Assembly (NCBI GenBank): GCA_035048485.1
Contig: CM068588.1
Coordinates: 30,378,769-30,442,768, forward strand
Source of the DNA: Pteria penguin
Taxonomy: Eukaryota > Mollusca > Bivalvia > Pterioida > Pteriidae
DNA: 64,000 nt
Direction of reading: 5' to 3'
Shown: in pieces, positions 1 through 64,000 of the stretch
Layout of the letters: the number at the start of each line of letters is the position of its first letter
How positions within the stretch are numbered: the stretch's first letter is position 1
Made by a program: the position numbers and the translations under genes
Notes under the pieces: model-generated
The model's input: only the letters and a program-made list of their open reading frames with translations
The model's database searches: none
Told to the model about the DNA's origin: nothing

Positions 1-1060
1 TATGTTGAACAAATGATCAAAACAACTTAAAATCAGATATATAAACAACGTTCCATTTACAAGAAAAAGATTTGTTTTTCTATATCCATCATTATTACAT
101 ATCGAGTCTTAACCCAGATTGGTTTCCATGGCACTCAACCCACATATTATCGTCTAATTATATTCACTGACTTTTAAATCGATCACAATCCTTATGCCCA
201 GAGCGACGGAAATTAATCTCTTTTTATCCTTATGACATTCACCTCAACTATGTTTCATATTTACGTGTAAATTAGAAATTCTCCAGACATAAGTCCTAAC
301 ACAATATGATAAATTCAATTGAAGAATGAAGAACAAAAAGCATGTATCAAATCTAAATATCTTGATAGAATCTTATGTGTGCATTGCAATATTTTCTTTG
401 TGATTCCATCATGTTCACATAGGTCTTTGAGAATGTTTCAACTGTAAATGTATTCATAGATGGCTATAATTTAAGACATTTTTGCTATGAAATTAGGAAG
501 TGTTGATAAATTAGTCTCGAAATAAGACTGACATTATAATTAAAATTCCAACAATGACACGGTGTATTTTCAACCCCTAGTCTTCTTGAACACATTTCAT
601 TTATTTATAAATTTCATAAAAGGACGGGAAAAAAGACATCTGGCTAAAGTGTATGACAAAGGACTTGAGGCGGTTAATTAATATGGCAGTCAGTGTATTT
701 TGATGCGCACTCGAATTCTATCACACACAGATAGGTTTCTCTGCTGTTTAACCGAATATTAAGGTACATAGTAATGTATGAATGATATATACCATGCAAA
801 ATGCATTAGTTTCAGGTGAGCGTACATTTGTGAAAATACTAGCATGATTATAAATGTTATATCCGAGACATTATGTGATATAGCCTACTTTTTGAATATA
901 GTGGACCTGATAAACGAATGACAAAATCATAAGAGTGAAATCTGTCATTTCAATTGACTACGCTCTGTCGATACCACAGCTGCATTATCTTTGTGTGTTT
1001 ATTTTTATCAGTACGTCTGTGATTACTGTTCTAATACACCTGAGTCAAAAGGTCTTCGTT

Positions 1061-1062
<2 letters not shown>
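1..1062. other. Non-coding, no gene seen
   Basis: AT-rich sequence without a long open frame, splice-flanked exon or repeat that I recognise. It could hold 5' exons or introns of the cysteine-rich gene whose last exons lie at 2555-3429, but none could be identified. Confidence 0.5.

Positions 1063-1142
<80 letters not shown>
1063..1142. repeat. (TA)n microsatellite
   Basis: Uninterrupted TA dinucleotide run of about 80 bp. The open frames across it (Tyr-Ile repeats) are artefacts of the repeat. Confidence 0.98.
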
Positions 1143-1145
<3 letters not shown>

Positions 1146-2554
1146 CAGTATACATATTCCATTGATGCTACTCTGATGCCTGTTTTGACAGTGTCATTAT
1201 TATCGTTTTTATAATGGGCGAACGATCGCAAATTATACTTCGTAAAACGTGAATTAGATTTAGAAGGACCAGAAATAACAAATATTATTTTCTAATTGAA
1301 TAACTGTCCATTCCGAAGACTACTGCAGGGGATGATAAATGTTTGTTCTTAATTTGTTATTCGTCAAATACATAAAACCAATATTATGATTACATATTGG
1401 TGTTTATGAATTGATAATGTCTGTCCGATTTTGTTAGTTTAAGAATACAGATTATTATATGTAATACCGTTTACTATTCAACATATATCATAATCTAGGG
1501 GAGTGCAAGAATTTGGGGGGGGGGGGGGTTGCATTATAGATTCTTGGTTTCCTTTGTTATTTTTCAGTCAATAGTATAAACTGATTTTTTTTTTCACAAA
1601 TATTACTGAGACAATGAGGACTAAGGGTCTTTGCTTTTGTAGACCAATGATATTGTTTGTGCAAACATCGGCGCATTTCAGGGTACGTGTATGTTATCTG
1701 GTTTCTTTGGTGTTAAATGTATTTCACTACTTGCTAGTCTGTGTACGTGTTTTAGTGTTTTAGAATCATAAATCTTAAAAATAATCTTATAATAAAACAG
1801 GTGTAGACTCAAATACATTTAAAATGCACTCAAGTATTCCAATTACAATGTCGTATTTATAGGTCCAATCTCACATTCGAACACATAAACTTCAAGGCTG
1901 AAAATACTTCGTTTAATTCTGCGTCCTTAACATAAAGAAGAATAAACATGAGAACATAATAACAGTGAATATTTCTGTATTAAAAATTAAACTAATTCAA
2001 TTTGGTCCATTTTAATCTACATCTAACCCCTGTAGTTTATTAGTGCAAACCTCATATGCACTTACCCGAACCAAGACTTTATTCAGGTTTATTTAGGGAT
2101 CAGAACACTCCTAAATCACATTCAGGTCATATGACTCGCATATTTTGAGAACATAAAGAGACCAAAATGTTCATGTAACTAATAACATATTCTTAACTTG
2201 CTATGCCGTATTTTTTCTGATATTTCAAAGATGATGTATAGAATGATGAAATAGACAGACAGTAAAGAATTAGATTTGTCTTTATTAAATACGTTATCAG
2301 AAATAAGAAGTATTGACAGCAGGAAATAATTAGCTAAGAAATAGGGATCTATGGGGAAAGGACTTTGAAATATCAGACAATCATCAAACGACTAAAGAGC
2401 ATCTCATTTCCTTTGAACATGAAATGTGTCCTGTATAAACAATGTACTGATTTATATATGTTTAAAGTATATATGTATGATATTCATTTCATAGTTGATT
2501 TTGCTATTATATGTATCGACATGGTGTATACCGTTTACATTCTTTCTTTTCTAG
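1143..2554. other. Non-coding / probable intron of the downstream gene
   Basis: AT-rich, with a G homopolymer near 1515. No exon recognised. Because the exon at 2555 begins with the last two bases of a codon and follows a good acceptor, at least the right part of this stretch should be intron of that gene. Confidence 0.45.
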
Positions 2555-3429
2555 TATCTTGTGGTGACCCTTCCGGTTCACAATGCGGTACGTACATTAC
2601 ATTTATTAAAGAACATTGTTTTATCTGAATGGTTATATCAAAAACAAAATAAAAAACAAATTTAACGACCGCCATAAAACAGTTGTTTCAATTTTCATCC
2701 TTCAGTTTTTCTATTTAGACTGCAGGAAGACATGCAGAATGTCAGGGATCGGGGTTGGACATTTGAGCATGCAGAACTGTACTTGTACTTGCACCTATGG
2801 ACGTGGACCAAATTGCGACGGTATTGCACTTTTCCTATTTAAGGTTTGCATGTATAATTATATGGTAGACAAATGCTATCTGGCCAGTGAATATCAAGGT
2901 TAAATATATGTCATATAATACACCATTATAAAACACGTATCTTATTTTAAAGTATGCGTCAATATAATCGAATGTAGAATCATGGATCCAAATATTATAA
3001 TTAAATGCAACTTTTATTGAATAGAGGACTGTGTCAACCCTGAATCCTATATAGACTTCGATATTTGCGGCTATGTAAGCGAAGAGGAATGTAAAACTAG
3101 TGACCCTGAAATCCGGGAACTCCTACTGGAATATTGTCCAGCACAATGCGCAAACTGTCGTATGTGTAAAAAATTAACACACATTCAAATCTAATTTCAC
3201 TGGACGCACATTTCAATAAATACGTTTATATCTGTACAAAATTCATTTGATCATATATTAAAATAATAGTGTTAAATGTAATTATAGCGTCACTCGTCTT
3301 TGTTTAATATTATGCATTGTTTATGTTAATTCTACCTACAGCTGATTTGAATATGTAATTATTGCAGGTCGGCATCCCTTGGCCAGATTGATGCTTAACA
3401 AAACATCACCTGTCAAAAAGCGAGGATGA
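2555..3429 (+). CDS. 3' exons of secreted cysteine-rich protein (EGF-like + ShKT module)
   Basis: Four exons can be read: 2555-2587, 2719-2820, 3025-3159 and 3368-3429 (stop TGA 3427-3429). Donors are GTACGT, GTATTG and GTATGT. Acceptors are TTTTCTAG, TATTTAG, TTGAATAG and TATTGCAG. All introns are phase 1 and the joined frame stays open. Exon 2 has the pattern C-x3-C ... C-x-C-x-C-x7-C with a Gly-rich end, like the EGF-like segment behind CAP/SCP domains of mollusc secreted proteins. Exon 3 has six cysteines ending C-x3-C-x2-C, the ShKT signature. The tail is short and basic (ends KKRG). An alternative acceptor at about 3340 would give a different short tail. A poly(A) signal AATAAA lies near 3717. 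The signal peptide and any N-terminal catalytic or CAP domain are not visible. An extracellular role is inferred from cysteine density. ShKT modules occur in enzymes as well as toxins, so no toxic function is claimed. Confidence 0.75.
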
Positions 3430-4957
3430 CTCGTCTCAAACAGGATGTATAACAAAACAGTTTTGCAACAAGTGATAGAATCACGAAACCATTCCTGAAA
3501 TCTGAAATTGAAAAGAACTTTTCAAGTGAATTGCTTTAATGTACATTTGATTAAATGCTTAAAATTTGCCGCATAACTATACATTGTATATTGTTTAATG
3601 TTGATATATGTAAATAGAATAGTCATGGTCTGATAAACGAAACTTTATAGATGCCAATTTAAAAACGTGTTCATTGTCAAACCATATATATTTCATGACA
3701 TTGTTCAATTACATGAAATAAATTAAAATGAATTAGGGCAGAGACGAATAACAACGAACATGTTTTCGCCTATAGAAATACTCGAATATACGGTATTGAT
3801 ATACAATACTAGACACTTGTATGGCACGTCCATAACGTGATGACTCTATGGTTACTAATTTCAATACTATGTTTAGCTACTAGAGCAAAGCAGTTTTCGT
3901 TTAGTGTGAGGTAAAATTGGACTGATGTTTTTCAAGGATCTACGATACGGGATTTTAAATTCTAGTTTCTAATTCAAAGACTTTGGTATGTCTTTCCGTT
4001 ATTAGAATTACACAACTTATGCCTTGTTTTACACCTTATAATATTTGCTATTATTTTTGTGATAGAACAGTGGATCATTTGCTCAATTTATGTTCTACAA
4101 GTTAACTATTAAGGTAATTAATTCAGATCATTATAAAGTATATTTCCTAGCAAGTTTTATTACACCAAGTCATAAGTTAGAGAGTATAATTTACTCCATC
4201 TTTCCACATTGTTAAAGGGCCAGAGAGTCTCATTACTTCCATTCCGTTATCTGCGACTGATGATTATCAGTAAACGTTGGTGGACTGCATGTCGGTATTA
4301 CTCCCATATCACCATTATTGAAACGGCATCTAAATCCATAATTAGCAAACCTTTCTCGTCTTTAACATGGTAGAATTTTGTACGAATTTAGATCAGTCTC
4401 GTCACACTTAGGATATCAGTAAGATACATTCCTGCCTTATAATATATTATCAGAAATATTATTAATATGTATAATTTTAACTCATTTTAATTATTTTTCA
4501 ACATGCTTTATTGTAATGCATTATTGCAGAATAAAATGGCTGTGGTCAAAATTAAAGACTCATCATTTTAGACAGGATGTCATCTTTTAGACAAAAGATG
4601 CCATTTAAGAATCATGACTATAAGAGACACATATATTGAAGTAGTACATGGGTAATGAGCTTCAGATGAGAAGATTACAAATAAATCATATAGTAAAAAT
4701 GTTGTTTTCTTTGCTATATGAACAAACATTATATCTCAATCCGTGTTAGTAAGAATTTAATTTGGGATCATTCAGTATATACCCCCTTTCGTTTGAGAGG
4801 TATCGCCCTTTGATAACATTATGAAAAACTAAAAGGCATAATTTCTGACCGGTAAATTTCGTTTCTTTTTATTAAAATAGATGAAATACAACAAAACAAA
4901 TATTTTTACGAAGAGAATTTTGTAAATATAGATTTTTTTCCCGAAAAATACATGCAA
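3430..4957. other. 3' UTR and intergenic sequence
   Basis: The first 300 bp are probably the 3' UTR of the cysteine-rich gene (AATAAA about 3717). Beyond that I see only AT-rich sequence without coding character. Confidence 0.5.
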
Positions 4958-4964
4958 GCCTGCT

Positions 4965-5067
4965 TCCGGTGGGTTCGTTGCAAAGTCTAAATGGGTATGC
5001 AACACATCAGGCAGATGCCGTCACGTGAAATAATTGTGGAACGATCAATCAATCAATCAATCAATCC
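4965..5067 (+). mobile_element. SINE S1, 5'-truncated copy
   Basis: Matches the 3' third of the full SINE at 49453-49733: the stretch with GGTGGGTTCGTTGCAAA and CAGGCAGATGCCGTCA, then (AATC)n at 5043-5067. The tRNA-like head is absent. 5' truncation is typical of LINE-driven reverse transcription. Confidence 0.8.
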
Positions 5068-6190
5068 CGAAAAATTATGACTAAATTATGAATATTGGTA
5101 ACTCCCATAGGACCCAATGCAAACTGATATGCCTTATTTCCTTTAAATAAAGGTATTTTGAAAATTCTTTCGGTAAAAAGTTTTGTAGTGTTAAGTACTT
5201 CAATTTGATATTTTTACATTTTATATTAAAGACATGTTTCCTGAGATCCAATTTGGGGCCTGTACCCATGCAAGTCCTTAACATTTTGATGGCAGATGTG
5301 TTATATTACTTTACACTGCACTCTTCTATACAAGAAAATAGAGGAAATATTTAACTTGGCCGTGTAACAGATATGCAAGCATGAAAGAATAAGTATAATA
5401 TACGTGTGTCCGTATGTTGTGTGCTTTTGGCACTCAGTATATGGTGTTTATCCATATTAATGCTTTTCGTGCAGTGATGAATTACTTTTGGGTGGATCTA
5501 TGTTAACGCACTTTCCTCTCGTATGCTTTACTTCATATAAATACACAAATGCAGTAAACCTATCTACATGTAGATCAGTTAAGTTATCTATGAATATGGT
5601 GTAACATGAATAATCTGAACACCAAGATTACGGAGCTCTGATATCACCAACTAAAGAAGCACATGTAAAACAGCTGCATCAAGGAATTGTATCAAGCGAT
5701 AATAAGCAAAGAATAACTGTAAGTTTCCTGGCTGATCCAAAACGTAAAAACGGGAAATACATGCAAAATTAGATTTCAGGTAGTCCACCATTTTCATGTA
5801 CTAAATCTGAGTCGTTGGAGTTTTCCAAAATTAGAAGTACTTGTACATTGCTTATGCAAGTTTTCAGATAAGATACAATTTAATAAAGTTTCAGAAGAAG
5901 TGTAGGTATAAAAAAAACCTTCTCATGATTATTAAGATAACTACTATGATTATGAAAATTTAACTCCTATCTGATATTTACGATCACACTACTTTGGACG
6001 AAAACATTAAAATAAACCACGGAGTCTCCCTATTACTACAAGGTTTTCGGCCACCTAGTCTTTATATAGCGCTAAATGCCATCGGGCATTTATATCTTGT
6101 GGTATATGCCACGCGGTTGCAAATTTATGGAATAGAGTACTTTGTGATTGTGTGCATATTAAGTTCAGTTATAAAGATTTATCAAGAACA
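5068..6190. other. No gene seen
   Basis: AT-rich spacer between a SINE tail and the Harbinger element. Only short chance frames. Confidence 0.5.
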
Positions 6191-6667
6191 TTATGCTACG
6201 GTCACACACGGTCGGATATCTAATCGGGACCATACGGAATTAAAACTGTATCGACCCAGTTCCACCCGTATAGACCAGCATCGTAACCCGTGTCAACTAC
6301 TGATGGATTCCAGGGGCTACGATACGGCGGAGAAAAAGTTTTGGTCAGGTTCAAAATTTTTGCACGGATTTCAATTCCGTATTGACTCGGTTCGAACTAC
6401 ATTGACCCACATTAACCCGCAGCGTAAAAACGCATCGACCTTCGTGATATTCAGCATTGCCTTTATGCAAAGGATTTTCACAAGGTTTACATCCGGGTCG
6501 ATACTGGTCGAAGCGGGTAGACACAAGCCAATAGGGGTCGAAAAGGTTTTAGTTAAAGATTTGAAGCGGGTGTCTATACGGTTCGAGACGGGTCAATAGG
6601 GGTCAAACCGGGTTAATAAGGAATTAATACGGATTGATAAGGATAGATAAGGGTCGAAGAGGGTCAT

Positions 6668-6973
6668 ATGAGGAGTGTCCAAAATCGTATAAATAGGAGG
6701 GGCACCTCTCATCATCAACATGAACAAAAAGTGATAGAACTGATGCAGGAGCTGCTGGAGCTCAACAGACAGGTCACAGACGTTGTTGGCAATGTCTTGA
6801 TGCACGTCTTGCAGAGACAAGAGGAGAGAAGGTGGTGGACACGGCCTTGGATCCTCAGGAAACCAATCCTGGGACAGTTCGACAGTCTTATGCAAGAACT
6901 TAAACAAGAAGATCCCAAGACGTTCAAGAACTACGTCTGTGTGGACCCCACCTTTATGATGAACCCCTTTTGA
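6668..6973 (+). pseudogene. Harbinger transposase, N-terminal remnant
   Basis: 101-residue frame. After a helix-rich segment (HHQHEQKVIELMQELLEL) comes RRWWTRPWILRKPILGQ and then KNYVCVDPTF. This is the hallmark N-terminal region of animal Harbinger (HARBI1-like) transposases, where an R-R-W-W-x-R-P-W box precedes a Phe-Lys-Asn segment. The catalytic DDE part, about 250 residues, is missing. The frame ends just where the deletion joins the opposite-strand ORF. It cannot be catalytically active. Confidence 0.8.
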
Positions 6974-7137
6974 GGTTTCAGAAGAAATTCACCCACTGGA
7001 GGGAAAACCATCGGGCCTGGTTTGAGGCTGACATTCACCCTACGGGCGAGTGTTGGGGGCCTGAATGGTGAGCTGGGTGACTCCCTCTCTCTTCTGGCCT
7101 TGGACTTTGGTCTGGCAGTCCCCTTCTTGGGCGGCAT
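6931..7137 (-). pseudogene. Possible Harbinger second ORF (Myb-like), N-terminal remnant
   Basis: Starting at the internal Met at 7137, the minus strand gives a very basic, Pro/Ser-rich start (MPPKKGTARPKSKARRER). Harbinger elements carry a second, opposing gene for a Myb/SANT DNA-binding helper. Position and orientation fit, but no SANT helices remain, so the assignment rests on context only. Confidence 0.35.
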
Positions 7138-7589
7138 TATGACTAACAGAGCTTCTAGCGAATAGCAGAGCCTCGATTTGCGGAGCTTCAATTGTTGATG
7201 AAATCGTTGTGCACTCTTCTGTAGCAGGCGGTGTAATGAAAACCGTCTGCTAGCGCTGCGGTATTTGTTCTCGGCATGCAGCCCACATAGTTAACCGTTT
7301 TGACCCGCATGTAATTCCTGATTAGCCGGCGTCGACCCGCAGAGGCAAACATAAAAGAAACCGCTTTTCGACCCGCAGCGACCCCTACCGACCAGTGCTT
7401 GCCTTTTTAAATCGGTGTATAAAACACGGATCTAGCCGTTTCTACCCTGCCAGTATGTAAATTATTCTCCATTCCGGGACTATTCCGGCTCATTTTCACC
7501 CGGATCAATTCCGGTTCGTGACCCGGCCGTATGTGACTGTAGCATTACTAAATATGAATTCAAAAGAGAACTACTGCACTAATGTCCGA

Positions 7590-7860
7590 TAATCAAAATC
7601 CAGTTAAAATACTGAAAATGTGGTGGTGTTGGTTTTAATAAAACAGTTGCGAATCCAATTCCAAATGGGATGAGATTTGGAATCCAGAAGGAGTGATCGT
7701 CTTGTTGAGGACAGGATATTGCTACGTAGGACGGAAAATTGAGTAATATGGGCGTTGAAATCGTCTCGTTTGTAATAATGGACGGTGTGACTGACCATTC
7801 CACGCGATATACAAGTCTAGGGTATGAAGCAGATGTGTCGCTTTGTCTATCGTATCCATG
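7590..7860 (-). pseudogene. Family A Penelope-like RT, small remnant
   Basis: On the minus strand the frame around 7798-7604 has YYKRDDFNAHITQF followed by SNILSS, matching the family A block LYDKRDDFNF.ITNFPF..SNIPSS seen in the copies at 20 kb and 28 kb. Only the C-terminal part of the RT is present and it is disrupted. It starts just right of the Harbinger element. Confidence 0.7.
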
Positions 7861-8399
7861 ATCTCTTGTCCAGTAGGAATAATATTAGCTGTTTGTTAAT
7901 GTACAATGACAGAAATCAAGATAAGGGTTTCGGGGGGGGGGGGTTGTTTCTATTTTCAGGGGGTATGAAATATGTGGAAAATATAATTGTTGTAAATATT
8001 TTACTTTTATTTTTCAATAACATTAGCATTTATCACATTATTCCTCTTCGGTAGAAAAATTACGTATTCTGACTTTGATCATCGTTTTGCAACATTGCAT
8101 TCTCAAACAAACTACTTTTTTCATGCAAAAGCTCATTCTTGTATATCGGTAGGAATAGGTATATTGATGTAAAGTCCAATAAAATTAAACCATGAACTAT
8201 TAGAATAATATGTTCAGAAGGATAATTATAGGTTACAAGATGTTTCAATAGTTATTACATTAATAATGGTTTTCTGCAGCTAAAGCAATAGGATTGTCCG
8301 TTTAATGTAGAAGATATTTTAAGATTTTTCTTACTTTGAGGTAGAGTTATGTAATTCTAATGATTCACCTGTCGAGTTTTACTGAAATCTAATGATTCA

Positions 8400-8515
8400 C
8401 CTGTCGGGTTCGCATTTGTCTGAATATGACACTAAACACGATATCGTCCCCTTTATTCCATGGACTATGAGGTATGGTTTACCCTTCGGTACTTCTTCGT
8501 TTTTTACTTTATACA
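8400..8515 (+). mobile_element. Family A retroelement 3' tail fragment, inverted relative to the next copy
   Basis: Matches the tail after the family A RT at 20890-21000 (GTTCGCATTTGTCTGAA ... CTTCGGTACTTCTTCG). It faces the minus-strand tail at 8815-8990, so the two make an imperfect inverted repeat with arms of about 110 bp and a 300 bp spacer. Confidence 0.8.
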
Positions 8516-8809
8516 TATGGAATACAAATAGGAAACTACTGAAAAAAAAATTGGATACTGTGATATCCTCATACTTTAATCGCATTGTTTTACGGAGTCA
8601 AACACAAGGGTACAATCGAATGAAGATGGGGTCTTCCTAAAATTACCAAAATTACCTAATTTTCATTAGCAAATTTATTTTGATTTTTATGAATAATCTG
8701 CTTATCAGTAAGGTTTTGTTACATTATATGACCAATTATCGGTACAGCCGACAATTTATCATAGCTTATAAATAGGTGAAATTTGGTTTCAGAATTCTGT
8801 AGTACATTA

Positions 8810-9845
8810 GGTAAGAAACGAAGAAGTACCGAAGGGTCAACCTTATTTCATTGTCCATGGAATAAAAGGGGAACATCGTGTATAGTGTTATATTCAGAGT
8901 AATGCGAACCCCAATAAAATCGAGGTGAGACCAGATGCTCGGGAGGAGTAAGCGTCCCTGGTTGCATACAACACCCGTCGCAAAAGTCCTGCAACAACTT
9001 TTCAAGTCGAGGAAGTACATACATAAATATAAACATATGAACACACGAAGGAGACAAAAACACGATAACAAATTATACTACTGACGGTATGACATGTTGA
9101 TTAACTGAAATTCCGGCGTCAGAAAATGCACGTGAACAACTGTCCAAATATAAACATATCATGTCAAATCAAGTATGGTAAAAAAGTTATGATGGTTAGT
9201 TTGTATGGTCAGGTCCAAAAATATCGGTTAGCATTCTTGAAAGAGGGGTGGTAAATTTCACCAGATCCCTATATCTACCATAAAACTTCATCAGTGACAA
9301 TCTCAAACGTTCCTAAATATATCCATGTCAGAGTAGTGTCGTGGCAAGAAGTCTCACTCTCAGGACGAAATTTTCGTATTGAGAGCATGCGTATGACATT
9401 CACATGCGTAAAATTGGGGAGAGGAAGACGCCATACGCGGGAAAGGAGGTGTGTTGCTCCTCAGAAAAGGGCAGTTGGTAATAATGAAATTGAAACCGTC
9501 ACGTTTGTCATAGAGAGAGGTTAGAAATTAACCATCGTCAATAATTGATAGGGGTATATCGAGGTATGAAGTAGAAGATGCGCTCTCTATTGTATCTTTT
9601 ATATCGAGTTCCTTTGGATATATGACGTTGATGTGATCTTTAAATACAAGGTTGTTCATTGACAAAACGTCATTGGTGTATGTGTACGTAAAGTAGAAGA
9701 GAGGTTAATTGTTTATTGCCTTTAGAGAGCAGATACTGATTGAATTCTGCTTCGTAAGAGTACAAACATATGTAAGCCAGATGGGACACGCAATTAGTAC
9801 CCATAAACAACACAACAACAGTTAATGTTTGTAATGTTTAAGTTA
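8810..9845 (-). pseudogene. Family A Penelope-like retroelement, decayed RT plus 3' tail
   Basis: Read on the minus strand. From about 9840 a MGTNC motif and LYSYEAEF, then SKGNKQL, then NDVLSMNN (RT motif C, where family copies have YIDDVLS), then IYPKELDIKDT and a KRDDFNF-like block down to about 9250. Several stops and frameshifts break it. Downstream (9070-8810) is the conserved family tail with GACGGGTGTTG, CAGGGACGCTTACTCCTCC and GTACTTCTTCG. The motif set resembles Penelope-like RTs. I see no GIY-YIG endonuclease. Confidence 0.75.
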
Positions 9846-10774
9846 TTGAATATTAATGTTAGGGAAATACTGCCACAAGTTCAGTAGGAGTGTTCCTCTT
9901 TTAGATTATTATCAATCAATTATTGCACTGATCGTTATCTTTTTAAATTTAATTTTTACATTTTATCTTTGATGAACTAATATCCGATTTTACCTTGGGG
10001 CAGTATTTACAATGGCATCACACACACATACACATACACACACACATTCATTTTCAATTTGATAACTCGAATACTCTCTGTTTATGTAACATTGTTAAGA
10101 GTTATAAATGAATGTAACGATGTAGGTTCACTTTTTCACTCCTTTTGTTAACAATTAAACGCTTGCACAGTGAAACAAACAACGAGGTCAATTTTTTGAT
10201 AACTCGAAGAAAGTCAGATTGTGTTTATACCACGGTTTCACCTTCCTCGAGCGCAGTACAGTTCATATTGTATAATAGCAATGTCTAGTGCATGCTATTA
10301 TGAAAACTTCCCACATATACTTGTGGACCTAACTCTATACAATTGTATTTCTGATGACATAATTTCTCCTATAAAGCAGACGATGACAGGCATTATAGTC
10401 TGTGTTTCTCACACATTCTTATTATCATTGCATGCATGTTACAATTAACAGAGAGCGGTTAAGAAGAATAACGATCTAATTTTCAAAATAAATGAAATGA
10501 ATGAACAGAAAAACTATCACCGTCATTGTAAGTTTCCAAATATTTGAAAGAAAATTACACAACTATTTAAAAAAAAATAAAATAAAACATATGAACATTT
10601 TATACTTAATTTGTTAGGAATTAAAGATGTTTTCTAACCCACTTCATGCATCGACACAGAGTCGTATGATACACAAATGAGTTAAAGTTTATGAACAAAA
10701 ATTGTAATAAGTACCGTTTCGTGATTTTTGAATAAATTGCATTCTTCGCCATGAAATTCACACAGACCCATATA
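9846..10774. other. No gene seen; short (CA)n at 10019-10046
   Basis: AT-rich spacer between two family A relics, with a CA-rich microsatellite near 10020-10046. Confidence 0.5.
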
Positions 10775-12840
10775 TTACAGCGATATGCCACGCTCAATCA
10801 ACTTCACAACAATGAGAAAATTTGGATATGTATAAAAAAATAGTTTATATGTAAAGATGATGGATAAATCCAAATCATAAGTCCGAAAATCATGAAACCA
10901 GAGGACATACAAAATCAGAGAAAATGATAAAAAAGTGGAAAATAACAAAATATGTCTACTGGAAGAGCATATGTGGACCCCTATAATGGAGTAAGAACAG
11001 GTGCCCGGGGAGAGTGAGCATCTCCTACTTGCTAGCAACACCCCTCACATATACCCAGTAGAAAGAGTCAAATCGTGTAAATCCGATATATATTTATATA
11101 TGTAGAAGTCGAAGTAGGTAACCTTCTGGTATAGAAGGTGTCAAATCTGTGTACAATGATCAGAATCGGTCTCAGTCCAGAATATCATTTAAAAGTCTGG
11201 ATAACGAGATTTCATATGCAGTAATAAGAGTCTCGTAACGACCATAGAAATTCCTCAGTGACGTTGCTAGTCTAGCACATATATAACCCTAGTTGAGTAG
11301 CTTATCTGAAAGTCGCTTAGCCCTCAGAACAAAGTCATTGTAATTTGAACATGCTCTGGAATAACGTATTAACTGAGATATGAATACACCATATGCGGGC
11401 GATGATGGAATGTTGCTACTTATGAAAGGAAAGTTTGTGATAGCGAAATTGAAATCGTCACGTTTGTCATAGAGTGAGGTGTTCAATTGACCATTAATAT
11501 CGAAAAACAACATAATATCTAAATACGAAGTAGAATTACTACTTTCTGTGGTTTCTTTGACCTCCAGTTCACTTGGATGGATAATGCTAAGGTAATCCGC
11601 GAATGAAGGATTATTAATTGAAAGCAAGTCATATATATATATATATATATATATATATCTGTAAATGAAATTGAAGGCAAGAGCCAATTGTTTCCTTCCT
11701 TGCATAAGCAAAGACTGAATGAATTCAGCTTCGTATGAGTAAAGGAATATGTCAGGCATAGGCAGGGCACATTTACTGCCAATTGGAATGCCGACAATTT
11801 GTTAAAAAAACCTTTCCTCCAAACACCACAAAAATGTTATCGATATGAAAGTTCAATATCTGGATGACATCTGTTTCAGTGTATTTATTTTTGGAATCAG
11901 AATTTTCCCTAACAAAGTAAGTTTTATCATGGCCTATAACTATATATTTGAATTTGCTGCTTCCGTTTTTACTAGTAAATGCATTTTGAATAACTTCCGC
12001 TAATTTGTCTTTTAATTTCTGATGAGGGATCGTTGTGTAAAGAGTCGAAAAGTCAAAAGACTTGATGCAGTGAATTTTAATAAAAGTTTTTGATTTAAGA
12101 TGTTCCAACAATTTTTTTGAATTTTTAAGGATTCATATTTAATTAATTCCCCTTCTAGAATATACTGTTTTGCAATACGAATGAAGGCCAGATCTAATTT
12201 CTGATAATATTTTTGTGAGTAGCATTGACACAGATTTTGTGGAACACTTCGAGGAACCAGCGATAAAGCGTTGTTTGTAAGGATTTTTGTGCATTTTTGG
12301 AATGCAGTACAAATATGGTAGTTCTAAATTTAATTTATTTGTGTCAATACCAAACGAATTGAGGACAGATTTATGATTCTCAAGTATTCCGAAACCAAAA
12401 AGTTCGGGAGAGTATAAATAGGATTTCCTGGAGATAAATTTAATCCTAATTCTTTCACTAGGCTGTCAAAGTAATATTTCTCACAAGTAAATGTATAATT
12501 ATTAGACGCTTTATCTGCTGGGGTAATGATATAATGTTCTTGGAGGAATGTAAGTTCTCTTATAACATCAGGATCTTTAAAAATAGATTCGAATCTGGTG
12601 TTTACAGAGCCTTGTAATTTTTTAATTTTTGATCTCAGCAGTACTGCAATAGATTTTATCCACTCCGAAAGCGTGTCAACCTGTACTTCCTCTCTTTTTA
12701 TCCATCGTATAACATATACCTCGCTGCAGCTGATAATATTCTCAAACTTTTGGCTCCATGTGAATGATCTGGGTTCTCTGTTTTTGGATCTTTAAGTAAA
12801 ACTTCTCTTAATTTGATGTTTTTTGTTAAGTTATAATAGA
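10775..12840 (-). pseudogene. Family A Penelope-like retroelement with near-full RT, inactivated
   Basis: On the minus strand from about 12800: a helical N-terminal part with REEVQVDTLSEW, then ITPADKASNN, then the Lys-His-Lys segment, then FDFSTLYTTIPH (about 12050, RT motif A), FGGKVF (about 11815), YSYEAEFIQSL, the motif C region at 11631-11660, IIHPSELEVKETT, SYLDIMLFFD, YDKRDDFNFAITNFPF, SNIPSSPAYGVFISQLIRYS, and LLNQGY. The tail (11280-10775) carries the family's conserved motif. Frameshifts and stops separate the blocks. The YIDD box is destroyed by a TA-repeat expansion. Nearly the same 3' half is found inside the LINE at 38540-39113. Confidence 0.8.
11631..11657. repeat. (TA)n expansion inside the RT catalytic box
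   Basis: About 26 bp of TA lie exactly where family A copies encode RYIDDVLSINN; the frame here reads RYIYIYIY...DLLSINN. The repeat therefore grew within the codons of motif C. Confidence 0.9.
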
Positions 12841-13297
12841 GAATGACCTGATTAACATTCTAGCCACTGGCGTTTTCTCATTCCTATTTATTTCTGTTCT
12901 GTTCTAAAAAGCGAACAAGAAATGATGACTTTTCTGTTAAAAAGGTTGTTTTTTCCCGTTATTCAATACGTGCGTCATATTTCTGGAGGTGGATAACTAT
13001 AATGACTTCTGGTTTTTGTTTATACTTTAGATGTAAAACTGATGTATACGTGCGGTTAGGTCATTATTTTCTCGGAATTCGTAATTGGTTGTTGACTTAA
13101 ACAAATGAAAAGTTAAATTTTAATCGCAGATTGAAATTCGATATCTGTGATTTAGTCAGTATTAACTATAAAACTTAAGATTATTTGTTTTAGATAAGTT
13201 GATTTTATTTAGATAACTAATTCCCCTCGTTTCCTTTTCCATGTTTGACAATTAGTGATTTCTCATAAACTTACTATAGTGTACAGTGTATAGTATA
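12841..13297. other. No gene seen
   Basis: AT-rich spacer; no recognisable repeat. Confidence 0.5.
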
Positions 13298-13548
13298 TAT
13301 ATTTATAAACCACAAATAGACTCAGTGAAACACCTGGGAATACTATGGACCTTGGATCTCCGAAAAATACCTGAAAAATAAAGACAAATTAGAAAAACAA
13401 AAAGCACAAAGACATTACAGCTAACAAGGCACCGTATATTTCACTTATATTCGTTCTCCAGCGGGAACCTGAGCCAACGAGCTATGTTACCGAATCGCCT
13501 ACCTGTCATGCATCAGACCATCTAACGGATTGTGCTACCAGTGATCCA
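13298..13548 (-). mobile_element. SINE S3, diverged full-length copy
   Basis: Same order as the better copy at 14301-14545, read on the minus strand: tRNA-like head with TAGCACAATCCGTTAGATGGTCTGATGC (A-box region), a weak B-box region, then a body with ATATAAGTGAAATATA and the 3' motif CGGAGATCCAAGGTCCA. Abuts TA-rich sequence on its 3' side. Confidence 0.7.
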
Positions 13549-14300
<752 letters not shown>

Positions 14301-14548
14301 TAAAGCACAAATAAAATCAGTGAAACACCTGGGAGACCAATGGACCTTGGATCTCCGAAGAAATTCCTGTTGAAGTAAAGACAAATCAGACAAACATATA
14401 AAGCACAAAGACACTACAGTTAACAGGGCATCCTATATTTCACTTATATTCGTTCCCCGTCTGGGACTCGAAACTACAACCTATGGCACCTAATCACCTA
14501 GCTGTCATGCATCCGACCCTCTAACCGACTGAGCTACCCGAGCTACAC
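14301..14548 (-). mobile_element. SINE S3, full-length tRNA-headed copy
   Basis: On the minus strand the head reads GGGTAGCTCAGTCGGTTAGA (A box) and GTTTCGAGTCCC (B box), about 60 bp apart. A body of about 150 bp follows, ending TGCTTTATATA. Internal pol III promoter boxes of this form identify a tRNA-derived SINE. The head is too interrupted to be a functional tRNA. Confidence 0.85.
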
Positions 14549-14685
14549 AAAAATAGAGCTTTAATAGCTAATCATTAGCTAATCGCATGCATAACAACAC
14601 GGCCGCGGAATGTGAGGGGATTTACCCAACGTAAACCCAGGCGGATCCTCTGAAAGAATACAATCAGTGAAATAGAAATAAACAT
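14549..14685. other. Short spacer
   Basis: Contains TTAATAGCTAATCATTAGCTAATCG, a small direct repeat; nothing else recognised. Confidence 0.4.
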
Positions 14686-14763
14686 ATAAAGCACAAAAAG
14701 AATCAGTGAAACACCTGGGAGTACAATGGACCTTGGATCTCCGAAGAAATACCTATAGAAATA
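14686..14763 (-). mobile_element. SINE S3, 3' fragment
   Basis: Only the 3' end (ATATAAAGCAC ... GGACCTTGGATCTCCGAAG on the plus strand) remains, directly next to the family B tail at 14766. Confidence 0.75.
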
Positions 14764-14765
14764 AA

Positions 14766-15290
14766 AGAAAAAAGAGGAGTTACTGGCTCAGTTATGTGGC
14801 AGAAGTCACCATGGAGCTATACAATACATGAATATAAATAATATATTAGAACATATAACACATTACAAAAATATTTGATTGTAGTGCAATTACGATACCG
14901 ACTTAGGACGGTCATTTAATTTGACAAAAGCCAAACAAATGGTGTTGTTAGCCGGTTTACGGGCCCATCTTCCCACTCACCGTAACAGCAGAACAATCAA
15001 AGGACGTATATTTAAAAATTTATAAATAATCCTCCATATAAAGAACAAGGGTCAACAGGTATCGCATATTGAGAGGTCATAAAAAAATAAACATGTAAGG
15101 TACTGTAAACACATAATGGTATAAAAATATATGCGACATCAACATGATAAACCGTGCTCTGCCAGTCTGAAAACGAGGTAAGACCCTAGATCTGTAGGAG
15201 TCCCGACTAACAGTTAGAGGGGACGAGGTTCAGGACCATGTCTCCTCTGAAAGAGGTTTGGACAAGGCCCGTCATATAGTCCCCAAACAA
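14766..15290 (-). mobile_element. Family B (subtype B2) retroelement 3' tail fragment
   Basis: Begins with the shared 3' end (plus strand AAAAAAGAGGAGTTACTGGC, also at 30908 and 41497). It runs through the conserved core with TACGATACCGACTTAGGACG and CGGTTTACGGGCCCA to the block CCTCTGAAAGAGGTTTGGAC, then stops. The RT is missing (5' truncation). Confidence 0.8.
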
Positions 15291-15425
15291 ATGAGACAAA
15301 CATATAAAGCAGAAAGACACTACAGCTAACAAGGCACCCTATATTTCTTATTCGTTCCCCGATTGGGACTCTAACCCATGACCTATGGTACCAAATCACC
15401 TAGCTGTCATGCATCCGACCCTCCA
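15291..15425 (-). mobile_element. SINE S3, internal fragment
   Basis: Matches S3 from the ACATATAAAGCA end through the B-box region to CACCTAGCTGTCATGCATCCGACC; cut off inside the A-box half. It joins the family B fragment at AAACAAATGAGACAAAC. Confidence 0.75.
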
Positions 15426-16235
15426 TATACATATATCAAACGGGAACTGAAGGAAAAATATTGCATCCAAAATTTTAAACCTAAGCTCAACTTATATTAT
15501 TCATTTTCCATTATATAACGTCAAAAACTTCAATCGGAAGTTTACTATTAAACTCCCGTATATTATTGATACTATGAGTCATTGAGATGACGTCACTGTA
15601 CTACAGTAACATAGTTACGTTATATGTATGTTGTTCAGTTACCTGAAGACTGTTTTATAAGAATATGAAAGTACTTGTGTGAAATACAACGATTAACTTG
15701 GAAATGTTGGACTTCTATATATATTAAATATGCAAACACCGTAAAGACAATACTTTGTTCCCAATAAATCTGAATTTGAGAAGATATGGCAAGAATATAT
15801 ATTTCATTATATTTCACATGATTCATAAAATTATGATAAAGGATTTTCACAATGTCAAAACTATGCTATTCTGTTCATTCCTCATTCGAAAGCTCGAGTG
15901 AAGATTTAATGCGTAACTTTGTCTAAGTGAAATGTATGGAACCAGGACACACTTCTTAATTAACAAATTCTTATATCATTTTGAGGCAGAAGGCACCCAG
16001 TCTGCCTTGTCATCTAGTTTCACTTTAATTCGTGTTCAAGTTCGCATTCCTTTTCATCTGGAATCTCACGAAATATTATCAATTTATTGTGGACTTCGAG
16101 ATTTGATTAATCCCTAAGTACTTCTTTGTATTTTCTTTGTTGTACTGGGATATTCTTTCTCAAAGGAAAATATGATTTTGGATATCAATTTTATGTTAGT
16201 GTATCTTATCTGCAATTCAAATAACAAGGATAAAC
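15426..16235. other. No gene seen
   Basis: AT-rich spacer. A 61-codon frame at 15932-16117 has no recognisable motif. Confidence 0.5.
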
Positions 16236-18290
16236 ATTAAAGAGAAAACTGAAGACATCTGAAAAAGCTGCATGACAAAAATCACCAAGGACATGCACAC
16301 AAAAAATGACAAAGTAGAATATACACTGAAAAACATTACAAAAATATTTGCGGTTACGATACCGATTTAGGATGGTCAATTGAAGTAACAAACGTCATTC
16401 AATTGGTGTGGCTAACCGATTTACGGGCGTCCACCTTCCCACTCACCGCAAAAGCAGCACAATCAAAGGACACACATTTTAAATATATAAATGATCCTCT
16501 ATATAGAGAACAGGGATCAACAGGTTTCTCAAGAAGAAAGGTCATAAAAAATTAAGTACACACGAAAAGTTTGTAGAAAAATATGTTGCTATCAAAAATG
16601 TGTAAGGCGACATCAAGATGAGTAAATTGTGCCCTGCCCGTCTGTAAGCCGAGCTCAGATTCTTTATCAATAGGAGTCCCGACTAACAGTCAGAGGGGAC
16701 GAAGATCAGGACCTTGTCTCCTCTGAAAAGGTTTGGACAAGGCCTGTCATAGAGTCCCTACCGCTCTGTTAGTCAGCGTACAACGCTCATGCGAAAGTCT
16801 GCATTGGGTTGTAGAGGGACCCAATACAAGAACTATGGTCTTAGCGATGATATCGGGGGCCTATTGTCGATGTCGAAGGCGTTCAATAATTTTAGAACCT
16901 GCTAATAAGAAATTATCAGAACCTTTGACCCTCCTTAGTTTGTACAGTAGATCACCATAGAAATTGGGATGGGATATTCCGCTGGATCCGTATTGTTGAA
17001 AAGTCACATTTCCAAATTTAGATAAAATGTCTGAATAAGATCTGAAAAATTTACCAAAAGTTTTTCGAAGTTTATGATATCTATAGCCCTGCGTAATAAG
17101 TTTAAACGTAATCTGAGAATTTTTTTTTAAATCCAAAACATCAGTGCAGGCTCTAGCGAACCGAACCAATTGGCTAATATATATACCATATGATGGGAGT
17201 CTGGGGACATCACCATCTAGATAAGGGAAATGTACAATAGGAAATCCAAAGTCGTCACGTTTATCATATATGTTGGTATGAATATTGTTAATTATTTTAA
17301 TATCTAAGTGCAAAAAAGGTGTTTCCTGGTCGGAAGTATTGGCTTTGTTTAATTGTAGTTCAGATGGATTAATATCAGTAATATACTTTTTAAACTCAGG
17401 GTTATCGATTACTAAAATATCATCGAGATATCTAGAGGTGTCATTGAACTTAGCAATAAAGTCGAAACGTTTAGAGGTTTGAATAGAATGCATAAAGTCG
17501 CTCTCGTAACAGTACAAAAATAAATCTGCTATAAGAGGAGCGCAGTTAGTGCCAATAGGAATCCAAATAATCCGTTCATAAGGTTTGCCATTAAATTGTA
17601 CATAAATATTATCATCAAAAATGTGATGGCAGTACACAACTCAGTACAAGTCCAGTATTTATAATCATCATATTGTTTGTTAGAGAAAAATCCAGATGTA
17701 ACTAAAGTACAGAGGTCTCTGTTGAAACACCAGCGTATGAGAGACAACAATTTGGTTTTGATTAAGTAATGAGATAGAGAGGTTTATAGTGTCCCAAAAT
17801 CAAAAATAGAAACGTTATTTGCCTCAAAATTTCTCAAACGGAATTTTTCAATGACTTCGTTAGAATTTTCGATAGACCAAAAGTAATTGACTTTACTATT
17901 GCTAAAGACAGCATTACAGTACTTGATAACATGGTCTTTAACTGCAGTAAGAGAGGAGGTAATATGTTTAGAAAGCACTGTTGTAGAGCAATGACTAGAA
18001 TTTAATATAAAACATGATTTATATGGATTTTTGTGTAGTTTGGGAATCCAATACATTGTTGGAAGATAATTTTTAACAATGCTTAAATTGAAGTCACACA
18101 TAGCTTTAAAATGGTCAGATAGGATCTTGTCTTTAAACAATGGGGTTTCAACATACGCAGAAGTAGAGTTCAATTCAGTTTTAAGAACTGTCAAATAGTA
18201 TATTTTTCAAACAATGATAATAGTATTAGCTGCTTTGTCAGCAGGTACGAGGACTGGTATATAATGTGGCTGTATGAATAAATGGGAATT
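16236..18290 (-). pseudogene. Family B (subtype B1) Penelope-like retroelement with RT
   Basis: Read on the minus strand: VPADKAANT (about 18240), IPKLHKNPYKS (about 18050), FDFGTL then a TAA at 17781-17783 (RT motif A, sister copies keep a Tyr), IPIGTNCAPLIADLFLYCYE (about 17560), RYLDDILVIDN (motif C, about 17425, both Asp kept), LQLNKANT, IYDKRDDFGFPIV (about 17250), GDVPRLPSYGIYISQLVRFA, TQGYRYHKLRKTFGKF (about 17080), and a basic tail to 16861. One stop and one frameshift near 17600-17637 break an otherwise continuous RT. The 3' tail (16840-16236) contains the family B conserved core. Penelope-like membership is inferred from motif style; no endonuclease domain is visible. Confidence 0.8.
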
Positions 18291-19149
18291 AATTGTAAAA
18301 CTATTTATTCGTATATCGAAAATTTTTAAGATTTCATTTTTCCATACAAGAAATAGCAACAATTAATATTATACATTCTGTGTGTAATTCTCATTTCGAT
18401 ATTTGTAATACAATATTTGTTGTGAACCAGAAACCTAATATATACCGTAAAGAGACAAAACAAAAGGCTAGTAGAGATATTTGGACACACTGTAAATATC
18501 ATCCTTTCTTGCATTGCTCATCATACCTTGACAAGTTCTTAATCATAAATTGTATAATGGAATGCTCTAATTACAATGTACATGTTCCAATAATTATATT
18601 TATATGCTATATAGGGGTATATTGAAAATGAAACACCGCATTTGCACCACTTTATAATAAACTTTATCATGAAAAAGAAAGATCTCCTAAGTTGAGATTT
18701 AAGTCCTGACGAAAGAAAATAGGTGTGCGAATTTTCAATTTTAATCTGCAACTTTCCCACCTCTAGATAAGTCTAATATTCTATAACGCAAAACATACAC
18801 CGATGATCGATGATAACCAATGATTGAATGAACAATTCCTAGTCGATTTCGATTTTTCTGTAGATTGAGCTATGTCAGCGATGAGAAGAACAAGTTAATG
18901 TAATAATATATGTGTAAAAGAAAAATTGATTTATACTTATCCTCTCGAGGAAGTGAGGTCTCATTCTGAGGACATGACACAAACCACCAAAAACACGAAA
19001 AATTGTCAGTAATGAGCATAGCATGCGACAAAATAATTCAGATCTATATAACACAAGTGAAAGTTGGCTAGGGAAGGGGAGGAAGTATTTTGTCTCCTCT
19101 GCACCCGTAAAATCGCCTATTACAGGTTTTTCTGCTTACATGGCGTCAA
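18291..19149. other. No gene seen
   Basis: AT-rich spacer between two oppositely oriented retroelement relics. Confidence 0.5.
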
Positions 19150-21000
19150 AATTTTGATATTATTATGAACTCATGTAAGGAGTATGCCAGACGTTGGGCT
19201 AAGAGAGAGAAGGTTGAAAAAGACTCTCTTTCTGAATGACTGAAATCGATCAGAAGTGTGCTGAAGAAAAGAGTTCGAAGACTTTCTCATTTTTTCAAGA
19301 GCAAATACCGTTCTATATTTCGTGACTCCAGCGTCGTTAGAGAACTTTCTCGATTTCACGAAAATTTGGTAATCCAACTTGCACAGTTACAAATCTGTCT
19401 TCTTCAGAGGTAGTGGATAGTCACAAGTCAGTTCTCGGTTCATTCGGTATTACTATAAATGAATCTGATCTCGAACTACCATATCTTTTTTGGATTCCAA
19501 AGATGCATAAAACTCCATATAAGCAGCGATTCATAACTGGATCTTCAAAGTGTTCCACCAAGCCTCTTTCCATGTTACTCATTAAAATTCTAACAAAAAT
19601 CAAACATGATCTTTAGACATACTGCTCTACTGCTTACTCTAGAAGCGGAATCAATTAGATGTAGATCCTAAAGAATTCCAAGGAACTTCTAGAGCACTTC
19701 AAATATTCTATTTTCAATTGTGTCACTAGCATAAAACCTTTTGACTTTTCGACTCTTTATACAACCATTCCTCATCAAAAACGGAAGAACAGAATAACAT
19801 CAATTATTCAAAACGCCTTCTTTAACAAGAAAGGAATTTGCAGGTATAAGACCTCGTTTTAGGCCACAACGACACATATTTTGTAAAGGAACACCCTGAT
19901 TCCAGCAGCAAGTATACAGAAAAAGAGATAATGCAAATGTTAGAATTTCTTATAGATAATATTTTTTGTGATATTTGGTGGGAAAGTGTTCCAACACATT
20001 GTTGGCATTCCTATGGGTACAAATTGCGCGCCTCTCCTGGCTGACATATTTTTGTACTCTTACGAAGCAGAATCCATGCAGTCTCTGCTCTCTAAAGGCA
20101 ATAAACAATTAGCATCTCGGTTCAACTTTACATACAGATACATCGATGACGTTTTGTCGATTAACAACCCTGTATTTAAGGTTCACCTCAACATCATATA
20201 TCCAAAGGAACTCAAGATAAAAGATACAACATAGAGCGCATCTTCTGCTTCGTACCTCGATATACTCCTATTAATTAGTGACGATGGTTCATTAGCAACC
20301 TCTCTTTATGACAAACGTGACGATTTCAATTTCATTATTACTAACTTCCTTTTCTGAGTAGCAACATACCTTCCTCTGCCACATGTGGCGTCTTGATTTT
20401 ACAACTTATAAGGTATGCCAGGGCATGCTCTAAATACGAAAATTTCGTCCTGAGATCGAGGCTTCTTGCCACGAAGCTACTCTCACAAGGATATATTGGG
20501 GAATGTTTGACATGGTCACTGAGGAAGTTCTATGGTCGACATAGGGATCTAGTGCAATTTCAGATTCCTCTTTCAAGAATTTAACCGATATTTTGAGACC
20601 TGAACATACGAAATAACCATCTTAACTTTTTGACTATTCTTGATTTGACATGATATGTGTATGTATACAGACATTTTTTGACGTGCGCATCCGACACCGG
20701 AATATCAGTTTGGTAGCTTTTCTTGCCTTGAAAGGAAAATTTGACTTCGTATTCTTGTCTCCTTCCTGTGTTCGTGCGTGTATATTTGTGTATTTACCTC
20801 CTCGACTTGAAAGGTTGTTGCAGGACTTTTACGACGGGTATTGCATGCAACCAGGGGACTCTTACTTCTCCCTCACCTCGATTTTATTGGGGTTCGCATT
20901 TGTCTGAAAATGACACTATTCACGATATTGTCCTTTTATTCCATGGACTATGATATATGGTTTACCCTTCGGTACTTCTTCGTTTTTTATTTACAGGTAT
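19150..21000 (+). pseudogene. Family A Penelope-like retroelement, most complete plus-strand copy
   Basis: Blocks in order: EYARRWAKREKVEKDSLSE (19170), a gap, YLFWIPKMHKTPYKQRFI (19480), CSTKPLSMLL (19555), FDFSTLYTTIPHQK (19740, RT motif A), FGGKVFQHIVGIPMGTNCAP (19970), LYSYEAESMQSLLSKG, RYIDDVLSINN (20135, motif C with both Asp), IYPKELKIKDTT, YLDILLL, LYDKRDDFNF (20310), LIRYARACS and LRKFYG. Stops and frameshifts occur throughout, including TAG at 20232-20234. The tail to about 21000 includes GACGGGTATTGCATGCAACCAG and the CTTCGGTACTTCTTCG end. Confidence 0.8.
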
Positions 21001-22032
21001 TCAGATCCCTTCATTGTGTTTATTTATCAAGGAGGTCGTACTTGGGTTACTTGCTAGAATCTGTCAACCGAAAATTCGAATGCATATGAAAACAGAGGAC
21101 AAAGAACATATCTACAGTTTCAAGAAAAAATTAAAATAGGGTGTACACTGTATCGCAGTGAAATGGGGGGGGGGGGGGGCAACGCAAAGTTACCTTTATT
21201 TTGACATTCAGAGTAATGGGAAAAACCAGCAAAACAACACAAATATTGAAAAAAAAATCTTTAATTGGGATTTTTATATTCATTTGCACGATTATAGAGC
21301 TTATAATGTTACATCAAATTATGTGAAGAAAGTGGGGTGTATGCATGGGAATAAAGCTAAACTGTCATCTCCAAATAAAATTTGGAGTCAAAATTTATGA
21401 AAAACTATATACAATAGGTATGAAATTTACGATTTTCATAGTAATATACTCCAAACAGTAAATTTATTACCAAGATCTTAAAAAGGTAGATCATATGTTT
21501 TTTCCATAATTACCTCATCATACTCCCAGGACTGAAATTGATTAGGGGAGGGTATACTCATGTAGGGAAGTTCTGTGTAAATTGTCTGCAAGATTAATAT
21601 GTTTTAAAAACTTCTTAGTTATATAAATACAACCGCTATATATACAGTGAAACAATTCATGTGACAATCGTTCCCCATGACATAAGCGTACGTTATGACC
21701 AAAGTCCTGTCTTTGGTTTCAAGATTGCATGGAGTTTAAAATGTTGACTTTAGTGTCTATTTCATACAACAATCGCTCTTGTTTAGATCTGCTTCATATT
21801 TTATTACTTTGTTAACTATGTCTAACACATTAGAGTGCTGTGCTCTTGACCCAAGGTCATATCGTCAAGGTCACAGTGAACCCAAAAGTGGATCAGCTTC
21901 AAAATCGCAAAAGCGTTGCCACAAAAGTAGTGTCATTACTTTGACCCAAAGTCATATTTCCAGTTTCAAGTTTTCAGTTATGTTCCATGTATGTCGTCTC
22001 GCCATACCGAATTGACAGGTATTATATTCAGT
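21001..22032. other. No gene seen; G homopolymer at about 21164
   Basis: AT-rich spacer. Near 21825-21980 there are nuclear-receptor-like half sites (CAAGGTCA, GACCCAAAGTCA) similar in style to the array at 57.8 kb. Confidence 0.45.
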
Positions 22033-22195
22033 GGTTACCATGCGAGTGTTTTACAAAAACTGACAGGGTATCGGCAAATACCCTGTCAGAAATTTCCGTT
22101 TCACAGCAAGGCTAACGCCTCGCAGTGAAACTCAATTTCTGACAGGGTATTCGCCGATACCCTGTCAGTTTTTGTAAAACACTCGCATGGTAACC
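22033..22195. mobile_element. Foldback/MITE-like element, near-perfect 163-bp palindrome
   Basis: Arms 22033-22093 and 22134-22195 are almost perfect inverted copies (GGTTACCATGCGAGTGTTTT ... mirrored at the right end), with a spacer of about 40 bp. Each arm itself contains a hairpin, CTGACAGGGTAT facing ATACCCTGTCAG. No coding capacity. Confidence 0.9.
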
Positions 22196-22269
22196 CCATT
22201 CTAATGCATTTAACAAAAACAATTATAGGCAGAGAGTCATGGTTTTCTAAACCAATTCGCTAATCACAG

Positions 22270-22382
22270 TCATATAAAAAATTGCAGGGTATCGTGACGT
22301 TACAAATCAGAAACTGCAGGGTATCGTGACATCACATCAAAAACTGCAGGGGTATCGTGAATACCCTTGCAGTTTTTAAATT
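22270..22382. repeat. CAGGGTATCGTGA motif array
   Basis: Three direct copies of an AACTGCAGGGTATCGTGA-like motif and one inverted ATACCCTTGCAGTTTTT. The shared CAGGGTATC core links it with the foldback 80 bp to the left. Confidence 0.75.
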
Positions 22383-23063
22383 GGACAGCCAATGAGATCG
22401 CGTCTTACAAACAAAATGCATTAGAATAATTTATTGATCCGACAAATGGATGCCAAAATATGCTACTATAATATTGCATTGTTTATTCTAAATGCGCGAA
22501 TTTTATAGATTAAGTGCAATATCCTAGTTTTCAAGTAGGAAAAATGAAGAGATGTCAGGCAACATTCACTACTGACTGTTTTTCGATTTCATCCAATATA
22601 CGACATTATTTCATCAATAAATTGATTCGAGCGCAATGAATCCTAAAATACATTATACAGTATATTTCATGTAACGAATATTCGTATTTGAATCAAAATT
22701 TCATCATTTACGATTATGCACTGTATAAAACTGACGTGATGTAAAAAGTATTTATTCATCTATTAACTGGGCGGGAAATTTTACCCCCTCCCCGCCCAAA
22801 GGGTCATTTTCGGCCGTTGCAACTCCCCTTTTCGGACCAAATAGTGTAAAACGTTAGTCAAAAATTTAAAGATCCGCCTATGCTGTTTATTATTTATTTA
22901 TTTGTTTTTTATTTCGATTTACGGAGATCAGATGATTTCATCGATGAATCTAGGAAAAGGTAGAAATTTACAATAGACAGGCGACAAATTTTGTACTGGA
23001 AAGACATCGACCCGAACATTGGGATTATGCGTTTTCTGCATCCCTTACCTGTTTCTATATTTT
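22383..23063. other. No gene seen
   Basis: AT-rich spacer with a short GC-rich patch near 22768-22860. Confidence 0.45.
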
Positions 23064-23365
23064 GATGACCTCTAAACTTGAGAGAATTGTTGACCCTTAA
23101 TCTTTATATGGAGGAATATTCTTATTTTTAAATGTGTGTCCTTTGATCATTCTGCTGTGGTGGTGAGTGCGAAGTTAGGCCTGTAAACCGGTTAACTACA
23201 CCAGTTGATTGACTAATGTCATATCAAATGACCGTCCTACATCGATATCATGACTGCTCTATAATCGAATAATTTTTTTCATATCAATACACTATTTACT
23301 GTATATCCGTGGTGACTTCTGTCATACGACTGAGTCAGTAACTTTTTTGTCTTCCTTCGAGTAAT
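23064..23365 (+). mobile_element. Family B retroelement 3' tail, plus-strand copy
   Basis: Diverged match to the tail core (plus strand here: GTGGTGAGTGCGAAG ... GTAAACCGGTTAACTACACC ... GACCGTCCTACATCG) and to the 3' end (GTGACTTCTGTCATACGACTGAGTCAGTAAC). The RT is not present. Confidence 0.75.
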
Positions 23366-25099
23366 CATCCACAAGCATCCGCATGGGCACAGTATAATAT
23401 ATGAAATTGGAATAGAGCTTGAACCGACTCTTAACTTGTTTCCTTGTCCAGGTCAGGTCGAAATGCCACATTGAACGCATATTACTTCAACATGTATTAA
23501 TAACAATACATGTATATTCATTCTATTTGTATAAATGTATGTCTTAAGAGAATCTGACAAAATTCCTGCTTGTTGAAATTTTTGAACAAGCATGATTTAT
23601 ACAGTTACTTCGCGTTATATGTTCCCATGTCGAAGCCATTCCTATATCCATCTGATGTCAAACACCTGCATAAAGCCATCCGCTCAGTTGATGAATATAG
23701 TTGTCGTAGAATTATAGTCTCATCAAATTTATCTTAAAAATAAAACTGACCGCCCGATTACTGAGGGGTCCGCATGTTTATGCCCGATGTCTTAGTAATT
23801 TGAAATTGAACAGATTGGTATCATGTGTACAACGCATCGGAAGAAAACAACTCCGTGTTTGTTTCGTTTTTTCTTGTTTATTTTCACAAGAGAAGTCCAT
23901 ATATGGTGACAGCATCTGTCTGATACATTGCAAAGGAATCTTTTATGTAACACGCACGGTCTCTTTTTAACCGTCTCATTAGAAAAACAAGATACTGATG
24001 AGCCATTGGCATGACTCGAACACAATGCCCTCTCGGTATATGACCAAGGCTTTAGCACTTTACCTTCTAATCTACGCTGGCTTTACCAGTGTATTAGCGA
24101 TCTATTTGAGCACACTATAAACTTTGCCTATCATCATGCTATTTTGTTTTTTGTTGCTGTCTTCATTGCAACTAAAAACAACCCCATTTCGTCGCTCGAA
24201 AAGGAGCGTGCATATCGCCAATTTTCATGACCGGATACGCCATCCGTCGATGGTTTTTCAGACTTCAGATGACGCCATTACTATAAAAAATATTTTTAAG
24301 GGAAAGTGAATGCGAATAACATCAGATTGAACTCATGTTGGGTCGAGCGTGACGTTGCGCAGACGTTTTAAAACCGGCCTCATTAAAATACATACATGCG
24401 GTAATACACCATCATGTATCCTCCGTTTGTGCGTAATGGATTTTAATGGAGGTTTGTGATTACTATTAGGAGGTCTCGTCTTCTCGTTGGATCTCGTTCT
24501 ATCTCTGATTTCCTCTGGTCTATTGCGGCGGCATGTCGTTTTAAGACACAGCGACTTAGTATTAGTCACATTGGTATAATAAACATCAGTACATACATAT
24601 ATGTATAGATTTAGTGCACCATATGTGCATCTCGACATCTTGTGCCTCTTCGGTGATTCGGAGTTGTGGGGATCCGAAGTGTAAATATTTAAGGAGCAAA
24701 TTTATTACCAAATTGATCTAACAGTAACAACCAAAGAACCAATCTAAGGATAGCTGTGCATGAGGGAAATACTCCTTAATATTAGAGTAATTTCTTAACT
24801 CTTGCCAATGAGAATAGGAAGTATATTTTCCAGGTTATTACACGATACAATATTTGTTAACCTTGTAGATTTGACTTCCATAAAAGTTTCCCACGAACGC
24901 GTTAATTTCCGTTTTATTTCAGTCTGATGCGCGACTATAAAACTTTCTGTACAGTGCTGTTTCATTTTCATGCATGCTGCACAGGAATAAATTTTAGATT
25001 GTGTGCATGCCTGGATATTCATCGTGGGAATAGATATTCAAACAAACGCGCTTGGTATTATTGGTGTCATCAAAAAGGCAACAATTAATGTTAAATAAC
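23366..25099. other. No convincing gene
   Basis: Frames at 24124-24309 (+) and 24333-24638 (-) are open but have no motif I recognise; the latter is Arg/Pro-rich in its middle. Treated as chance frames. Confidence 0.4.
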
Positions 25100-26852
25100 A
25101 ATAAAATAATAATAGTTAATTAACATAACATGTTGGTAAGTTTGTCTTTTAAAGATGTTGAGGAAATCCCGAAACGAGTACATGGCAGTCCAAATACAAA
25201 CGATATACAGTCCTGGTTGCCTGCTCCATCTTGTGAAAAAAAAACTCTGAAAAGGTTCAAACTGTGCAAAGGGCAAATGCGGCCGTGTCAAAAATTTAAA
25301 GTTCCGGAAAGAGAAAGCGGGGAAATTACAGTCATTACTCAGATGAAAATCGTGCGAAAATCGGGAAATGGGTTTGCTAGTGCTGCTAAACATTTTTCAA
25401 GAATTCTTCAGGTAGATATTAATGAATCAACCGTGCGTTCCATTAAAGAACAATATCTGCGTCAAGTTAAACAAACTCCGGAAAAGTAAGTGTCTCATCT
25501 GTCTAAAGGAAATCAAGTGCGACCAAAATTATTGGGAAAATATGACAATGATGTTGTAGACTACATAAAGAAATTGCGGGTGTTGTTAACAGACACAAAG
25601 TGATTGCCGGGGCCAGGGGGAATAATTGAGTTCAAAGATAAAACTTCATTAAAAGAAAGCGGAGAACACATGGAATTCAGTCGTACTTGGGCCGAATCTT
25701 TCTTAAAACGTGTTGGATTTGTGAAACGCAAGTGAACTAAAGCCGCACGCAAACTTCCCCTGGACTTTGAAGAACAACGGCCTTCTTTTGTTAAATCAGT
25801 GACGGATATAATTGAAGAGCACAATATCCCCTCGCAGCTTGTGATACATTTTGATCAAACAAATATATCCATCATAGCATGTGGGAACTGGACCATGCAC
25901 GAATAAGGTCAGTATACACCTACTATGAATATTAATTACCGACAAACATTTCAATCTAAACATAGTTGTACAGTTCGTTTATTGTTTACGTGATTTGTTT
26001 TGATGCGTGATTGATTTGCCGACGATCGATATCTGTACTACTTGCCTGTCCGAGTCCAACAATAAAAATCATTATACAAACGACTCAATAAGCGCAATTT
26101 TCTGATAACAGGTTCCAAGCAGGTTGAAATCACCGGCCTTGAAGACAAAAGGCAGATCACGGCGCTGTTGGCATGTACAATGAATGGCGATCTCTTACCC
26201 CCTCAGTTGCTATACCAGGGCAAGTGGCAATGCCACACAAACGTTACATTTCCCAAAGGATGGGATAGCGAGAATCATTGGTCAAATGAAGAAACAATGT
26301 GTCGATTTGCGGAAAGAATATTGCTCCCATACATAGAGATGGTCCACGAGGAGCAAGATTTACCTATCCGACAAAGGGTACTGTGTATTTTTTATGTATT
26401 TGCCGCACACAGAACGGAAAGGTTTTTAAACATTCTGAAAACATCCCAGTTGAAGGGCGGCAAAGACGTAAAATCACTTGAGGTTGACCTGAAACGCGCA
26501 ACTTTAAAGCCACACCATGCCAGATGGGTCATCAGTGCATGGGAAAAGGTTAAAGGCCAAATTGAAATCGTCCGCAGTGGATGGTACCATGCCGGGATTA
26601 TTAAACTTTAAGTTTAAAGTTAGAAATACCGTATTGTTTTATAACTGTGTAAAGAAACGTACTGTGCAATGTTTTATCTCCAGAGAGTTTTAACGGTGTT
26701 TCCTTATAGATGATTTATAACATGATTTATGGTTCAAATAAACATATCATTTTAACTTCTGTTGAATCCTTTAGAGCATGATAGTCAAACTTGATCCTCC
26801 TCGCGAATCTCGCAAAAATAAAACGCTCGCGAATAAAACGCGGTTTACAGTA
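25100..26852 (+). pseudogene. Tigger/pogo-like (CENP-B/DDE) transposase pseudogene
   Basis: Reads from 25130: a helix-turn-helix-like part (GNGFASAAKHFS ... INESTVRSIKEQYLRQV), LLGKYDNDVVDYIKKLR, then, after local frameshifts, WAESFLKRVGFVKRK (about 25690), LVIHFDQTNIS (25840, first catalytic Asp), NWTMHE with a TAA. A GT-AG intron-like gap follows (25908-26111), then GSKQVEITGLEDKRQITALL and MNGDLLPPQLLYQG (26180). The second catalytic Asp is Tyr here (FYVFAAH, codon 26393-26395), and the segment with the third acidic residue is deleted. A DVKSLEVDLKRATLKPHHAR C-terminal block remains. The right end 26800-26850 has CGCGAATAAAACGCGGTTTACAG next to TA, a Tigger-style inverted end; I could not find the left partner. 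Not functional. Confidence 0.8.
25908..26111 (+). other. Intron-like gap in the Tigger-like transposase
   Basis: GTCAGT at the left edge and TTTTCTGATAACAG at the right edge. Joining the flanks gives a continuous ...E-G-S-K-Q-V-E-I reading as in sister transposases (apart from one stop codon just before the donor). About 204 nt. Confidence 0.6.
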
Positions 26853-27825
26853 TAATTCAGTATGGCATGAGGTTTGATTTATTCCGATATATTCTTCATG
26901 TTACTTTCCATTGCTATGTTTTTTTCTCTTCAATTGTTTTGTGCCGATAGTAACCAAGAACAGTGGTTAGGTGTCATTTTTCGTTATTTTATTGGATGGG
27001 TTTGTGATGTTATATCTTGTGTTTCATCAAATGCCTTATCGGATTTGTTTCTCTTGCAACAAGAAAAAAACTTCATTTGTTATTTTTTTTTTAAATCTGA
27101 CAGATAAATTTTTCATGCATCTGCAATATTAAAATATTTATGATTAACTTTCTGATTTTATGTATTCTTTTGTAAACCCAGGCAGAGTTTATGCAATTAC
27201 CTCAGATCACTTGTGTGTTTAATCTTGATTGTACATCCACAGCAGATGATTGTATTTGGAAGAAAATTTATCTACTCGAAGATTAATTCCGTGATATCAA
27301 GACTTTCAATGCAAGTTACCGTAGAGAAAACTTTCAAAATTGTGTGTATGATATACATGGCCTAATAATTGGTAGTTTAATAGTAATAATAATAATAAAA
27401 ATAATAGTAACAATAATATATTTATATTTGCGGAGTAGAGTTAAAACCAAAGTGGCCGAAATAGTGAGAATGAATCAATCGAAGTATAAATTATTTCAGA
27501 GTGATTTCCTTTCACGACTGAAAATGTTAAGTATACATTTCGCGTCTGTACAAAAGCAATGGAAAAGAAAACAGGTAAAATGAGTTTAGGGATCACTCTG
27601 CTCATCTTATGAGTTACACATTACATGATTGTTTTTAAACAGCAGGATATATCCATATTGTTAACGTACACCGCTAAAATGGGAGTCTACTTATGTGTAT
27701 TTGTTGTAAGTTAAACGTGCGTGATTCACAATACCCATAGAATAATGGGAAACAAACGAAGAGTTACACTCGTACTCGTGATCTACTAGGGAAAGAACAA
27801 TTTATCACTACGGGTAAATCACTTT
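26853..27825. other. No convincing gene
   Basis: A 79-codon frame at 27344-27583 has one hydrophobic segment followed by a basic stretch, but no family signature and no splice context I trust. Confidence 0.4.
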
Positions 27826-28455
27826 CTTGTCTCTAGATCTCAAATTTGTCATTATTGTGTCATCTATTTACTATTCAAAACATGCTATCCACAGGAGAAA
27901 AAGCCTTGCATCTCATTTTAATTTTACGTATAGATATATATACGACTTATTGTCAATCAATAATCCCAACTTTAAGGATTACATACATGAAATCCATCCC
28001 AATGAACTTGAGATAAAAGAGACAACCGAGAGGAATAATTCCGCTTCGTATCTGGATATATTTTAAACTTTCGACAATGATGGTCATTTGAACACCTCTC
28101 TGTATGACAAACGTGACGATTCTTACTTCCAAATAACTAACTTTCCGTTTCTTTGCAGCAATACACCGTCCTCACCTGTTTATGGAGGTTTTATATCTCA
28201 ACTGATAAGGTACGCAAGAGCCTGTTCTCTATACGACGGTTTTATTCCATTGATTTTGACATATGTTTTGAGAACTGCTGTGACGGATCATGCACGCAGA
28301 CAGGAGACGCTTACTCTCCTCGGGTACCTGGTCTCACCTCGGAATTTTTTAGTATTTCGGGGTTCACAACAGTTCCTTTTGAAACTTACACAATTTTGTA
28401 TCTGTCCTTGGACTTTGAGAATGATTAACGGTTTGGTACTTCTTCGATATTGATT
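27826..28455 (+). pseudogene. Family A Penelope-like retroelement, internally deleted
   Basis: SLASHFNFTYRYIYDLLSIN (27903, motif C with the first Asp replaced by Tyr), FKDYIHEIHPNELEIKETT, YLDIF then TAA, SLYDKRDDSYFQITNFPF (28095), NTPSSPVYGGFISQLIRYAR, then a jump at about 28248 straight into the family tail (CTGTGACGG ... CAGGAGACGCTTACTCTCCT). The region normally holding LRSRLLATKLLSQGY is deleted. Confidence 0.8.
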
Positions 28456-28742
28456 CCGTGTGTTCTTCAAATCTAACAAAATAGAAAAACATTACACATA
28501 CCATATCGAATTTCCGTCTGTTCTTCGGATACCCTGCACAAAAATCTTACAAAATAGATAAGCCTCTTTGAAGCATTTGATTTGTACAATTATAGAAAAT
28601 GATAATTTTTAACATTTTTACAATGTATTCCATATAAACATAATTTTTTTTTTGTCTGTAACTTTGACGTGAATATTGAATATTCTCCTGATATCCAAAC
28701 AAAGTTTAAGAAAAAAATAAAGTTGATTGTTCTTTGATTGAG

Positions 28743-28915
28743 TTGGTTGGTTGGTTGATTGGTGTTTTACGTCGCTTTCAACAATATTTCAGTTATATCG
28801 CGACATGGAAGCAGGAGGTTACCAACCTCTTAAACATAGAGGCGCAACCCGGGAATCGAACTCGGATCGTCGGCGCCGCAAGCCAAGCGCTTAACCACTA
28901 CACCACGCCTGCCCC
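28743..28915 (-). mobile_element. SINE S2, full-length, tRNA-headed
   Basis: Minus strand: head with GTGGTGTAGTGGTTAAGCGC (A box) and GAGTTCGATTCCCGGG (B box), then a body with GACATGGAAGC mirrored, ending GACGTAAAACACCAATCAACC. It is flanked by a perfect 13-bp duplication TTCTTTGATTGAG (28730-28742 and 28916-28928), proving retroposition and a fairly recent age. Confidence 0.93.
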
Positions 28916-28979
28916 TTCTTTGATTGAGCAATTCACTACGAGTATAATCTGATTTTTTAATATACTTTTTTACAAGGAT

Positions 28980-29168
28980 TGATTAATTGATTTTTGTTTA
29001 ACGTCACACCACGAATATTTCACGTACATGGTGGACGGCATCTGCCTGGTGCGGGGCATACAGATTTTGACCTTTGCAACGGACCCACCCGAAGCAGTGA
29101 GGGAACTTTAACCTGCCATGCATACCACGACACGGGTCCTCGGTTTTTACTAGGCCACGACGGGTTTG
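28980..29168 (-). mobile_element. SINE S1, internally deleted copy
   Basis: Minus-strand match to S1: (GATT)n end, AACGTCACACCACGAATATTTCACG, GACGGCATCTGCCTG, CGGACCCACCCGAAGCA, then GGTTTTTAC joined directly to TAGGCCACGAC, so the B-box part of the head is missing. Confidence 0.85.
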
Positions 29169-29731
29169 TATACAAAGAAACTTACTGTATTTTACAATTA
29201 TACAGAAACAAATTTCCTTTGCGAACAAGTAGATAATGCCCTTGGTCTAATAGCAGTAAGGTGAGAGATCTATCTCGTAGTATTGCTTAAACTTAATGTT
29301 ACTTACCTTCACAAAATGTCTGTCAAAATTACAATATTGTGTGCTTGTTGTTTTAAAACTGAGTAGCTAAATTGTTTTAAATCTATTATCGCTCATTTTA
29401 AGATTTTCTCTTTTAACGTACTTCCCAAACGTACAATTTGTGTATGATGCGAGACTCTTGAGGTGTCTAAATGTGGCAAAAGTAGTAAACTGGTCGGTAT
29501 CGTAAATACAGTACAATATTTTTGTAATGTCGTTTTCTGTATTTATTTGTTTTACTATGTTTTATGTTCAAGTCCTTGGAGATTTGTTATTATATACACG
29601 TTGGTCCGGTCAGATGTCCTCCATCTTCTCTTAAAGATGGGAAAATAAAAAATGATAAAAAAAACCCAAAATAAATAAATAAAATAAAATACATAAAAGA
29701 TAAATAAAGGAAATGTACCATCGTTTCGGAG
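29169..29731. other. No gene seen
   Basis: AT-rich spacer. Confidence 0.5.
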
Positions 29732-29862
<131 letters not shown>

Positions 29863-30907
29863 TTTCCTCAGGTCTACAGAAATTAGATAATAATAAATAT
29901 GAGTAATACAGCTGCAATGTACAACGGCATGTATTTTATGAATTTTATGAATACCCCCAACGATTCAATCTAATGGTCGCCGCTCATATAGAGATGCAAA
30001 AAGAATTTCGGCCTACACGAGACACTATTTTTGTAATATCTATGTCACACTCTAGCCCATTTTTTGTTATCACATCAACATAAAGAGATATAGACTATCA
30101 CAGATTGCTGAACGAACCAGATGTAGGATCAGATGCCATGGAGGAGTAAGCATCCCTAGCTGACCCCACACACAGTGATGTCATTGGATTACTTGAGATA
30201 GTGAGCACACGTGAGCTAGTAAAGTCTAAGACAAATTTTTATGGATGCAACGACAATTGTTTCGGGAATGGAAGTTTATCGCAGACCTCGATGTAAGAAT
30301 GTGCATATTTGTCTTCAATGGAAGAAAGATCACCTTAGAGTACGATACGAAGAGGCGAAAAAAAGGAAAAAAATCTATCATTTCTTCATGCGGGTCCAAA
30401 AGGGGACACATTGAACAATATTATAACTGCTTCACCTTCCAGTATAAATATACTTTAATTAGAGGAACTAATCAGTGATCATTGTAATAGAACATGTGTT
30501 AAGTATCTACAAAAAGGTTACAAAGAAGGATAATACGATAATAATTATAGATCTATCGGTACCGCACAACAATCCCAGGGATAAGAACCTTAATGAACTC
30601 GTTAGCAAGAAAGAATATTCTATATTCTTTACAATATGGAAGTATTGACAATGCAATTCAAAAGATCAAACAAAAATGTAACGAAGCTTGTTTTGAGAAG
30701 TGGACATTACAGATGCTTTTAAATGTGTTCATGTACGTCAAGAACGTTGATCTTATTATGAGATTTAGTGAACAAAAGTTGTAATTATTATACAAAACTG
30801 ATTGTTAGAAGCAGACCTAATGGATAGCTAATATGCACTTTGAAATACATAGTATTTTGACTTGCTGATTATTTACTGTTTATTGACACATCAGATTTCA
30901 TAGCTGA
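29863..30907. other. Spacer with a family A tail scrap (about 30100-30200, minus)
   Basis: Near 30115-30170 the plus strand has GATCAGATGCCATGGAGGAGTAAGCATCC, the reverse of the conserved family A tail motif, closest to the copy at 45130. The frames at 30245-30478 and 30593-30784 are not recognisable. Confidence 0.6.
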
Positions 30908-31838
30908 AAGAAAAAAAGAGGAGTTACTGGCTCAGTTATGTGGCAGAAGTCACCATGAAGCTATACAATACATGAATATAAATAATATACTAGAACATAT
31001 AACACATTACCCAAAATTTGATTGTAGTGCAATTACGATACCGACTTAGGACGGTCATTTAATTTCACAAAAGCCAAACGAATGGTGTGGTTAACAGGTT
31101 TACGGGCCCACCTTCCCACTCACCGTAACAGCAGAACAATCAAAGGAACAAAACATGCAAACGAGGTTCAGGACCATGTCTCCTCTTAAAGAGGTTTGGA
31201 CAAGGCCCGTCATATAGTCCCCACCGCCCTGCAACGTTCAAGTAAAAGTCTGCATATGGCTGTAGAGGGGCCAGATACAAGACCTATGGTCTTTTTGATA
31301 ATCTCAATATCATATTGTCTATTTAGAAGACGTTTGACTATTTCATTACATGATAAAATAACGTTATCGGAGCCTTTTACTTTCCTTAGTTTATATACGA
31401 GATCACCGTAAAAATGAGGAAATTCCATTGGATACATACTGTTGAAAAGAAATATTTCCAAATTTAGACAGACGTTCTGAATAAGATCTGAAGAATTTGC
31501 CGAATGTTTTTCTTAGCTTGTGATATCTGTAACCCTGAGTTAAAAGTTTAGTAGTAATTTGTAAATTTCGTTTATGAAAGTCCAAAACATCGGTGCAGCC
31601 TCTGACAAATCGAACTAATTGAGATATATAGATACCATATGATGGGAGTCGAGGGACATCGCCATCCAAGTAAGGGAAATTTACAATAGGAAATCGAAAA
31701 TCCTCACTTTTATCATAAATATTAGTATATATTAGGTGGTTGATAATTTTGATGTTTAAATCTAAAAAGGTGTAGATTCATCTCAAGTATTAGCTTTATT
31801 CAATGTGAGCTCTGGTGGATATATTTCTGGTGGATATG
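30908..31838 (-). pseudogene. Family B2 Penelope-like retroelement, truncated
   Basis: Left end is the B2 tail (AAAAAAAGAGGAGTTACTGGC). A deletion near 31147 removes part of the tail. On the minus strand the RT C-terminal part reads NKANT, DGDVPRLPSYGIYISQLVRF (31669), TQGYRYHKLRKTFGKFFRSY, FYGDLVYKLRKVKGSDN, and IGLVSGPSTAICRLLLERC. Nearly the same as 42000-42600. 5' truncated at about 31838. Confidence 0.8.
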
Positions 31839-32920
31839 TAAGCACAATGTCTTTCAATGTATTTACCTGTTACTTGCCAAAGATGACCTGCCGGGACCGA
31901 ATATTGTTTAAGTGGGATTACCTACTCGACCGAAGCATTATTTTAATTTTAATTCGAACACCGAATGGTCATCTTTTGAATTCTTTAAATCTTTTGAATT
32001 TATTATTCATACCTACTTGAAAACCCCAGATAAATTATATCAGTACATAAACCCAACCAGAATACAAAATCAGTATACTGTAAACCCAATCTCTATTTAC
32101 ATTAATCGGCATTAATCAGCCTCAACCGAAGCTGGAGATGTTGAGATTGAATGAATATGAGCCTTTTCATTCAATGGTTTGTGGATTCTTATTTTAAGAC
32201 ATTGACAACATTTAATCACAACAGTTGCAATTTAGTGTTATGTCAATTGACTACCCTAAGTATTTTTAGGTTTGGGTAAATACATGTTGTAGCTTGACTA
32301 TTGTTCTGCCGGACAAGATGTTTGAACCGTTCTTTTGCAGCCCAGTCATTATGGATATAGTTTCCTAAATCAACGATGATGTATGTATTACACCAAAACA
32401 TACTGTATTGTTCTAAAATTCCCTATTTGCCCTAATGCATAGATTTATCCTTAGATGGGTTCTTTGGCTTTTACATTAAGGTCCTTTTGATTATTTGTAA
32501 GCAGATAAATGAATATTCATGCGGCATACAAGTAGCATTCACAACTAAAATTTGAAATAGCAATCACTTTGCTCCAACCGTTCCTACTATGGAGTGCATC
32601 AGAAATTCGTTTTCAAAGATAACCGTCATTAGATTGCGATATCTTTTATAAAATAAAAGAATATAAAACATGACCTATTTAAAAACTTGTGATAAAAGGG
32701 GATATTTACACGTGAACATGATTCGGGTGTTATCTTCAAATGCGTCTTCTGCATGATTTTATTCTATTGTCAAATATCACAAGTTACGGTGAATGGAATT
32801 GTCGGTCTTTGACATTCCCTAGCGGCTATTGTGAATGCTAATACACGTAGTTTACTAGTATCATTTCCAATTTACAGTTTTATTTCACTATCATCGCGTA
32901 TAAATCACGATGGTTTGTAA
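31839..32920. other. No gene seen
   Basis: AT-rich spacer; only chance frames. Confidence 0.5.
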
Positions 32921-33990
32921 TGATGTGTAAAGGTTTGATAAGCTTGGTTCTAATGACATAGTTTAATATTAATCTAGGTCTGGATTTTGGATGATATCAG
33001 CCTTTTATCAGAATTTCCCTTGAAGTTCGGAGTTTGCAGTTTGGAGTTGCTGCTAAAGAAAAACATGCGGACATCTTATCAAACTTCCCAAATTTTCTGT
33101 ACCTCATCTGGAATGAATCGCAATCAGACGTTCCCTCACTCCTAAAATGAAAAGAATGTTTTAAAGAAAAATATTATCATTACATACAGTGTCACCCGTG
33201 CTCATGACAATACTAACTAACTATGTGACAGTGTGTCTTATCTGTACAATTTTAAAACAGAGCCACTAGGCCGGTGTCACTTTTGTGAACTTTAGTCCCT
33301 GAGGACATCATAAGTCTAGTTATCATTGCTTTTGTACTAACGTAAAATATATACTGAGATTATTAGTCATGAAATTTTGTAAATTACTCTAAAACTAAGA
33401 AGTATCTCCCACATACAGAGCTCTGTCCTTAGATTGATTCTATGACTCACTTTTTCGACCCCTATGGTTTTTAACTCTGCTTTTCAAATATATGTAAATC
33501 AGAATTCCAGTCCTTCGGTCATAAGCATCATTAAAGAAACATGAGTTGTAGAAGTGCGCATCTGGTGCTCACAATTATGACGTATATATGTTGTTATAGT
33601 TATTATCCACCATATCGGCAGTATTAGATATTCATAGAAACCATATCGCATAGTCCATGGAATAAAAGGACAATATTGTGAATAGTGTCATATTCAGACA
33701 ATTGCGGACCAAAGTAAAATCGAGGTGAAACCAGGTGCGCGGGAGGAGTAAGCGTCCCCTGGTTGCATGCAACACCCGTCGCAAAAGTCTTGCAACAACA
33801 AAAAGGAGATGTTGAGGGACTCTTACTTCCATTCCCCATTTCAATAATCAGCCAGTTGTATACATTGTCTAATGTAGAAATTATAATTATTTATGTTAAG
33901 TATAAGTGTAATTTGTTAATTACCGATACAAGACAGTGTGATACTCATCGCAAACATTGGAAAATTTATGCTGCATGCTGTTTTTAAGCT
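32921..33990. repeat. Dispersed repeat X, left copy (interrupted)
   Basis: Segments 32925-33125 and about 33800-33985 match 55055-55270 and 55305-55495 in the same order and orientation (CCTTTTATCAGAA, CAGTTGCTG, CATTTATCAAACT-like; CTTACTTCCATTCCCC, AAGACAGTGT). Non-coding, family unknown. About 700 bp of other sequence lies between the two segments here. Confidence 0.65.
33630..33800 (-). mobile_element. Family A retroelement 3' tail, solo copy
   Basis: Minus strand has GTTGCAAGACTTTTGCGACG, CAACCAGGGGACGCTTACTC, CACCTCGATTTTAC and TATTCCATGGACTATG, as after the RT at 20.8 kb. No RT sequence is attached. Confidence 0.85.
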
Positions 33991-34071
33991 ACTTACTCCA
34001 TTTTATATAACTACTTATTTCATATTGTATATTTTTATGTCATCTGTATATATAGCCAATTTGGAAAACAA

Positions 34072-35249
34072 AGATGCCGCTTCAATTGTCAAAGACTTGG
34101 AATAACTTCAAACGGGCAGCTGATAGTAAAACTGTGAAGAGTAAATTATGTGAATCGGAACTGACATATACTGGGGCACTACGAATGTGTTGAACCATTT
34201 AAGGCTTAAACACAATACAGGTACTGAAAACGCAAGCACTCCTCAAAAGCAATGGTCTATGGCAGAGTTTGTTCGTTCAACTCGCTCCCGTCACATGTTT
34301 GGTGCGAGGTCAGAGGAGGTAACCCGTGCAATTGTGATAATGGTTGTGGAAAATTATATTCCTCTTAGAATTGTTGAGGGAACAGGTTTCAAAGGCCTTA
34401 TGTCTCTTATATCACCTGAATAAGTGTTCCGTCGCATAACAATAAAGTCGAGAATCGACACCGTATATGAAGAAAATTCAAAACTCCTCGTCGAGTTGCG
34501 GGATGTCGAAACAATCGCGCTGACCACGGATAAGTGGACTTCAAACCCCACGACTAGTTACATTGGTGATTGAGCACTACATTGATAAAAACTGGGAAAT
34601 GAAATCAAATACTTTGGTTACCCAATAAATGCAGGAACGCCATACTGGGGATAATTGCCCCCCCCCCCCCCCCAAATATTGTGTAGCGGAGTTTCAGTTA
34701 GGAGGCAAAGTCAGCGACGTTGTACACGCCTCACCCGAAACATGAATGTAGCAGGCGAAAAATGTTCTGATTGGAATGAAGAAAAATTGTTTTGGCCACA
34801 CATTACAGCTATGTATAAAACCGGCCTTAGAAATTAATTCAGTCGCAAAGTTAAGTGCACGATCCAGTAAAGCAGAAATGCTAAAATATTCAACATTCCA
34901 CGACTTGAACTATTACAAGACGTTTTCAACAGGCTGGAATTCCACACAGGTGATGCTGGAACGACTGGTTGAACAACGGCGCGTTATTACGGACGTACTG
35001 CTCGACAATTCAGTCTTAGCTTTGAGGAGGAGGACGACAGTCCGTTAATTACGAAGGTTAAGGAAACTATCGCAAGTAAACTCAGGAGTCGTTTCGATCC
35101 ATACGCCATTGAAACCGTATCGCCAACATCCGTTGTCGCTTCTTTTCTGGATTCGCGTCACAAACACTTGTCTTATTGTCAACTACGCAGAGACAAAGTG
35201 TCGTAGAGACAATCGACTCTCTCTACTGGATGACGTCCCGTTCCGAAAG
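34072..35249 (+). pseudogene. hAT (ZBED-like) transposase, N-terminal two thirds
   Basis: BED-finger-like start (34074: KTWNNFKRAADSK ... CESELTYTG, then NVLNHLRLKHN in a shifted frame), WSMAEFVRSTRSRHMFGARS (34255), LRIVEGTGFKGLMSLISPE (34370), IALTTDKWTSNPTTSYIGD (34510, the conserved Thr-Thr-Asp-x-Trp-Thr box), GHTLQLCIKPALE (34790), ARSSKAEMLKYSTFHDL, GWNSTQVMLERLVEQRRVI (34935) and VASFLDSRHKHL (35128). Several frameshifts and stops, so inactive. The frame ends in FRKRKKK at 35249, where a family B element begins. The missing C-terminus is found at 47396. Confidence 0.85.
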
Positions 35250-35520
35250 AGAAAAAAGAAGACATCTGACAAAGCTGTACATCACAAATCACCAAGGACC
35301 TGCACACAAAAAATGACAATAGCATAATATACAAGGAAAGGCATTACAAAAATATTCGATTCTGCTGCGGTTACGATACCGACTTAGGACGGTCAATTGA
35401 CGTAACACGTCACTTAATTGGTGTGGTTAACCGGATTACGGGCACCCACCTTCCCACACACCGCAAAAGCAGCACGAAAAAAAATCACACATATAAAAAT
35501 TGATAAATAATTCTCCATAT
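35250..35520 (-). mobile_element. Family B1 element in hAT, 3' end segment (1 of 3)
   Basis: Starts GAAGACATCTGA as at 16246 and contains the conserved core (TTACGATACCGACTTAGGACG, GGTTAACCGGATTACGGGC). Interrupted at 35520 by the LINE and continued at 43531, then at 47162. Confidence 0.88.
35506..35520. repeat. Target-site duplication of the LINE, left copy
   Basis: AATAATTCTCCATAT, repeated exactly at 43516-43530. Confidence 0.9.
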
Positions 35521-35700
35521 GGTGTCACGTGACTAATGACGAAATAGGTGGACGCATAAAATTTGGAGGAGGAAAATTTTTTATATATTTCCTGTCATAC
35601 GCTATTCATAGTCTCCAAACTTGTGTGAATCATTATGTGCATGGTGTAGATTGCATTTTATACTTTTGGATTATATTTTGTGCGTTAATAAGAGTAAATA

Positions 35701-36963
35701 ATGGCATCAAAACAACAAAGGGATTTGAGATCGAGCGTCAGTGGAGCGAAAAGCAAAAACAATAATGAGGAATCCGTGAGTACAACTCTATCCGACATTA
35801 AAAATGATATCAGTGACATCAAAAACAAGTTATCTAAATTAGATGCTTTAGATCAAGTTTTAAAAGATACCAAAGAAGATATTTGGGGACATGATGGTTT
35901 AGATTGTCAGATCAAAAGTGTAGCAGAGTTGTCGGAGTACAATGAAGCTGATGTTAAAGAGTTGCGTGAGGAAAATCACATGCTCCGACAAGAGATAGAG
36001 TTAATGAAGTCAGACATGATCAGGATGGATAGGAAAATCGAAATACAAGGCAAATGAATTACAGAACTCAAAAGTAGATCGATGCGGGACAATATTATGA
36101 TCTACAATTTTGAGGAAAGTTCGAACTCAACGGAGAATCTCATGGAAACCATCCCAAGGGAAATAAAAAAAAAACATCTAGGAATTGATGTTTATTTTGT
36201 TAGAATCCACAGAAACAGCCCTACACCAAATGCTAACGGGAAACCACGATCGATAACCGGGAAACTTACCGACGGTCAAAAAAAGTTTGAGCTTATGGCC
36301 GCTCAAGGAATGAAAAGAAAGGCTGGTATTAGACTACCATTTATAATTTCCCCACAATCTCCGCCGGAAATAGCAGAAGAACATCAGAAATTGCGCCTCA
36401 TTAGATCTAAATACAGGGAAAGTGGTGTTAGAACCAGGCTGGCCGGGAACAAGCTTTGTTTTGAGGATGGGACGGCGCATAGAGACAAAGTCAGCACCCC
36501 CGCGCAGAAGACCTACTCATAACAGATGAAAGTGAAACAGAAAAGCTTAAGAAGATCGAAGTGAACACTACAAAGAGTACTATTGTCGAGAAAAATAAAT
36601 TCAAGGGTAACGGTCGTGAGGTGTACTCGATTGATGAGGTGAGAGATACATACAAGAAAGTTGTAAAAGACAAAGAATATGCAAAAGCGGATCACAACAT
36701 ACTAGTATATCGTATTCATGATGATGAAGGCTTTTGTGACGATGGTGAGTTTGGTGCAGGAAAAAGATTTTTGAAACATCTACGTGAAAACAATATTCAC
36801 AACATAGCTCTTGTCATTTCTCGATGGTGCAGCGGACAACGTCTCGGGGCCCCGCAGATTTAACACTATTATATTGCTGATCAAATTATTCGGAGCATCT
36901 TATAATTCCATGCTTTATCAGTGCAACTCTTTCTACTCTCTTTTTGACATTGATGATAAGTAA
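35701..36963 (+). pseudogene. LINE ORF1: coiled coil + RNA-binding region + IMPACT-like (UPF0029) domain
   Basis: From ATG 35701, residues about 35-118 form Leu/Ile/Met heptads (DIKNDISDIKNKLSKLD ... LREENHMLRQEIELM), a trimerising coiled coil as in L1 ORF1p. In-frame TGA at 36055-36057. The same frame resumes with SRSMRDNIMIYNF (36076) and an RRM/C-terminal-domain-like part to 36480. A shift near 36490 leads into frame 36483+ with AEDLLITDESETEKLKK and then the IMPACT-like domain: ADHNILVYRI (36687), CDDGEFGAGKRFLKHL (36735), NIALVISRWCSG (36801). A shift within GGGGCCCC (36848) brings in the expected LGPRRF motif and a stop at 36961. IMPACT/YigZ proteins share His-Asn, Asp-Asp-Gly-Glu, Gly-(A/G)-Gly, Ser-Arg-Trp and Leu-Gly-Pro-x-Arg-Phe. 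The domain lies inside the duplication-bounded LINE, between ORF1 and ORF2. Confidence 0.75.
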
Positions 36964-37441
36964 TTTCACATTTCTACAAATTAGCTTTTTTCACGTTTAA
37001 ATAACCCGCTATTAGGGTTCGGAGTGATAGTTTGACATAAGGAACTTCCGGTTACGAAATGTGAATACATCAGGACACGACTAATACTAGTAATAGGCTA
37101 TGCTAAAGTATTATAAAGATAAAGGATTCACACTTTTATTATACATTGTTAAAATATGTAAAATAGCTTTTGATAAGGAGGGTTTTTTACAATAAAAATT
37201 AGTATATCAAAGCTTCCTTTCATCCAGATTTGAGAGTCGACTCTAAATTCGCCAACTTCGTCATTGAAGATATTGAAAATGGATGTGAATGTGAACATGA
37301 GTGTGTTGTTTATGTGTGAATATATGTATATAAGAATGTTTGAAGGTGATGAAGGGACTTACATGGTGGTTTCAATGTATATATTATCCAAATGTTTGAA
37401 ACAAATGCACACAAAAATAGTAAATGTAACTACACATTACA
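36964..37441 (+). other. LINE inter-ORF spacer
   Basis: About 480 bp between the ORF1 stop and the first ORF2 methionine, AT-rich, with a frame of 65 codons at 37264-37461 that shows no motif. Confidence 0.5.
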
Positions 37442-38540
37442 ATGTCAATGCCAAAGACTGATGAGATGAGCCTTAAAATAGCAACTGTGAATTGTCAAGG
37501 TCTCGGCTCCCCATCAAAAAGAAAAGATGTCCTTAATTTTTACAGAGATAAAAAATATGCAATTATATGTTTACAAGATATACATTCTATCACCAAGTTG
37601 GAACCATATATTGAATCACAATGGGGGTATAATTGTTTTTTTCAACTCCTTTAACTCTAACTCAAGAGGTGTGGCAATTCTGTTTAATAATAATTTTCAA
37701 TTTAAGATCCTTGATAGGCGAGACGATTGTCACGGAAATATGCTCGCTTTGAATATGTGTATTAATGAAATGAATGTAACTTTGATAAATGTATATGGTC
37801 CCAACTCAGACACCCCAGAATTCTTTGATAATGTTCGTTTGGTAATTTTAGATTTTCACAATCCCCATTGTATTCTATGTGGTGATTTCAATGTGGTATT
37901 AGATCCTGATTTAGATGCATTTAACTATACAAATATTAACAACCCTAATGCAAGAGAGAACATTTTAGAAATGATGAGTGAGCTTAATTTAGTGGATTAT
38001 TATAGAATTGTTAACCCTGACAAAAAAGTCTTCACTTGGCACAAAAAGAATCCAGTGAAACATGGGAGATTAGATTATTTTTTTATATCAGAAAATACAT
38101 GTATTATTGTCGACAACATATCAATTAAAGCAGGTTATAGGTCAGACCATTCAAGTGTGATTTTGAATATAAAATTCAATAAATTTAAACGTGGCCCGGG
38201 CCTTTGGAAATTTAATAACTTGCTGCTTTCTGACAAAGAATATGTTCAAAAAGTTAAACAAAGAATTTCACAGATAAAATCCCAATATGCAGTATTAATC
38301 TATAATCAAAGTAGTATTGCTACAGTACCAGATGACACCATACAGTTTTCAATAGATGATTGCACATTTTTTGAGGTGCTCCTAATGGAAATTAGAGCAT
38401 TAACAATTTCATACTCTATTTTTAAAAATCAAGAAAAAGATAAACAAGAAACGCAACTGATTAAAGAAATTGATAATTTAGAAATTGAAAGCCAGTCTGA
38501 TTCAAGTAAAAATCATTTGCTTGATGAAAAGAAAACTAAG
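37442..38540 (+). pseudogene. LINE ORF2, APE-type endonuclease domain
   Basis: IATVNCQGLGSPSKRKDV (37473), IICLQDIHS (metal-binding acidic position is Asp), a frameshift in a T run at about 37637, GVAILFNN, LINVYGPNSD (37785), CILCGDFNVVLDPDLD (37873), HGRLDYFFIS (38062), and GYRSDHSSV (38134, catalytic Asp-His pair). All signature boxes of the apurinic-endonuclease fold that nicks target DNA for reverse transcription are visible. The frame ends at 38543 because a family A element is inserted. Confidence 0.9.
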
Positions 38541-39113
38541 TAGCAACATTCCATCATCGCCCGCATACGGCGTATTCATATCTCAGTTAATACGTTATTC
38601 CAGAGCATGTTCAAATTACATTGGCTTTGTTCTGAGGGCTAGGCGACTTTCAGTTAAGCTGCTCAACCAGGGTTATATATGTGCTAGACTAGCAACGTCA
38701 CTGAGGAAGTTCTACGGTCGTTAAGAGACTCTTATTACTCCATATGATATCTCCTTATCCAGACTTTTAAATGATATTCTGGACTGAGACCGATTCCGAT
38801 CACTTTACACAGATTTGACACCTTCTATACTAGAAGGTTGCTTACTTCGACTTCTCCATATATAAATACATATGGAATTCACACGATTTGACTCTTTCTA
38901 CGGGGTATATGTGACGGGTGTTGCTAGCAAGCAGGAGATGCTCACTCTCCCCGGGCACCTGATCTCACTCCATCACAGGGGTTCACATATGCTCTTCAAG
39001 TAGACATATTTTGTTATTTTCCATTTGTTTTTCATTTTCACTGATTTTGTATGTCCTATGGTTTCATGATTTTTGGACTTGTGGTTTGGATTTATCCATC
39101 ATCTTTACATTAC
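38540..39113 (+). mobile_element. Family A retroelement fragment inserted in LINE ORF2
   Basis: SSNIPSSPAYGVFISQLIRY, LLNQGYICARLATSLRKFYG and then the tail with GTGACGGGTGTTGCTAGCAAGCAGG. It matches 10880-11430 (minus) closely and ends at CATCTTTACATT, the same 3' end as the solo tail at 55515. It splits ORF2 between endonuclease and RT. Confidence 0.88.
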
Positions 39114-40250
39114 ACACATCAGACAAGAGAAATTAAAGGGACATGTCATTAGATGAAAAAGTCTCGTTGGATAGACGAGGGAGAGAAACCTTCTTCATAT
39201 TTCTGTAATTTAGAAAAAGGGACTTTCATAAATAAAACAATTCAAAAGTTAGAATTAGATGATGGACATATTACATATGAGCAAAATGATATTCTCAATC
39301 AAACAAAGGAATTTTATCAAAATTTATGTTCAAGTAAGGAAGATCATTTGATTGACGTAAACTTAGAGGATATCTTAATGAACAAAATATACCTAAATTA
39401 AATGAAGAAGAATGTAGAATGCTAGAAGGTGATATCACAGAATCAGAAGTATTAAATACTCTTAAGAAATTAAAGAATAATAAATCTCCGGGAAGTTCAG
39501 GCTTCTCAGCAGAATTCTACAAGTTTTTCTGGTCAGATCTAAAATATTTTATTATTAGAGCAATACAAAATATATGTAAAAATGAAATTTTACCAACTTC
39601 GCAACGATTTGGTATCATAACATGTTTGCCGAAGGGAGAGAAACCTAGGCAATATCCTAAAAATTGGAGGCCAATCACACTTTTGAATACCTTCTATAAA
39701 TTGATTTCTGGATGCATCAGCTATCGTATTAGATCTTGTCTTGATAAGCTGCTATCAAACTCTCAAACAGGATTCTTAAGTGGAAAATATATTGGGGAGA
39801 ATACTCGTTTCATTTATGATCTTATGTCTCATACAGAAGATGAAAATATTCCGGGTTTTACTTATCTTAATCGATTTTGAAAAAGCATTTGATTCTGTTT
39901 CATGGCCGTTATATACAAATTCTAAATTTTTTTTCAATTTTGGTCAAAATATCATCAAATGGATTAAAATTCTTAACTCAAAATTTAAAGCCTCTATCTT
40001 GCAAAGTGGTTTCTTATCTGGGCAAATAAATATTGAACGTGTCTGTCGTCAGGGCGATCCCGTTGCCCCATATATCTTCCTTTTATGTGCAGAGATTCTA
40101 TCATTTTTAATTAAGTCAAACAAAGATATAAAAGGAATTATTATAAATAAGAATGAGCATAAAATTTCCCAGTATGCTGATGATACCTTAATTATTACTG
40201 ATAGAGTACAATACAATAGAGTAGACGCCTACTTACCCCTATAGGTAGGG
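39114..40250 (+). pseudogene. LINE ORF2, reverse transcriptase domain
   Basis: KSRWIDEGEKPSSYFCNLEK (39156), LKNNKSPGSSGFSAEFYKFF (39468), TCLPKGEKPRQYPKNWRPIT (39622), TGFLSGKYIGENTRFIYDLM (39768), LILIDFEKAFDSVSW (39862, motif A), CRQGDPVAPYIFLLCAEIL (40045, motif B) and ISQYADDTLIITD (40166, motif C). Shifts near 39400 and 39862 and a deletion after 40203, where the RT connects directly to IGRVTVAKSLIIPKLN of the C-terminal part, show it is dead. Confidence 0.9.
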
Positions 40251-41496
40251 TCACTGTGGCAAAATCTCTTATTATACCCAAACTAAATAATTTGTTTATT
40301 TCTTTACCTAACCCTAATGGTAAAATATTAAAACAATTAAACAATGATATCTTTGAATTTATCCGGGTGGTAAACATGATAAAGTTAAGAGGGATATTTA
40401 TGTTAAAGAATATGATAAGGGTGGATTAAAAGTAACAGTTATTAAATCTTTTATAACCTCATTAAAATGTACTTGGATTAATAGATTACTGAAAAAAAGA
40501 TAGATATGGAAAGATATTTTTATTGAAACCTATGGAAAAGAAAATGAAAAATGAAACACCTCATAGATTTTGGTGATGAATTTATAACACATATGGTCCA
40601 AATTACAAAAATTAGCTTTTGGAAAGATACTTTACTTTGCTGGCAAAGGGTAATGAAACTACAAGTGAATGAAAAAACTTTTTTGATGAAGAAACAAAAC
40701 TACTGACAAAAAGGGAATTTGAGGAAAAATTTAATATTGAAAACATATGTACTATGCAGTTCAATGGTATGATATCAGCCATTTCACAGTTAGTACAAAG
40801 TACAACTGTTGATTTAAAGAAAGGTATAAGTTTACCACACCTGTCCTTTCACTATAAGTGTTTTATTATACAAATCGAAGATAAAATAACTAAATATCTA
40901 TACAACTTACTAATAAAAAAAAATAAAAGCCAACCTACTGCATTTATAAAATGGAGTTATAAAATACCCTTTGTTGAAAATGATACAACATTACATGAAA
41001 GCTTCAAAATATGTTTTAATACCACTAGTGATTCATCTTTACAATGGCTTCAATTCCGATTACTACATAGAATTATCCCTGTTGGTTATTACTTAAAGAA
41101 AATTAATATAAAACCTTCAGATATCTGTTCTTTTTGTAATTCTTATTCAGAGACAATAGAGCATGTTTTTTTTATGAAAGCCCAGTGATAAATATCATTT
41201 GGGAGAATTTAACTGAATTTATAAATATATCTTGTAACACCAACTTATCATTTACTATGATAGATATCATTTTTGGAAAAGAAAACTTTAAAGAAAACAT
41301 AGCTATAAATTTGATTATCTTGTGGACTAAACAATATATATATTCCTTTGTTCCAAAATTCCTAAATTTCCTATTATCAATGTTCTCAAAAAAACTTTGT
41401 TTTTAAAATATCAAACGGAGAATTGCCTTTTTTACAAAAGAAATAAAATTGATGTATTCAAAAATAACTGGCTATCAGTTGGTAAAGCGTTTGAAA
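40251..41496 (+). pseudogene. LINE ORF2, C-terminal region with zinc-knuckle-like motif
   Basis: Includes WLQFRLLHRIIPVGYYLKKI (41043) and ICSFCNSYSETIEHVFF (41123), the C-x2-C-x7-H part of the C-terminal Cys/His motif in L1-type ORF2. A T-run frameshift at 41166-41172 separates it from INIIWENLTEF. The last recognisable part is FKNNWLSVGKAFE (41460), where the family B2 element is inserted. Confidence 0.75.
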
Positions 41497-42985
41497 GAAA
41501 AAAGAGGAGTTACCGGCTCAGTTATGTGGCAGAAGTCACCATGGAGCTATACAATACATGAATATAAATAATATAATAGAACATTTAACACATTACAAAA
41601 ATATTTAATTGTAGTGCAATTACGATACTGACTTAGGACGGTCATTTAATTTGACAAAAGCCAAACAAATGGTGTGGTTAACCGGTTTACGGGCCCACCT
41701 TCCCACTCACCGTAACAGCAGAACAATCAAAAGACGTACATTTAAAAATTTATAAATAATCCTCCATGTAAAGAACAAGGGTCAACAGGTATCACATATT
41801 GAGAGGTCATAAAAATATAAACACGTAAGGTATTGTAAAACACATAATGGTATAAAAATATATGCGACATCAACATGATAAACCGTGCTCTGCCAGTCTG
41901 AAAGCGAGCTAAGACCCTAGATCTGTAGGAGTCCCGACTAACAGTCAGAGGGGACGAGGTTCAGGACCATGTCTCCTCTGAAAGAGGTTTGGACAAGGCC
42001 CGTCATATAGTCCCCGCCGCCCTGTTAGTCAGCGTGCAACGTTCAAGTAAAAGTCTGCATAAGGCTGTAGAGGGGCCAAATACAAGACCTATAGTCTTTT
42101 TGATGATCTCAATATCATATTGTCTATTTAGGAGACGTTTGACTATTTTATTACATGATAAAATAATGTTATCGGAGCCTTTTACTTTCCTTAGTTTATA
42201 TACGAGATCACCGTAAAAGTTAGGATGGGAAATTCCATTGGATACGTACTGTTGAAAAGAAATATTTCCAAATTTAGATAGAAGTTCTGAATAAGATCTG
42301 AAGAATTTGCCGAATGTTTTTCTTAGCTTGTGATATCTGTAACCCTGAGTTAAAAGTTTAGTAGTAATTTGTTAATTTCGTTTATGAAAGTCCAAAACAT
42401 CGGTGCAGCCTCTGACAAATCGAACTAATTGAGATATATAGATACCATATGATGGGAGTCGAGGGACATTGCCATGCAAGTAAGGGAAATTTACAATAGG
42501 AAATCCAAAATCCTCACGTTTATCATAAATATTAGTATATATTAGGTTGTTGATAATTTTGATGTTTAAATCTAAGAAAGGTGTAGATTTATCTCAAGTA
42601 TTAGCTTTATTCAATTTGAGCTCTGGTGGATATATTTCTGATATAAATTGTTCGAATTCAGGGTTGTCGATAACCAAAATGTCATCCAGATATCTGCAAG
42701 TATTATTAAATTTGTCAATGAGGTCAAAACGTTTTGATTTTTGAATAGAAACCATAAAATCCCTCTCATAACAATAAAGAAATAAATCTGCTATCAGAGG
42801 CGCGCAGTTAGTAACCATAGGAATCCCAACTATTTGTTGATATATCTTGCCATCAAATTGCACAAAAATATTATTCATGAGAAAATCTAGTGCTTTACAT
42901 AATTCCTTGCAAGTCCAGTATTTATATGAAGTATATTGTTTGTTGGAAAAGAATCCAGAGTTATTGGAAGTACATATGTACTTAA
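41497..42985 (-). pseudogene. Family B2 Penelope-like retroelement inserted near the LINE ORF2 end
   Basis: Minus strand from 42985: SNNSGFFSNKQY, NNIFVQFDGKIYQQIVGIPM (42878), TNCAPLIADLFLYCYERDFM, RYLDDILVIDN (42690), IYPPELKLNKANT then TGA, IYDKREDFGFPIVNFPYL, VPRLPSYGIYISQLVRF, QGYRYHKLRKTFGKF, and IGLVFGPSTALCRLLLERC (42090). The complete B2 tail runs to 41497. Catalytic Asp pair kept; few breaks, so one of the younger copies. Confidence 0.85.
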
Positions 42986-43515
42986 AATAACATTCTCTAA
43001 CTTTCTCCTTTTTTTATCAATCTGGTGAACCTTGACAAATATATCGTTTTGTTTTATTTCTATTTATTTTGTGATAATTAGATCTTTCTAGCTCATGCAT
43101 ATGTGCATGTATATGTACATATGTATGTATATATATGTAAGTATATGCATGTATATGCATGAGTCTATGTGACAGTGCATATATATATATACAAATGTAA
43201 TACACTATATATATGTGTATATACATGTATGTAAAAAACTGTGTGTGTTTTGTTTTGCTCAGTCATAATGCTTTATGTTGTGTATATTGTACTATGTATA
43301 TGCTAAGTATGAGAAAACCCATGTCCTATGTTTCTAAAGTGTGTGCAAGTGTGAGTGATGGTGTGTGTGTGTGTAAGGGTGATGGGGTGTGTGCAAATGT
43401 TATGTAAATGCAGTTGCATGTCAATCAATGTTATGAACCTTTCTTCTGTATGCAACTGCAATGTTTTTGTATATATCATTGTGTTGAATGTGTTGCAATA
43501 AAAGAAAATAATAAT
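42986..43515 (+). other. LINE 3' UTR
   Basis: Contains an irregular (ATGTATATGC)n-rich stretch (43098-43220) and a TGTGTGTG stretch (43360). Ends TGTTGCAATAAAAGAAAATAATAATA before the target duplication, giving the poly(A) signal and A/T-rich tail. Confidence 0.75.
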
Positions 43516-43530
43516 AATAATTCTCCATAT

Positions 43531-43634
43531 AGAGAACTAGGATCAACAGGTTTCTCCAGGAGAGAGGTCATAAAAATTTATTGCACATGAATCAATTATA
43601 GAGTAATACGTTGCTATCAAAAATATGTAAGGAG
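43531..43634 (-). mobile_element. Family B1 element in hAT, segment 2 of 3
   Basis: Picks up exactly where 35520 stops (AGAGAACTAGGATCAACAGG, as at 16517) and ends in ATGTAAGGAG, the 10-bp duplication of the next insertion. Confidence 0.85.
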
Positions 43635-43778
43635 TACAAATCAACGATATTGACCCGATATCCACAACTCGAAGTCGAAGAAACACGACAATACATATAT
43701 AAATAAACAAGCATTCTGAAAGTATTGCTTAGGCAATACTAAGTCCCCTACCGGCAAATGGAAAACTAAGACCCCCAA

Positions 43779-43779
43779 A

Positions 43780-43810
<31 letters not shown>

Positions 43811-43813
43811 CAC

Positions 43814-43870
<57 letters not shown>
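43779..43870. repeat. (CA)n microsatellite
   Basis: About 90 bp of CA with AAA and TATA interruptions. Confidence 0.95.
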
Positions 43871-43884
43871 ATACTGTCTTTCAG

Positions 43885-44464
43885 GCTGCCAGCAAGTCAA
43901 GTATTTGATCACAACCTTTGATGATGATGAAAAATAGAACTGTCTCGAACTTGATATATATCTCATGGTGGTATACTCACACACCAAAAATTGGATGAAT
44001 ATCTACAAGCATTTAGAAAAAAGGTTCGAAAAACTGCCATTTTAAAGAAATTTTCTAATTCCAAGGACCTTAATTTCGTCAAAAATTAGTGGACCTAAAC
44101 GGAACTGGAACTTGATCTGTAACTCATGGTGATAGACTCACACACTATAAATTGGATGAATATCTACAAGAATTTAGAAAAAAGGTCCGGAAAACTGCCA
44201 TTTTAAAGAAATTTTCTAATTCCAAGGGCCGGAAATCCGTCAAAAATTAGTGGACCGCAACGAAACTCGAACTTGATCTGTAACTCATGGTGGTATACTC
44301 ACACACCAAAAAATGGATGAATATCTACAAGCGTTTGGAAAAAATCCGGAAAACTGCAATTTTAAAGAAATTTTCTTATTTCAAGGGCCTTAATTCCGTA
44401 ATTCCGTCAAAAATCAGTGGACCTTAACGAAACTCGAACTTGATCTGTAACTCATGGTGGTATA

Positions 44465-44500
<36 letters not shown>

Positions 44501-45035
44501 AAAAATTGGATGAATATCTACAAGCGTTTAGAAAAAAAAAGTCCGGAAAACTGCTATTTTAAAGAAATTTTCTTATTCCAAGGACCTTAATTTCGTCAAA
44601 AATTAGTGGACCTAAACGGAACAGGAACTTGATCTGTAACTCATGGTGATAGACTCACACACTATAAATTGGATGAATATCTATAAGAATTTAGAAAAAA
44701 AGGTCCGGAAAACTGCCATTTTAAAGAAATTTTCTAATTCCAAGGGCCGGAAATCCGTCAAAAATTAGTGGACCGCAACGAAACTCGAACTTGATCTGTA
44801 ACTCATGGTGGTATACTCACACACCAAAAAATGGATGAATATCTACAAGCGTTTGGAAAAAATCCGGAAAACTGCAATTTTAAAGAAATTTTCTTATTTC
44901 AAGGGCCTTAATTCCGTCAAAAATCAGTGGACCGAAATGAAACTCGAACTTGATCTGTAACTCATGGTGGTGGACTCACACACCAAAAATTGGATGAGTA
45001 TCTACAAGCGTTTAGAAAAAAGTCCGGAAAACGTG
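43885..45035. repeat. 161-bp tandem repeat with three-unit higher-order period
   Basis: GGATGAATATCTACAAG-like starts at 43993, 44153, 44314, 44509, 44670, 44832 and 44992. Spacing is 160-162 except for one unit enlarged by a (CA)n insertion at 44467-44498. Units 1 and 4 share GGACCTTAATTTCGTC, 2 and 5 share GGGCCGGAAATCCGTC, 3 and 6 share GGGCCTTAATTCCGT, so the array is two copies of a trimer of about 483 bp. Confidence 0.93.
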
Positions 45036-45110
45036 AGTGTGACTGACGGACAGACGGACGGAGTGCAAACCTATAGTCCCCTTTGGCGATGCCGGTAGGG
45101 GACCAAATAT

Positions 45111-46955
45111 TAGCAATCATGAACCTCTGTCAAAACAGAGGTGGGATCAGGTGCCATGGAGGAGTAAGCATCCCCTACCGACCGGTCACACCCGTCGTGA
45201 TGCCCTAAGTATAAGCGAAAAAGTATTATTCGCTATCACCGAATTAGGAAACGGCACAACCGTAGTCAAAATAGGTATATGTTCTAAGCAGTAAGAATAC
45301 TGCTGTATAGTGTAGGTAATACAGATGGTTTAGTTACTGTGAAATAAGGATGTCAATATGCCAGACAACGATACATCATATGAGCAAACAATGTCTTTAT
45401 AAAGACCGTAAAATTTGCGGAATGTTGACATAAGTCGTGATATCTCATATCCTTGTTTGAATATCTTTTCTTCTAGTAGTTGACTTCGATAAATGAAAGA
45501 TTAATACTCAGATGACGCTCGTGCATATCGAATCAATTGGGATCCATAAACACCGTACGCAGGTGATTAAGGATGTTGCTACTAGAATATGGAAAGTTAA
45601 CAATGGGGAAACTAAAGTCACCACGTTTGTCATAAATTGAAGTAGTACGTTTACCATCTAGGTCGATGTCAATGAGCAGATCTAAATATTAAGCACATTA
45701 ATTGGATATTGTAGTGTCCTTAATTTCAAGTTCCTTGGGATATATTGTATGTACGTATGTATCAAAGTTTTTGTTATTTATAGATAGTACATCATCAATA
45801 TATCTGAATGTAAAATTAAAGGACAATGCCGATTGCTTCTTATTTTGACTTACAAGATTTTGTAAGAAGTCAATTTCGTACGACGAAAGGAACACATAGG
45901 CTAGTAATGGAGCACAATTAGTCCCCATAGGGATTCCGATAGTTTGTTAGAAGACCTATTCACCGAACACAACATATATATTGTCAATCAGAAAGTCCAG
46001 CTTGTTTTTAATGTCATCTTCAGAGTACTTTTATTTAGATTCAGAGTGGTTTTTTCACTAAATATGTATCTGGATATCCTAAAATAATAAATTTATATCT
46101 GCGTGCACCATTTTTTGTGAAGAAACAGATATCAATAATTCTTCAGAGCCTGTTTTTCAACTTATCATGGTGTGGTGGTGTAAAGTGTAGAAAAATCATG
46201 CCTTAATGCATTTAAAAGTTGTCAGATCTTGAGATTTTAAGTTTTCTAAATATTCTTTGGAGTTTTTAGGGATCCAGAACTGATTAACACCACTTTAAAA
46301 ATAAATTACATCGTAGTACGTCTGAAGCTTCTCCTTAATTACAGATTATATTTTGGTAAGGAGGGTTGATAGAGGATTGGTGGAGCATTTACTGGATCCT
46401 GCATTGAACCTATGTTTATATGGATCTTTGTGTAATTAAGGAATCCAATATAAAAAGGGTAACTAGAACTTACTATCCTTAGTACATAAGTTAAAGGTAC
46501 TCAACACTGACTTATGGTTATCAATAATTTCATCTAGTGAGAGTGTAGAGCGAGTGTAAGTGGGATGAACAGTAGATTTGTTAATACCAAGTTCCCCTTA
46601 AAGACATTTTATATAAAACGCCTTGCTAATAAAAACTATGTTGTTTGAGGCTTTATCAGCTGGAACTAACACATTTTTGTCATGTATTCTTTCGAGATCT
46701 TCCTTGACCCTTGGGTCGTCGAAGACAGACGGATGACTGGTCTTCATGTTCCTGTTAAAATTACTAATACGTGTAAGTATCAAACCTCTTGCACTTCTAA
46801 TCCATTCTGACAACGTATATAGCTCAACTTCTTCACGTTTGGCCCATCTACGAGCATAGTCCTCTACCGAATCCATAACAATACGGAAGAAAAAGCGATG
46901 TGAACTAGAAGACATGTCCTCCGTGTGACGAACTGGATTGAACAACTGAAATTTG
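45111..46955 (-). pseudogene. Family A Penelope-like RT with the best-preserved N-terminal part
   Basis: Minus strand from 46945: HRFFFRIVMDSVEDYARRWA, KREEVELYTLSEWIRSARG, KNVLVPADKASNNIVFI (46680). Broken blocks follow, then MGTNCAPLLAYVFLSSYEID (45928), RYIDDVLSINNKNF (45805, both Asp kept), IYPKELEIKDTT (45745), YDKRGDFSFPIVNFPY (45640). The tail has GTGACCGGTCGGTAGGGGATGC. The N-terminal block helps define the family: an RRWAKRE-type basic helix before VPADKASNN. Confidence 0.8.
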
Positions 46956-47053
46956 GCAACGTCTATAATAGAAAGCTAAACCTGCATTCTGGTGTTGAAG
47001 AGTCAATATACATGTATATGTATATGTTTGGTGTTTAAGAGTCAATATACATG

Positions 47054-47059
<6 letters not shown>

Positions 47060-47094
<35 letters not shown>
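47060..47094. repeat. (TA)n microsatellite
   Basis: 35 bp TA run in the 5' part of the family A element. A 50-bp direct duplication (AGTCAATATACATGTA at 46990 and 47040) precedes it. Confidence 0.95.
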
Positions 47095-47096
<2 letters not shown>

Positions 47097-47151
47097 TTCC
47101 TCCTCCAGCTTATGAGGTATACTTAGAGAAACAGAATAAAGTTTACTACGA

Positions 47152-47395
47152 ATGTAAGGAGACATCAACATAAGTAAATCATGCTCTGCCCGTCTGTAAG
47201 CGAACTCAGATCCTTGATCAATAGAAGTCCCGACTAACAGTCAGAGGGAAAGAGGATCAGGACCTTGTCTCCTCTGAAAAGGTTTTGACAAGGCCCGTAA
47301 AAGAGTCCCCACCGCCCTGTTAGTCAGCATGCAACGCTCAAGTAAAAGTCTGCATTGGGTTGTAGAGGAACCCAATACATGATCTATGGTCTTAG
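47152..47395 (-). mobile_element. Family B1 element in hAT, segment 3 of 3 (5' truncated end)
   Basis: Continues the B1 tail (ACATCAACATAAGTAAATCATG, as at 16608). Minus strand codes the RT's extreme C-terminus (SSTTQCRLLLERCMLTNRAV-like). Stops at GGTCTTAGCG, where hAT coding resumes. Confidence 0.85.
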
Positions 47396-47691
47396 CGAAG
47401 AAACCGAAGGTGCAGCGCGTCTTAGATTTTTTGATTGATAGGAATGAGAGCTCGTCCGAATCTGAAGTCGAGGTGTATAAACGGGATCGCGTCGATCCAG
47501 ACATTTACCCTCTACAATGGTGGAAAACTCATTCCACGATTTATCCCCGGTTGTCCGTATTGGCACGCCGTTGTCTCTACAGTTAGACGTATCCTTACGA
47601 AACTACGCAATCGAATTCAGTTTCCTGTGTCGACAAAATTACTTTTCTGAACAAAAATAAACTTTCTGCATAAGAAAGTTCAAACTGTGTT
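47396..47691 (+). pseudogene. hAT (ZBED-like) transposase, C-terminal dimerisation part
   Basis: KKPKVQRVLDFLIDRNESSS (47398), SEVEVYKRDRVDPDIYPLQW (47460) and WKTHSTIYPRLSVLARRCL: the hAT C-terminal domain with its Pro-Leu-x-Trp-Trp box. A deletion removes the following Ser-Glu-Arg-x-Phe-Ser segment, then CVDKITFLNKNKLS (47630) ends the protein. Its start joins in sense with FRKRKKK at 35249, so both parts are one gene split by a 12.15-kb nest. Confidence 0.85.
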
Positions 47692-49438
47692 CCGTTTATC
47701 TGTTATTGTTTGTGAACATTTTTACCTTAATTGCAATTTCTCTAGACGGTTTCAACGTGTTTAGCTGGGAATTTATTACAGCACTGTTTGTATTTTTGAT
47801 TTATATCACAAATAAACGTCACTTAAAAATTAAAGTTCATTTGCACTATATGATTTCCATATGTCAGTTTGAATAACAGTGAAGAACATAATAAGTGCAA
47901 CAGACGTTGTTCCACTTGTTTATGATGTAGAGGGCCATGTGACAGACATCCGTTTATCATTATTATTATTTATGATTTAAGGGTGTAGGACTTCTTGCAG
48001 CGTACAAAATTAGACAACGTCTATTGATACCAGTAACCGTGTACTCAATCGGAAAAAATACTGTTATGTCCTATTTTATCTAGAAAAAGAATTTGAATTC
48101 AATGTTTGAATAGATATAATTTTATTTTTATTTGCATAAAACTGAAGATTTTTCAGACTATGTATAGTCACTATTATGTTATACGTAAGGCTTTGAGTGT
48201 TTAATGTATATAAGTATATATGTGCAATATCGTTTTTTTTTTCAAGAAAAAATCCGTGATTTTATGTTAAGCGCTTTAGAGGTGTCATTTTATATAGGAC
48301 GTTATATAAAACTTTGTATTGTATTTACCTTCAGAGACGTAAACTCGAACTACATTGTTGTGTTTGTGATGGCTTCATTTTCTCAATGTCGCCAACGATA
48401 CAAGCTGCAGAAAATCCATTGAATTGAAATCGTACACAGCTCGTTGATTAAAATCGGTAGGGGGAAAATGAGTACCAAGCATCAGTCGTGATGTTGGTTT
48501 GCCAAAGCCTGGTAACACAAATCGATACTTAAATTTTGGCAACTTGTACTTTGCTAGACAAATCATATCGATGGGTATTATATATGAATTTTACAGTATT
48601 ATTCAAATATTCTTAGCTTTAACGTCATCTTTAAATGAGTAGATATGCGTCTTATCTGAATTAAGATATATCCACTTGAATAAATCATAAGATTCTTAAT
48701 TGAATACTCTTAAAAAGATTTTTAATTGAAATCTCTTAAGATTTATTGCCCACTTTATACGTTGAGAATGATTAAGTACGCATTTGTGTCAGTGAACTGT
48801 TGATTTCGCTGTGAGTTATTTTACGGAAAAAAGTACTTTTATTATTTTTTTTTTTATTTTTGTAAATCTTTTGTCTTTTACATTAATATCCGACACAGTT
48901 GAACATTCCTTTAATTAGCCAATATTAATGAATAGAGTTATCTGCCAAAGGTCTTGAGAGAAAGCAACAAAGCATCTTTCTACTGTACTTTAATGTCACT
49001 CACTGAGTCTGATTTCTTCAGAACTCTAGACGACCGTCGTTTGATCGACAGAAAGGTCCAATGTATTGAAAGTTGATTATGGATTTCAATTAGATTGGAT
49101 ATTATTCAATGCAAGTAACTCCTTGTATTACAAAAGTTCGAGAGATGAATGAATTATTTATAATACTTACACACTAATGAATAAGTGCTTGTCTATGCAA
49201 TAGAATTCAAGAAAGTTTGTTACCACTTTTCAGGACATTAAGGAAAACTAGTACTTTTAAAGGTTTTACATTACTTCCCATCCTTACAATATTCCGTGAA
49301 TAAATCAGAGCAAAAACATTTAGTTAAAACAAATTGAAATTCTTTTGATTTATTACTGGCTAATAGATTCAATAATTCGTTTTAAACTTACTTAAGGATA
49401 TTTAATCTGGCATTGTTGCCTGAAACATCCATGTAGTA
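47692..49438. other. No gene seen
   Basis: AT-rich. Probably includes the 3' end of the hAT element at left, whose inverted terminus I could not define. Confidence 0.45.
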
Positions 49439-49452
49439 CATGTGTCACATTA

Positions 49453-49733
49453 AGCCGGCATGGCCTAGTGGTATCGCGCTGGACTCCTGATCGGGAGGCC
49501 GGGGGTCGAGTCCCGCTGTGGTCATGCCGGTGTCCTGTCTTTCGGATGAGACAGAAAAAACCGAGGCCCCGTGTCGTGGTATGCATGGCACGTTAAAGAT
49601 CCCTCACTGCTTCGGATGGGTCCGTTGCAAAAGTCAAAATTTGTATGCCCCGCATCAGGCAGATGCCGTCACCATATACATGAAATATTCGTGAAGTGAC
49701 GTTCAACGAAAATCAATAAATAAATCAATCAAT
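49453..49733 (+). mobile_element. SINE S1, full-length, tRNA-headed
   Basis: Head with ATGGCCTAGTGGTATCGCGC (A box) and GGGTCGAGTCCCGC (B box). Body with GTCTTTCGGATGAGACAG (small hairpin) and GCATGGCACGTTAAAGATCC, then the 3' part found at 4965, 28980 and 57183, ending (AATC)n. Flanked by CATGTGTCA(C/T)ATTA at 49439-49452 and 49734-49747 (one mismatch in 14). Reference copy for the family. Confidence 0.93.
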
Positions 49734-49747
49734 CATGTGTCATATTA

Positions 49748-51117
49748 GGAATTCCGCCAGGTATTTTGATGTCACTGTATACGTTTGAAGTATTCTTTCA
49801 TTTGAATCACTTTCACTTTGTGGGTGTCTTATATGGTGGACAAGAGGTTCTCGATGACATCTGACACCAATATTATGGTTTTAAAGTTAATTTCAAAAAA
49901 TCGATATCGAAAAGTCGAATTTAAAAGATATGTGAATTGATTGAAAAAATTTAAACTCTATAATAAGAGTTTTGCCTTCCGTTCGATTTTTGAAGAATAA
50001 TATTCTTGCTTATATTCTATGATATCTCAATTTTAGTAGCCTGTTGATAATTTTTCTTTATGGAAGATGATTAAAAATTTTGAAGGTGGCTTTTATTTTA
50101 TGGTTGTAAGAAGGTGGAATCGTTTATTGGTTAACCACACCATTTGAATGACTATAATTACTTCAAATGACAGTTGGTATCTATGTGTGCATGGCGGCAT
50201 TTATTATCCGATAACAGTTGTATGTATAGTCCATAATATAAATTCTTCCTGGTACTTTAATAGTACAATATGAAGTAGTAGTGTCACTAGATATGATTGT
50301 TAGACGCAGGCAGTTTTACAATGTTAATGCCAGTGCTTGCGAATGTGTTATGTTAAAGAAAACTTAAAGGTCACAGGAAAAGACTTTTTTCTCTTTGTTT
50401 TGTTGTATGTAGGTCTCAATAATCGAAATCATTTATTTCCACATTCTCATCACATTCGGCTGAGTATTTATTTACCTTTTAATCGACTCTTATCGAGAGT
50501 TATCGTTCTTATACGATTCAAGAAATTTCATTGGATTAAAGAAAATGACGTCATTTCTGCCAAACTCGAAAGAGAAAGTAATCATTTATATTGTAAATAT
50601 CACGATCGTAACGCCTATTTAAATTGGAAAAAATGGATTATGACGACATGAAGTATGTTGTGAAGCCATATCAGTTTGAGCCTGAGTAGTTTCAAATGTT
50701 GGAGGAGCAGGAATACGAGCCAGTGATACGGAGGAATCTGCATCTGTATCTGACAGTTCCGAGACACATACTGACATAACGATGTTGAAAACATTGCTTT
50801 AGTTTAGATCTAGATGAGTGGTACGTAAGCCAATGTTATAATATCTATCTATCTACGTATAATGCAAAACCCTCTTACGAGTATTATGTGCAGATTAGAC
50901 ATAGACTACTTTCAGTAATATTAAGCAACCTTACTTGAAAGGGGGGGGGGGCTTAATTCAAGATCCAAATACGGTGCTTTATAAATGATCAAAATTGTAA
51001 TTTAAACAGTGGAAATTGGAATAACTGGGAAGAGATACTTAGGCTACAATCAATTGAAAAAAAGAAAATATTACCTTAAACTTGTCGGTTTACATACAGT
51101 TTTACTATTACATGTAT
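49748..51117. other. Mostly empty; diverged family B tail core at 50105-50190 (+)
   Basis: AAGGTGGAATCG ... TGGTTAACCACACCATTTGAAT ... CAAATGACAG matches the conserved family B tail. At 50633-50800 a short frame begins MDYDDMKYVVKPYQFEPE and, after a shift, becomes Ser/Glu/Asp-rich; possibly a decayed first exon, not identified. A G homopolymer lies at 50941. Confidence 0.5.
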
Positions 51118-52312
51118 CAAGGACTTATACGTGTATAAGAATTACGGACAACTCCGACCCCGGACAACTCGGACCCAGACATCTCGGCCCGTTAACTGAC
51201 ATCTCGGCCCCTTTACGGACATCTCGGCCCGTTTTGAAAATAAAGGTCTTTAATTTACTGTTACATGTATTGTTTTGTGATATACCTATGAAAAACAATA
51301 AAAAGTATAAAATGGACTTCTAGATTTATTAATAACAATACATGTAGATCTATTGTAAATCTACATCATGTAAATGAATGATATAAAATGTCAAGATGAA
51401 ACATCATTTATGAAGAACTGTTGTTCATTTTTGAAAATGCACATTATATGAATTTAATCAAACAAAGCACTACTATATAATGATATGATTATTTCTTAAA
51501 AATATAAAACAAGCACAAGCACAGTCAATATAAAAATACAAATATACACTAGTCACTTTCTATGCACTGGGTCCGTAGATGGAGCTGCACTTCTTGAGTA
51601 GTTGGCTGACGCTGTTGGAGTACTGGTCCCAGGCGGCGAAGATCTTCCCTGTCAGTTGCTGAGTCTTCTTGCGTTGATGTCGTCGAATCTTTCCTTCTTT
51701 CATCATCCGTAGGTTCAATGGTATGGAGTCTGCTTCGTCGTAGATAAGTTGGATCAGTAGATAGAAGGGCAGGTTTGACTAAGTCTATATTATTGATTGT
51801 ATTTTGTTAAATTCTGAACGGACATCTCGGTCCTCTTGAAAATTGACTAAGTCCAAATTATTGATTGTATTTTGTTAAATTCTGAACGGTTGAAAATTGA
51901 CTAAGTCCAAATTATTCATTGTATAAATTCCAAGAGTATAAATCAATTTTAAATTCATATATACAATATACGGTCACAGATATGATTAATATTGAATATT
52001 TATATCTAAACATGATAATAATATTCAATTTATTCATTCAAAAAGTAAGATATTAAAAGTTCTTTTCATCGGACATCTCGGCCCGTCCAAAAATTTTCGA
52101 AGTCAAATAATTTATGAATATGTCGTTGAACTTTTAACTTCTATCACATAGGAGTATAAATGGACATTATCATATGTTTTTCCCTTGTTATTAAAGATAA
52201 GAAACTATAAATTCATATCATAACATCGACTTTAAAAAGGGGCCGAGTTGTCCGGTAAACGGGCCGAGTTGTCCGGGGTCCGAGATGTCCGCGTACCGTG
52301 TAGAAGTCCTTG
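51118..52312 (-). mobile_element. MULE-like DNA transposon remnant with complex inverted ends
   Basis: Ends start CAAGGACTT in inverted orientation and are flanked by CATGTAT on both sides (51111-51117 and 52313-52319). Inside each end is a cluster of GGACATCTCGGCCC / GGACAACTCGG units (four to five on the left, three to four on the right, inverted), with single copies near 51822 and 52074. A block GACTAAGTC.AAATTATT is repeated three times at 51778-51925. Carries a transposase C-terminal exon on the minus strand. MULE assignment comes from that exon's style; the 7-bp duplication is shorter than the usual 8-11. Confidence 0.6.
51560..51778 (-). pseudogene. MULE-type transposase, C-terminal exon
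   Basis: Minus strand after an AG acceptor-like site (51779): LPFYLLIQLIYDEADSIPLN, LRMMKEGKIRRHQRKKTQQL, GKIFAAWDQYSNSVSQLLKK, ending GPSA and TAG (51560-51562). Base composition is clearly more GC-rich and codon-like than its surroundings. The style, Leu-Pro-x-Tyr-x-Leu-Ile followed by a basic RRxxRK segment and a Trp-Asp-x-Tyr, recalls the C-terminal end of invertebrate MULE-domain proteins. No upstream DDE part remains. Confidence 0.55.
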
Positions 52313-52654
52313 CATGTATTCAGTGACATACATACACATGTATATGTATATATGTCTCTGATGTATTGCAATATATGTATATTTGATATATTTGTGTTCA
52401 TAATTTTCTGCCCTCCCCCCCCTGTTAATATGTCTATGGGTTTAAAGGATTTGACATCTGACTCCCGAGGTTTTTTTTACCCCCTTCAACCCCATAGAAT
52501 TACCAGTGCTTTCTCTTTTTTTTTTTTCTTCCTCTTTGTCATTGTTGTTTTGATACTTTTTGGGGGTTTTCTTTTTATTTTTACTGTATCCAAATACATA
52601 TTTTCATGACAACTAACCATATCAATGCAAAGTTTGAAGAGCTCGATTCAATAC
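52313..52654. other. No gene seen
   Basis: Pyrimidine-rich stretch near 52410-52570; nothing else recognised. Confidence 0.45.
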
Positions 52655-52829
52655 ATTCCTTCAACCTTGGTTGATTAGGGTTTACCATTACTTTCAACAA
52701 TTTCTTCAGTTACATTGCGACATGGAAGTGGGAGGATTAGCATTAAAGTGGTGCAACCCGTGAATTGAACAACAGACCTTCTGCACTGTAATCCAAGTGC
52801 TTAACATATACACCAACTCTGCCCCATTG
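52655..52829 (-). mobile_element. SINE S2, old diverged copy
   Basis: Same order as 28743-28915 on the minus strand: GGGGCAGAGTTGGTGTATATGTTAAGCACTTGG, a damaged B box, TGGAAGTGGGAGG mirrored, and CAATTTCTTCAGTTACATTGCGACATGG on the plus strand. Confidence 0.75.
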
Positions 52830-54020
<1,191 letters not shown>

Positions 54021-54308
54021 GTGTGTGTGTTAATGCCTACTATACCATCATGTATGGTAAAAATAAATTTAAAAATATTTTAAGTGTTTGTGACCATATC
54101 TTAATAGAATAATAATACTTAATTTCAACAGTTTTCTTTTTGTAAAAGCTGACCGTGATAATTCGGCTCATTCTTTAACTTTTTTTTTCATCAAGATGCC
54201 GATGAGACGGGAAAACGAAAGTAGTCACATATTACAGTACCATCTTTAACTTTTAAGTCTCAGCTGAATCCTTCAGCTTTAGCAAGAAATGGATTTCGTG
54301 CAAAGCAG

Positions 54309-54552
54309 TCAGGTGTGAAATGATCTAAACATATATGTGAGGACCCCTCTGGTATCTATAGCTTGTCCATCTAGTGCTACTTGCATCTGTACTAATGACG
54401 TGAACAAGTTCAACAACCCAGTCCATATGAGACTTGTCTCTTCCCCCCTTCCATGTTCTCCGAAATTTCGGAAATTGGAAGGCACTAACGTCTGAGTTCG
54501 TACTGGTATTGTTACATCCAAATACTACACAGTGGACCATGTCCCCACTCAA
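54309..54552 (-). pseudogene. THAP-like zinc-finger fragment
   Basis: Minus strand from 54552: MSGDMVHCVVFGCNNTSTNS, then SAFQFPKFRRTWKGG and a Trp-Val segment. THAP domains start with Met-x-x-Cys-x2-4-Cys, then a Phe-x-x-Phe-Pro box and a Trp. The second metal pair (Cys-x2-His-Phe) is not visible; a frame change near 54470 gives a different open frame. Could be a first exon of a THAP gene or a P-element-like transposon relic. Confidence 0.5.
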
Positions 54553-55054
54553 AGATTTTATTTAATTATTGTTAACACGTGCACGGTGTCTATAGTTTCC
54601 TCTACTTTCACACAATCGACACCCTTACGCCAAGATATGTGCAAACGAGCAAGATTTGTATAAGTTGTTAACTTGTTTCTTAATCGTTGTAAAATAAATA
54701 AAGTTTAAATTTAATTTTTTTAGTAGTGATCTGATGAGTCTAAATGATCTGTATGATAATCTTTATGACATTTATGATCATCTTTATGATCATCTTTATG
54801 AATCTGAAACTGTAAAGGTATCACCGTCATCGGATTATTCGTACGGGTAAATGGAAAGTTATGTTGAAGTATAGATGAAGTATTGCACTACAGTTTTCAC
54901 AACTTGGGCACCGCTTGTTTCTTGTACACACTTCACAACATATATGTCATAATTTTCGTTAGGCTTACATTTGTAAGCAGGTAAAAATTCCATGCTGCAT
55001 AAATTACATGTACTAGTATTATTTCATTAATTTTATATTACGATCTTTACATCC
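54553..55054. other. No gene seen
   Basis: Contains a short (ATGATCTTT)n-like stretch at 54745-54800. Confidence 0.45.
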
Positions 55055-55500
55055 AAGTAATGATTTGTAAAGGTTTAGTACACTTGACACTAGAGACAAA
55101 CACATTGATATATTGTGTGGTATTTTGGTAATCCAAAATCAGTCTTTTATCAGAACTTCCTCTGTAATTCTCCTCTAGCCACTAAGTTTGCAGTTGCTGT
55201 CAAAAGAAAGGTGGGAACATTTATCAAACTGGGCACCTCCCCAAATTTTATGTACCAAATATGGTATGCATATTAGTATGTTCTTTCAAAATTTAAATGG
55301 GAAAGATTTTGGGGAGGGTGATTTACTTCTATTCCCCTTTTCCACTATCAACCATTTGGATACATTGTGTGATACTGAAACGCAATTATTAATGTTCACT
55401 CTAGGGAGAAATTATTATTTACCAATGTAAGACAGTGTTGGCCATATCAAAATACTTGTGTCTCATGCGGTTTGTCAGCCACTTTTTCCATTTGCTTTCA
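55055..55500. repeat. Dispersed repeat X, right copy
   Basis: Uninterrupted partner of the split copy at 32921-33990. Contains an 80-codon frame at 55188-55430 that is not conserved in the other copy. Confidence 0.65.
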
Positions 55501-55511
55501 GAGACATAAAT

Positions 55512-55655
55512 ACAATGTAAAGATAATGGATAAATCCAAACCACAAGTCCAAAAATCATGAAACCAGAGGACATACAAAATCAGTGAAAATGAAAAACAA
55601 GTGGAAAATAACAAAATATGTGTACCTGAAGAGCATATTTGAACCCCTGAACTGT
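55512..55655 (-). mobile_element. Family A (10.8/38.5-kb subtype) 3' tail, solo copy
   Basis: Minus strand AGGGGTTCAAATATGCTCTTC ... ATTTTGTATGTCCTCTGG ... CATTATCTTTACATTG, as in the LINE insertion at 38.98-39.11 kb. It ends at the same position as that copy. Confidence 0.85.
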
Positions 55656-56210
55656 ATTTTAAATTTGTGTGGTTTGTGATGACTTCATATTTCCCACTTG
55701 TCACAACCGATATAAGCCAAAAAAAAATCCAAACATGCTTAAATAAGTTATTGGAAGCAGCGGTAAAAACCAGCATTCTTCGTCTGGTTTATTTGCAGTG
55801 CAGAATTACTAACAAATGCCATTAACATAGACTTTCTCTTTTACCTGTTTGTACTGGTAGACACGAAGAATACTCTTTTGTTAAGTAAAGACACCAATGC
55901 ATTGATCTAGACCTGTAAAAAATGGTAAATTAAACGCTTTTTTGGCAATCAAAGTAATGCGTAGAAGCTATCATAATCGTTTTGCAGGATATCGAATTAT
56001 AAATAAGCCCTCAATTTTGATTGTAAGGAAATCACAGTAAGATTTTCTGTTGCGGTTATTCTGAATAGACTATTCTGACATACCTCCAAGTGAAAATGCA
56101 GTGTCCATAGAAGAGAAGTGCAACTGGCCGTGGTGAGACGAAACGAACTTCACGAACTTAACTTTTTTTTCAGTTTGCTGACTTCAAAGAATCACATGCA
56201 AACCAGAACA
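55656..56210. other. No gene seen
   Basis: AT-rich spacer. Confidence 0.45.
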
Positions 56211-56213
56211 CTA

Positions 56214-56441
56214 TATTAAGTTAACAGTTAGCCGAATCAAACTACTAAAGGAATATCTTGAAATCAAAGGTGAAGAAAGGGTTATTAACATGATACTGCC
56301 CTGTGGACTTGTTCCTATCTTCCAAATTTCAGAAGTAAGAATCCGTTTCATTCTTGGTTTTAATGGACATTTAGGATAGGAGATCGGTATACCGGCAGAA
56401 AGTCCAAAATTCGCCATAGCTAAGATCAGAAATCCATACAA
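56214..56441 (-). CDS. Unrecognised exon-like ORF with splice acceptor
   Basis: Immediately after a strong acceptor on the minus strand (TTTTACCATGTGATTTCAG, ending 56442) the frame reads VSLYGFLILAMANFGLSAGI and then PISYPKCPLKPRMKRILTSE, staying open to a TAG at 56211-56213. The first 20 residues could be a membrane helix, followed by a cytosolic-looking Pro/Lys/Arg loop. No family recognised. The true exon may end earlier at a donor. A chance frame cannot be excluded. Confidence 0.35.
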
Positions 56442-56464
56442 CGAGACCTGAAATCACATGGTAA

Positions 56465-57182
56465 AAGATGAAAGTCCATGAAATCAGACCCATAACTGAT
56501 CAAGAAATGGAATCTTCATAAAACTTAAACCAGCTTAGTTATTTTAATCCAAATTCTGTGATTAATCCAACCTGGTTTGTTAACACATGCGATTGGGCGA
56601 AGTTGCATTGACGATGCCCGTAATTAAAATTTCCTGAAATATCACGAATATACCACTAAAACTATGACAGGGAATAATTTTTAATATAATATGATTTATG
56701 CTTTAAAAATCAAACAATTATCAACTTTAGATTTGTAAATGATAATCGTTCCGAACAAAATACAACTGTTTATTTTTTTTCGGAGAGATATGAAAATTTT
56801 TACAGGGTGATATAGAGAAGTTAATGTATAATCGGCTATTTCAAAGGGGAATAACTCTCGTATTATTGGATTATTTTCTCTGTCAACAGTTTGTTGAGAA
56901 CTAAATCAAATATGGCGAGTTCGATTCCTTGAAACGTAATGACCTAATACAAAAAGCACCATCAAAGGAAAAAAAAAAAAAAAGAAACTTCCAAAACGGC
57001 GTGTCCTAGTTGCAATAAGATCTATTGTATTGAGAAATATCAAAGGTATGAGAAAAATACTCTTTCAGATATTCCCATGAAATAAAATATAAGGCAATAC
57101 CACCCAAGGACTGAAAAGAAAAACAATAAAATCGTTAGCGACGTCTTGGCTTTCATAGGCTTTAGCAACCCAGAGGTGAATG
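56465..57182. other. No gene seen
   Basis: AT-rich; A homopolymer at 56969. Confidence 0.45.
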
Positions 57183-57503
57183 ATTGATTGATTTTGTTTA
57201 ACGTCACACCACGAATATTTCACCTATAAAGCAGGCGTGTGAGACGTAAAAACAAAAATCAATCAATCAATATTTCACGTATATGATGACGGCATCAGCC
57301 TGATGCGAGGCATAACAATTTTGACCTTTGCAACGGACCCACCCGAAGCAATGAGGAATCTTTACCATGCCATGCATACCACGACACGGGCCTCGGTTTT
57401 TACTGTCTCATCCGAAAGACAGAACACCGACATGACCAGAGCGGGACTCTAACACAGGCGTCCCGATCAGGAGTCCAGCACGATACCACTAGGCCACGCC
57501 GGT
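57183..57503 (-). mobile_element. SINE S1, long copy with a rearranged 3' end
   Basis: Minus strand head CACCGGCGTGGCCTAGTGGTATCG (A box), B-box region, GTCTTTCGGATGAGACAG, GCATGGTAAAGAT and GACGGCATC...TCAGGC. The 3' end occurs twice: 57262-57290 with (AATC)n, and again 57182-57225 ((GATT)n, AACGTCACACCACGAATATTTCAC) after about 35 bp of foreign sequence, so either tandem tails or one SINE landed in the tail of another. Confidence 0.85.
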
Positions 57504-57514
57504 GTAAAGCCGAA

Positions 57515-57680
57515 TAATGACCCCCGTCGAATTATGACCGGATAGGTCATTATTCTACGTAGAAAAATGACTCCCTAGCCGTAGAATAATGAGTCAAAAT
57601 CGTAGAATAAATACCCGGGGAGTCATTTTTCTACATGTTCGATCTATAGGAAAATGACCCCCATAGAAAAATGACCCTAT
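57515..57680. repeat. GTAGAATAATGA / GAAAAATGACC motif cluster
   Basis: Within 165 bp: TCATTATTCTAC, GTAGAAAAATGACTCC, CGTAGAATAATGA, CGTAGAATAA, GGGGAGTCATTTTTCTAC, GGAAAATGACCCCC, and AGAAAAATGACCC, in both orientations. Non-coding. Confidence 0.8.
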
Positions 57681-57814
57681 ATTGTACTTAATAATATTTG
57701 GTATTTTCCACAACATGATAAGTCTTTGAATCACTATGCTGACGGGAATAATACCCCGTGGCAACAATATTTTGTATGCTCAAATTGAATATCAAATGTT
57801 CTAACAGGATCTTG

Positions 57815-58330
57815 ACAATAAGGTTGTGACCTTGACCTTTCGCACACGACCTTGATACACGTTCATAACACACTAGCATACTTAAAGGAACATATATACC
57901 GAAAATGATATATACCCATTCATACAAGTAACAGATATACACTGGACAAGAATTATGCAATAGTTACCTTGACCTTTGACCTACAATTTTGGTTCAAGGT
58001 CATGGCACATTGGAATCTCCATGGGAAAAAATGTACCAAGTACATGTATGATTATTACCAATTCATACAACTGAAAGATATCACATACACAAGAATTTTA
58101 CAAAAGAGTTAATAGTGACCTTTGTTCAAGGTCATGACACATCGATAACTAAAAAGGAACAAATATACCTAGCACGATCATTACTCATTTATACAACTGA
58201 AATATATAGCTCGAACAAACATTTTGCAAGAGAGTCAATATAGTGACCTTGATCTTCGACCTACGATTTTGGTTCAAGCATATTTGCATCTCCAGAGAAG
58301 CAAATGTACCAAGTATGAACATCTACAGTC
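57815..58330. repeat. Diverged tandem repeat rich in nuclear-receptor half sites
   Basis: Three to four units of about 125-130 bp, each with a TGACCTTGACCTTTGACC-like part, a TTCAAGGTCATGRCAC part, a GGAACAAATRTACC part and a CCATTCATACAAYTGAAAGATAT part. Contains a perfect DR1 (TGACCTTTGACCT, 57970-57982). Confidence 0.8.
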
Positions 58331-59058
58331 GGAACATCGTCGCATCTTTTTTTAACAAAAATCGTTGTTTTCGTATTTGCATTATGATTACATCATCTAA
58401 TATCATGGAAAAACACACAAATCTATACCATAACGGATTCAGTCATGCAACCAATGCAAAGAGTTAATTGATAAAATGATACAAAATACAAAAGAATCTA
58501 GCAAAATTTTCATAAAACCTTTTAAGATAAATGCAAGATTGGTGTGGGTGGGTAGGGGTACTCCGATTTTATGATCAGCACTAGTGTTTACACATTTGAA
58601 CCACGATTGGCTACAAATCATTCGGTTACTATTTCTATATTTCATGGACTCGTATTTTAACCAAAGATGCAAAAACATGCGCACAAAACATGATGATAAT
58701 ATACCAAATTCTATAGGCACTACACTGATCCTTACATGAACAAAATCTATTCGAATGTTTCTTTAAGCTCGCTGAAGATGCATTGGATTGCAATTAGATG
58801 GATTTTAAATTATTGCAAGCACATGTGATTTACATACAGAACTCCAAATTCATATTCATTGCTTTGAGGAGCCATATTTGCATTTTTTTGTAAGTTTCCT
58901 AATATAGCTCCGCCAAATTTTAAGATTTTTTTTAGCAAATGCTAGAGACTTAAACACTCTTTCAAGCTCCATTTTTTTATAATTGTACTCAAATTGGAGA
59001 GCTAGCTATCATGGGACTTTGATTCGAGACTGTATTTCATTTCAAACTTCGAAGCAGC
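58331..59058. other. No gene seen
   Basis: AT-rich spacer. Confidence 0.5.
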
Positions 59059-59060
59059 TA

Positions 59061-59706
59061 AAGCCCCAGTGACACCGGATCGTACGATTTCTATATCGTA
59101 CGATTGATGGAAATTTGATGACATTGCGATCGATCGTCGATGTTTGCTACGATCTCAAAAGGTAATCGCATACTGCGATTAATTTACGATCGGTGGTAGG
59201 TCATCGCACGACATGTGGCACGATTGGTCATGCAATTACCATAATATTGATCGCACGATCAGTCGCAGGTGATCTTAGGACCGGTCCTGAGGATTAGCAA
59301 CTGATCAGGCGAATTAAACATGGTCACCTACGATCAGTTGCATGGCCAATTGCAACCAAAAGCAGCACGTCGCAGCTAGAAGGTACGACCAATCGCACAA
59401 CCAACCACGTGACCACTTGCATGCGATATCTTATACGATTGGTGGTGCGTCCATGTAGGACTAGTCGCACGACGATACAAGACCTGTCTGCGACCAATGA
59501 AACTTCTTAAATGATTGTTCAATCGCAGGTGGTTGTAGGTAAATTTTGAACATGCTTAAAACTTGGCTACGACTTATTTTGATCGTGCGATCACCCAAAA
59601 TCTTTCCGATTGGTCGCACGGCTATTCTACGATTTACATCCGATTTCTATTTTTTCAGTCGCAGAAAGGTTGTATCCTGGTCGCAAGCCCGGTGCGACTG
59701 GGGCTT
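59061..59706. mobile_element. Non-autonomous TIR element filled with TCGCACGAT-like motifs
   Basis: Left end AAGCCCCAGTGACACCGG; right end reverse complement AAGCCCCAGTCGCACCGGG; flanked by TA on both sides (59059-59060, 59707-59708). The interior has more than twenty copies, both strands, of a CGATYGGTCGCACGAT-like word. No coding capacity. TA duplication suggests Tc1/mariner-type mobilisation, but TTA-type insertion cannot be excluded. Confidence 0.7.
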
Positions 59707-59708
59707 TA

Positions 59709-60254
59709 ATCATCGCCATTCGTTTCTTCATAAACTTCGTATATCTGAAGTATGAAATCAAACTTAAAATTAATAATTGAAGCCCCTTTTATAAGAAAAA
59801 ATAAAAATTTCTTTATAATACTTCATTACTGTCATCAAAATCAAAAATTATTTTAAAAGTGAACAATAATGAAATCAAATAGTGATTACAGGCGAGTTTC
59901 TTTAGACATACAGGTAACCCTTGAAAACCACCACGCACTATTAAACTCGGCGTTCTTATTCAACTATGACTATTAAAGTCACGATTCATATCAGAACTGT
60001 GTGTTCTGTTTCACGCCCATAATTTTCAATATTGTAGACTGCAATATTCTTCTCCAGATTGACTCAGAATGAAACATTTTGCGTAAAATTGTAAACAATT
60101 TTCCGGGGGGTTGGGATGCCCCCGAACACCCCTAGCAGGATCGCGCCTTAAGCGCTTCGCGAATCGAATCCCTCTCTCATAGTTTTCTGGCTATGGCCAT
60201 GGAAATTCATGTTGAACAATCATAATTTGGGATTTTTAAATGTTGGACAATTAT
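59709..60254. other. No gene seen
   Basis: A GC-rich patch at 60102-60170 (CCGGGGGGTTGGGATGCCCCCGAACACCCC, then GCGCCTTAAGCGCTTCGCG) with strong self-complementarity is the only notable part. Confidence 0.45.
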
Positions 60255-60261
60255 GGGGCAC

Positions 60262-60535
60262 TGTTTTAATATTTTTAAGCTATTTCTGATATAAAAAATC
60301 ATTTTGTGATATAAAAAAAAAACATTTTCTGATATCAAAAATCAATGTTTTGATATCAGAAAATAAACAAGAATATTTTATATCACAAAGTCGAATTTCT
60401 GATATAAAAAATGTAAGTCATTTGCTGATGTCAAAAATTGATTTTGTGATATATTTTTGTGATATCAGAAAATGATCGTAATTTTTTTGATACCAGAAAA
60501 TGATTTTCTGATATCAAGATATCGAATTTATTATA
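60262..60535. repeat. TTTCTGATATCA palindromic motif array
   Basis: About a dozen copies of TTTCTGATAT(C/A)A or its complement TGATATCAGAAA, spaced irregularly by 10-35 bp in alternating orientation, so the strand can fold into many hairpins. Confidence 0.85.
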
Positions 60536-60549
60536 TGAAAAAAAAACTT

Positions 60550-60715
60550 ATTGGTGTGACCGGGAATCGAACCCCGGCCGTCTAACCCGAAGTCAATGTG
60601 AAAGTTAAAGTTTATAACAAACAGTAAGTCGGTCCGAGTGATGTTGGATACATCAATGGCTCCCGAAAACCTTTGAAGTTCCGACATGGTATATGCCGTT
60701 AAGGCCATAGAATAT
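60550..60715 (-). mobile_element. tRNA-like B-box remnant, possible SINE
   Basis: Minus strand GGTTAGACGGCCGGGGTTCGATTCCCGGTCACACCA looks like the T-arm and 3' end of a tRNA. The 5' half needed for a cloverleaf is not found upstream, so this is a pseudogene or SINE head rather than a tRNA gene. Confidence 0.4.
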
Positions 60716-60906
60716 TAAGGTTGTGTTTATCATGAGGGTACAGCAGGGGCGTGTCTATTTCTTCTATTTTTGTGAATTGATTGATTATAATAATAGGAGT
60801 TTGTAGACATTTAAAAAAGATACAAAAGGCAAAAAATTGTCGACTCGATTCACTATAAAATAGTCAATGTGCCGACATAAATGAAGTGCTGAAAAAGTAA
60901 CTTGAA

Positions 60907-61272
60907 ATGTCCAGAAACAAACTTTCATTTTCCTTCTCCTCTACCCGCTCAGAACTTTCAGGTTTTGCACTACGTTCATCAGTTCATTTCGACAGTATAT
61001 GCCCTCGGAACAAGATGGAGGAGTCCGAGTATAAAAAAATTGAAAGGTTTCTCTATAATCACAAATATCCAAAATCGATGTCAAAGTCAAAGTTGTTAAA
61101 ACGGAACTTTCGACGAAAATGCAAGGATTTTGTTCTGATAAATAGAACATTGCATTACCAGGGTAAATTTAAACATACTATGAGAGTTGTGAAAGACACA
61201 GAGGTGGAGTACGTTCTTCAAAAGATCCACACAGATGAGGCTGGGGGCCACCTAGGAATTAACAAAACGTAA
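60907..61272 (+). CDS. Gypsy-type integrase, N-terminal exon (zinc-binding part)
   Basis: 121 codons. A basic segment (KSKLLKRNFRRKCKDFVLIN), LHYQGKF and EYVLQKIHTDEAGGHLGINK, the first half (His...His) of the His2Cys2 zinc finger of Ty3/Gypsy integrases. It runs into a perfect donor GTAAGT at 61269. The Cys pair and the start of the catalytic core (first Asp) are missing before the next frame, which resumes after TTTTAACAG at about 61286. The region resembles KRBA2/GIN1-like integrase genes. Confidence 0.7.
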   Translation: MSRNKLSFSFSSTRSELSGFALRSSVHFDSICPRNKMEESEYKKIERFLYNHKYPKSMSKSKLLKRNFRRKCKDFVLINRTLHYQGKFKHTMRVVKDTEVEYVLQKIHTDEAGGHLGINKT

Positions 61273-62520
61273 GTTATAATTTTAACAGTAGTACTAACAG
61301 AATATCTGACGAAGTGGGTGGATGCAGAACCAATCGAAGAGAAAACAGCTGAAAATGTTACAAGAGTTCTTACAAAATTTGTGGCGAATCATGGCGTCCC
61401 AGAAGTCTTGATAACAGACCAGGGACGCGAGTTCTGTAATCAGTTAAATGACAAGTTATGTTACCAATTCGGAATGCAACACCGCGTGGCGTCACCTTAC
61501 CATCCGCAAACGGGCGGCCACACAGAACGATATAACAGGACATTGTGTGAAATGTTGTCAAAATACGTAAACGACAGACATACCGATTCGGATACGAAAT
61601 TATCATCCATGCTGTTTGCATATAGAACTGCCGTTCACGCCTCAACAAAGATGAGTCCATTTTACTTAGTGTACGGTAGGCAAGCCAGATTACCCGTGGA
61701 CTTAGATTTACCAACAGAAGTAGATGCAAACGAATCTTTGGCAAATGTTTTAGAGAGAAGATGTGATGCTTTTGTTGCCTTGAATTGTAACAGAGAAGAG
61801 GCGGCTGCAAACATAAAAAAGGCACAAAAAAGACAGAAGAGAAACCATGACAAACGAACCTCTGAAGCTGAGTTTAATGTTGGCGACCTAGTGCTGGTCC
61901 ATAACACAAGAAAAACCACAAGGAAGGGCGGGAAACTTGAAAAGAAATGGATAGGTCCATACACTGTCAAAGAAGTCCTGAAAAAATGCACGTACAAATT
62001 AGAGGAACTAAAGAATACAATTAATGGTAGTCGCTTAAAATTGTACCAGATTAGAGAAGAGTTTCAGGGTGTATCCAAAGATGGTATTAAAAAGAGAAAG
62101 ACGGCAAGTAAAGAAGCTGAGAAACCCAGACATGTGTTTTCCTACTCCGAAACCGATCATGATGGCGGTTATGGTGCTCAAAATTGTTTTCCAAAGGAAG
62201 ACAAATGTATATCTCGGGACCCAAGTCCGTGTAGTGACAATGATACCATCATTATTGGAGAGGAAAACGATCTGGGTAAATCCAAAAATGGTGATAATAG
62301 GGGAAAGAATGCTAACAATGAAGAAGAGAAACCCAAAGATGAGTTTTTCGACTCTGAGACTGATGGCGAATATTGTGCTCGTTTGCCAAAAGAAAATACA
62401 CGTAGATCTCGCAGCTCCAGTGCATGTAGTGACAGTGACACCATCATTATTGGAGAGGAAGAGGGCGTCAATTTGTTTAATTTTCGTCCGGTTACAGGAG
62501 ACTGGCAGAGAGAAAACTGA
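61273..62520 (+). CDS. Gypsy-type integrase, catalytic core and C-terminal part
   Basis: VVLTEYLTKWVDAEPIEEKT, VLITDQGREFCNQL (61408, second catalytic Asp), ASPYHPQTGGHTERYNRTLC (61492, catalytic Glu), SMLFAYRTAVHASTKMSPFY, LVYGRQARLPVDLDLP, then a basic linker, FNVGDLVLVHN (61874), and KKWIGPYTVKEVL (61943, SH3-like DNA-binding part). The first Asp is absent because of a deletion or missing exon at 61270. From 62110 an acidic tail with two related units of about 65 residues, each ending DTIIIGEE (62242 and 62437). Stop TGA 62518-62520; the same frame continues into an OTU domain. The long open frame suggests recent activity or host selection. Confidence 0.85.
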   Translation, partial: VIILTVVLTEYLTKWVDAEPIEEKTAENVTRVLTKFVANHGVPEVLITDQGREFCNQLNDKLCYQFGMQHRVASPYHPQTGGHTERYNRTLCEMLSKYVNDRHTDSDTKLSSMLFAYRTAVHASTKMSPFYLVYGRQARLPVDLDLPTEVDANESLANVLERRCDAFVALNCNREEAAANIKKAQKRQKRNHDKRTSEAEFNVGDLVLVHNTRKTTRKGGKLEKKWIGPYTVKEVLKKCTYKLEELKNTINGSRLKLYQIREEFQGVSKDGIKKRKTASKEAEKPRHVFSYSETDHDGGYGAQNCFPKEDKCISRDPSPCSDNDTIIIGEENDLGKSKNGDNRGKNANNEEEKPKDEFFDSETDGEYCARLPKENTRRSRSSSACSDSDTIIIGEEEGVNLFNFRPVTGDWQREN

Positions 62521-63261
62521 AACAAATTTGATTTAACCGTAAAAAATGGGTACATCAGTGGGAGAGAAAGAAAAATAAAGCTGACATCCGAACCAACAAA
62601 AGTGGTTTGTATGAGGGGTGACGGAAACTGTCTCTTTCGAACATTCAGTTTCGTTTTGTCAGGCGTACAGTCGTTTCATAAAAATGTGAGGGACATAATC
62701 GTATCCTATATGGAGGAAAACGATTCCATCTTTTCTAAGATCGAAAATACCCCAATGGAGCAATGTCTTTCTGTATCAAAAATGAAAAACCTCGGAACCT
62801 GGGGAACTGAGTTGGAGATTATTGCATTTTCATCAATCTGCAATACCCCTGTCCAGGTCTTTTGTGAAGCTGGTCGTGGGCAGTACAAATGGTTAGTCTA
62901 CACGCCTGCAAGCGGTGTAAGCTCATCTAATTGTTCTGTCTTTCTGCAGAATATTCATGGACATTTCGAACCGGTGCTAGATGTGAGTGAAGATGTGTAT
63001 AGTAGAACACCGTATCTTAGAATAGCAGATTATGTCGACAAACCTCTGCAGAATTACGTTCCACAAGACATCCTGGAATCTGCATTAGTTAATTCGAATG
63101 TAGACGAAATGAAGGTGAGATCTATCGAGGACATAGAACCTCCCCATGTGATTACCAGAAAATTCACCGACAAATTCTGCACCAATTGCAGATTCAAAAT
63201 CGATCCGAACATCTTTAACACCCTTTGCGATTGGGCCAACTTTGACCAGTTAATAAGCTGA
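62521..63261 (+). CDS. OTU-family cysteine protease domain, same frame as the integrase
   Basis: VVCMRGDGNCLFRTFSFVLS (62593) holds the OTU Asp-Gly-Asn-Cys box with the catalytic Cys. WGTELEIIAFSS (62798) and HGHFEPV (62955) supply the conserved Trp/Glu and the catalytic His. A C-terminal 90-residue extension contains ITRKFTDKFCTNCRF. The frame is open from the TGA at 62518 to a TGA at 63259-63261. The first Met inside is 62602, only six residues before the catalytic box, so independent translation would truncate the fold. It fits better as the C-terminal domain of the integrase polyprotein. OTU enzymes remove ubiquitin chains. Confidence 0.85.
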   Translation, partial: NKFDLTVKNGYISGRERKIKLTSEPTKVVCMRGDGNCLFRTFSFVLSGVQSFHKNVRDIIVSYMEENDSIFSKIENTPMEQCLSVSKMKNLGTWGTELEIIAFSSICNTPVQVFCEAGRGQYKWLVYTPASGVSSSNCSVFLQNIHGHFEPVLDVSEDVYSRTPYLRIADYVDKPLQNYVPQDILESALVNSNVDEMKVRSIEDIEPPHVITRKFTDKFCTNCRFKIDPNIFNTLCDWANFDQLIS

Positions 63262-63704
63262 CTTTGACAAGATATTGTGGCATGTATCCACTTTCAACAG
63301 GATCTGCAAAGGTTTCCTTATCTAGGGATGCTAGGTCTTTTATGACATTTGATTGATTTCAAGCGTCAAAGACGTACTTGAAAACGTGAAAAAACAGTTC
63401 GGTTTAATACAAAATGTAATGCATGTAACACGCAATGTTCAATTATGTTTTCTTTACTTTTTTATTATTATCTCAACTGACATATTCGTCTAAGGAAAAG
63501 ACGTACAAGGTGGAATTTGCCTAAGCTGAAAATTATCTACTTTATTTCTTTATTATACTTCTTTTTATCAAACTATATTAAAAGTATAAATCTATGGTGT
63601 CCTTCATTGGAAAGAAGATTGAATAAATGTTCAAACAAACGCTCTGTTTGTCTGCAAATTTTCTGTCACGCGGCCTGTATCAATCATAAAAGGAAAACAA
63701 TAGA
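63262..63704. other. No gene seen
   Basis: AT-rich sequence right of the integrase-OTU gene; no long terminal repeat recognised on either side. A chance frame starts at 63517. Confidence 0.5.
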
Positions 63705-64000
63705 CGTGTTCAGAATTCCACCTTTGGCAACAATTTGGCACATGTGTCACCGATGGTTGAAATTGGTCGCCAACGCCAGTATCATCAAATTTGAATTAAG
63801 TCACCAAACTTGGTCAAACACGCCAACACTATACACCTGTGGTGGAATTTGCCACATAAGTAGAGTGTTGGCGATTTTTACTAAGTTTGATGACCTATTA
63901 ATAGGCTAATTCAAATTTGATAGTGCTGATGTTGTCGACAAATTTTAACCGTTGGTGACAAATGTGGTAATTTATTACCATTGGTGAAATACTGAACACG
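63705..64000. mobile_element. Foldback/MITE-like element reaching the window end
   Basis: Imperfect palindrome centred near 63852: CGTGTTCAG at 63705 pairs with CTGAACACG at 63992-64000. CACATGTGTCACC pairs with GGTGACAAATGTG, ATCATCAAATTTGAATTA with TAATTCAAATTTGAT, and CCAACACT with AGTGTTGG. Arms about 130 bp with small internal loops. The right boundary may lie outside the window. Confidence 0.85.

Follow-up and report, generated by a model that had tools for sequence, protein, structure and literature searches.

Two bodies of work bear on the locus described here. The first concerns the UPF0029 or ancient domain of IMPACT and Yih1: PMC7140605 and PMC10931611, in their available sections, attribute GCN1 binding in both proteins to the RWD domain and state that no function is known for the ancient domain. 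The available part of PMC4503747 likewise identifies the RWD domain as the GCN1-binding part of Yih1/IMPACT, places the invariant features of the ancient domain in loops grouped on one side, and maps the Yih1 segments that suffice to bind ribosomes, GCN1 and actin to stretches that overlap the linker but not clearly the ancient domain. The second concerns the ORF1 proteins of LINEs, whose described types contain RRM, CCHC, PHD, esterase, coiled-coil and CTD components (PMC4120745, PMC3905857, available sections). The word IMPACT is absent from the available text of PMC4120745, and in the accessible portions of a bivalve transposon survey (PMC10294476) and a gastropod survey (PMC11203168), where L1-Tx1 or Tx1 elements are mentioned, no UPF0029 domain is reported for them. 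In the literature searched, the scope of which lay outside Repbase, Dfam and closed-access work, no IMPACT/UPF0029 domain in a LINE ORF1 is described, and the element reported below, an L1-type LINE that has captured an accessory domain, is undescribed within that literature.

In the window, by which we mean the whole 64,000-nucleotide stretch of Pteria penguin DNA that was analyzed, a degenerate LINE copy comprising a 5' UTR, ORF1 with the IMPACT domain, and ORF2 occupies positions 35527..41501 of the plus strand, as delimited by colinear blastn against L027, a copy elsewhere in the genome in which both frames are whole. The two match in five colinear pieces at 72-79% identity; about 260 nt of L027 are absent from the window copy near 40203, and the window copy stops at 41501, i.e., at the end of ORF2, with the 3' UTR and poly(A) missing. 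The N-terminal part of ORF1 (35701..36057, plus strand) contains the coiled coil and is closed by an in-frame TGA (36055-36057); its assignment draws on the frame, on a structure model of the homologue P0006, whose coiled-coil helices span residues 44-142, and on a profile match to L1 ORF1p. The RRM and CTD part (36058..36495, plus) follows in the unchanged frame beyond the TGA, and is succeeded by a linker to the IMPACT domain (36496..36590, plus), at the start of which the reading frame shifts; the equivalent linker of the homologue P0001 lies in an uninterrupted single frame. The UPF0029/IMPACT ancient domain itself extends over 36591..36902 (plus), with the Pfam match at 36591-36854, a stop at 36861-36863 and the last helix at 36864-36902. 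The ORF2 remnant (37453..41501, plus), delimited by Pfam and blastn against L027, contains frameshifts and stops but retains Pfam matches to the endonuclease (37491-38543), the reverse transcriptase (39356-40244) and zf-RVT (40673-41188), all on the plus strand; it is broken by an insert of about 576 bp (38536..39111), which matches 10849-11422 at 92.7% in inverted orientation.

The boxes by which the first-pass annotation had recognized the domain, ADHNILVYRI, CDDGEFGAGKRFLKHL and NIALVISRW, all lie within the open frame 36483-36863, to which Pfam assigns UPF0029 with a score of 59.1 bits (E 4.9e-16; the curated cut-off is 27). The further box GPRRF is present in a neighboring frame, and the last helix of the domain, HYYIADQIIRSIL, resumes in the first frame beyond one stop, up to 36902. 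The placement of the segment between the coiled coil plus RNA-binding part (35701-36495) and the endonuclease/reverse transcriptase matches of ORF2 is likewise borne out, as is the charged nature of the linker that joins it to ORF1 (36496..36590).

The 15-bp target duplication which had been proposed to enclose the window copy has to be rejected. In the stretches compared, the flanks share four exact words of at least 11 bp (13, 15, 15 and 16 bp), all of which fall within another repeat, present here as two diverged copies (35246-35520 and 41492-41767), and hence provide no evidence of target duplication. One of these copies (35246..35520, minus strand) abuts the 5' end of the LINE and holds one half of the apparent duplication, and a longer copy (41492..42959, minus) abuts the 3' end and holds the second half; the repeat also recurs at 14764, 16239 and 30905 in the window. 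Separately, a reverse transcriptase-like minus-strand frame is visible by eye within the longer copy, and the minus-strand frames 16861-17640, 42594-43013 and 11289-11801 contain motifs like GIPMxTNCAPL and RYLDDI. Judging by eye, we take these frames to resemble Penelope-type reverse transcriptases; Pfam returned no significant match for them, and no reverse transcriptase in the flanking-repeat frames. Repeats containing frame 42594-43013 flank the LINE. Elsewhere in the window, 43944-45032 is occupied by a tandem array whose unit measures about 160 bp, as judged from self-matches at shifts of about 160-840 bp, and the stretch 61273-63261 holds an integrase (rve) frame and after it, in the next frame, a match to an OTU-like cysteine protease (40.7 bits). 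The latter region is presumably in or beside a Gypsy-type LTR retrotransposon, and the protease is possibly another captured domain.

The window copy is one of many. A UPF0029 profile run against the genome of the same species (838 Mb, 49 contigs, with about 837 Mb in fourteen contigs of 30-94 Mb) gave at least 130 matches, two of which are exons of the host IMPACT gene, and the segment is far above chance; the search scored 150 of 153 candidates, and that with the ORF1 RRM/CTD query 150 of 469, so that the counts are lower bounds. Stop-free frames of 391-449 aa occur at 34 of the 130 listed UPF0029 matches, where ORF1 and the domain are one open frame. Together with the relatives in other genera considered below, these stop-free copies uphold the proposal that the domain was captured by a retrotransposon lineage. 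In the 20 places taken as 10-kb loci for frame analysis, ORF1 measured from the first ATG has 396-419 aa in 18 (L012 has 328 aa and L028 298 aa), and ORF2 is whole, with 1259-1274 aa, in six. Three intact ORF1s match Pfam UPF0029 at 71.7-75.5 bits, and three ORF2s match Exo_endo_phos, RVT_1 and zf-RVT.

Poly(A) followed by a target duplication is the pattern expected from target-primed insertion. This pattern, with duplications of 13-16 bp lying 0-14 bases from the 5' end, was found in seven of the nine loci (among the 20) that were checked, L014 being ambiguous and L024 having none; L027, checked separately, has a duplication of 15 bp. Further, six copies of one subfamily on five contigs (L013-L018) are 99.4-99.7% identical over about 6.15 kb in all 15 pairs, have nearly coincident ends, and retain a whole ORF1 in 6/6 and a whole ORF2 in 4/6. 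In L024, positions 3137-4633 form an ORF1-ORF2 gap of 1497 nt with ATGT-type repeats; the gap is 382-555 nt in four other loci.

The first-pass annotation had named two outcomes that would refute it, namely no UPF0029 hit or the absence of the segment from other copies of the element, and neither of them was obtained. The Pfam match given above disposes of the former; as for the latter, 88 of the 114 ORF1 loci matching the RRM/CTD query at 37% identity or more have a UPF0029 match within 1.8 kb downstream, and the 26 without one are likely fragments. Conversely, an ORF1 match lies upstream of 89 of the 130 listed UPF0029 matches; of the 41 for which the RRM/CTD query found none, two are the host gene and some belong to the divergent L032 subfamily. 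That the family is a LINE whose ORF1 has the IMPACT ancient domain fused at its C-terminal end we hold to be practically certain.

Below 37% identity, a border set post hoc from the rows themselves, only one of 18 ORF1 loci has a UPF0029 match downstream, as against 88 of 114 above it, indicating that possession of the domain distinguishes one section of a wider LINE group. Seven ORF1s of this IMPACT-less kind from the same genome (L040-L046) have 275-343 aa from the first ATG, and in 7/7 the frame stops shortly past the CTD, with a basic tail containing KRPR. The existence of this sister lineage implies that the domain is not required for LINE mobility in general. In an unrooted tree of the ORF1 RRM/CTD region (41 rows: 27 P proteins, nine domain-bearing ORF1s and five of the seven lacking it), the IMPACT-less ORF1s fall beside deep IMPACT-bearing rows without separation from them, which points to loss, a second gain or exchange.

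Relatives in other bivalves preserve the same arrangement. A search of about 5.8 billion proteins gave five candidates, of which P0001 from Pinctada imbricata is the sole relative (71% identity over 94% of the query) and has the C-terminal part of ORF1, the linker and UPF0029 in one frame; the RRM/CTD piece of the window, used as a protein query, again found P0001 alone, and a search of viral contigs with P0001 gave no relative. A profile built from seven ORF1 pieces recovered 80 proteins, for 69 of which a PF01205 match is precomputed, and among these the fusion is found in Pinctada imbricata, Ostrea edulis, Saccostrea cucullata, Saccostrea echinata and Crassostrea virginica, with two entries, both partial, in Crassostrea (Magallana) gigas. 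Some fused relatives are merely 21-31% identical to the first query row, yet the order of domains is unchanged, and subfamilies retaining the domain have ORF1 pieces down to 41-52% identity. The 80 include proteins that are not of LINE origin, namely P0073 (named YigZ family) and P0075 and P0076 (with PF09186). Also among the 80 are the short entries P0072 and P0074, and P0071 and P0077 (on contigs of 2.9-3.5 Mb), ORF1-like proteins with an eroded UPF0029 domain that is without the RW...GG box. Thus, a LINE family of oysters and pearl oysters encodes the IMPACT ancient domain at the end of its ORF1. Additionally, P0013, P0018, P0019 and P0049 are named "protein IMPACT homolog" or "IMPACT-like" although they are LINE ORF1s or pieces of them; the annotation of mollusc IMPACT is hence contaminated. 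Diversity across several bivalve genera combined with near-identical copies suggests that the fusion is probably an arrangement that works, rather than an accident.

In a maximum-likelihood tree of 92 domain rows over 121 columns, the LINE domains form one clade (support 94), host IMPACT pairs with Yih1 (99) outside that clade, and the two groups are joined at 98 against the bacterial relatives. The tree started from 100 rows (seven had no domain match and one was too short), with 12 genomic ORF1s and 8 of the 81 bacterial or viral loci (L047-L127), and with P0072, P0074 and P0078-P0080 excluded; it contains two eukaryotic IMPACTs and some long branches. From this topology we infer that the domain was captured once, long ago, from an IMPACT-type gene of a eukaryote. 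Among the bacterial and viral material, L047 (viral contig IMGVR_UViG_2617270907_000003) encodes a standalone UPF0029 protein 60% identical to a short bacterial type, for which the genome collection has 511 relatives, the 80 listed of the 511 looking proteobacterial by title.

Comparison of nine subfamily pairs (of the 66 possible among 12 ORF1s, with domain borders taken from L024) gave a pN of 0.12-0.30 and a pS of 0.66-0.87 for the UPF0029 domain, i.e., the domain changes mainly at synonymous sites. The pN of the RRM and CTD is similar in the same nine pairs (0.15-0.32), and that of the linker (0.24-0.54) is above that of the domain in 9/9. As dS is saturated in most pairs, omega of the domain could be computed in two of the nine, with values of 0.16 and 0.17.

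The LINE domain shows the fold shared by YigZ, TT1547 and Yih1. Of the 14 columns that are identical across six cellular references and are here called universal, eight (DDGE, AG, R and the last G) are retained in 66-76 of the 77 LINE rows, or in 75/75, and six are kept less well: S 45/76, A 57/77, H 60/77, V 49/77, G 54/66 and G 43/76. Some of these six are lost in the window domain. Beyond the universal columns, host IMPACT and Yih1 have 38 positions in common, of which just nine are kept in at least 60% of the LINE rows, so that the universal core is better kept than the surfaces which host IMPACT and Yih1 share. The 77 diverged LINE rows show which residues must stay, and thereby offer a handle on the role of the ancient domain.

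What that role might be can be approached by joining these patterns to the literature. IMPACT is reported as ribosome-binding and as enhancing translation initiation (PMC10931611), and mouse L1 ORF1p co-sediments with polysomes (PMC10289378), both according to the available sections; taken together, they suggest a module that faces the ribosome or translation factors. Our preferred reading, offered tentatively and at somewhat less than even chances, is that the ancient domain is a docking module to ribosomes or control factors which helps translation of the LINE RNA under stress. In the L1-type LINE lineage of bivalves the ancient domain is the C-terminal domain of ORF1p; on the preferred reading, an ORF1p trimer, as in human L1 ORF1p, would present three such domains, these would dock the ORF1p-RNA particle onto host translating ribosomes or control factors, and the docking would keep the LINE RNA translated under stress. 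The authors of the mouse study propose that ORF1p prevents eIF2alpha phosphorylation through PRKRA; in the same source, in its available part, ORF1p binding leaves both the translation efficiency of bound mRNAs and testis phospho-eIF2alpha unchanged (PMC10289378). The overlap of the Yih1 binding regions with the linker, the weaker retention of six universal columns, the loss of most IMPACT-Yih1 shared columns, the eroded domains of P0071/P0077 and the sister lineage without the domain count against a docking module. The fuller claim, that the ancient domain of a trimeric ORF1p would hold LINE particles on translating ribosomes, shield them from the host stress response, and that the many natural variants of the element would disclose the partner of this widely conserved domain, appears unlikely on balance. 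Should the domain act on the protein-making machinery of the host, such a means of dealing with the host would be new among jumping genes.

A rather improbable alternative is a role in packaging the LINE RNA, in which the domain would give ORF1p an additional nucleic-acid-binding or chaperone part. Its fusion to the RRM and CTD of an L1 ORF1p-like protein would suit such a role, as would the basic residues past the DDGE loop (R in 63/77 rows at column 74 and 53/77 at column 75), which are rare in 14 cellular rows. However, ORF1p already possesses the RRM and CTD, and the domain is not basic: its net charge has a median of 0 (range -8 to +8 over 77 rows), as against +5 to +10 for the RRM and CTD in three ORF1s, and this near-neutrality weakens the case for a general RNA-binding add-on. 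The linker has a charge of -7 to +8, a rough estimate as the borders in other ORF1s were taken from L024.

Of still lower probability is a structural passenger that stabilizes or spaces the ORF1p trimer without a host partner. The universal residues could indeed serve folding, and both the eroded versions in P0071 and P0077 and the domain-less sister lineage accord with dispensability; nevertheless, few residues are better kept than those of the loops (DDGE, R, G), and the domain persists where the ORF1 pieces of subfamilies are just 41-52% identical.

There is also a slim chance that what the domain brings to the LINE particle is not translation factors but CDK1, a cell-cycle kinase, or actin. 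According to the available part of PMC4503747, IMPACT interacts with CDK1 and a Yih1 fragment consisting of the ancient domain (133-258) seemed to bind Cdc28 at least as well as the full protein; but the same source maps the major Cdc28 determinant around the linker, and the LINE domains have not kept most of the positions that host IMPACT and Yih1 have in common.

The reading put forward in the first-pass annotation, that the domain binds GCN1 and restrains GCN2, is similarly doubtful, with a low probability, and was rejected as the main explanation. Whole IMPACT does act in this way (PMC7140605, PMC10931611, available sections), but the binding is a property of the RWD domain (PMC7140605, PMC4503747, PMC10931611, available sections) and not of the ancient domain. 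The N-terminal, GCN1-binding RWD domain typical of IMPACT/Yih1 was not found in the LINE proteins: Pfam searches of whole proteins gave no RWD in three ORF1s at E 0.1, nor is it among the 25 of 37 families listed for 55 homologues, and the six RWD matches in the genome all lie away from the UPF0029 matches. This genome search did not detect the RWD exons of the host IMPACT gene, and at the exon level it is hence not sensitive. Competition between GCN2 and the element for GCN1 is accordingly not part of our preferred docking model.

Finally, a processed pseudogene of IMPACT, a chance or unrelated insertion in one copy, or a set of host genes has next to no chance of being the explanation, in spite of the broken window copy and the database name "protein IMPACT homolog" borne by several such proteins: instead of a single dead copy grouping with the host gene, there are stop-free frames of at least 391 aa in 34 of the 130 listed matches, dispersed copies with target duplications and fusions in other genera, and the host gene falls outside the LINE clade and splits its ancient domain over three exons (C3:29433-29435 kb, two found by profile and the third by eye).

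Set against known systems, the bivalve element resembles human LINE-1 in its ORF1p with coiled coil, RRM and CTD, by both profile and fold (2ykp, 2yko, 2w7a), in its poly(A) tail and 13-16 bp duplications, and in its ORF2, the best solved relative of which is L1 ORF2p (9k6g, 307 bits, versus 75 bits for R2), a ranking among solved structures that excludes no other family. It differs from human LINE-1 in that ORF1 adds a C-terminal UPF0029 domain of about 100-110 residues past a variable linker. Relative to IMPACT/Yih1, the LINE version, in which no RWD was found, is fused to a retrotransposon ORF1p, is encoded in an exonless single frame and is multicopy; of the 38 positions that host IMPACT and Yih1 have in common, 29 fall short of retention in 60% of its rows. 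Unlike YigZ/TT1547 and the short bacterial UPF0029 proteins, it is without the second half of YigZ (the PF09186 of P0075 and P0076), and the tree sets the LINE domains with eukaryotic IMPACT. The addition of an accessory cellular domain is comparable to the CR1 and L2 ORF1s with an esterase (type IV) or PHD (type III) domain (PMC4120745, PMC3905857, available sections). LINE ORF1 thereby gains an architecture undescribed in the literature searched, in which an L1-type ORF1p is combined with a domain known from a regulator of translation in the cell.
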